In this document: in pieces, positions 1 to 32,387 of the stretch
Layout: the number at the start of each line of letters is the position of its first letter
Numbering within the stretch: the first letter of the stretch is position 1
Source: Planctomycetota bacterium
GTDB taxonomy: Bacteria > Planctomycetota > Phycisphaerae > Sedimentisphaerales > Anaerohalosphaeraceae
DNA: 32,387 nt
Direction of reading: 5' to 3'
NCBI GenBank assembly: GCA_016873215.1
Contig: VGXU01000028.1
Coordinates: forward strand, 1-32,387
Program-made: the position numbers and the translations under genes
Notes under the pieces: generated by a model
Told to the model about the DNA's origin: nothing
What the model saw: the letters and a program-made list of their open reading frames with translations, nothing else
Databases searched by the model: none

Positions 1-137
1 GCACAACAGAGAAAAGATACAAATAAGGGTGACTGACGTCCAGATTCCTGCCCCCATGGGGGCACCCCCTTAAGAACTACTTGTCATGAGATAACTGTTA
101 TGATAAAAGGGAAGAAATGTCTGTCGCTGGAAGGAAA

Positions 138-1067
138 TTATGCTTGACGCTGGACAGGATTCAAATGGCCCACTTGGAAATCTGCCTTACCATGAGTCGG
201 GTTTAATAGTTCACTACGGAAGGCCTCATATGATAACTCATCGCCTGTAATGGGACATAAGGCAGTGGGAAGGTTTTGAGGCAAAACATTAGCATTTTGT
301 AATTGAATAAGTGAAGCCCGTGGAAATCCCTCAAACGCACAAATCTGTATTATTAGAGCGTACTCAATTGCCATACATACTCGACGTTCCGCAAAATGAA
401 CAGAATCAGGATGGGCTTCCCACCTTTTTTCCCGGTTGGTTTTATGACTACCGGTTAATACTCGATCGGTGAGATAAGTTTTGACTTTAATTTTGTCTGA
501 TAGCACTGTCTGGAAAAACTCGTGGTCGGGACTGGTTGTGCTATCGGTGAGGTATTTTCTAAGTCTGAGAGTTCGCAAAATTAGCTCATCACAAGTCCAA
601 ATCAAATTACCTTGTTGATGCAGGCGTCCCTGTGTAGTAAGACGCCGTGAGTAATCCAATGGTACTTCATAAGGAATAATACTATTGGAGAAGAACAAAT
701 TCATACATTCAGAATGATCCGAACTTTGTAACCATATAGGCAAGGCAGTCAGAAGTTCTACGGCAATGTTCAAACATTCATCGAACGAACAATATCGTGG
801 ATCGTCATTAAGTTGATCAAACCAACGAACCCGGAACTTAGTGGTTTCGATCTTAGGGACCTTCACCAACTCGATGAGAAAAACATTCCGCAGGATAGAA
901 TGCGACAGTTGACGGTAATTGATTCCCAAAAGATTACGTAAAACAGTTACTATCCCAGAAATACTCGGCAAAGCTTCGATCAATGGCCACGCCACATTAG
1001 CCAACCGTTTCATGTTGAAATTGTCATTTGTATTTACAATTTGTTCTATATTTTCTTGTATTGTCAT
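138..1067 (-). CDS. Uncharacterised protein, possible truncated HNH-type nuclease
   Basis: This encodes 309 aa from the ATG at 1067. An in-frame TTG at 1109 would give 323 aa, but only the ATG has a Shine-Dalgarno-like GAAAGG about 10 bases upstream. I do not recognise the family with certainty. The C-terminus carries CPITGDELSY and, about 30 residues on, VGHLNP. A Cys-Pro pair followed by a Gly-His-Leu is the layout of the first half of an HNH/beta-beta-alpha nuclease core, as in some type II restriction enzymes. The frame stops seven codons after that His, so the second half of such a motif is missing. No methyltransferase is beside it. Base composition is clearly more AT-rich than the genes from 3500 on, which suggests acquisition by transfer. 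The nuclease reading is inference; the open frame itself is secure. Confidence 0.55.
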   Translation of the reverse strand: MTIQENIEQIVNTNDNFNMKRLANVAWPLIEALPSISGIVTVLRNLLGINYRQLSHSILRNVFLIELVKVPKIETTKFRVRWFDQLNDDPRYCSFDECLNIAVELLTALPIWLQSSDHSECMNLFFSNSIIPYEVPLDYSRRLTTQGRLHQQGNLIWTCDELILRTLRLRKYLTDSTTSPDHEFFQTVLSDKIKVKTYLTDRVLTGSHKTNREKRWEAHPDSVHFAERRVCMAIEYALIIQICAFEGFPRASLIQLQNANVLPQNLPTALCPITGDELSYEAFRSELLNPTHGKADFQVGHLNPVQRQA

Positions 1068-1431
1068 AGATATAGAACCTTTCACAAATACAATTAGGAG
1101 ATCAATCAATCTTACTTAACTTGTCCGCCACAGTACCTATTTTATGCCCGAAATACAAGGGGGAATTAAAAGAGGTATTTCAGAGTTAATTTAAAGCACC
1201 AAGTACATCTTTTACCTTTTTCATTTTCTCAACCGCCTTTTCGCTCAATTTTTCTTTTCTCTTCTATGAATTTTCCCCTGCTGATGTCTCCTTGTTGAAT
1301 AGCCTCATTATACAATCCACCCCCGCCATTTACAATCCACAATTTCCGTCTTATTAATTCCACAAAATCGTCAATCTCCCGTCAAATTACCCAGCCCGCC
1401 GGACAGTCCTTAATACCTGTATACTTGCCTA

Positions 1432-1565
1432 TATACCTACATACCTGAAACATCTTTTTCATTTTTTCAGACAAAAATCTCCCCGGCCGCTTTCTATTCC
1501 TGAGTTCATGGGTTCTTAAGTTCTTATGTTCCCGTATCCCTACATCCCCATATACCTACATACCT
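1432..1565. repeat. Direct repeat of a 15-base motif, degenerate ta/cc repeats
   Basis: The 15 bases tatacctacatacct occur identically at 1432-1446 and 1551-1565, each embedded in further imperfect copies of tacct and atata units. The spacing is 119 bases. No function is evident; slippage-prone intergenic sequence is the simplest explanation. Confidence 0.6.
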
Positions 1566-1740
1566 ATATACTTAGTCACAATAGCGATAGCACTATCCTG
1601 CTATTTCCAAAAATTCCACAAATTTTTAACTTCATTCCCCATAAAGACTTATAGCTTTTACGCCCTCCAAAAATCGCGAATTTTCGACACCGCAACGCAA
1701 GTCCAACCCATATAGGAGACGCTTATTTTGCGCCTCGTGG

Positions 1741-1773
1741 TTCTGTCATTCCGGCGAAGGCCGGAATCCAGAA
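1741..1773. repeat. Palindromic intergenic repeat (hairpin element)
   Basis: The core attccggc-gaag-gccggaat is a perfect 8-bp stem with a 4-base loop, flanked by a second inverted pair ttctg/cagaa. This gtcattccggcgaaggccgg type is a widely seen dispersed palindromic repeat in many bacterial genomes, similar to REP elements. It is not followed by a T run, so it is not an intrinsic terminator. Confidence 0.65.
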
Positions 1774-2070
1774 ACTCAGAACTAAAAATCTGGACCTTTT
1801 TTGAAGGAGTATGACGCGTCACAGTAATTTCATAATTCTGCCCGGCCGCAGGCCGTCAATATTTTTGCCTTTTTACTTTTACCTTTTGCCTTTGCAAGGC
1901 ATCTCGCGGATGCCGCGCGCACCCACTGCAAAGAGGGGTCAAAAAAGTGCTCCTAAAAACCCAATTTAAACCCAAATATGAAAAAACCAATGACAGCAAA
2001 ATCCGTTAAACTCATCATCGCCAATCACTTGCAACCCGCGAACTCGCGCAGCAAAACTCCGCATCTTGTT

Positions 2071-2104
2071 CGTCATTCCGAACCCCTTGGGGGTGAGGAA
2101 TCCG
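2071..2104. repeat. Second palindromic intergenic repeat
   Basis: cgtcattccgaacccc is followed by ttgggggtgaggaatcc. Outer arms attcc/ggaat and inner cccc/gggg can pair. It shares the gtcattccg start with the element at 1741-1773, so it is probably a diverged member of the same dispersed family. Confidence 0.5.
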
Positions 2105-2423
2105 CTTATTTCAGCCGTCGGCCCTGCCGACTCCTTAATTTTGATTTTTGCACTTTGATTTTTGATATCCAAAAAATGGTTCACCATCATTTTTTGGAAA
2201 AGCAAACCCATTTCAAAAATCGATAACTCGTTATACAGAAAGGACTAATCTCAAAAACGCAAAATCAAAGCAAACCCAAACAAACCCATTTAACCCATTT
2301 GTGGATAACTTTCGGACGATGCCCACCACCTTTCCCAAAATTATTTATTGGTGATTGCTTATTGCCCGGCCGGAGGTGAGAATAGAGGGTAAATCCAATA
2401 AGGCAAAGTTATGGAGGCAGACG

Positions 2424-2705
2424 ATGGCGGAACAGGAGCAACCAGGGCAAGGCGGGAACATCCCGCCGGAAGTGCTTAAGAATGCGATGAAGGCGTTCAA
2501 GAAACGGCTCAAGCTCACGGCGCTCGATGACGATTCACGCTTGGGACGCGGGCCGTTTTCCGGCGGGGCTACGGGCGTTTTTGCAATCCGGCCGCCGGAT
2601 CAGTTCCCAGCCGAGGTCTGGGATGAATTGCACCGGCAGGGAAAACTCCGCAGCAGCGGACACGGCCTGTATGAAATGCCCGGAGGAGAACAAGACCGGG
2701 CGTAA
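2424..2705 (+). CDS. Small conserved hypothetical protein
   Basis: A protein of 93 aa. The ATG at 2424 is chosen over the in-frame start at 2355 because GGAGG lies at 2413-2417, six bases before it. After a Gly/Gln-rich N-terminus comes a basic helix (around AMKAFKKRLKLT) and then LDDDSRLGRGPFSGG, AIRPPDQFPAEVWDEL and SGHGLYEM. This pattern resembles a small conserved protein that I associate with Planctomycetota, function unknown. No signal peptide or membrane segment is visible. It converges with the thioredoxin-like gene, eight bases away. That it is a real gene is fairly sure; nothing can be said about its role. Confidence 0.65.
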   Translation: MAEQEQPGQGGNIPPEVLKNAMKAFKKRLKLTALDDDSRLGRGPFSGGATGVFAIRPPDQFPAEVWDELHRQGKLRSSGHGLYEMPGGEQDRA

Positions 2706-2713
2706 AAAAGCGG

Positions 2714-3346
2714 CTATTTCTTTTTCTTCATTTGCAGTTGGGCCAGTTGCTGGAGAAAGGGCAGCGGGCCGCCGCCCTGATAGACCGCCTCGGCATAGGG
2801 CTTGCCGGTCGCGTCGGCCAAAAGAACCGTCGGAAAAACCTCTACGCCAAACCGCTGCGCCAGCCTTTCATTTTGCTGTTTGAGCAACGCGGGCAGTTTC
2901 TTTTTCCGCGGGAAATCCACCATTACAAACACGAAATGCTTCTGCGCCTCGTGGATAAACAGCTTCTGGCCAAGCACTTCTCTTTCCAACTGAATACATC
3001 CCGGACACCAGTCCGAGCCGGTAAAATCAAGCAGTAAATCTTTGCCCTCGGCGGCGGCTCTTTTTTGGGCCGCCTCAAAATCCGTCATCCAGACCGAAGC
3101 GGACTCCTGCTCTTTGCCGGCAACGGGGGGTTCCTGAACCTGAGTCTGGGCCGAGACTTGTACGGTCGAGCTGTTGGGGTGCGGCTGGTTATCCTGCGAT
3201 ACGGCCTGAGTTTGGGGCTGGGCCGGCTGTTCCTGTGAGACAGCCGCGGATGCCGCAGGCTCTTCAGCAGGCTTTCTCTTGCAGCCCTGCGAAAAAACCA
3301 ACACCAGACTCAGTATGCTTAATAAGATAAATTCCATCTTTTTCAT
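2714..3346 (-). CDS. Thioredoxin-fold lipoprotein
   Basis: A protein of 210 aa with an N-terminal hydrophobic signal ending in SQGC, a degenerate lipobox with Cys near residue 22. A Pro/Gln/Ala/Ser-rich linker follows (about residues 25-80). The C-terminal thioredoxin-like domain carries the redox motif SDWCPGC and then FGVEVFPTVLLAD, where the cis-Pro of the thioredoxin fold is expected. Predicted role: an envelope-anchored thiol-disulfide reductase or chaperone of the thioredoxin_7/DUF255-like group, acting on exported proteins or cytochromes. The partner is unknown. The start ATG at 3346 has no strong ribosome binding site. It stands alone on the minus strand, divergent from dapF. Confidence 0.8.
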   Translation of the reverse strand: MKKMEFILLSILSLVLVFSQGCKRKPAEEPAASAAVSQEQPAQPQTQAVSQDNQPHPNSSTVQVSAQTQVQEPPVAGKEQESASVWMTDFEAAQKRAAAEGKDLLLDFTGSDWCPGCIQLEREVLGQKLFIHEAQKHFVFVMVDFPRKKKLPALLKQQNERLAQRFGVEVFPTVLLADATGKPYAEAVYQGGGPLPFLQQLAQLQMKKKK

Positions 3347-3444
3347 AATTTGGCGCCGCCATTAACAAATTGATTTACATACAAATGCCGAATCCGCAGA
3401 ATATCAGAAAATCTACTCTTTTTCAACTTATAAAAGCCTGTACG

Positions 3445-3473
3445 TTGCATTTTTTGGGCAGTTCGGCTATATT
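3445..3473 (+). promoter_or_regulatory. Predicted sigma70-type promoter of dapF
   Basis: TTGCAT at 3445-3450, a 17-base spacer, TATATT at 3468-3473. Transcription would start near 3480, about 20 bases before the dapF ATG, with GGAAGG at 3488-3493 as ribosome binding site. Confidence 0.6.
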
Positions 3474-3499
3474 GGTCGGAATCGACGGGAAGGATATGT

Positions 3500-4375
3500 A
3501 TGGAATTTACAAAAATGCACGGCATCGGCAATGACTATGTGTATGTCAATTGCTTCGAGCAGGGGATCGACGACCCTGCAACACTTGCGGTGCGCATCAG
3601 CGACCGGCATCGGGGCATCGGCTCCGACGGCTTGATTCTGATCTATCCGTCCAAAATCGCCGACGCCCGGATGCGGATGTTCAACGCCGACGGTTCCGAA
3701 GCCCAGATGTGCGGCAATGGGATACGGTGTTTAGCCAAGTATGTTTACGAGCACGACCTGGCCCATGCGAACACGGAATTTTCCATACCCGGCATGGCGA
3801 CGATGCCTTATTCGCTGCGGATTGAGACGGGACGCGGGATTTTGACCGTGGGCTTAGACGTTGGGCCGGACGGCACGGTTGTCCGGGTCTGTGTGAATAT
3901 GGGTCAGCCTATCATGGAAGCCCGCAAAATCCCCGTGGCACTCGATGCGGAGCAGGTTGTCGGTGTTCCATTGAATATCGCCGGGCAGGACCTTTGCATG
4001 ACCTGCGTTTCGATGGGCAATCCGCACGCGGTCTTTTTCTGCGAGGATCTGGATGCGATTGATTTGCCGGCGGTAGGTCCGCTGATTGAACATCATCCGC
4101 TGTTTCCACAGCGGACGAACGTGCATTTCGTCAAAGCGGACGGGCCGCGGGAATTTACGATGCGGACATGGGAACGCGGCAGCGGCATTACACTGGCCTG
4201 CGGTACCGGCGCCTGTGCCTGCGCGGTGGCGGGATTCCTGACCGGACGCTGCGAACGCGTGACGACGGCACATCTGCCCGGCGGCGACCTCGAATTAAAC
4301 TGGAGCAGTGCGGACAATTGCGTTTATATGACCGGCCCGGCGACAGAAGTTTTCAGCGGTACCTGGCCGGATTGA
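3500..4375 (+). CDS. dapF: Diaminopimelate epimerase
   Basis: A protein of 291 aa, usual length for the family. It interconverts LL- and meso-diaminopimelate, the last step before DAP enters lysine synthesis and peptidoglycan, in the cytosol. The N-terminus [14 protein letters not shown] is typical. The two catalytic cysteines sit in [10 protein letters not shown] and [10 protein letters not shown], and MGNPHAVFF is also conserved. The start is fixed by GGAAGG six bases before the ATG and by the promoter at 3445-3473. The next gene (RNase HII-like) begins 52 bases downstream and is probably co-transcribed. A complete gene of the meso-DAP pathway fits an organism with peptidoglycan. Confidence 0.96.
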
Positions 4376-4427
4376 AAATAAAAAATTCGAAATCCGAAAT
4401 TCGGATTTTATAAACCACGGAGGGATA

Positions 4428-5411
4428 ATGGCGATTCTCGCGGGGATTGATGAAGCCGGGTACGGGCCGCTGCTTGGGCCGCTGGTGGTTTCCGGCGCGG
4501 TGTTTTCCGTCCCGCAGAATCTGCTGAAGGCGGATTTGTGGCAGATACTGCAAAAGGCCGTCGCTAAAGACAAAAAGAAGCTGGCCGGGCGGCTGCTGGT
4601 CAATGACAGCAAAAAAGCCTATTCCCGCAGCAGCGGCACACACCATTTGCAGCGGACCGTGATGGCGGCGATGGAGATTCTTGGCCGGAATGAGAATCCT
4701 GTCACACCTCCGCCCGGCACAACGGAAGACGCGGTGAAACGATTGAGCCCTCCCTGTTATGCTCATCTGGCCGAGTACCCGTGGTATCAAAAACTGAATC
4801 AAACCGCCCTGCCCGCGGCGGATGACGTTTCCATCGCTTCGGGGGTTATGGAGCGGGCGCTTTCGCAAAACGGGATGCGATTGTTGTGGATGCAAAGCCG
4901 GTTTCTTGAGGCCGGGCATTACAATCAGCGCCTTGATAAAATAAAAAATAAGTCGCGGGTTCTGTTTATTGAACTGTGTTCTCTTGTGCATCATATCTTT
5001 CAGAGTTTTCACGACGAAGACGGTCCGGCGCAGTTTCTGATTGACCGCCAGGGCGGAAGGACACAATATCATTTAGAGCTGATGAAGATGTTTCCGGGAA
5101 TGGAGCTTTCCGTTCTGACTGAAAGCGATACGCTGAGCAGTTATGAAATGACGGACGGCAAACGCAGTATGCGTCTGCATTTCGCCACCGAAGCCGACGG
5201 AAAATATTTTCCGGTGTCGCTGGCGTCGATGGCCAGTAAATGGATTCGTGAGCTTTTGATGGACGAGTTAAACCGCTATTTTTCCGGCCTCTGTCCGGGG
5301 ATAAAACCGACGGCGGGATATTGGCAGGACGGGCAGCGATTTATTGCCGAATTGCAAAAAACAGCGGTTTCTTACAGCTTTGAGCCCACCCGGCTGATTC
5401 GAAATAAATAG
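4428..5411 (+). CDS. RNase HII-like protein
   Basis: A protein of 327 aa, much longer than the roughly 200 aa of ordinary RNase HII. It starts with GIDEAGYGPLLGPLVVSG, matching the DEAGRGP active-site segment of RNase HII except that Arg is replaced by Tyr. LVNDSKKAYS corresponds to the second acidic motif, DRQGGR may supply another carboxylate, and SLASMASKWIRE matches the helix that reads AAASILAKVTRD in RNase HII. All RNase HII landmarks are therefore present in order, with extra sequence between them. Cleavage of RNA in RNA-DNA hybrids is plausible, but the Tyr substitution and insertions mean specificity may differ. GGAGGG at 4419-4424 is the ribosome binding site. It follows dapF on the same strand. 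Confidence 0.75.
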   Translation: MAILAGIDEAGYGPLLGPLVVSGAVFSVPQNLLKADLWQILQKAVAKDKKKLAGRLLVNDSKKAYSRSSGTHHLQRTVMAAMEILGRNENPVTPPPGTTEDAVKRLSPPCYAHLAEYPWYQKLNQTALPAADDVSIASGVMERALSQNGMRLLWMQSRFLEAGHYNQRLDKIKNKSRVLFIELCSLVHHIFQSFHDEDGPAQFLIDRQGGRTQYHLELMKMFPGMELSVLTESDTLSSYEMTDGKRSMRLHFATEADGKYFPVSLASMASKWIRELLMDELNRYFSGLCPGIKPTAGYWQDGQRFIAELQKTAVSYSFEPTRLIRNK

Positions 5412-5633
5412 TTCGTAAGTCTATCTCTTACAATATATTATGAGAAGCATAAGGCCGTACTGAAAGCAACTGACAGACTGAGTATTATTACCTATTTTTG
5501 GGGGAAAAATTTTCTATTTTTATGTTTTTTTCCTTGCATTCATTTGATAAATTGAATAGAGTGATTAGAGTAACAGCAAACGGGGTTTGCTATTTTGATG
5601 AGGTGAAAAGTTTTAATTCGAAAGCTCCTTCTG
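5412..5633 (+). other. Intergenic stretch with a hairpin and weak promoter
   Basis: No gene is seen. It contains TTGATA at 5544-5549 and TAGAGT at 5566-5571 (16-base spacer), a weak promoter match, followed by a perfect 6-bp hairpin gcaaac-ggg-gtttgc at 5576-5590. Together with the structured element at 5634-5709 this could be a small non-coding RNA unit. Confidence 0.35.
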
Positions 5634-5709
5634 CCGCCCGTAACTTCAGTAGCCCTGGGAAGTTCACCGACTTCCTCCTCCTTCTGCGAAGTGCGGGCGG
5701 TCTTTTTTT
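5634..5709 (+). ncRNA. Candidate structured RNA or unusual long terminator
   Basis: ccgcccg (5634-5640) pairs with cgggcgg (5694-5700), and acttc (5643-5647) with gaagt (5688-5692). The result is a roughly 12-bp closing stem with a small internal loop. Inside lies a second hairpin, ggaagt (5658-5663) with acttcc (5670-5675), separated from the outer stem by unpaired strands on both sides. The outer stem is followed directly by tctttttttg. The T run makes transcription termination likely. The central bubble layout is more elaborate than a simple terminator and resembles small bubble-type RNAs such as 6S only in outline. It could end the dapF/RNase HII transcript or be the 3' part of a separate small RNA. 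Confidence 0.4.
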
Positions 5710-5740
5710 GCGCAAAAATCCGCCTAATGGTCTGTCCCAA

Positions 5741-5770
5741 TAAAAAAAGGGACCATAAAAAATAGTCCCT
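5741..5770 (-). terminator. Intrinsic terminator of the DUF6249-like gene
   Basis: Read on the minus strand: agggac (forward 5765-5770), an 11-base loop, gtccct (forward 5748-5753), then seven T (forward 5741-5747). It lies 30-60 bases after the stop codon of the minus-strand gene at 5800-6282. Confidence 0.75.
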
Positions 5771-5799
5771 TTCGATAATCATTCGGATTGCAGAATAAA

Positions 5800-6282
5800 T
5801 TATTGGGGCGGCGCAGCGTTCTCTTTCTGTTTCTGCTTTTCGTAATTTTTCTGCAGGATGCCCCTGAACAGATAAATTAATCCCAATCCGGCGATGACGA
5901 TGGGGATGACCAGCCAAACAACGGCTGTGTCTCGCGCCTCACCCGTCACATATAACCAAACCCAAACCGCCGTCAGCAGCAGCCCAACGAAAAGAAAACC
6001 AATGCCTGCCGAGAGACTTCTGACCCAGTTGACTTCACGATTCCGGATTTGGGGCCTGGCAATCAGGTCGGTAATAGGCAGGCCTTTTTCCATTGCCGCC
6101 AGAATCTGCTGGTGCCGGTACTTGTTTCTATAATAGGCAAGAAATAAGACAAGAATAAACGGCAACAAAATCAAAAACAGACAAATCGACCCCATATATA
6201 TCGGCCCCATGGGATCAACCACAACATGGTCGCCACCCGCACTGTTTACTTCAACAATTCCCCTTGCCAACAATGGCATCAT
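5800..6282 (-). CDS. DUF6249-like membrane protein
   Basis: A protein of 160 aa with three hydrophobic segments: about residues 29-50 (MGSICLFLILLPFILVLFL), 90-110 (LSAGIGFLFVGLLLTAVWVW) and 122-142 (AVVWLVIPIVIAGLGLIYLF). Between the first and second is a basic amphipathic stretch with MEKGLPITDL, which resembles the DUF6249 family common in Planctomycetota. The tail is Lys/Gln-rich and probably cytoplasmic. Function is unknown. It is divergent from the ECF sigma factor gene, and such membrane proteins often accompany sigma/anti-sigma pairs, so a regulatory or envelope-sensing link is possible but unproven. AAAGGAG precedes the start. Confidence 0.65.
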   Translation of the reverse strand: MMPLLARGIVEVNSAGGDHVVVDPMGPIYMGSICLFLILLPFILVLFLAYYRNKYRHQQILAAMEKGLPITDLIARPQIRNREVNWVRSLSAGIGFLFVGLLLTAVWVWLYVTGEARDTAVVWLVIPIVIAGLGLIYLFRGILQKNYEKQKQKENAAPPQ

Positions 6283-6326
6283 TTGTGTCTCCTTTCCAAT
6301 AGAGTATTTTGTTTTATTCCTGTATA

Positions 6327-6992
6327 ATGAGTCATCAAAAGGCGCAGATCGGTTTCAGGTTTTTGAAACTTTTTTTGAGATTGTCCCGACTTATAGAGAA
6401 ACAGGGAATACGATTGAGAGCACCGTCAGAAAAAACCGGAGAAGGTATTTGTATCGCCTCGCTCAAACGCGGCGACAACGGGATGTTCACACGTTTTGTC
6501 CGGGACTATCAGAATATGGTTTTTGCGTGCTGCAGGGCGGTGGGATTGCGAGAAGATGAAATTGAGGATGCGGCCGGGGAGGCTTTTCTGGCGGCATATA
6601 AGTCGATTAAAAATTACAGCGGCAAGAGCAAACTGAGCAGTTGGCTGTGGAAAATCGCGTATTACAAGGCGCTGGATTATCGCAAAAAAGTGCAAAATAA
6701 GACAACGCCGGCAAAGATTGAGATAGAAACTCTCGCCGCACCGGCGGCGTCGCCGGAAGTGAATTTATCCGCCGAGGAACAGAATGCCGCCGTCTGGCAG
6801 GCGGTACAGCGGCTTTCAGAGCCGCAGGCCGCGGCAATTGTGCTGTATTACCGGGAAGGCAAGTCCGTCGAAGATATCGCCCGTATCCTCGAAACGCCGG
6901 AAAATACGGTTAAAACCTGTTTGCACCGCGGACGTAAAGAACTTTACAGTCGATTACAGTCTATCTGGGAAACCGATTATGTCCAAAAATAG
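6327..6992 (+). CDS. ECF-type RNA polymerase sigma factor
   Basis: A protein of 221 aa from the ATG at 6327. Region 2 runs roughly from FTRFVRDYQNMVFACCRAVG through DAAGEAFLAAYKSI to LSSWLWKIAYYKALDYRKK. Region 4 covers RLSEPQAAAIVLYY and the helix-turn-helix SVEDIARILETPENTVKT. It would direct core polymerase to a small set of promoters. The start is doubtful. The ATG at 6327 has no ribosome binding site and lies inside a TATAAT box (6323-6328), and the first 40 residues are not sigma-like. A strong GGAGAAGG at 6438-6445 precedes the codon run for ICIASLKRGDNG, so translation may begin there at a rare ATT; the first canonical in-frame ATG after that is 6483. It overlaps the following membrane-protein gene by 14 bases. 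Confidence 0.88.
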   Translation: MSHQKAQIGFRFLKLFLRLSRLIEKQGIRLRAPSEKTGEGICIASLKRGDNGMFTRFVRDYQNMVFACCRAVGLREDEIEDAAGEAFLAAYKSIKNYSGKSKLSSWLWKIAYYKALDYRKKVQNKTTPAKIEIETLAAPAASPEVNLSAEEQNAAVWQAVQRLSEPQAAAIVLYYREGKSVEDIARILETPENTVKTCLHRGRKELYSRLQSIWETDYVQK

Positions 6993-7365
6993 ACACAGTG
7001 AAGAAGCGTTTGATTTGTGGCTGTCTGCGAGCCTGAAAACCGCACGCCCGGCCAACCCAGCCTTTTCACAAAAGATTGTGCGTGAAATAGAGCGTACAAA
7101 GGCGCAAGAACTGCTCAGACGAGCCGTCCGTCAGGAACGCCTCTCTGGGGCGATATTTGTCCTGACAGCGGCAGGCGGGCTTGTATTGTTATGCTGCAAG
7201 CCTGTGCTGCGGATGGTTTATTCGGTGCTGGAAGCGGGACTGGTCTCTCTGATTCAGACTATTATGGAACCAGCCCGCCTGAATCTGGGTATATTTGCTC
7301 TGGTTTTGCTTGGTCTGTGTCTGCTGACCAAAAGCCTGTGGGACAATCTGACAGCCGAAATGTAA
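6979..7365 (+). CDS. Small two-helix membrane protein, possible anti-sigma partner
   Basis: A protein of 128 aa whose ATG lies inside the last codons of the sigma factor gene (14-base overlap), so translation is probably coupled. The N-terminal half is charged and soluble (about residues 1-50, with FSQKIVREIERTKAQELLRR). Two hydrophobic segments follow, near AIFVLTAAGGLVLLCC and GIFALVLLGLCLL. A soluble N-terminus, membrane anchors and coupling to an ECF sigma gene are the layout of membrane anti-sigma factors. However, no zinc-binding HxxxCxxC motif is present, so the role is inferred from context only. I do not recognise the family. Confidence 0.6.
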   Translation: MSKNRHSEEAFDLWLSASLKTARPANPAFSQKIVREIERTKAQELLRRAVRQERLSGAIFVLTAAGGLVLLCCKPVLRMVYSVLEAGLVSLIQTIMEPARLNLGIFALVLLGLCLLTKSLWDNLTAEM

Positions 7366-7530
7366 AATTTTCGCTGATTTTAAAACCCATAACCACATAG
7401 AACAAAAATAGTTGTAAAAAACACATATTTTTTTCTTTCAATTCCGTTCGGTTTTTGTTAGGTTTCCTGTAAGACTTTGCCGATATAGTTTTTTGTATCT
7501 AAAGGATTTTTCGAAGAAAGGCAAAAAACC

Positions 7531-8040
7531 ATGGACGGCAAAGGTTTTTACAACCGGTTCTCGGAACAACCGCTGTGCAAATTCGGGCCGGGCGGCGAAT
7601 TTATTCAGGAATTGTCCGAAAAGACGGCATTGTCCAAAACTCCGCCGCCTGCCAATCCGCTCGGCAAGGTGCTTGAGGTGATCGCGGAAATGATTGGCGC
7701 GGTCGTCGGGCCGGAACTGCTGATGGATTCCGTGCAGCAGGACAAGGCTGTGAAAACGCAATACTATAACTCCGAAGTGGAGAAAACGTCCTATGGACAC
7801 ATTCAATCAGGATTCAGTCATCATCACGCCCCGTCAACTGTCCGTACTGCAGGAAATCGAAGCGTTTCAGGCCAGACAATGTTATTCGCCGACGATGGAA
7901 GAACTGGCCCGTTCGCTGGGTGTAAGCCGTCCCACAGTATTCGAGCACATCGCAGAGCTTCGCGAAAAAGGTCTGGTCGAACCGTCCTGCGGGAAAGCAC
8001 GCTCTTTACTTCTCACGGAACAGGGCAAAAAACTGCTTAA
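7531..8040 (+). CDS. Uncharacterised protein running into lexA in another frame
   Basis: The open frame is 169 aa from the ATG at 7531, with GAAAGG at 7516-7521 as a good ribosome binding site. Residues 1 to about 88 look like real protein: a hydrophilic start, PPPANPLGKVLEVIAE and IGAVVGPELLMDSVQQDK. After about residue 88 the frame enters lexA, which begins at 7793 in a different frame, and the translation becomes Ser/Arg/His-rich, typical of an out-of-frame shadow. A 248-base overlap with a conserved gene is implausible. A lost stop codon, a frameshift or a sequencing error near 7780 is more likely. No known domain is recognised. Its position suggests co-transcription with lexA. Confidence 0.45.
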   Translation: MDGKGFYNRFSEQPLCKFGPGGEFIQELSEKTALSKTPPPANPLGKVLEVIAEMIGAVVGPELLMDSVQQDKAVKTQYYNSEVEKTSYGHIQSGFSHHHAPSTVRTAGNRSVSGQTMLFADDGRTGPFAGCKPSHSIRAHRRASRKRSGRTVLRESTLFTSHGTGQKTA

Positions 8041-8446
8041 GGATGCCGTCGGCGACAACGCGTCTGACGGCGACAATGCTTTTATTCCGCTGCTGGGATG
8101 TGTCAGCGCCGGCTACGGCATCGAGGCCGCAGCAGACAACCAGATTCTGGGGCTGACGGAGCTTTTCGGACGGACGGGTGATTTGTTCTCACTGCGTGTA
8201 CAGGGTGATAGTATGATTAACGCCGGTATCGTCAACGGCGATTACATTATTTGCAAGTACTCCCCCACCGCTGAAAACGGGCAGATTGTTATCGCCCTTT
8301 TGAATCAGCAAAAAGCCACAGTGAAGCGATTTTTTCGGGATAAACGAAGTGTCCGCCTGGCTCCGGAGAATGACGTGTTTGAGCCAATATTTTGCACAGA
8401 TTGCCAAATCCAGGCGATTGTGCTTGGACTGATTCGACGGCTCTAA
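7793..8446 (+). CDS. lexA: LexA repressor
   Basis: A protein of 217 aa. The N-terminal winged helix-turn-helix spans about residues 10-75 (SPTMEELARSLGVSRPTVFE, then HIAELREKGLV). The C-terminal S24 peptidase domain has the self-cleavage bond Ala106-Gly107 in GCVSAGYG, nucleophile Ser140 in VQGDSMINAG, and general base Lys178 in ATVKRF. It should repress SOS genes and cleave itself when stimulated by RecA on single-stranded DNA. GGAG about 10 bases before the ATG supports the start. The operator of this lineage is not known to me and I could not find a convincing operator upstream. It is preceded by an uncharacterised gene that overlaps it in another frame. Confidence 0.95.
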   Translation: MDTFNQDSVIITPRQLSVLQEIEAFQARQCYSPTMEELARSLGVSRPTVFEHIAELREKGLVEPSCGKARSLLLTEQGKKLLKDAVGDNASDGDNAFIPLLGCVSAGYGIEAAADNQILGLTELFGRTGDLFSLRVQGDSMINAGIVNGDYIICKYSPTAENGQIVIALLNQQKATVKRFFRDKRSVRLAPENDVFEPIFCTDCQIQAIVLGLIRRL

Positions 8447-8457
8447 TCGTCCCAGAG

Positions 8458-8498
8458 AAAAAAAGCCTCCCGGTGAATTTGTTATCCGCCAGGGAGGC
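8458..8498 (-). terminator. Terminator-like hairpin pointing to the minus strand
   Basis: gcctccc (8465-8471) pairs with gggaggc (8492-8498). The T run is on the minus strand (complement of seven A at 8458-8464); no T run follows on the plus strand. It sits just after lexA but is oriented for a minus-strand transcript from the 8500-8800 region, where no convincing gene is seen. Confidence 0.5.
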
Positions 8499-8725
8499 CC
8501 GCCAAATAAAGTCGAGATTTATCGAACCATAAACCCATGGATGTCGTCATAACGGCTATATATCTTATCTCGATTTTCCCGCTTTTTCTTAATAGGAAAA
8601 AATCCGGAATTTTCAGCCGAAAATTACCCATCCGACAATGGAAAATATATGCAATTTGAAATCCATCGGGTATTTTATCCGTAATTTTGGGGATACTTCC
8701 CTGTTTGAACGCGTGTGATTTGAAT
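8499..8725. other. Intergenic region before ispG
   Basis: AT-rich, with no credible gene on either strand. It contains a 7-bp hairpin aattttc-agcc-gaaaatt at 8608-8625, which on the minus strand is followed a few bases later by six T. With the terminator-like element at 8458-8498 this hints at minus-strand transcription but does not prove it. Confidence 0.4.
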
Positions 8726-8754
8726 TTGCCTTGCTGTCTCAAATAGTGTAGAAT
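8726..8754 (+). promoter_or_regulatory. Predicted sigma70-type promoter of ispG
   Basis: TTGCCT at 8726-8731, a 17-base spacer, TAGAAT at 8749-8754 with TG directly before it. Transcription would start near 8761, about 40 bases before the ispG ATG. Confidence 0.6.
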
Positions 8755-8801
8755 AGGGGTTTTACAATAAACCTTATATAAATTATTCAGATACTTGTTA
8801 T

Positions 8802-9860
8802 ATGATACCAAAAAGAAAAACCCGGTGTGTCCAGATTGGTTCTGTAAAAATCGGCGGGAAAGCTCCGATTCTTCTCCAGTCTATGACCAAAACCGATACT
8901 ACCGACGTCGCCGGTTGTCTTCGTCAGATACGCAAGCTGGCACAGGCCGGCGCCGGGCTGGTTCGGATAGCCGTTCCCACCCGTGCCGATACCGAGGCTT
9001 TCGCTAAAATTGTAAGCCGGTCTCCTCTACCGCTGGCGGCCGATATCCATTTCTCGCCGGAACGGGCGATAGAAGCCATTGAGGCCGGGGCGGTAAAAAT
9101 ACGGCTGAATCCGGGCAACATCAAAAATAAAAATGACATTCACCGGATTATCGACTGCGCCAAACGGCACCATATTGCTATTCGCATCGGTGTCAATGAA
9201 GCCAGTATTCGCGACTTGAAACACGATGTTAAAACAGACCGCCGGGTCTCGCTGATGCTCAACGAGATGACCGGTTATGTCCGCTTGTTTGAACGGCGGA
9301 AATTTGAAGCCATTGTACTCAGCGCCAAAAGCGCCGACACCGTTCGCACCATAGAAATTAATCGACTCCTCAGTAAAACGTTTGACTATCCCATCCATAT
9401 CGGCCTGACACACGCAGGTCTTCTGGAAGACGCACTTGTACCTTCCGCTGTTGCAATAGGAACGCTTCTTGCGGAGGGTATCGGGGATACGGTACGAGTC
9501 AGTATCGCCGGCGATCCCGTACAGGAAATTGAAACCGGAAAGCAAATTCTCTCTTCGCTGGGACTGTATCGCGGCCCAAAACCCGAATTGACCGTCTGCC
9601 CCACCTGCGGACGTTGTGAAGTGGACGTCGTCGGGCTGGCCCAAAAAGTACGAAGACTCCTGATGAAGACGAATAAACCCATTCGTGTGGCCGTGATGGG
9701 CTGTGTTGTCAACGGCCCCGGCGAGGCGGCGGACGCGGATTTGGCGATTTGCGCCGGAAGTAAAAAAGGATTTCTCTATAAAAACGGCAAAAAAATCGCC
9801 GCCGTCGAGGAAAAAACCCTGCTGGGCGCACTGTCGGCGGAAATTGAAAAAATAAAGTGA
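8802..9860 (+). CDS. ispG: 4-hydroxy-3-methylbut-2-enyl diphosphate synthase
   Basis: A protein of 352 aa, the normal size of the short bacterial form (also called GcpE). It converts methylerythritol cyclodiphosphate to HMBPP, the penultimate step of the MEP isoprenoid pathway, using a 4Fe-4S cluster. The N-terminal TIM-barrel part shows [25 protein letters not shown] and KIRLNPGNI. The cluster ligands lie in [11 protein letters not shown] and in [16 protein letters not shown] near the C-terminus. A clear promoter lies upstream. Downstream, instead of another gene, there is a fragment of an unrelated glycyl radical enzyme. Confidence 0.95.
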
Positions 9861-9861
9861 G

Positions 9862-9972
9862 CGATACAGACGCCAGATAGCGCGTGTCGCGGGGTATAGC
9901 GATTATTTCAACGATTTAGGGCCGGATTTGCAGAACGAAATTATCGCCCGAACTGAACAGCAGGGATTTTAA
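9862..9972 (+). pseudogene. C-terminal fragment of a glycyl radical enzyme
   Basis: Right after ispG, in another frame, an open stretch without a start codon reads [18 protein letters not shown] followed by [12 protein letters not shown] and a TAA stop. RVAGYSxYF is the glycyl radical loop of pyruvate formate-lyase-like enzymes, and the following DL..LQ.EII.RTE is the conserved end of those proteins. Only the last 35 or so residues remain; everything upstream is ispG. It is too short and startless to be a spare-part protein of the YfiD kind, so a leftover of a deleted gene is the best reading. The recognition rests on motif memory, not on a search. Confidence 0.6.
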
Positions 9973-9985
9973 CTTTGCATTTTTC

Positions 9986-10014
9986 TTGCAATCCTGTCCC
10001 AGCCAAAATATACT
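9986..10014 (+). promoter_or_regulatory. Predicted promoter of tRNA-Arg
   Basis: TTGCAA at 9986-9991, a 17-base spacer, TATACT at 10009-10014. Transcription would begin near 10021, about 24 bases before the mature tRNA. Confidence 0.65.
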
Positions 10015-10044
10015 GTGTTCCCATTCGGATGAGATTCCAAACAA

Positions 10045-10118
10045 GAGCCTGTAGCTCAATTGGATAGAGCATTGGTCTACGGAACCAAAGGTTGGGGGTT
10101 CAAATCCCTCCAGGCTCG
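10045..10118 (+). tRNA. tRNA-Arg (anticodon ACG)
   Basis: Complete cloverleaf: acceptor gagcctg with caggctc, D stem gctc/gagc, anticodon stem ttggt/accaa with loop ctacgga giving ACG, T stem ggggg/ccctc (one G-T pair) with loop ttcaaat, discriminator G. CCA is not encoded. It reads Arg CGN codons after A34 modification to inosine. Confidence 0.95.
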
Positions 10119-10130
10119 GTTTTAGAAAAG

Positions 10131-10168
10131 AAAAGCCTGCCGGAATTTAATCCGACAGGCTTTTTTTT
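10131..10168. terminator. Intrinsic terminator, probably bidirectional
   Basis: aaaagcctgccgga (10131-10144), a short A/T loop, then tccgacaggctttttttt. It has a 13-bp stem with one mismatch pair and eight T on the plus strand, ending the tRNA-Arg transcript. The opposite strand ends in a T-rich run as well and can serve the minus-strand MFS gene that stops at 10201. Confidence 0.85.
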
Positions 10169-10200
10169 GTTTGCTCTGGTACTTTTGAGACTTAGACGCA

Positions 10201-11451
10201 TTACGCTTTATGATGCGGCGGTTTAAGTGCAAAGACTGTTATCGCCGCCAAAACCAACAGGACGCACGCTCCATAATAAGCAATCGCAAAGGTTTTGTGG
10301 ATGTCATACATCTTCCCGGCCAGGAATGATAGCATAAAGCCGCCAACACCCCATGCGGTAAAGACCAGGCCATAATTGACGCCAAAGTTTTTCAGACCAT
10401 AGAAATCTTTGGTCAACGACGGAAACAAGGCCAGATTCGCTCCGTAGTTGGCTCCAATCAGGGCGGACAAAACAGAAAGTACCGGAAGCGAAACCAGCAT
10501 AGTCCCTTCACGAGCTCTGGACAAAAGAATAATGGATATAGCCTGAACGACAAAACAGAGAAATAATGCGGCCTTTCGCCCGATCTTGTCGCTGAGCGTA
10601 CCGGCAATAATGCGGCCGGCGCCATTACCGACAGCCATGATCGCCACCAGAACCGCTCCCTTTTCAATTTTAGCCTGCAAGGATGCTATGGCGGCCAGTT
10701 TTGAAATAATCATCAGTCCCGCTCCCGCCCCGCAAGCATACAAAAACCAGATTAGATAAAACTGAGGCGTACGGAGCATTTCAACGGCGGTAAAATTTTC
10801 TTTCTTTACAGCGGCATTGGCAGAGGGAGCAGGCACGGCACCTGCGGCGACATACCCTGCCGGCGGAGTTTTCAAAAGCTGCGCCAGTATTACCACGACA
10901 ATCAAAAACGCCACGCCCAGAATAAAGATGGCATTGGAAATCTCATAGGTGGCAATGAGCCATTTGCTCAAAGGTGCTGTATAGACCGACGCAAGGCCAA
11001 ATCCTGAAACAACGATACCCGCAATCAAGCCGGTTTTCCTGGGGCCGAACCATTTGACGGCCGGAGGCGTGGCGGAGGCATAGCCAAAGCCGATGCCGGC
11101 GCCGGCCAGAATGCCAAAACCAAGGATATAGCCCATGGGCGATGTAGTCCTGCTGGCTATAAAAAATCCCAGGCCAATCAGAACGCCGCCGATGGTCGCC
11201 ACAATCCGCGGACTGATCTTATCCTGCATTCGTCCTGCGGGAACCATCATCAGTGAAAAAACCAAGCAGGCGAACATGTACGGCAAAGACTTGTCTGTTT
11301 CCGTCCACTGCCATTCCGGGGGTACATTCTTACTGATGACGCTCCATGTATAAAGAATTCCCAGTGCCAGATTGATGCCCATTCCGGCAAACGTGACCCG
11401 CCATCCATGATTTTTATCGGCAGACAATGACCCGCCTAATGATTGGTCCAT
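10201..11451 (-). CDS. OFA-family MFS transporter
   Basis: A protein of 416 aa with about 12 hydrophobic segments. The N-terminus WRVTFAGMGINLALGILYTW and the region around NVPPEWQWTETDKSLPYM match the oxalate/formate antiporter (OFA) branch of the major facilitator superfamily, as does YASATPPAVKWFGPRKTGL. It probably moves a small carboxylate across the inner membrane. It follows acs on the same strand, 64 bases away, with an intrinsic terminator between them, so co-transcription would be only by read-through. The adjacency suggests uptake or exchange of acetate or a related acid; the substrate is inferred from the neighbour. Confidence 0.88.
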   Translation of the reverse strand: MDQSLGGSLSADKNHGWRVTFAGMGINLALGILYTWSVISKNVPPEWQWTETDKSLPYMFACLVFSLMMVPAGRMQDKISPRIVATIGGVLIGLGFFIASRTTSPMGYILGFGILAGAGIGFGYASATPPAVKWFGPRKTGLIAGIVVSGFGLASVYTAPLSKWLIATYEISNAIFILGVAFLIVVVILAQLLKTPPAGYVAAGAVPAPSANAAVKKENFTAVEMLRTPQFYLIWFLYACGAGAGLMIISKLAAIASLQAKIEKGAVLVAIMAVGNGAGRIIAGTLSDKIGRKAALFLCFVVQAISIILLSRAREGTMLVSLPVLSVLSALIGANYGANLALFPSLTKDFYGLKNFGVNYGLVFTAWGVGGFMLSFLAGKMYDIHKTFAIAYYGACVLLVLAAITVFALKPPHHKA

Positions 11452-11470
11452 ATCTTAATCCTTTCATCAT

Positions 11471-11502
11471 AAAAAAGCCGGGCACAACTGTTTGTGCCCG
11501 GC
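11471..11502 (-). terminator. Intrinsic terminator after acs
   Basis: The minus strand reads gccgggcacaa, a 4-base loop, ttgtgcccggc, then six T (forward 11471-11476). The stem is a perfect 11 bp. It begins 14 bases after the acs stop and before the MFS gene. Confidence 0.9.
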
Positions 11503-11515
11503 ATGGTTTTAGAGG

Positions 11516-13498
11516 TTATTTGCCGCGTCCGGCAACGAGTTTTTCTACGACACTCGGATCGGCCAGCGTGGTGATATCGCCAAGGTTTGAGGTGTCTTTT
11601 TCGGCAATCTTGCGAAGAATCCGCCGCATGATTTTGCCCGAACGGGTCTTGGGCAGAGCGGGAGCAAACTGAATCGCCTCAGGAGCGGCAATGGCGCCGA
11701 TTTCCTTGCGGACATGATTAATCAATTGCTTCTTGAGATCGTCACTTTCATGGATGCCTTCCTTCAGAGTAACATAAGCATAGAGCCCCTGTCCCTTGAT
11801 TTCGTGGGGAATCGGGGTCACCGCGGCCTCGGCAACCATCGGATGACTGACCAAAGCGCTTTCGACTTCGGCGGTTCCAATGCGGTGACCGGATACATTG
11901 ACGACGTCGTCGATTCGGCCCATCAGCCAGTAATCGCCGTCCAAGTCGATACGGCAGCCGTCACCGGTGAAATAGAGATTTTCAAACATGGTAAAATAAG
12001 TATCAATGAAGCGATCGTGGTCGCCCCACATAGTCCGCATCATACCCGGCCAGGGCTTGCGAATGCACAGCTTGCCGCCTTCATTGCGGTTACATTCAGA
12101 GGCGTCATCCCGCAGCACAACCGGGTCCACACCAAAGAACGGGCGACTGGCGGAGCCGGGCTTGAGTGTCATACAGCCCGGCAGCGGCGTAATCATAAAT
12201 CCGCCGGTTTCCGTCTGCCACCAGGTATCCACAATCGGACAGCGGTTGCGGCCGACTTTTTCATAGTACCACATCCATGCTTCCGGATTGATCGGTTCAC
12301 CGACAGAACCCAAAACACGCAGCTTGTCAAGTTTGTATTTCATAACCCATTCCTCACCCATACGCATCAGGGCACGGATGGCGGTCGGAGCGGTATAAAA
12401 TACCGTCACGCCGAATTTGTCACAGATATGCCAGAAACGTCCGGCATCCGGATAGGTCGGAACGCCTTCAAACATAATCGAAGTCGCGCCGTTGGCCAGC
12501 GGACCATAGACGATATAGCTGTGGCCGGTGACCCAGCCGATGTCGGCAGTGCACCAGTAGATATCATCGTCATGAACATTAAACACCAATTTATGTGTTA
12601 GAGAAGCCTGCATCAAATAGCCGCCGGTGGTATGAACCACGCCTTTGGGTTTTCCGGTTGAGCCGGAGGTGTAGAGAATAAACATCGGGTCTTCGGCATT
12701 CATCGGCTCGGCCGGGCAATTCGCGGATGCTTTGGCCATTTCGTCATGATACCAGACATCACGGCCGGCTTTCATATTACATGGGTCTTCGCTGATTTTG
12801 GCTACAACAATCGTCTTGATCGTCGGGCATTTTTCCGCGGCTTCATCGGAAATAGCCTTAAGCGGTATATGCTTTCCAGCACGATAGGAGATGTTCGAGG
12901 TAATCAGCATCACGCAATCGGAGTCATTGACGCGGTCCTTGATGGCATCGGCGCTGAAGCCGCCGAAAATAATCGAATGAATCGCGCCGATTCGCGTACA
13001 GGCCAGCATCACAATCGCCAGCTCCGGCACCATCGGCATATAAATCGCAACGCGGTCACCGCGTTTGACGCCCTTGGATTTCATCACATTGGCGAATTTG
13101 CAGACTTCTTTGTGCAGTTCTTCGTATGTATATTTTTTGACGGCATCTTCGGCTTCGCCCTGCCAGAGAATCGCGGTCTTTTTGGCAATCGGCGTTCCCA
13201 GATGCCGATCGAGACAATTATAAGAAACGTTAAGTTGGCCGTCTTCAAAGCAGGTGTGTTTAATCGTCCGACTCTTGGTGTTCCATGTGTATTGAAGACC
13301 TTTGGTCGGCTTCTTGAACCAGTGTAATGTCTTGGCCTGTTTCAGCCAGAAACCATTGGGGTCTTTGATGGATTCTTCCCACATTTGCTGGTATTGCTTT
13401 ATATCGTTGATATAAGCGTTGGACTTGATGGAAGCCGGAGGCGGAAAAACGCGGGTTTCCTGCATCAGCGATTCCATACCTTTTTTAACCTCTGCCAT
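11516..13498 (-). CDS. acsA: Acetyl-CoA synthetase (AMP-forming)
   Basis: A protein of 660 aa from the ATG at 13498; an in-frame TTG at 13522 is less likely. It activates acetate to acetyl-CoA through acetyl-AMP. The adenylate-forming motif YTSGSTGKPKGVVH, the segment DTWWQTETGGFMITPLPG and the C-terminal lysine motif PKTRSGKIMRRIL are present. The last Lys is the catalytic residue regulated by acetylation in characterised homologues. GAAAGGA lies about 13 bases before the ATG, a little far. It is monocistronic by the terminator at 11471-11502, and followed by an OFA-family carrier. Acetate assimilation is the likely role. Confidence 0.95.
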   Translation of the reverse strand: MAEVKKGMESLMQETRVFPPPASIKSNAYINDIKQYQQMWEESIKDPNGFWLKQAKTLHWFKKPTKGLQYTWNTKSRTIKHTCFEDGQLNVSYNCLDRHLGTPIAKKTAILWQGEAEDAVKKYTYEELHKEVCKFANVMKSKGVKRGDRVAIYMPMVPELAIVMLACTRIGAIHSIIFGGFSADAIKDRVNDSDCVMLITSNISYRAGKHIPLKAISDEAAEKCPTIKTIVVAKISEDPCNMKAGRDVWYHDEMAKASANCPAEPMNAEDPMFILYTSGSTGKPKGVVHTTGGYLMQASLTHKLVFNVHDDDIYWCTADIGWVTGHSYIVYGPLANGATSIMFEGVPTYPDAGRFWHICDKFGVTVFYTAPTAIRALMRMGEEWVMKYKLDKLRVLGSVGEPINPEAWMWYYEKVGRNRCPIVDTWWQTETGGFMITPLPGCMTLKPGSASRPFFGVDPVVLRDDASECNRNEGGKLCIRKPWPGMMRTMWGDHDRFIDTYFTMFENLYFTGDGCRIDLDGDYWLMGRIDDVVNVSGHRIGTAEVESALVSHPMVAEAAVTPIPHEIKGQGLYAYVTLKEGIHESDDLKKQLINHVRKEIGAIAAPEAIQFAPALPKTRSGKIMRRILRKIAEKDTSNLGDITTLADPSVVEKLVAGRGK

Positions 13499-13717
13499 GT
13501 GAACACCATTTCCTTTCAGCAAAAAAAACAGTCAAACTCCCCCCTCACGTTTAAGGGGTTTTTCAGAAACGCCATAAGTTATTCGTAGTTGTACCAAATA
13601 TCAACAAAAAAAGTGCAGAAATATGTTCCGTGGACACGCATATTCAGGAATTGTTATTGCCGATTTTAACTTGTTCCATGACAATACTTTATGAATCTTA
13701 CGCAATTTTCTATTTGT

Positions 13718-13746
13718 TTGAAAGATTGGGGGATGGCCGGTATAAT
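13718..13746 (+). promoter_or_regulatory. Strong predicted promoter of the LigD-PE-like gene
   Basis: TTGAAA at 13718-13723, a 17-base spacer, TATAAT at 13741-13746. Transcription would start near 13753, which places the true start codon at 13789 rather than at the far upstream GTG of the open frame (13630). Confidence 0.75.
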
Positions 13747-13788
13747 AATCGGGGAAATCAGCGTTTGGTAAATATTAATGCGACCGAA

Positions 13789-14157
13789 ATGACAAATCTT
13801 TCCGACAACTCGTTTGTGATTCAGGAACATGCCCGCCCAGAAGGCGTCCACTGGGACCTGATGCTTCAGTTTCAGGATGTCCTCCGGACGTGGAGATTTT
13901 CTGTCCCGCCCCAACAGATTCAAAATGAACCCGTTCCTGCGGAAAAAATCGCCGACCATCCATTACGTTTTCTGTCCTACGAAGGGCCGGTACAAAATAA
14001 TACCGGTTCAGTAAAAATTGCCGACAGGGGAAATTTCACGCTCTCCGAACAGACTGAAAGTGGAATTTCATTTGAGGTGACAGGACAGATTCTCAAGGGG
14101 AAATTCCAACTGCAGTTTCAACAAAACAATCTTTGGTTATTGTCTCGCATCGGGTAA
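13789..14157 (+). CDS. Standalone LigD 3'-phosphoesterase-like protein
   Basis: A protein of 122 aa from the ATG at 13789, chosen because the promoter at 13718-13746 excludes earlier starts. FVIQEHARPEGVHWDLMLQ matches the core of the LigD N-terminal phosphoesterase domain (LigD_N), where QKH and LHYDFRLE carry the catalytic His and Asp residues. Here the Arg of that motif is Met. VLRTWRFSVPP, IADHPLRFLSYEGPV and VKIADRGNFTL follow in the family order. In full LigD proteins this domain trims 3' ends during end joining; standalone versions with WDLML exist in Planctomycetota. No ligase or polymerase domain is nearby. Activity is uncertain because of the Arg change. A four-codon ORF overlaps the start. 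Confidence 0.75.
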   Translation: MTNLSDNSFVIQEHARPEGVHWDLMLQFQDVLRTWRFSVPPQQIQNEPVPAEKIADHPLRFLSYEGPVQNNTGSVKIADRGNFTLSEQTESGISFEVTGQILKGKFQLQFQQNNLWLLSRIG

Positions 14158-14201
14158 CGTCGAAAGCTGGCGGTCATGAATACGCGATAGCGCAAACACA
14201 G

Positions 14202-14257
14202 AGGCAGTTGCGTTTCGCTCAGCAGGAGGAAATGATACAACTGCATACTGCCTTTTT
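14202..14257 (+). terminator. Long-loop terminator with an alternative pairing
   Basis: aggcagt (14202-14208) can pair with actgcct (14247-14253), which is followed by a run of T to 14257. Alternatively gcagttg (14204-14210) pairs with caactgc (14238-14244). The two folds exclude each other. It probably ends the LigD-PE-like transcript. Confidence 0.45.
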
Positions 14258-14465
14258 GATCCCGGATTTCCCAGGTAAATCCGTGCAAAATAATGCGATT
14301 TTTCACTGAAAAAACTTTCAGATAAATATAAAATATCTTTTGTTTATTCATGGCAAATTTTATATTCTATTGAAACATGAGGCTCAGCGGCGCAGCTGAG
14401 CAACAAAATGTAAATGTATATGGGAAATCCCAGAATAGACAAGAATAAAAAGGGAGGTATAAAAC
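14258..14465. other. Leader region of the S46 peptidase gene
   Basis: No gene is supported. A weak promoter match is TTGTTT at 14340-14345 with TATTCT at 14363-14368. A 7-bp hairpin gctcagc-ggcgca-gctgagc lies at 14382-14401. GGGAGGT just before 14466 is the ribosome binding site of the peptidase gene. Confidence 0.4.
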
Positions 14466-16547
14466 TTGAAGATAGCCTTTAAGAAGATTATAGTAACATT
14501 AATTATCATGCTCGGCACTGCCCCTGTAAGCGCCGATGAGGGTATGTGGCTCTACAACGACTTGCCCCGTCAATTATTGAAAGATAAATACGCATTTGAA
14601 GTAACAGAAGCTTGGTTAGAGCATATTCAAGAATCTTCGGTGCGGTTTAACAGCGCCGGCTCCGGTTCCTTTGTATCTGAAGATGGCCTCATTATTACAA
14701 ACCATCATGTAGGCGCTGACGCTCTTCAGAAGTTCAGCAACATCGAGCATGATTATTACCGGGATGGATTCTATGCCCGCACCCGAAAAGAAGAAAAACG
14801 GTGTCTGGATCTGGAACTGAATGTACTTATCAGCATCAACGACGTGACGGACAGGGTCAACGCTGCTGTCAAAGCCAACATGTCTGCCGAGGAAGCTTTT
14901 ACGGCCCGCCGAGGGGTCATGGCCCAAATCGAAAAGGAATCCCTCCAAAAGACGGGGCTGCGCAGCGATGTAGTCATTCTGTATCAGGGTGGATTATACC
15001 ATTTATATTGCTTTAAGAAATATACGGATGTTCGCCTGGTGTTTGCTCCTGAGTATCAAATCGCTTTTTTCGGTGGTGACCCTGATAATTTTGAATATCC
15101 CCGTTTTGACCTCGATTTTTGCCTGTTCCGGGCATACGAAAACGATAAGCCAGTCAAAGTCGAGCATTACCTCAGATGGAATTCAAACAAGGTGAAGGAA
15201 GGAGACCTTGTCTTTGTTTCGGGACATCCAGGAAACACTTCTCGGCAATTAACCATGCCCGAATTAGAATACCTGCGAGATCAATCTTTTCCTTATAAGA
15301 TGCAGAGGCTGCACAGCCTGGAAGTGATGCTGTTGGCCTACAGCTCCCGAAGCGATGAAAACGCCCGTCGTGCAAAAAAAGACCTGTTTGGTGTTCAAAA
15401 CAGCCGCAAATTAATGCAGGGCAGGTTTGAGGGTTTGCTGGACTCTTCGCTTATGATGCAAAAACAGGCGGACGAACAACACCTGCGTGCGTCTGTGGCA
15501 AAAGACCCTAATGCAGAAGAAATTCTGCCCTCCCTGGATCGTATTGCTAATGCGCAACAGATCATTGCCCATAATGCACAACAATATAGTTTGCTCGAAG
15601 CAGCCGATGGCTTCAACAGTACCCTCTTTCATATTGCACGTACCATTTCTCGAGCGGTAGAGGAGAAGACGAAATCGAATGAAGAACGCCTGCGTGAATT
15701 CCGGGAATCCAACCTGGAGTCCCTTGAATTCCAACTCTTTTCGGAGAAGCCCATCTATGATGATTTTGAGCAAGTCAAACTCGCTGAATCCCTGACTTGG
15801 CTGGTTGAACAAATAGGATATTCCCACCCATTGGCCCAGAAGGTGTTGGCCGGCAAGTCGCCGGGGACACGTGCTGCCGAATTGGTTTCGGGAACTCAAT
15901 TAAAAGATGTCGCGATTCGCAAGAAACTATATTCGGGGACGGCCGTTGAGGTAGAAGCATCGCAGGATCCCATGATTAAATTGGCCAGATTGATTGACTC
16001 GGATGCCCGCGCCTTGCGGAGAATTATTGAAATCCAGGAAGAGATTAACCATCAGGCCCACGCCAAGATTTCTCAAGCCAGGTTTGCAGTGGAGAAAACC
16101 AGTTCGTACCCTGATGCAACCGGCACACTGCGTCTGGCGTTTGGTACGATAAAAGGCTATGAGGAAAACAATCAGGCGGTTCCCTTCCAAACCACTTTTT
16201 CCGGTCTCTACGATCGAGCGGCTGCACACCATTATAAGCCGCCGTATGACCTCCCTCCATGCTGGATAGCTCGGAAAGACAAACTCAACTTGAACACGCC
16301 GGTTAATTTCGTTTCCACGGTGGATATCATTGGCGGCAATTCGGGCAGTCCCGTCATCAATCGGAATGGTGAATTTGCAGGCATTATTTTTGACGGTAAC
16401 CTTCAGTCTCTGGTGCTTGATTTTGCTTACACAGATATTCAGGCTCGAGCAATCTCCGTCGATTCACAGGCCATCGTCGAAGCTTTGCAGAATGTCTATA
16501 ACGCTGGGGAACTGGCCAACGAGTTAACCGGCAAAAACAGGCGTTAG
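14466..16547 (+). CDS. S46 family dipeptidyl peptidase (DPP7-like)
   Basis: A protein of 693 aa, normal for peptidase family S46, which releases dipeptides from the N-terminus of peptides outside the cytoplasm. A signal peptide covers about residues 1-23. The chymotrypsin-like core is split: the catalytic His lies in IITNHHVG (residues 80-81) and the nucleophile Ser626 in GGNSGSPV. Eighteen residues after that Ser is Gly644 in IIFDGN. In characterised members Gly at this site (DPP7) favours hydrophobic P1 residues, whereas Arg (DPP11) favours Asp/Glu, so a DPP7-like preference is predicted. The start is TTG at 14466, supported by GGGAGGT seven bases upstream. An OPT peptide transporter gene follows 39 bases on. 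Confidence 0.92.
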   Translation: MKIAFKKIIVTLIIMLGTAPVSADEGMWLYNDLPRQLLKDKYAFEVTEAWLEHIQESSVRFNSAGSGSFVSEDGLIITNHHVGADALQKFSNIEHDYYRDGFYARTRKEEKRCLDLELNVLISINDVTDRVNAAVKANMSAEEAFTARRGVMAQIEKESLQKTGLRSDVVILYQGGLYHLYCFKKYTDVRLVFAPEYQIAFFGGDPDNFEYPRFDLDFCLFRAYENDKPVKVEHYLRWNSNKVKEGDLVFVSGHPGNTSRQLTMPELEYLRDQSFPYKMQRLHSLEVMLLAYSSRSDENARRAKKDLFGVQNSRKLMQGRFEGLLDSSLMMQKQADEQHLRASVAKDPNAEEILPSLDRIANAQQIIAHNAQQYSLLEAADGFNSTLFHIARTISRAVEEKTKSNEERLREFRESNLESLEFQLFSEKPIYDDFEQVKLAESLTWLVEQIGYSHPLAQKVLAGKSPGTRAAELVSGTQLKDVAIRKKLYSGTAVEVEASQDPMIKLARLIDSDARALRRIIEIQEEINHQAHAKISQARFAVEKTSSYPDATGTLRLAFGTIKGYEENNQAVPFQTTFSGLYDRAAAHHYKPPYDLPPCWIARKDKLNLNTPVNFVSTVDIIGGNSGSPVINRNGEFAGIIFDGNLQSLVLDFAYTDIQARAISVDSQAIVEALQNVYNAGELANELTGKNRR

Positions 16548-16586
16548 GCATTTAAAAGTGACATTTTGAGGAGACTTTATTTAAGT

Positions 16587-18521
16587 ATGAACTCAAATGA
16601 TCGTACGTTGCCGGAAATTACATTAAAAGCATTTTTATTAGGGGTTTTTCTTTCCGTCATATTGGGCGCAGCCAATGCCTACCTTGGGTTGTTTGCGGGT
16701 ATGACAATCTCGGCGTCGATACCCGCAGCGGTGGTTTCGATGGGCGTCCTGCGGCTGTTTCGACGCAGCAACATCCTGGAGAACAATATTGTCCAGACAG
16801 CCGCATCCGCCGGCGAATCGCTGGCCGCAGGAGTCATATTTACGTTTCCGGCTCTGGTCATCATGAATTACTGGGAAAAATTCGATTATATATGGGTAAC
16901 TGTCATAGCCGGCTTTGGGGGTATATTGGGAACGTTGTTTACAATCCCTCTCAGAAGAGCCCTGATTGTCGAAGATAAGTTGACGTTCCCAGAGGGAATC
17001 GCAACGGCGGATGTTTTAAAATCAGGAGATCGAGGCAGCTCGGACATCAAGTACATCATCCGGGCGTCCGCGGTCGGAGGAATTTTCAAGCTATGTGAGA
17101 GTGGATTGAGGTTATGGAACGGCACGGCCGTTATGGCGCACAGGGTCGGCTGTACAATGGCGTATTTCGGTTCCAATCTAAGCCCGGCGCTTATCTCAGT
17201 CGGATACATTGTTGGATTCAATATTGCCGTTCTTCTTTTCCTGGGCGGCGCTTTTAACTGGCTTATTGCGATACCGATTTATGCAAGTCTTAACGATTGG
17301 CCCATCATACAGGGAAAGCCGCTTTCGGCTTTGGATTGGGCAGGTACAATCTGGTCAACACAGACACGGTATATCGGTGTTGGCGCAATGCTTGTAGGCG
17401 GCCTGTGGACAATTGTTAAGATCAAAAGTTCGCTGTTCAGGGGTATAAAGAGCGGTCTTGAGGTCTATCAACATCTCGAAGGGAAGACAACCACGATAGA
17501 CAGGAAAGAAAAAGACATCCCAATGCGATGGGTGCTTATCTCAATAGCGGTTTCATTGGTCCCCTTGTTCCTCGTTTATCAGGTTTTTGTTGCAAATATA
17601 AGTATATCGGTGCCGATGGCAGTCATCATGCTGTTAGCCGGTTTTGTGTTTTCAGCAGTAGCAGCTTACATGGCCGGGGTCGTCGGATCCTCGAACAATC
17701 CGATATCCGGAGTAACAATAGCGATGGTGTTGGTTTCCGCCCTTTTGCTTTTGTTTTTGATGGGAGCCGAGGCGAAAACTGGACCTGCAGCCGCGATAAT
17801 CATGGGTAGCGTTGTTTGCTGCGCTGCGGCAATAGCTGGAGATGTTATGCAGGACCTCAAGACAGGTTACATTGTCGGAGCAACACCATGGAAACAGCAA
17901 TTGATGGAGATTGTGGGTACGGTCGCGGCGGCGCTGGTTATGGCGCCGATATTAACGTTGCTGCTGAAGGCGTATGGCTTTGCCGGTCACGAATCGGCTA
18001 AACAGTATCCGCTGATAGCAGCGCAGGCAAATCTGATTGCCTCTGTGGCAAAAGGGGTATTTGCCGGCCAACTGCCGTGGTATTTTATTTTCCTCGGCAT
18101 GGGTATGGCGGTGCTGGTCATACTTCTGGATGAATACCTTGCGCGGCGAGGAAGCTCTTTCAGGACACCGGTATTAGCCGTGGCCATAGGCGTTTATTTG
18201 CCTTTCGAACTGTCGGTACCGATTTTTGCAGGCGGAATCATCCACAGACTTGTTAAAAAATGTCACTCCGCAAACGGCATGACTGATAATGATATTGAAA
18301 CGACCAGCGGTCACGGGATGCTGATTGCTTCAGGATTAATCACAGGCGAGGCGCTACTTGGCATCCTTTTAGCGATACCCATCGTACTCAGCGGCAAACC
18401 TGACGTGCTGGCCGTGACGAATAATCCCTTAGGCGCATGGCCAGGCGTAATTTTGTTGACCGGCATTTGTTGCTGGCTGTTCCATGTGGCAAGAGGTAAA
18501 AGAAAAGATTCTATGCGATGA
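16587..18521 (+). CDS. OPT family oligopeptide transporter
   Basis: A protein of 644 aa from the ATG at 16587; an in-frame TTG at 16566 is possible but lacks a ribosome binding site. It is very hydrophobic, with roughly 14-16 membrane segments. The N-terminal GVFLSVILGAANAYLGLFAG and NNIVQTAASAGESLAAG, and DKLTFPEGIATADVLKSG, are typical of the bacterial/archaeal OPT branch; plant and fungal relatives move peptides or metal-siderophores. It lies 39 bases behind a secreted dipeptidyl peptidase gene on the same strand, so import of the released dipeptides is the most natural role. The GAGGAG in front is somewhat distant from the ATG (about 13 bases). Confidence 0.9.
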   Translation: MNSNDRTLPEITLKAFLLGVFLSVILGAANAYLGLFAGMTISASIPAAVVSMGVLRLFRRSNILENNIVQTAASAGESLAAGVIFTFPALVIMNYWEKFDYIWVTVIAGFGGILGTLFTIPLRRALIVEDKLTFPEGIATADVLKSGDRGSSDIKYIIRASAVGGIFKLCESGLRLWNGTAVMAHRVGCTMAYFGSNLSPALISVGYIVGFNIAVLLFLGGAFNWLIAIPIYASLNDWPIIQGKPLSALDWAGTIWSTQTRYIGVGAMLVGGLWTIVKIKSSLFRGIKSGLEVYQHLEGKTTTIDRKEKDIPMRWVLISIAVSLVPLFLVYQVFVANISISVPMAVIMLLAGFVFSAVAAYMAGVVGSSNNPISGVTIAMVLVSALLLLFLMGAEAKTGPAAAIIMGSVVCCAAAIAGDVMQDLKTGYIVGATPWKQQLMEIVGTVAAALVMAPILTLLLKAYGFAGHESAKQYPLIAAQANLIASVAKGVFAGQLPWYFIFLGMGMAVLVILLDEYLARRGSSFRTPVLAVAIGVYLPFELSVPIFAGGIIHRLVKKCHSANGMTDNDIETTSGHGMLIASGLITGEALLGILLAIPIVLSGKPDVLAVTNNPLGAWPGVILLTGICCWLFHVARGKRKDSMR

Positions 18522-18568
18522 TAAACAAGCCGGGATTTTATAGCATCTTTTATGAGTAAATTAAATTT

Positions 18569-19474
18569 TTATTTTCGCAATTCCGGCAAGTCCGGCTCGA
18601 TGTGCACCATCACATTGACCGGCCGGGATAATTGTTCAATCAATTCGGTTTCCAGAGACTCGGCAATTTCATGGGCTTCCGCGATATTCAGCAATGGATC
18701 GACTAAAATATGCACATCCAGAAAAACCTCGCGTCCGACGCTGCGAGTGCGCAGCTGATGCCACTGGTGAACACCCTGTTGACCATTGATAATGGTTTGT
18801 ATCTGCTCAAGCGTCTTGCTGTCCACCGCGCCTTCAGCCAGTTCGCTCAGACAATCTCCGACAATTTTCGCACCGACCATGATAATCATCAGGCCAACGG
18901 CAATCGCCCCCAACTGGTCGCCGTGCGGATAGCCGAATTTCATTGCCACCGCCCCGATCACCACTGCCACGGAACTGAACGCGTCACTGCGGTGATGCCA
19001 GGCGTTGGCATATGTTGCGGAACTATGCGTCCGCGCCGCGACAATCCGCGTAATCTGATATAGATACTCCTTGGAAACAACAGACAAAAGTGCAATCCAG
19101 ATAACCCATGTACTGATGTGAACGTTTTCAGAATGTACCTGGGCAATGCCTTTGGCGCCTTCATAAATCAGCCATGCTCCGACAAGAATCAGTGCCACAG
19201 CTACAAACGCACCGGCAAACGTCTCCAGTCGGCCGTGTCCGAAGGGATGTTTTTCATCAGGTTTTTTGGAGCCAAAATAAACCCCGACCAGAAGTGCGAT
19301 ATCCGTGGCAAAATCCGACAGTGAATGAACACCGTCGGCCACCAGAGACAGAGACCCGACCATAACACCGACAATCATTTTTAACAGGGTCAGCGTAACA
19401 TTAATCCATATCCCAAAGACTGTCACACGACGAATCTGACTATTCGCGGCTTCCACCGCAAGAGTTTTTGTCAC
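18569..19474 (-). CDS. Cation diffusion facilitator (CDF) metal transporter
   Basis: A protein of 301 aa with a GTG start that overlaps the stop of the phosphohexomutase gene (GTGA), so translation is coupled. Six membrane helices are expected. Metal-site residues are in ADGVHSLSD (helix 2, His and Asp) and WHHRSDA (helix 5, His and Asp), with the conserved loop HPFGHGR. The C-terminal cytoplasmic domain after about residue 210 has the usual regulatory fold (VGREVFLDVHILVDP). It exports divalent cations such as Zn, Fe or Mn in exchange for protons; the HD-HD site alone does not fix the metal. It converges with the OPT gene. Confidence 0.92.
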   Translation of the reverse strand: MTKTLAVEAANSQIRRVTVFGIWINVTLTLLKMIVGVMVGSLSLVADGVHSLSDFATDIALLVGVYFGSKKPDEKHPFGHGRLETFAGAFVAVALILVGAWLIYEGAKGIAQVHSENVHISTWVIWIALLSVVSKEYLYQITRIVAARTHSSATYANAWHHRSDAFSSVAVVIGAVAMKFGYPHGDQLGAIAVGLMIIMVGAKIVGDCLSELAEGAVDSKTLEQIQTIINGQQGVHQWHQLRTRSVGREVFLDVHILVDPLLNIAEAHEIAESLETELIEQLSRPVNVMVHIEPDLPELRK

Positions 19475-20847
19475 CCCAGTGTCTCCTTACAAATCGATTC
19501 CATAGTTTTCAGATATTTCTGTGCAATGGCGGCGTCTTTGGTTTCCAGGATGACCCGCATAATCGGCTCCGTATTGCTGGTGCGGATATGCAGCCATCCA
19601 TCGGCAAAATCAAACCGGCATCCGTCGCTGGTATTCAATTTTGCATCGGGAAAAATCTGTTTTGCTTTTTCAATAATAGCCTTAGCCCGCTGAGCGTCGG
19701 CTTTATATTTAGTCTTATGCATCGTATAGCCGCCCAGCGAATCAGCGAGCTGGGTGACGGTCTTTCCGGTTTCAGCCATTAACTGCAAAACCATCGCCAT
19801 GGCCACGAGACTATCGCGAATCGGGCCTACGCGCAGGTCGATGACGCCGCCGTTGCCTTCGCCGCCGATAACACATTGATGCTGAATCATGGCTTGGGCC
19901 ACATGGGCTTCTCCGACCGGCGTGCGAATGACTTTTCCTCCGGCCGCGGCGGCAATATCGTCAATCATCCGCGACGTGGATAAATTGGCCGCCGCCGAAG
20001 CGCCGGGGTTTTTAGCGAACATATATTGTGCGGCCAGGGCCAGTGTAAATTCCTCGCCGATATATCGGCCGGTGTTGTCAACGATCGCCAGCCGGTCCGC
20101 GTCCGGGTCCTGCGCAAAACCGATATCCGCGACGGCCTTGCGAACATTTTCACAAAGACTCTTGAGATTTTCTTCTGTCGGCTCAGCCCCGTGGGCGAAA
20201 ATCCCTGTCGGCTCGATATTGACCGCCGTTACGTTACAGCCCAGTTTTTTCAGCAAAAGCAGCCCGACCGGCCCGCCGGCGCCGTTGATGCTGTCCAGAA
20301 CAACCTTGAATTTTTTGGCGGCAATCTGCGCCGGATTGACAAGGGGCAAAACTTTATCAATATGAATTTCGCAGGATTTGTCGTTGGCCCAGACTTGGCC
20401 GCAGTCCGCTGAATTTACTCTTTTTAACTGCTTTTCAAAATAAATCTTGCGGATTTTTTCAGCCAGCGCCTTTGGCGGCGCAATGCCGTTGTCCAGCAGC
20501 AATTTAATGCCGTTATATTCGATGGGATTATGGCTGGCGGTAATAACCACACCGCCGGCACAATGCAGATGGCGAAGCATAATGCCGACGCCGGGCGTCG
20601 TACAGATTCCCAGGTCAATCGCATCCACTCCTACCGAAGCCAGACCGGAAACCACGGCGCCCAGCAGCATGGAGCCAGAAGGCCGGGAATCCCGCCCAAT
20701 GGCGACAACGCGGCGTTTTTTGTCCGCTGTCTGTTCCTTGAGAAATGTTCCAAACGCGGCGCCGTATGTCGCAGCGGTCTCCGGAAAAAGATTGGCCCCG
20801 ATAATCCCCCGCATGCCGCTGATACTGATAATCAATTCCTGTGCCAT
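19471..20847 (-). CDS. glmM: Phosphohexomutase, probably phosphoglucosamine mutase
   Basis: A protein of 458 aa of the alpha-D-phosphohexomutase superfamily. The four domain landmarks are present in order: ISGMRGIIG at the N-terminus, VITASHNPIEYNG with the phosphorylated Ser, the metal loop DPDADRLAI, the sugar loop GGEGNGGVI, and the C-terminal phosphate loop RTSNTEPIMRVI. GlmM makes glucosamine-1-phosphate for peptidoglycan and lipopolysaccharide precursors; a phosphomannomutase or phosphoglucomutase role cannot be excluded. It starts four bases after the topoisomerase VI B stop and overlaps the CDF gene by four bases, forming a three-gene operon. A 6-bp hairpin lies at forward 20860-20877, just before its start. 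Confidence 0.88.
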   Translation of the reverse strand: MAQELIISISGMRGIIGANLFPETAATYGAAFGTFLKEQTADKKRRVVAIGRDSRPSGSMLLGAVVSGLASVGVDAIDLGICTTPGVGIMLRHLHCAGGVVITASHNPIEYNGIKLLLDNGIAPPKALAEKIRKIYFEKQLKRVNSADCGQVWANDKSCEIHIDKVLPLVNPAQIAAKKFKVVLDSINGAGGPVGLLLLKKLGCNVTAVNIEPTGIFAHGAEPTEENLKSLCENVRKAVADIGFAQDPDADRLAIVDNTGRYIGEEFTLALAAQYMFAKNPGASAAANLSTSRMIDDIAAAAGGKVIRTPVGEAHVAQAMIQHQCVIGGEGNGGVIDLRVGPIRDSLVAMAMVLQLMAETGKTVTQLADSLGGYTMHKTKYKADAQRAKAIIEKAKQIFPDAKLNTSDGCRFDFADGWLHIRTSNTEPIMRVILETKDAAIAQKYLKTMESICKETLG

Positions 20848-20851
20848 AGTA

Positions 20852-22690
20852 TTATATAGCTCTCGTCTTTTCGAGAGTCACCTTGAGTTTGTTCACTAAT
20901 TTTTCAACCTGTGTGTCTTTGAGCGTTAAAATATCTTTCAGCGCCTGGCCGATATGCGGCAGATAGATTTCAATATAGCCCCGCTTGACCATTTCATCTT
21001 TGATGCGCCGCTGTTTGCGGACGTGCAGTCCCAGCTTGCGTCCGCATTCCTGGACAGCCAGTTTGATTTCCTTAATAATTTCCGGGTAATGAGCGACAGC
21101 CTCTTTGCTTTCTGAGGTAAAGGGCACCCAGACCGAGGCGATATGAATCATCAGCAGCACCGGCCCCGACGGCAGCGCTCCCCGGCTTTGACTCAGGCCG
21201 TAGCTGCGCCAGTTGACTTCCAGCACCGCCTTGTATGTCGCGCAGGCCGACTGCTGATACAGCAGCGGCACACGGTTGGCAAACCGCACCAGCCGCATCA
21301 TTTGTTCTTTCTCGTCCTTATTGGCGGATGTATCGCTTTCCTGTTCATCGCTGTTTTCGCCTGCGGAAGACTCTTTACACCCATACGCCAATGCCGCTTC
21401 CACAAGGAATGGATTCCCGCGATAAACGGCGGGCTTGCGCGTACAGCTCGTATAGAATTCCGCATCGACCACCCGTTTGAGACCGTCAACAAGTTTTTCT
21501 TCGCCGATGGGGCCGATACAATCCGTCGGCGGCGACATCAGTTTTGTTGAATTGATAATCTCGTGCAGTTTTTCCGCGTCCTTGATAGATAAATCCCGGG
21601 GCTTCATCCGTACGGACAGTTTCGCCTTTTTCAGAATCTCCGAAGCGACATGCGGGCTGACACGCGAAAACTCATTTCGCAAAAAATCACACATCGTCCG
21701 TGATTCGGTTTGCCGGGCCATTTTGAACAGGACACCAATTTCGACACCGTAAGGATGCGGCTTGATTTCCACCGGAATAAACGGCATCTGTTTACTCTGC
21801 CGGGGATACTCGTAGGTATTGCCGTCCGGGGCAATATAGGAAAACGCCGCATGCGGATTGGCAATTGCTGTCTGGGCCAGATATTCATCGACGCTCTGCC
21901 GGCCCTTTTGATAACGCCCCTCCAGAACAATGGAAACGCTCGTACCCACCGGCAGGTCAAATTCGCATTCTTCGTCCAGATTCACTTCCGGGCGGTTTTT
22001 AGTCGTATCAATCTGGACATGATAATGATTGGCCGGTTTCTTCGGATTGGTACGGGTGATAATCTGTACCGGCTCGCCGGTGGTCAAAAGGCCGTACATT
22101 CCCGCGGCGCTGATGCCGATGCCCTGCTGACCGCGGCTCATCTTGAGTGTATGAAACTTGCTGCCGTACAAGAGCCGGGCGAAGATATTCGGCACTTGTT
22201 TTGGCATAATGCCCGGCCCGTTGTCTTTGACGGTCATCCGAAATTTGTTTTCGCTGCTGTCCACCGGAACGATGGAAACGGTAATCGCCGGCAGGATATA
22301 CGCCTCCTCGCAGGCGTCCAGCGAATTGTCCACCGCCTCTTTGACCGCGGTCAATAGCGCCTTGCGCGGATTATCGAATCCGAGCAGATGCCGGTTCTTG
22401 GCGAAGAATTCGCTGACGCTGATATCTCGCTGCTTGGCAGCCATTGACTCGGCGGTCGCCGCTTCGCTTTTCCGCCGTCGCGAAGATGATTTTCCTGAAG
22501 GATTTTCTTTTTCCGATACCATTTCCGATTCAGACCCCGTATCCGAAACCGCCGCTTCCGGTTGTCCGGATGGTGACGTCAACAGTTTTATTTGTTCCGA
22601 AGACGTCGGCTCAAAATCAAAAAGAGGCTGATTCGCCTGTTTTTTCTTTTTGGCCTTTCTGGTCACATCTAATGTTGTCGTCGCAGCCAT
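20852..22690 (-). CDS. top6B: DNA topoisomerase VI subunit B
   Basis: A protein of 612 aa from the ATG at 22690. The GHKL ATPase domain shows LLTAVKEAVDNSLDACEEA (Glu118, Asn122), VKDNGPGIMP and SRGQQGIGISAAG. The H2TH region and the transducer domain follow, with SQSRGALPSG and PFTSESKEAVA, where the ATP-contacting switch lysine is expected. With subunit A it forms a type IIB topoisomerase that relaxes and decatenates DNA; it is typical of archaea and scattered in bacteria. The first 88 residues are an added basic and Ser-rich extension before the normal start (DISVSEFF). An acidic insert lies before LVRFANRVPLLYQ. No Top6A gene is in the window. The operon continues with glmM and the CDF gene. 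Confidence 0.92.
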   Translation of the reverse strand: MAATTTLDVTRKAKKKKQANQPLFDFEPTSSEQIKLLTSPSGQPEAAVSDTGSESEMVSEKENPSGKSSSRRRKSEAATAESMAAKQRDISVSEFFAKNRHLLGFDNPRKALLTAVKEAVDNSLDACEEAYILPAITVSIVPVDSSENKFRMTVKDNGPGIMPKQVPNIFARLLYGSKFHTLKMSRGQQGIGISAAGMYGLLTTGEPVQIITRTNPKKPANHYHVQIDTTKNRPEVNLDEECEFDLPVGTSVSIVLEGRYQKGRQSVDEYLAQTAIANPHAAFSYIAPDGNTYEYPRQSKQMPFIPVEIKPHPYGVEIGVLFKMARQTESRTMCDFLRNEFSRVSPHVASEILKKAKLSVRMKPRDLSIKDAEKLHEIINSTKLMSPPTDCIGPIGEEKLVDGLKRVVDAEFYTSCTRKPAVYRGNPFLVEAALAYGCKESSAGENSDEQESDTSANKDEKEQMMRLVRFANRVPLLYQQSACATYKAVLEVNWRSYGLSQSRGALPSGPVLLMIHIASVWVPFTSESKEAVAHYPEIIKEIKLAVQECGRKLGLHVRKQRRIKDEMVKRGYIEIYLPHIGQALKDILTLKDTQVEKLVNKLKVTLEKTRAI

Positions 22691-22795
22691 AACTATTCTA
22701 AGTTCCGACTTTCCTGTCCGCCATTCAGCCTGTTGGCATCCGGGCAATGACAATCCATTTTTATAGTTTAATTGAAGTATTCCTATAAATCCAGA

Positions 22796-22887
22796 CCGGA
22801 CCGGCAGGTGATGGATAGGTCAACCCGGCCGGTCCGGCCTGTCAAAAAAAATCCGTTTTCACCCTGCCGACGTAAATCGGCAGTTTT
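22796..22887. terminator. Hairpin cluster between serA and top6B
   Basis: A perfect 10-bp pair ccggaccggc (22796-22805) and gccggtccgg (22828-22837), then eight A (eight T on the minus strand), then ctgccga/tcggcag (22864-22883) followed by five T on the plus strand. On the minus strand the second hairpin is followed, ten or so bases later, by the eight T, a plausible but imperfect end for the serA transcript. Confidence 0.5.
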
Positions 22888-22891
22888 TCAC

Positions 22892-24478
22892 TTACTGCAA
22901 TTTACAGACATAGACTTCTTTGACAAATTCAAGACCTTTCAAGTCCGTAACGGCCTTTTCATCCAGCGTCTTGTCAAGACTGACAGCCAGAACCGCCCTG
23001 CCCCGCTCCGCCTTATGGCCTACGCCCATGGTATTGATGTTAATGCCATGTTTGCCCAGCAGAGTCCCGACGGCGCCGATGACGCCCGGCTTGTCGGCAT
23101 TGAAGATAATAACCATTGTGCCTTCCGGCGTCACCTCGATGGCAAAGCCGTCAATCTCAATGATCCGCAGGAATTTGCCGCCGAAAACCGTCCCGCGAAT
23201 GTTGCGGGTGACTTTATCCGTCTCGACCGTCGCGGCGAAACTGGACTCGAGGTCTTTGATTTCCGTATTCTTGGTCAGATCAACGCTGACGCCCCGCTCT
23301 TTGGCCAGCATATTGACATTGACAATATTGACCACCGTATCAAAGTGGGGCTGCAAGAGACCAATCGTAAACGCCGTGGCAATCGGTTCAACCGGCTTGT
23401 CGGCGATGGCGCCGCGAATTTCCACTTTCACACCCTTTATATGCCCCGGAGCCAGCGTGCTCATCAGCGTGCCGAGACGCTGTGCCAGGTCGGCATAGTA
23501 ACAGACAATCGGCGATGCTGAACCGAGTGACGGCGCGTTGACGGCGTTGCGAATCGGACCGCCCCGCAGGGCATCCGTCAAAATCTGCGCCGCCTCAACG
23601 GCCACTTCAATTTGTGCCTCTTCTGTGCTGGCGCCCAGATGCGGCGTCACCAGACAGCTCGGCACCTCCTTGAATCGCACATTCTCCGGCGGCTCCTTGG
23701 GAAACACGTCCAATGCCGCGCCGGCAATCGTCTTTGCCTCCAGTGCATTATACAGGTCGCCTTCGTTAATGATGCCGCCGCGGGCACAGTTGACAAGCCG
23801 GCACGTCGGTTTCATCATCTTCAGCTCTTTGGCCGAGATCATATTGAGCGTGTTTTCATTTTTCGGAACATGGATGGTGATATAGTCCGACTCTCGATAG
23901 ATTTTTTCGAGATTGTCAACAACCTCCACACCCATCGCTTCGGCTTCCTTCGGAGCGGCAAACGGGTCATATCCGAGGACCTGCATATTGAACCCTTTGG
24001 CCATTTTGACCACGGCCATTCCGATTCGACCCAAACCGATAACGCCGAGGGTCTTGTTGTTTAACTGATTGCCTTCGTAGCTTTTGCGGTCCCACTGGCC
24101 GCCCTTCAGGCTGTTGCAGGCCGGCACGATATGCCGGCTCATCGCCAGCATCAGGGCCATCGTGTGTTCGGCGGCGCTGAGGGTGTTGCCGCCCGGAGTA
24201 TTCATCACAATAATACCTTTCTGAGTAGCCGCCGGGATGTCCACGTTATCCACACCGACGCCGGCACGGGCGATGCCTTTTAATTTACCCGGGTTGGCCA
24301 ATACCCTGGCGGTCACCTTGGTTGCGCTGCGGATAATCAGACCATCATACTCGCCGATGATTTTAACCAGTTCATCCTCGCTTAATCCGGTACGTACCAC
24401 AGGTTCCACATCCGCCATTGACTTAAGAAGATTGATTCCTTCCTGGGCCAGTTTGTCGCTGATCAAAATCTTTAACAT
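22892..24478 (-). CDS. serA: D-3-phosphoglycerate dehydrogenase
   Basis: A protein of 528 aa, the long form. It oxidises 3-phosphoglycerate with NAD as the first step of serine synthesis. The NAD-binding loop is GVIGLGRIGMAV. Catalytic residues are Arg in NCARGGIINEG, Glu in FPKEPPEN and His in VTPHLGASTEEA. A middle ASB domain (about 315-445) and a C-terminal ACT domain (about 455-528, VIIFNADKPGVIGAVG) follow, the latter usually the serine feedback site. AGGAG eight bases before the ATG fixes the start. It lies 11 bases after the lipoprotein gene and is probably in its operon. Confidence 0.96.
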   Translation of the reverse strand: MLKILISDKLAQEGINLLKSMADVEPVVRTGLSEDELVKIIGEYDGLIIRSATKVTARVLANPGKLKGIARAGVGVDNVDIPAATQKGIIVMNTPGGNTLSAAEHTMALMLAMSRHIVPACNSLKGGQWDRKSYEGNQLNNKTLGVIGLGRIGMAVVKMAKGFNMQVLGYDPFAAPKEAEAMGVEVVDNLEKIYRESDYITIHVPKNENTLNMISAKELKMMKPTCRLVNCARGGIINEGDLYNALEAKTIAGAALDVFPKEPPENVRFKEVPSCLVTPHLGASTEEAQIEVAVEAAQILTDALRGGPIRNAVNAPSLGSASPIVCYYADLAQRLGTLMSTLAPGHIKGVKVEIRGAIADKPVEPIATAFTIGLLQPHFDTVVNIVNVNMLAKERGVSVDLTKNTEIKDLESSFAATVETDKVTRNIRGTVFGGKFLRIIEIDGFAIEVTPEGTMVIIFNADKPGVIGAVGTLLGKHGININTMGVGHKAERGRAVLAVSLDKTLDEKAVTDLKGLEFVKEVYVCKLQ

Positions 24479-24489
24479 ATACGATTCTC

Positions 24490-25173
24490 CTAATAAACAT
24501 CCTCTTGAACCATTTCATTCAGCGTAGAACGCTCTTCGTTAATCCGGTATTCATTTTTGCGACAGGTATAAAAATGGCGGACGACGCAATGCGCCGCCGC
24601 AGCAGTGAGTGTTTTAACCTGATTTTCCCGACCCTCCGTTGACAACTCCGTTGCCACATCCGCAACAATACCTTCGGTATTCTCGGGGCAAACGATTTTT
24701 TCAGTCTGGCTGTCTATTAAAACCGCCCTGGCTCGCATCTGGCCGGAATAAATTTTATCGCCGTGTAAATTGATGACCTCAAAATTCTCGAGACGAACAT
24801 AGAGAACCAGTCCGGCTCCGACTTGTCGCCCCAGCGCCGCCGGAGTTTGGGAACGGCCATAAACCGCAGGATGTGAAGCGGTCTGCGTCAGGATGTTTTT
24901 CTCACTGATTCTCGCCTTTTTTCTCAGTTGTGCCAAAATTGCCTGATTTAACTGTCCGGCAACCCCGGCATCGGCCCCGCTGCCGGGCAAAGATTCCACC
25001 CAGACAAACAGCATTTTTTGCTGAAGCCGGCTTTTTAAATCACAGTTAGGCTTAATCCCTTTCTCAAACGGCCCCGGATTGGCCAAAAAACCAAAAAGAG
25101 TGCACCCTTGGCACAAAAACATCTGCACCAAAAATACAACACAAAGGGTCAGCTTTTTCAGGTTCTTATTCAA
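24490..25173 (-). CDS. Uncharacterised lipoprotein
   Basis: A protein of 227 aa starting at TTG 25173, with GGAGG 12 bases before it inside the end of the DUF2752 gene. Longer in-frame readings upstream are only a shadow of that gene. The N-terminus is a lysine-rich signal ending in LCQGC, a degenerate lipobox at Cys24. The mature part has LFVWVESLPGS and, further on, GLVLYVRLENFEVI and GQMRARAVLID. It looks like an alpha/beta periplasmic domain of the kind seen in envelope-assembly lipoproteins, but I do not recognise the family. It lies between a DUF2752 membrane protein and serA. Confidence 0.7.
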   Translation of the reverse strand: MNKNLKKLTLCVVFLVQMFLCQGCTLFGFLANPGPFEKGIKPNCDLKSRLQQKMLFVWVESLPGSGADAGVAGQLNQAILAQLRKKARISEKNILTQTASHPAVYGRSQTPAALGRQVGAGLVLYVRLENFEVINLHGDKIYSGQMRARAVLIDSQTEKIVCPENTEGIVADVATELSTEGRENQVKTLTAAAAHCVVRHFYTCRKNEYRINEERSTLNEMVQEDVY

Positions 25174-25178
25174 CTTAA

Positions 25179-25646
25179 TTATGGTCCTCCGTTGCCGCTC
25201 AGAGTCTTTGCTAAAGTCGCCAGCCAGCCCAGCAGAATAACCGCACATGCACCCACAATAACATACCTCCAAAAACAGGGCCGGAGCAACACCTGCTGCA
25301 AACGGGAGTGTATCCCAAAAATTGCGGTATGTAAAGACAAAATCGCCGTCAGAACCGCTACGCCGCAAAACACCGCCGCCGCCGGCTGAATTTGAAAGGA
25401 ACGTATCATATCCCCTGCCGTAAACGCCTGTGCCGCATGAGTCCATCCGCATCCCGGACACGGAAGGCCGAACCGCTGTTTGAATCCGCACACGCCGAAC
25501 ACATAACGAAATTGAAGCGTCCCCTTTTCTCCCAGCCGCAGTAGAACGAAAACACAGACAATTCCCAGAAAAATCGCAGCGGCAATCAGTCGTGTTGCGG
25601 GGGATTTTGTTTTTTTCACAGCATTTGTTGATTGGCAATCGGTCAT
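25179..25646 (-). CDS. DUF2752 membrane protein
   Basis: A protein of 155 aa from the ATG at 25646. The signature FGLPCPGCGWTHAAQAFTAG defines the DUF2752 family, in which CPGCG precedes a Thr-rich helix. Hydrophobic segments lie at about residues 20-38, 87-108 and 124-145. Function is unknown; the two close cysteines may bind a metal or form a disulfide at the membrane surface. A promoter with TTGACA lies directly upstream and gives almost no leader. The following lipoprotein gene starts at the last codons of this one. Confidence 0.8.
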   Translation of the reverse strand: MTDCQSTNAVKKTKSPATRLIAAAIFLGIVCVFVLLRLGEKGTLQFRYVFGVCGFKQRFGLPCPGCGWTHAAQAFTAGDMIRSFQIQPAAAVFCGVAVLTAILSLHTAIFGIHSRLQQVLLRPCFWRYVIVGACAVILLGWLATLAKTLSGNGGP

Positions 25647-25655
25647 TTGCCGGAT

Positions 25656-25684
25656 ACAATAGACCGCACCTGTAAATTTGTCAA
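25656..25684 (-). promoter_or_regulatory. Predicted promoter of the DUF2752 gene
   Basis: On the minus strand, TTGACA (forward 25679-25684), a 17-base spacer, TATTGT (forward 25656-25661). Transcription would begin near 25649, only about three bases before the ATG at 25646, which suggests a nearly leaderless mRNA. It also overlaps the leader of the divergent phosphatase gene. Confidence 0.6.
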
Positions 25685-25699
25685 GATGAAAGGAATGTG

Positions 25700-26518
25700 A
25701 TGCGATTAGCCGCATCGGACACAACCGCTTTTCTGCAAATCGCCGTTGAGGCATCCCGCCTGGCGGGCAAAAAGGCCATGGATGAATTGTGCCGTGTTTC
25801 CAGCAGCCTGAAAAATCCGTCCGAACTGGTCACGCAGGCAGACCCGCTGTGTCAGGAAATTATTATTCATCACATTCGCAAATCTTTTCCCGCCCATGGC
25901 GTTCTGGCCGAGGAAGGCCCCGGCGGCGCAATGCTGCTGGAGCCGCCGAAAAATACCTGCGATATCTGGTGGGTCATAGACCCGATTGACGGCACAAATA
26001 ATTACGCCCACGGTCTGTTATGCTTTTGCGTCAGTATCGGCGTATTTCACGAAGGCAAACCCGTTGCCGCCGTCATTTATGACCCCACCACGGATTCTCT
26101 GTTCACTGCAACGCAGAATACGCAGACCTGCTGTAATGGACAAAAAATCCACGCCGGCCGGGAACCCATCAGCCAATTTGCAAGTTTCGCCGTGGACAGC
26201 CATTTTGACGCCGGCATCGAACCGGCGGTCATTCAAATTATGCGAATGACGCGTTTTCGCAGCCTCGGCTCGACGGCTTTGAATATGGCCTACGTCGCCA
26301 AAGGTGCCCTTGTCGGGGCGGTCACTATTTCCGCGAAACTGTGGGATATTGCCGCGGGCGTTTTACTGATTGAGCGGGCCGGCGGAATTGTTACCACGCT
26401 CGATGGTAAAGCGGTTTTCCCCGTGGATTTGAATCACTATAAGACGCAGCGTTTTCGCCTGTTGTCGGCAAATCCCAAAACACACCCCGAATTGCTGGCG
26501 ATTTTTAAGAGCCTCTAA
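25700..26518 (+). CDS. Inositol monophosphatase family protein
   Basis: A protein of 272 aa from the ATG at 25700, with AAGG just upstream; a GTG one codon earlier is also in frame. The Mg/Li-sensitive phosphatase motifs are complete: LAEEGPGG, VIDPIDGTNNYAHG and LWDIAAGVLLIERAGG. Members dephosphorylate inositol phosphate, histidinol phosphate, PAP or fructose bisphosphate, so the exact substrate cannot be told from sequence alone. It stands alone on the plus strand, divergent from the DUF2752 gene, and its stop overlaps the stop of the convergent ACT-like gene. Confidence 0.9.
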   Translation: MRLAASDTTAFLQIAVEASRLAGKKAMDELCRVSSSLKNPSELVTQADPLCQEIIIHHIRKSFPAHGVLAEEGPGGAMLLEPPKNTCDIWWVIDPIDGTNNYAHGLLCFCVSIGVFHEGKPVAAVIYDPTTDSLFTATQNTQTCCNGQKIHAGREPISQFASFAVDSHFDAGIEPAVIQIMRMTRFRSLGSTALNMAYVAKGALVGAVTISAKLWDIAAGVLLIERAGGIVTTLDGKAVFPVDLNHYKTQRFRLLSANPKTHPELLAIFKSL

Positions 26519-26781
26519 GAATGGTTAAAAATCATCGTCTGTACTTCGACGCCTTCGATGGCGTTGAGTTTATCGGCCAGTTCCTGTGCGGCGGCAGGGT
26601 CGTCGGTCATTTCCAGAATCAACAGGCCATTGGGGGAGCAGAATTTTTTCTCCGCCTCGTGCAGCCCCAGACGGGTACGAATGCTGCATCCATATTCGGT
26701 CAAACGCTCTTGTACGGAACGGACATGATGAATCCGATCGGTAATATGAACGCCTAAAATGATATGTTTTGCCATCGGCAT
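26515..26781 (-). CDS. Small ACT-like protein (TM1266-like)
   Basis: A protein of 88 aa from the ATG at 26781 with AAGGA seven bases upstream. The pattern HIILGVHITDRIHHVRSVQE, GCSIRTRLGLHEA, LLILEMTDDP and LNAIEGVEVQTMIF gives a beta-alpha-beta-beta-alpha-beta fold of ACT or ferredoxin type. It resembles the TM1266 group described as putative regulators of iron-only hydrogenase systems. No hydrogenase gene is in the window. Function is uncertain; a small-ligand binding or regulatory role is inferred. The last four bases overlap the convergent phosphatase gene. Confidence 0.65.
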   Translation of the reverse strand: MPMAKHIILGVHITDRIHHVRSVQERLTEYGCSIRTRLGLHEAEKKFCSPNGLLILEMTDDPAAAQELADKLNAIEGVEVQTMIFNHS

Positions 26782-26800
26782 AAAGAATCCTTTCCGGTTT

Positions 26801-27121
26801 TTATGATTCTTGAGGCCCGCGATAAAAAGGATCGTCGAGTTTATCGTTTCTTTCTTCGGATTCCGGTTCCGTCCATTCAACGTCCTCAATCGCCGACTCG
26901 GCGGATTGCACTTCCTTCAGAACCTGACGGGCCTTTTCCATTTCACTTTGCCGAACCAGCAACCGCACCTCACATCGCGGCATGACATGATACAAACTCA
27001 CCGCGGCAAGATTCTCGTTTTCCAGCACCGCATGGATTCCTGCTTCCTCAAGAGTAATGCGATCCAGGTGCGCCATTTCCGCATTGTCGTATTGCGCCAC
27101 CACCGCCAGTTTTTCGTCCAT
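26801..27121 (-). CDS. DUF2007-type signal-transducing protein
   Basis: A protein of 106 aa. The N-terminal 70 residues, with VAQYDNAEMAHLDRITLEEA, GIHAVLENEN and EVRLLVRQSEMEKARQVL, fit the DUF2007 fold (PII-like alpha/beta). The tail is acidic and probably disordered. AGGAGG lies about four bases before the ATG. Exact role unknown. It precedes the small ACT-like gene by 20 bases on the same strand, so the two are probably one transcript. Confidence 0.75.
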   Translation of the reverse strand: MDEKLAVVAQYDNAEMAHLDRITLEEAGIHAVLENENLAAVSLYHVMPRCEVRLLVRQSEMEKARQVLKEVQSAESAIEDVEWTEPESEERNDKLDDPFYRGPQES

Positions 27122-27247
27122 AAATCCTCCTGATACTATTCCCTGAACACTTCACCCAGCTTGCCGACTTGCTTTTTATACTTCGGCGGCCGTGGTGATA
27201 ATTCTACACCGGACACCCCCTTGCCGACAAGTGCCAAAAACAGCCGA

Positions 27248-27685
27248 TTATTCCAGCATGGATTCCAGGATTTCCGCGGCGATTTGCACAAATTCCGGAC
27301 AATGTTCAAATGCCCCCGGCTGTTTAGCCAGCAATGCGCCCTCGGGCGTCATAAAATCAAACCCCAGCAGTTCCCGACAAATCAGCGACCCGGCGCGGGT
27401 CTTGAACTCATCGCAAAATACCTGAACTTTTTTATACGTTTCGTATTTTGCGGCCTTGTCCTTTGGATTGGTTGTGCCGTATTTCAGCCCCAATATCAGG
27501 ATTGCCCCGGTGACGGCCCCGCAGATTCCGCCGGTTAAACCGACGCCTCCGCCCAGACCGGATGCGATTTTCAAGGCCGTATTTTTGCCCACCCCAAACC
27601 GGTCCTCATACGCCGCGACAATCGCCTGAGAACAGGAGTACCCCTCGTTAAACATCTCCACCGCCTGTTTGACCCGCTGATTCAT
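27248..27685 (-). CDS. C_GCAxxG_C_C family protein
   Basis: A protein of 145 aa from the ATG at 27685, with GAAAGG seven bases upstream; longer in-frame readings are not supported. Cysteines occur in the family order: NEGYSCSQAI, GGICGAVTGA, VQVFCDEF, SLICRELLG and AFEHCPEF. The family (PF09719) is named for these motifs and is suspected to bind a metal or cluster in redox reactions, mostly in anaerobes; the function is not established. It is separated from the DUF2007 gene by 126 bases without a gene. Confidence 0.85.
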   Translation of the reverse strand: MNQRVKQAVEMFNEGYSCSQAIVAAYEDRFGVGKNTALKIASGLGGGVGLTGGICGAVTGAILILGLKYGTTNPKDKAAKYETYKKVQVFCDEFKTRAGSLICRELLGFDFMTPEGALLAKQPGAFEHCPEFVQIAAEILESMLE

Positions 27686-27798
27686 AGCATCGCCTTTCTT
27701 TAAGAAGAATTTGTCGGTGAAAAGATGATACCTTCCGGCGGCGTGATTGCAAAGAAATACTTCTTTTGAGATATACCGTACCTTGGTTTTAAGACACG

Positions 27799-27835
27799 AA
27801 AAAAAGGCAGGCTCGTGTGAGGTCGCGGGCCTGCC
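27799..27835 (-). terminator. Intrinsic terminator of the coiled-coil gene
   Basis: On the minus strand, ggcaggc (forward 27829-27835), a 16-base loop, gcctgcc (forward 27806-27812), then seven T (forward 27799-27805). It lies about 115 bases after the stop of the gene at 27952 and before the C_GCAxxG_C_C gene. Confidence 0.8.
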
Positions 27836-27951
27836 GGAGGAAAGCATCCTTTCCCATATTTCAATTTTCAATTATTGTTTTTTAGCCACTCCGAACGGAA
27901 ACATCTCCATCCCCGCTTTTTCCGAAGATACGCAGATATCACAATATGCCC

Positions 27952-28245
27952 TTAGCTCCCCGTATCCTCGTCAAGCGATGTGTTCGGCCCCCGCAGTTGT
28001 TCTATCTGTTTGCGTAAATCGCCGTTCTCGCGTCGCGTAGCTTCAAGATCGAAAATCAGGTATTTGACTCCAACCCGAAGATAATCCAGCGAATTCTGCA
28101 GTGACGAAATCTTCTCCTGCAGCATTTTGTAATGTTCACTGCTCCTGCGGGCCAGAAAAAGAATCTTTTCCCGCTGCGGCGTCGGAATGTCGCCGGCATT
28201 GTTCAACAGTTCACTTAGTTTTTCCTCAAAACCGGATGGACTCAT
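27952..28245 (-). CDS. Small coiled-coil protein
   Basis: A protein of 97 aa. The second of two adjacent ATG codons is chosen because AGGGGG lies six bases before it. Residues 32-85 (EHYKMLQEKISSLQNSLDYL, then DLEATRRENGDLRKQIEQLR) have the heptad pattern of a coiled coil. The ends are polar. No signal or membrane segment is visible. Function unknown; probably a cytosolic dimer. It has its own terminator at 27799-27835. Confidence 0.6.
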   Translation of the reverse strand: MSPSGFEEKLSELLNNAGDIPTPQREKILFLARRSSEHYKMLQEKISSLQNSLDYLRVGVKYLIFDLEATRRENGDLRKQIEQLRGPNTSLDEDTGS

Positions 28246-28248
28246 CAT

Positions 28249-28561
28249 TCACCCCCTCACATCAAGTTGACACCTCTCGTGTATGCTCCGAAGCCAGGAC
28301 GCCGTCGCCCACAGCTCTTTTCACCAATGAATATGTTTCTTAACCCCCGTTGATAATCTTGCGTTTCAACTACAACGCTGATTATAACAAATCGGGAGTT
28401 TCGTTTCAAATTCCCCCTCAAAAATCATCTCCGGCACGTTCAAAAAACACCCCGTTATCCCGCCGGGCACACGTTTTTTATCACCCCATGGAAGATTTTT
28501 TTAATTTTTTGGACCCCCGCCATACTTTATTTATTGCAAGATTTCTGAAGGCGGAAAAAGT
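28249..28561. other. Intergenic region between coiled-coil gene and tRNA-Val
   Basis: About 310 bases without a supported gene. It contains A/T-rich stretches such as gatttttttaattttttgg but no clear palindrome or second tRNA fragment. The tRNA-Val promoter begins at its right end. Confidence 0.5.
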
Positions 28562-28590
28562 TTGACAACCCCGGCCATTAAAGATATAAA
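28562..28590 (+). promoter_or_regulatory. Strong predicted promoter of tRNA-Val
   Basis: TTGACA at 28562-28567, a 17-base spacer, TATAAA at 28585-28590. Transcription would start near 28597, a few bases before the mature tRNA. Confidence 0.75.
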
Positions 28591-28601
28591 AGCCGTTTTA
28601 T

Positions 28602-28675
28602 GGGCGTATAGCTCAGTTGGTTAGAGCGCACGGATCACACCCGTGAGGTCACAGGTTCGAGTCCTGTTTCGCCCA
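28602..28675 (+). tRNA. tRNA-Val (anticodon CAC) with an acceptor-stem mismatch
   Basis: The cloverleaf is complete: acceptor gggcgta with ttcgccc, D stem gctc/gagc, anticodon stem cacgg/ccgtg with loop atcacac giving CAC, T stem acagg/cctgt with loop ttcgagt, discriminator A. Position 6-67 is a T-T mismatch (28607 with 28669). The 3' part, from the anticodon loop on, is also the end of the integrase gene on the other strand, so the mismatch may mark recombination with an element-borne tRNA end. Confidence 0.93.
28635..28675. other. Attachment site within tRNA-Val
   Basis: The 3' half of the tRNA is shared with the integrase reading frame, whose last 13 codons (GETGLEPVTSRV preceded by Met) and stop are antisense to it. 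This is the usual arrangement when a tyrosine recombinase uses a tRNA 3' end as the core of recombination. The exact core and the matching repeat at the other end of the element cannot be set because that end is outside the window. Confidence 0.75.
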
Positions 28676-30041
28676 TTGGATAAAAAATATCTTTAATTTG
28701 AGACGTTTCGCAAAGTTCGGAAAATTTACGCTTAATCCCGAAATCGCAAGGACTTAAGACATCATTGGCAGTACTGTCTTGCAAAACGTCGCCGGTCGTT
28801 TCTACTATGCTCTGGCCCTGATTGTGGCCCACTTTTTGGCCCTCTTTTTTGCCCCCATTTTGGACGGTGTTTTCGGCGTGATTTAAGACAGTTTTTTCAG
28901 CCGCTTGTTTCATGTCTGCATCGGTAACTTGTGCATAATGGGCCATAGCAACAGCAGGACTATTCCCCAGCCAACTGCAAACGGCCTTAAGATTGCCGCC
29001 GGTCATCTTGAATAATTCCGTTTCCCTTGTGCTTCGGCAGTTCTGAAACAGCTTCGGCCAAGCGGCTATTCCAGCCCGCTTCAATATCCGGCCTAACTGT
29101 GTCCGCAAATTGACCTTGCCGCCCCTGTAGCTCTCAACACAATAAACCGCCCCTTCTTTGGCCGAATCATACGCATCCTGAAACAGCGGCTTTAACTCTG
29201 GAAACATAGGGACAATACGAACTCCGCAATCCGCATGATGTTCGGTCTTTGGGCTGTGTACCGTGAACCGCTGCTTATCAAAATCGACATCTTGCCATTT
29301 AAGCCGTACAATTTCGGATGGACATCGCAAACCGCCCCAGCGGGCAAGACCAAAGATTAACCGCCATTGACTATCAGGACAGGCATCCAAGACCTTCTGT
29401 GCCGTTTCTACGGAGAGATAATAGAATCGGGATTCATTTGCCCGGACGGATACCGATTGCCCCCGGAACGGGTTTTTGGTGATAATCTCGGCATCAATCG
29501 CCGCATTAAAGAATTGCCGGGTAATCCCGATATGCCGTCGCAGGGTGTTTTCAGACAGCAGGGAAACAGTTTGCAGGTATATACGAAAGTTCTTTGCCTG
29601 CTCTTTTGTAACACTATCAAGGGAATCATCTTTGAAGAAAATCGCCAGTTTGCTTTCCACATCACGCCATTTTCGCCGGGTAGCTTCTTTCACGTCTAAC
29701 CGCCGGTCGATATAATCGGCAACCCATGCCGCAACCGTCCATCGGGTCTGTTTTTCTCTGGATTCAATAAGCCCCAGGACTTCAAGCCGCTTCCTTAAGC
29801 GGTCATCAATCGCCTTTATCCATGCCGCTGTAGTATCCTCAATCCTCTGGCCGTTCATGCATCGGATTAGGTCGTCTATGTACCGATGGACCTTTTGGGC
29901 CTCGTCCTGTTTTATCTCGACTTCCTTTTTTTTGGCCCCAGCGGGTATGACTATACCCAGGAAGATTTTTGGCCGGGCCTCATTCTCACCTGGAGACAAC
30001 CGGAGATAATACCGCCCTTTAATTTTCGATAGACTTGACAT
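28635..30041 (-). CDS. Tyrosine recombinase (integrase)
   Basis: A protein of 468 aa. A SAM-like core-binding domain covers about residues 100-195 and the catalytic domain about 205-385. Expected catalytic residues: Arg239 in GGLRCPSEIVRLKW, Lys265 in HSPKTEHH, Arg336/Arg339 in NCRSTRETEL, and Tyr369 in VAMAHYAQV. The first His of the usual HxxR box is replaced by Asn334. The last 85 residues are Lys/Gly/Gln-rich and then end inside the tRNA. It starts two bases after the HTH gene and is probably co-transcribed. It should integrate and excise the neighbouring element at tRNA-Val. Confidence 0.92.
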   Translation of the reverse strand: MSSLSKIKGRYYLRLSPGENEARPKIFLGIVIPAGAKKKEVEIKQDEAQKVHRYIDDLIRCMNGQRIEDTTAAWIKAIDDRLRKRLEVLGLIESREKQTRWTVAAWVADYIDRRLDVKEATRRKWRDVESKLAIFFKDDSLDSVTKEQAKNFRIYLQTVSLLSENTLRRHIGITRQFFNAAIDAEIITKNPFRGQSVSVRANESRFYYLSVETAQKVLDACPDSQWRLIFGLARWGGLRCPSEIVRLKWQDVDFDKQRFTVHSPKTEHHADCGVRIVPMFPELKPLFQDAYDSAKEGAVYCVESYRGGKVNLRTQLGRILKRAGIAAWPKLFQNCRSTRETELFKMTGGNLKAVCSWLGNSPAVAMAHYAQVTDADMKQAAEKTVLNHAENTVQNGGKKEGQKVGHNQGQSIVETTGDVLQDSTANDVLSPCDFGIKRKFSELCETSQIKDIFYPMGETGLEPVTSRV

Positions 30042-30043
30042 AT

Positions 30044-30235
30044 CTACCTCATTTTCTTTTTTGAAATTACATAGTCAAAATATACAAGCAATTTTTCCAC
30101 TGTCTCGGCTTTACAACTGCCGCCCTGCATTATCCGACATAAGACGGCCTGGTCAACCCCTGTATCCTTCCAGATTCTATATCGGGTCTTGCCGCAGGTC
30201 TTTATCTCTTTTTGTAATGTCTTTAGTATGTCCAT
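30044..30235 (-). CDS. Small helix-turn-helix protein (XRE-like)
   Basis: A protein of 63 aa from the ATG at 30235. The segment TRYRIWKDTGVDQAVLCRIM is a Cro/CI-type helix-turn-helix, followed by KAETVEKLLVYFDYVI. It may act as an excisionase-like or repressor protein that controls integrase, which starts two bases downstream. There is no ribosome binding site, and the predicted transcription start coincides with the ATG, so the mRNA may be leaderless. An in-frame TTG at 30253 lies inside the promoter and is unlikely. Confidence 0.8.
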   Translation of the reverse strand: MDILKTLQKEIKTCGKTRYRIWKDTGVDQAVLCRIMQGGSCKAETVEKLLVYFDYVISKKKMR

Positions 30236-30241
30236 ATAGGC

Positions 30242-30270
30242 AATATATCTCAATAGTAATCAATCGTCAA
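30242..30270 (-). promoter_or_regulatory. Predicted promoter of the HTH-integrase operon
   Basis: On the minus strand, TTGACG (forward 30265-30270), a 17-base spacer, TATATT (forward 30242-30247). The -10 box is only six bases from the ATG at 30235. Confidence 0.65.
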
Positions 30271-30304
30271 GCAGTATTCCAAAATTTATAATTTATGGCA
30301 AATA

Positions 30305-30342
30305 GCCGGGGGGATGTCTGACCGTCAGACATGGCCCCCGGC
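30305..30342. other. Long nearly perfect inverted repeat
   Basis: gccggggg (30305-30312) pairs with cccccggc (30335-30342), and atgtctga (30314-30321) with tcagacat (30325-30332), separated only by a one-by-two internal loop and a three-base tip. It lies just after the last gene of the accessory operon and before the HTH promoter. No proper T run follows on either strand. It may end or protect the operon mRNA, or be a protein-binding or processing site of the element. Confidence 0.7.
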
Positions 30343-30356
30343 CAGCCAGAAAACTC

Positions 30357-30947
30357 TCAACTGTTTTCCGGTAAGTCGTTAAAATGCGGTATCTTAATGC
30401 TGTTTTCCGCTTCATCGGCCAACTGCCTGGCGTTTGCTTCAATCATCTCGTTTTGTTTTTGGCAATAATTAGCGGCATTTTCCAAAAAGCACATTCTTCT
30501 CTGTATCCGTTCAAAGTCGGTCGCAGCCTGTCGATATTGTGCTTGAATACCCAAAAGGCCAGAGGCTTTAATAAAACCATCTCTTGCGTGTTCCATTTCT
30601 TTGGTCGTCTCTCGTAACTGTCGCCGTGAGGACTTGACGTTATCGATAATTCTGGGGATAGGTTCCGCCGCAGCCGCAGCCGCCTTCAACAGCCCCAGGC
30701 CCGAAAGCCGGGTGTATTCCTCATGGTGTTTGTTGAACATCGCCATCCCAACACTGACCGCGTCAGCGGCCCGTCGTATCTGTTCAAACAAAAAATTAGT
30801 TTTTTCGACAACCGCCAATAACTGACCAAGACAAATCCTGTCTTTGTCGTCCAGGTCATCGCCGACATAATTGTCCGAAATGTACTTGCTGACGATTGAG
30901 TCCATCGCAGCCCCGGCATTTTTTGAAACAACATCCTGCTTACTCAT
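30357..30947 (-). CDS. Helical protein of the integrative element
   Basis: A protein of 196 aa from the ATG at 30947, with AAGGA upstream. It overlaps the end of the preceding HExxH gene by eight bases, so translation is coupled. The sequence is almost wholly alpha-helical and charged: an N-terminal part with MDSIVSKYISDNYVGDD, an Ala-rich middle (LLKAAAAAAEPIP) and long helices with Arg/Glu/Gln such as SSRRQLRETTKEMEHARDGF and RRMCFLENAANYCQKQNEMI. No signal peptide or membrane segment. I do not recognise it. As the third gene of an operon with two HExxH paralogues it could be their partner or substrate; that is only inference. Confidence 0.7.
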   Translation of the reverse strand: MSKQDVVSKNAGAAMDSIVSKYISDNYVGDDLDDKDRICLGQLLAVVEKTNFLFEQIRRAADAVSVGMAMFNKHHEEYTRLSGLGLLKAAAAAAEPIPRIIDNVKSSRRQLRETTKEMEHARDGFIKASGLLGIQAQYRQAATDFERIQRRMCFLENAANYCQKQNEMIEANARQLADEAENSIKIPHFNDLPENS

Positions 30948-31470
30948 AAATTTTCCTTTCAATTTTTTTATAATGCTTCAGTTTCTCGGCATCAAAGCCG
31001 AACAGTTCAATCCAGCTATTGCAATTATTTTCAACTTCTATTTTTTTATCATCATATTCCGACAGCTTAAAGGCCCCGATTGCAAACTGAAACTCGTGTG
31101 TCAACTCGTGGGCAATCAATGCCTCTGCGCCGTCGGTGTCCATCTCCATAATCATGTCGCTGCAAAAAAAATAGCCCGTGTCAAGGCGGAAAAACGCTGA
31201 CGGGGTGTTCGCGTTCTTTCGTTTTGAAAACTGCGAAAACCACCGTTGTCTGTTTGCAAGGATGATTTTGGGATAGTCCGTTACCAGTAACCGCCGCTGT
31301 CTCCATGCCGCCAGCAGGGTCCTTCGCACAAAAAAGGATAGCGATATCCAGACGCGGCAGAACAACTCTATAAACCGCCGCGCGTCTGTGGCAGAAACAC
31401 CAAAACACTCAACCGGGATTGCCCGCCGCCGCAGAACATGAATAAAAAAAACTATATCGGGTTTTTTCAT
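30940..31470 (-). CDS. Putative zinc metalloprotease-like protein (HExxH), copy 2
   Basis: A protein of 176 aa. Residues 117-125 read EALIAHELTH, a zinc-binding HExxH motif at 121-125, and about 20 residues later IEVENNCN could supply the third ligand, as in ImmA/IrrE-like proteins where HELGH is followed by ExEAN. It is a paralogue of the next upstream gene: shared are the RR.LL..WR.RR block, ILA..R, AFF...G.FF, ME.D and the end GFD. The ATG overlaps the stop of that gene (ATGA), and its own stop overlaps the next start. The N-terminal 60 residues are basic/hydrophobic but without a clear signal. Substrate unknown. Confidence 0.75.
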   Translation of the reverse strand: MKKPDIVFFIHVLRRRAIPVECFGVSATDARRFIELFCRVWISLSFFVRRTLLAAWRQRRLLVTDYPKIILANRQRWFSQFSKRKNANTPSAFFRLDTGYFFCSDMIMEMDTDGAEALIAHELTHEFQFAIGAFKLSEYDDKKIEVENNCNSWIELFGFDAEKLKHYKKIERKIYE

Positions 31471-32015
31471 ATTGCCGCCTTAGTCTTGCTGGACAAGCCC
31501 GTCCAGTTTTCATTTTGGGTGTCAAAGCTAAAACCGAGTACCCGGACCAGCTCATTACACTCTGCCTCAAGTTTCTCCTCACCCAGCTCATCCGCCGTTA
31601 GCCCCGCGTCGTCCAGGCAATCATGCGACAGCTCGTGAATGATAATCGACTCAATAAAGTCATCCGACTCGGCCATAATTTCCGCGCTAAAATAAAAGCC
31701 CGATTCGGGATGGAAAAAAGCCAAAGGCTTTTCGCGTCCTGGAGAACAATACCGTCGCGCGAAGGTCCGCTGCCCGGCCAAAATGACAAACGGATAGTAC
31801 AGATAAGCCGCTCGCCGCTTCCGCCAGCTTCTCAACAGATATCGCCTCGCATCAAACTCCATCGTCTCCCAGGCATGGATAAAAAGCGTTGCGAATCGAT
31901 TCGCATCCTCGCGCGAAACATTATACACGAGTAAAGGAATAGACTTGTGCCGCCGAACAGGTAATAAATAAAGCTGCTCAACCTCTATTTTCGGTTTCCT
32001 CTTTTTGGGCTTCAT
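31467..32015 (-). CDS. Putative zinc metalloprotease-like protein (HExxH), copy 1
   Basis: A protein of 182 aa from the ATG at 32015, with GGAG nine bases upstream; the longer in-frame reading to 32222 is not supported. The zinc motif HELSH is at residues 127-131 in ESIIIHELSHDCLDDAG, and KLEAECNEL (residues 148-156) matches the position of the third ligand in IrrE/ImmA-type peptidases. The N-terminus is Lys-rich (KPKKRKPK). Clear alignment over most of its length with the gene at 30940-31470 shows a tandem duplication followed by divergence. It is the first gene of a three-gene operon on the integrative element. A regulatory protease cutting a repressor is one idea; other metal-dependent functions are possible. 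Confidence 0.75.
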   Translation of the reverse strand: MKPKKRKPKIEVEQLYLLPVRRHKSIPLLVYNVSREDANRFATLFIHAWETMEFDARRYLLRSWRKRRAAYLYYPFVILAGQRTFARRYCSPGREKPLAFFHPESGFYFSAEIMAESDDFIESIIIHELSHDCLDDAGLTADELGEEKLEAECNELVRVLGFSFDTQNENWTGLSSKTKAAI

Positions 32016-32112
32016 TTTTTTAGTCTCCGTATCACAAACTAACAATCGGGTGTTTTTTTGCCCCGCGTCTTGACCGCATTGGCCGACCCTTCGGAAGGAC
32101 CCAAAAAACGCC

Positions 32113-32373
32113 TCACGGGGGGTCCACCTGGTTATTTTTTGGAGTCGGTGGTCGGAATTTTCCATATAACTCGCCGATTGATTTCGACGTGTCCATTGTT
32201 TGCTCTCGTCGTCGCAGTTCATCTATCTGGGCCTGTCGCTCTTTGGTCCTTTTTGGCTCGCCAGCGGCAGGGCCATCAGGCTCGCCCTGCCGCTTGCGGC
32301 TTTTTATATTCTTTAATGTATATTCTGTATCCCGCCCAGGCGGGACAGTACTGTCCCGCTCTGGCCTGGACAC
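32113..32373 (-). CDS. Possible small charged protein, maybe partial
   Basis: An open frame of 86 aa from a GTG at 32373; the frame stays open to the window edge, so the true start may lie outside. It is rich in Arg, Lys, Glu and Pro (ERQAQIDELRRREQTMD, then GKFRPPTPKN) and shows no known domain. It crosses a perfect 18-base palindrome, which argues that part of it may be regulatory sequence rather than coding. It lies about 100 bases before the HExxH operon on the same strand. Low certainty. Confidence 0.35.
   Translation of the reverse strand: MSRPERDSTVPPGRDTEYTLKNIKSRKRQGEPDGPAAGEPKRTKERQAQIDELRRREQTMDTSKSIGELYGKFRPPTPKNNQVDPP
32341..32358. repeat. Perfect 18-base palindrome
   Basis: cgggacagtactgtcccg is identical to its reverse complement. 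A second, overlapping inverted pair cccgcc-cag-g-cggg lies immediately to its left. Such a site could bind a dimeric regulator, for instance one that controls the HExxH operon downstream on the minus strand, or form a hairpin. Confidence 0.7.
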
Positions 32374-32387
32374 TAACGCGCAAAATC

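What the first reader, a model, noticed from the sequence alone, without database searches (positions are those of the whole stretch)
30357..32015. Tandem HExxH paralogues plus a helical protein in one overlapping operon on an integrative element
Two adjacent genes encode diverged copies of the same protein, each with HExxH followed about 20 residues later by ExE and CN, the spacing of ImmA/IrrE-like peptidases. All three genes overlap (ATGA and ATGAGTAA), so they are made together. The operon sits behind an integrase and a small XRE-like regulator. IrrE/ImmA proteases control repressors in mobile elements such as ICEBs1, but a duplicated pair with an unknown helical partner is not a layout I know. 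It could be a de-repression switch, a defence unit or a toxin-type module.
Basis: partly seen in the sequence, partly recalled or inferred. Interest (0 to 1): 0.72.

Follow-up and report, generated by a model that had tools for sequence, protein, structure and literature searches.

The report
Paired orphan metalloproteases on mobile element
Next to the integrase of a mobile element lodged in a bacterial tRNA gene sits a three-gene operon encoding two old, diverged copies of an unclassified zinc-protease-like protein and an all-helical partner; both copies look active and belong to a very rare family seen once elsewhere, also on a mobile element, but what they cut is unknown.

Summary
Three minus-strand genes overlap by 4 and 8 bases: P0003 (182 aa, 32015-31467), P0002 (176 aa, 31470-30940) and helical P0001 (196 aa, 30947-30357). 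P0002 and P0003 are real paralogues (35% identity, E=1e-27); both keep HExxH and a downstream ExxCN. The predicted P0002 model puts HExxH on a zincin-type helix; its best structural matches are mostly zincins, all weak. One true relative turned up in roughly 700-800 related genomes; it keeps HELAH...ExxAD and also sits on a mobile element, but singly and without the helical gene. Phages, plasmids and viral contigs gave nothing. ImmA/IrrE (M78) membership is not supported: no Pfam match, and the residual profile similarity is not specific (an M56 control scores higher). A strong hairpin (z=-5.6) and a promoter-like site separate the operon from the small XRE-like gene and integrase, so this is not an immR-immA layout. 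The integrase ends inside tRNA-Val; the contig ends at 32387, so the rest of the element is missing. Best reading: a cargo or conflict module of two gluzincin-type proteases with a helical partner or substrate; a de-repression switch is the main rival. Function is inferred, not shown.

The parts
31467..32015 (-). P0003: first metalloprotease-like paralogue, 182 aa, HELSH (127-131) ... EAECN; first gene of the operon as far as the contig shows
   Evidence: SD-like GGAG upstream of ATG 32015
30940..31470 (-). P0002: second metalloprotease-like paralogue, 176 aa, HELTH (121-125) ... ENNCN; its ATG overlaps the stop of P0003 (ATGA)
30357..30947 (-). P0001: all-helical protein, 196 aa, overlaps the P0002 end by 8 nt (ATGAGTAA); no homologue or family
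30308..30338 (.). GC-rich hairpin with perfect ATGTCTGAC-C-GTCAGACAT palindrome just after the operon: terminator-like or operator (undecided; no T run)
   Evidence: (z=-5.6)
30242..30270 (-). Promoter-like site TTGACG-17-TATATT upstream of the small regulator and integrase
   Evidence: consensus match only
30044..30253 (-). P0005: small XRE-like DNA-binding protein (mechanical ORF from TTG 30253; ATG at 30235)
   Evidence: phrog_9425 E=0.0012
28635..30041 (-). P0004: tyrosine integrase; its last codons lie inside the tRNA gene (att core)
28601..28676 (+). tRNA-Val(CAC): integration site; junction of chromosome (left) and element (right)

Best explanation
A cargo (conflict-type) operon of an integrative element. 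Two diverged, co-made gluzincin-type metalloproteases, both with intact predicted zinc ligands (HExxH plus ExxCN), are produced together with a helical protein that is their partner or substrate. Shown: gene layout, paralogy, motif conservation also in a remote homologue on another mobile element, zincin-like predicted topology, integration in tRNA-Val. Inferred: zinc binding and proteolysis, that the two act as a pair, that P0001 is the partner or substrate, and that the target is a protein of a competing element or of the host (the slot beside this integrase type holds SIR2-like genes or a TerY/kinase/phosphatase set in two relatives).
For: Paralogues 35% identical, E=1e-27, catalytic residues kept in both; remote homologue G542:C94 (E=1.6e-9; 40 bits against at most 7 bits for 5,000 shuffles) keeps HELAH and EFDAD...WGFD, which lines up without gaps with ENNCN...FGFD (sequences). 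AlphaFold2 model: strands and helices, then HExxH in helix 112-130 at pLDDT 73-78; Foldseek/VIA top matches are mostly zincins: YbeY, collagenase, selecase, M1 aminopeptidases, HtpX, lethal-factor catalytic domain. The core fits the published description of zincin-like MPTases of mobile elements (three-stranded sheet, HExxH helix, then a helix with Glu; PMC5512222). 4- and 8-nt overlaps with SD-like sites. All seven integrase relatives examined overlap tRNA genes; two sit beside SIR2-like or TerY/kinase/PP2C genes. A hairpin after P0001 closes the operon.
Against: The third-ligand region is modelled at pLDDT below 50, model mean 65.5, with only two sequences in the alignment. The homologue is single and lacks the helical partner, so the three-gene unit is seen once. 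Two other integrase relatives border phage-like or replication genes rather than defence genes. No library recognises the proteases; P0001's only PADLOC match is a coiled-coil part of ZorA, E=7e-4. The element is cut by the contig end.
Confidence: 0.4

Rival explanations
1. De-repression switch: the proteases cleave the element's repressor (P0005 or one beyond the contig end) after DNA damage or another signal, as ImmA does with ImmR in ICEBs1, releasing excision.
For: Mobile-element setting; small XRE-like gene next door; ExxCN at 19-22 residues after HExxH falls in the range of local M78 proteins, most of which have E at about 19-29 and many ExxCN; immR/immA logic known on ICEs (PMC10233336); the G542 homologue lies about 200 bp downstream of a gene whose C-terminus weakly resembles a winged-helix regulator.
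Against: No PF06114 match; similarity to M78 is not specific; P0005 is in a separate unit behind a hairpin; two proteases and a helical protein are more than such a switch needs.
Confidence: 0.27
2. Phage or plasmid biology proteins: stand-alone zincin-like MPTases that process the element's own proteins (virion, replication or injected proteins), with P0001 a structural or scaffold protein.
For: Zincin-like MPTases are the commonest domain of polyvalent proteins of phages and conjugative elements (PMC5512222); an integrase relative in the same genus borders genes that look like phage replication and tail genes; the homologue is among RepB/ParB, primase-like and helicase genes.
Against: The proteins are small and single-domain; no structural, packaging or transfer gene is seen in the 3.7 kb of element available; no match in 50,697 phage records or in the viral contig scans.
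Confidence: 0.2
3. Toxin-antitoxin or pore-forming module: the protease pair activates or restrains a helical membrane-active protein (P0001).
For: P0001 is predicted as long helices with an Ala/Gly/Leu-rich segment (GLGLLKAAAAAAEPIP); AhlC and ClyA are among its fold matches.
Against: Those matches are not significant (E>=0.07) and are mixed with designed bundles, CorA/Mrs2 and spectrin; model pLDDT 63, single sequence.
Confidence: 0.08

Closest known systems
ImmA/IrrE (Peptidase_M78, PF06114), repressor-cleaving proteases of ICEs and Deinococcus
   Same: HExxH followed about 19-29 residues later by ExxCN/ExxAN; mobile-element setting with a small HTH gene nearby
   Different: No PF06114 match; different N-terminal half (conserved RR.LL..WR..R helix); two copies plus a helical gene; HTH gene in a separate unit
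Zincin-like MPTase domains of polyvalent proteins (PMC5512222)
   Same: Zincin core, HExxH and Glu on the next helix, found on phages and conjugative elements; a lethal-factor fold match is reported there too
   Different: Here small stand-alone proteins in tandem, without ArdC-N or other fused domains; no direct sequence comparison with those clades was made
SprT-like / PhageMetallopep families
   Same: Weak sub-threshold match of the G542 homologue (SprT-like E=0.0032)
   Different: Below curated cut-offs; the window proteins themselves do not match

Membership tests
Zincin (gluzincin-type) metallopeptidases | HExxH on a helix that follows a beta sheet | tested here: met
   AF2 of P0002: strands 69-72, 92-95, 99-103, helix 112-130 with HExxH 121-125; fold matches mostly zincins but weak, E>=0.05
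Zincin (gluzincin-type) metallopeptidases | Downstream glutamate as third zinc ligand | tested here: inconclusive
   ExxCN/ExxAD present in all three family members, but that region is modelled at pLDDT <50
Zincin (gluzincin-type) metallopeptidases | Zinc binding and proteolysis | not testable with these tools
   needs purified protein
Peptidase_M78 (ImmA/IrrE) | Match to PF06114 above cut-off | tested here: not met
   No match at E<=1 for P0002 or P0003; no PF06114 hit at E<=1e-5 in the own genome
Peptidase_M78 (ImmA/IrrE) | Specific profile-profile similarity over the domain | tested here: inconclusive
   89% probability over 50 columns around the motif only; M56 control 96.6%
Peptidase_M78 (ImmA/IrrE) | Same operon as a cognate HTH repressor (typical, not universal) | tested here: inconclusive
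   The XRE-like gene lies behind a strong hairpin with its own promoter-like site; genes upstream of the operon are beyond the contig end
SprT-like | Match to PF10263 above cut-off | tested here: not met
   window proteins no match; homologue 17.7 bits against cut-off 25.6
Known anti-phage defence system | Match to PADLOC models | tested here: not met
   proteases none; P0001 only a ZorA coiled-coil stretch

The most novel reading that the evidence does not exclude
A new two-protease conflict system: an obligate pair of diverged zincins that cleaves and activates (or is restrained by) a co-made helical effector when a competing element invades.
Probability: 0.15. Interest if true: 0.75.

Novelty: new variant of a known kind. 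Interest (0 to 1): 0.42.

Why it matters
Zincin-like proteases are recurrent tools of mobile elements, mostly known as single ImmA-type proteases or as domains of giant polyvalent proteins. A small, very rare, unclassified family kept as two old paralogues made together with a helical partner would be a further way in which such elements use proteolysis, and it comes with an easy assay: co-expression and cleavage of three small proteins.

Tried and rejected
Homologue searches: genome contigs twice, viral contigs six scans, phages and plasmids by tblastn: nothing real. One search's locus L038 is a phage tail-type locus matched by chance. Order-wide hits L027, L029, L034 are M56/BlaR1-like and match only around HELAH; L028, L030-L033, L035 and L036 are chance or broken frames. 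P0001 hits L071 and L072 are not credible (a stretch of an 1841-aa frame; an ORF opposite other frames). M78 membership was tested and not upheld. attR search: the only other match, with 3 mismatches, is an intact tRNA-Val(TAC), so the far end of the element was not found. M78 chains do not appear among the fold matches, which is no evidence against. No fold model of P0003 was made (both jobs went to P0002 and P0001).

Full report
Setting. The window is the whole of contig C28 of a 2.69 Mb draft genome, so nothing to the right of 32387 is available. Left of 28600 are ordinary chromosomal genes. tRNA-Val(CAC) lies at 28601-28676; a tyrosine integrase (P0004; Pfam Phage_integrase E=1.5e-7) runs toward it on the minus strand and its last codons are read from the tRNA complement. 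Relatives of this integrase occur in 7 of 39 genomes of the family, own included, and all seven loci examined overlap a tRNA gene at the 3' end of the integrase (Val, Tyr, Lys, Glu). So 28635 to the contig end is the left end of a tRNA-integrated element; the right end was not found.

The operon. Transcribed leftwards: P0003 (ATG 32015), P0002 (ATG 31470, ATGA overlap), P0001 (ATG 30947, ATGAGTAA overlap). Each start has an SD-like sequence. Codon usage supports the three frames and does not support the extension of P0003 above 32015 or the small ORF P0006. Whether more genes of the operon lie beyond the contig end is unknown. After P0001 comes a strong hairpin (-37.4 kcal/mol, z=-5.6) containing a perfect 9-1-9 palindrome found once in the window, then a promoter-like site, then the XRE-like P0005 and the integrase.

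The paralogues. 35% identity over 153 residues, E=1e-27. Shared features: a basic helical block RR.LL..WR.RR, YP..ILA, a strand pair, HEL[ST]H and E..CN followed by GF. A profile of the two found one real relative in 397 genomes of the class (G542:C94, E=1.6e-9; score 40 bits, best of 5,000 shuffles 7 bits), only chance hits in the 161 genomes of the order, none in 392 genomes drawn from the phylum and none in the other seven genomes of G542's order; these samples overlap. The relative is 27-30% identical to each paralogue, nearly as far as they are from each other, so the duplication is old or the two were acquired separately. In G542 the gene is single, between two serine recombinases, with RepB/ParB-type genes and a primase-like/helicase pair nearby: again a mobile element, but another layout. 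The program alignment pairs E145 with E150; shifting the loop gap pairs ENNCN...FGFD, EAECN...LGFS and EFDAD...WGFD without gaps, which I take as the better register (my reading of the sequences).

Fold. AlphaFold2 of P0002 with two sequences: mean pLDDT 65.5, pTM 0.66; HExxH in helix 112-130 at pLDDT 73-78; residues 134-176 below 50. Foldseek: no match below E=0.001 in either library, but the top PDB rows are mostly zincins (YbeY, collagenase, selecase, M1, HtpX); VIA-align gives Z 7-8.5 to the lethal-factor catalytic domain and M1 aminopeptidases, in the range its notes call common, so I use this only for the fold class.

Family. No Pfam, NCBIfam, PHROGs or PADLOC family is credible for P0002 or P0003. 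Compared with 24 M78 proteins taken from related genomes, the profile similarity is limited to HExxH...ExxCN (89%); M56 proteins as control reach 96.6% on HExxH and its flank (the control came from an earlier match and so is generous). Spacing and ExxCN are M78-like, whereas M56 has its ExxCCD much further on. I therefore call the family gluzincin-like and do not file it as M78.

P0001. No credible homologue; all-helical model, pLDDT 63; fold matches are generic helical bundles, including AhlC/ClyA, CorA, spectrin and designed proteins. No function can be read from it.

Mechanism. Two intact-looking zincins and a helical protein made together suggest a working complex (inference). Circumstantial pointers to a conflict role: beside related integrases lie SIR2-like genes (L024) and a TerY/kinase/PP2C set with a HerA-like match (L022); two other relatives border DnaB-like, phage-type genes instead (L018, L019). 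A de-repression switch (ICEBs1, TnSmu1; PMC10233336) and processing of element proteins (PMC5512222) remain. My split is 0.40, 0.27, 0.20, 0.08.

Verdict. Real, well described, unusual in layout, but of a known general kind (zincin proteases on mobile elements), the three-gene unit seen once, with function unproven.

Noticed in passing
window 20852-22753 (-): Topoisomerase VI B subunit-like protein (Topo-VIb_trans E=1.3e-55) in this chromosome, beside phosphoglucomutase and phosphoglycerate dehydrogenase genes; a 389-aa neighbour (24490-25659) has no Pfam match. The A subunit was not looked for.
   Followed up: partly
window 14466-18521 (+): S46 dipeptidyl-peptidase directly followed by an OPT oligopeptide transporter: likely a peptide-use pair.
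   Followed up: no
L022 3913-9470 (G441:C75): TerY-like, kinase, PP2C-like and HerA-like genes next to an integrase of the same clade in another tRNA gene.
   Followed up: partly
L024 2628-6702 (G012:C45): Two SIR2-like genes next to a relative of the integrase.
   Followed up: partly
L069 10449-13593 (G542:C94): Primase-small-subunit-like protein overlapping a DEAD helicase on a serine-recombinase element, beside the single zincin homologue.
   Followed up: no
window 30308-30338: Perfect 9-1-9 palindrome inside a strong hairpin between the operon and the regulator: terminator or operator.
   Followed up: partly
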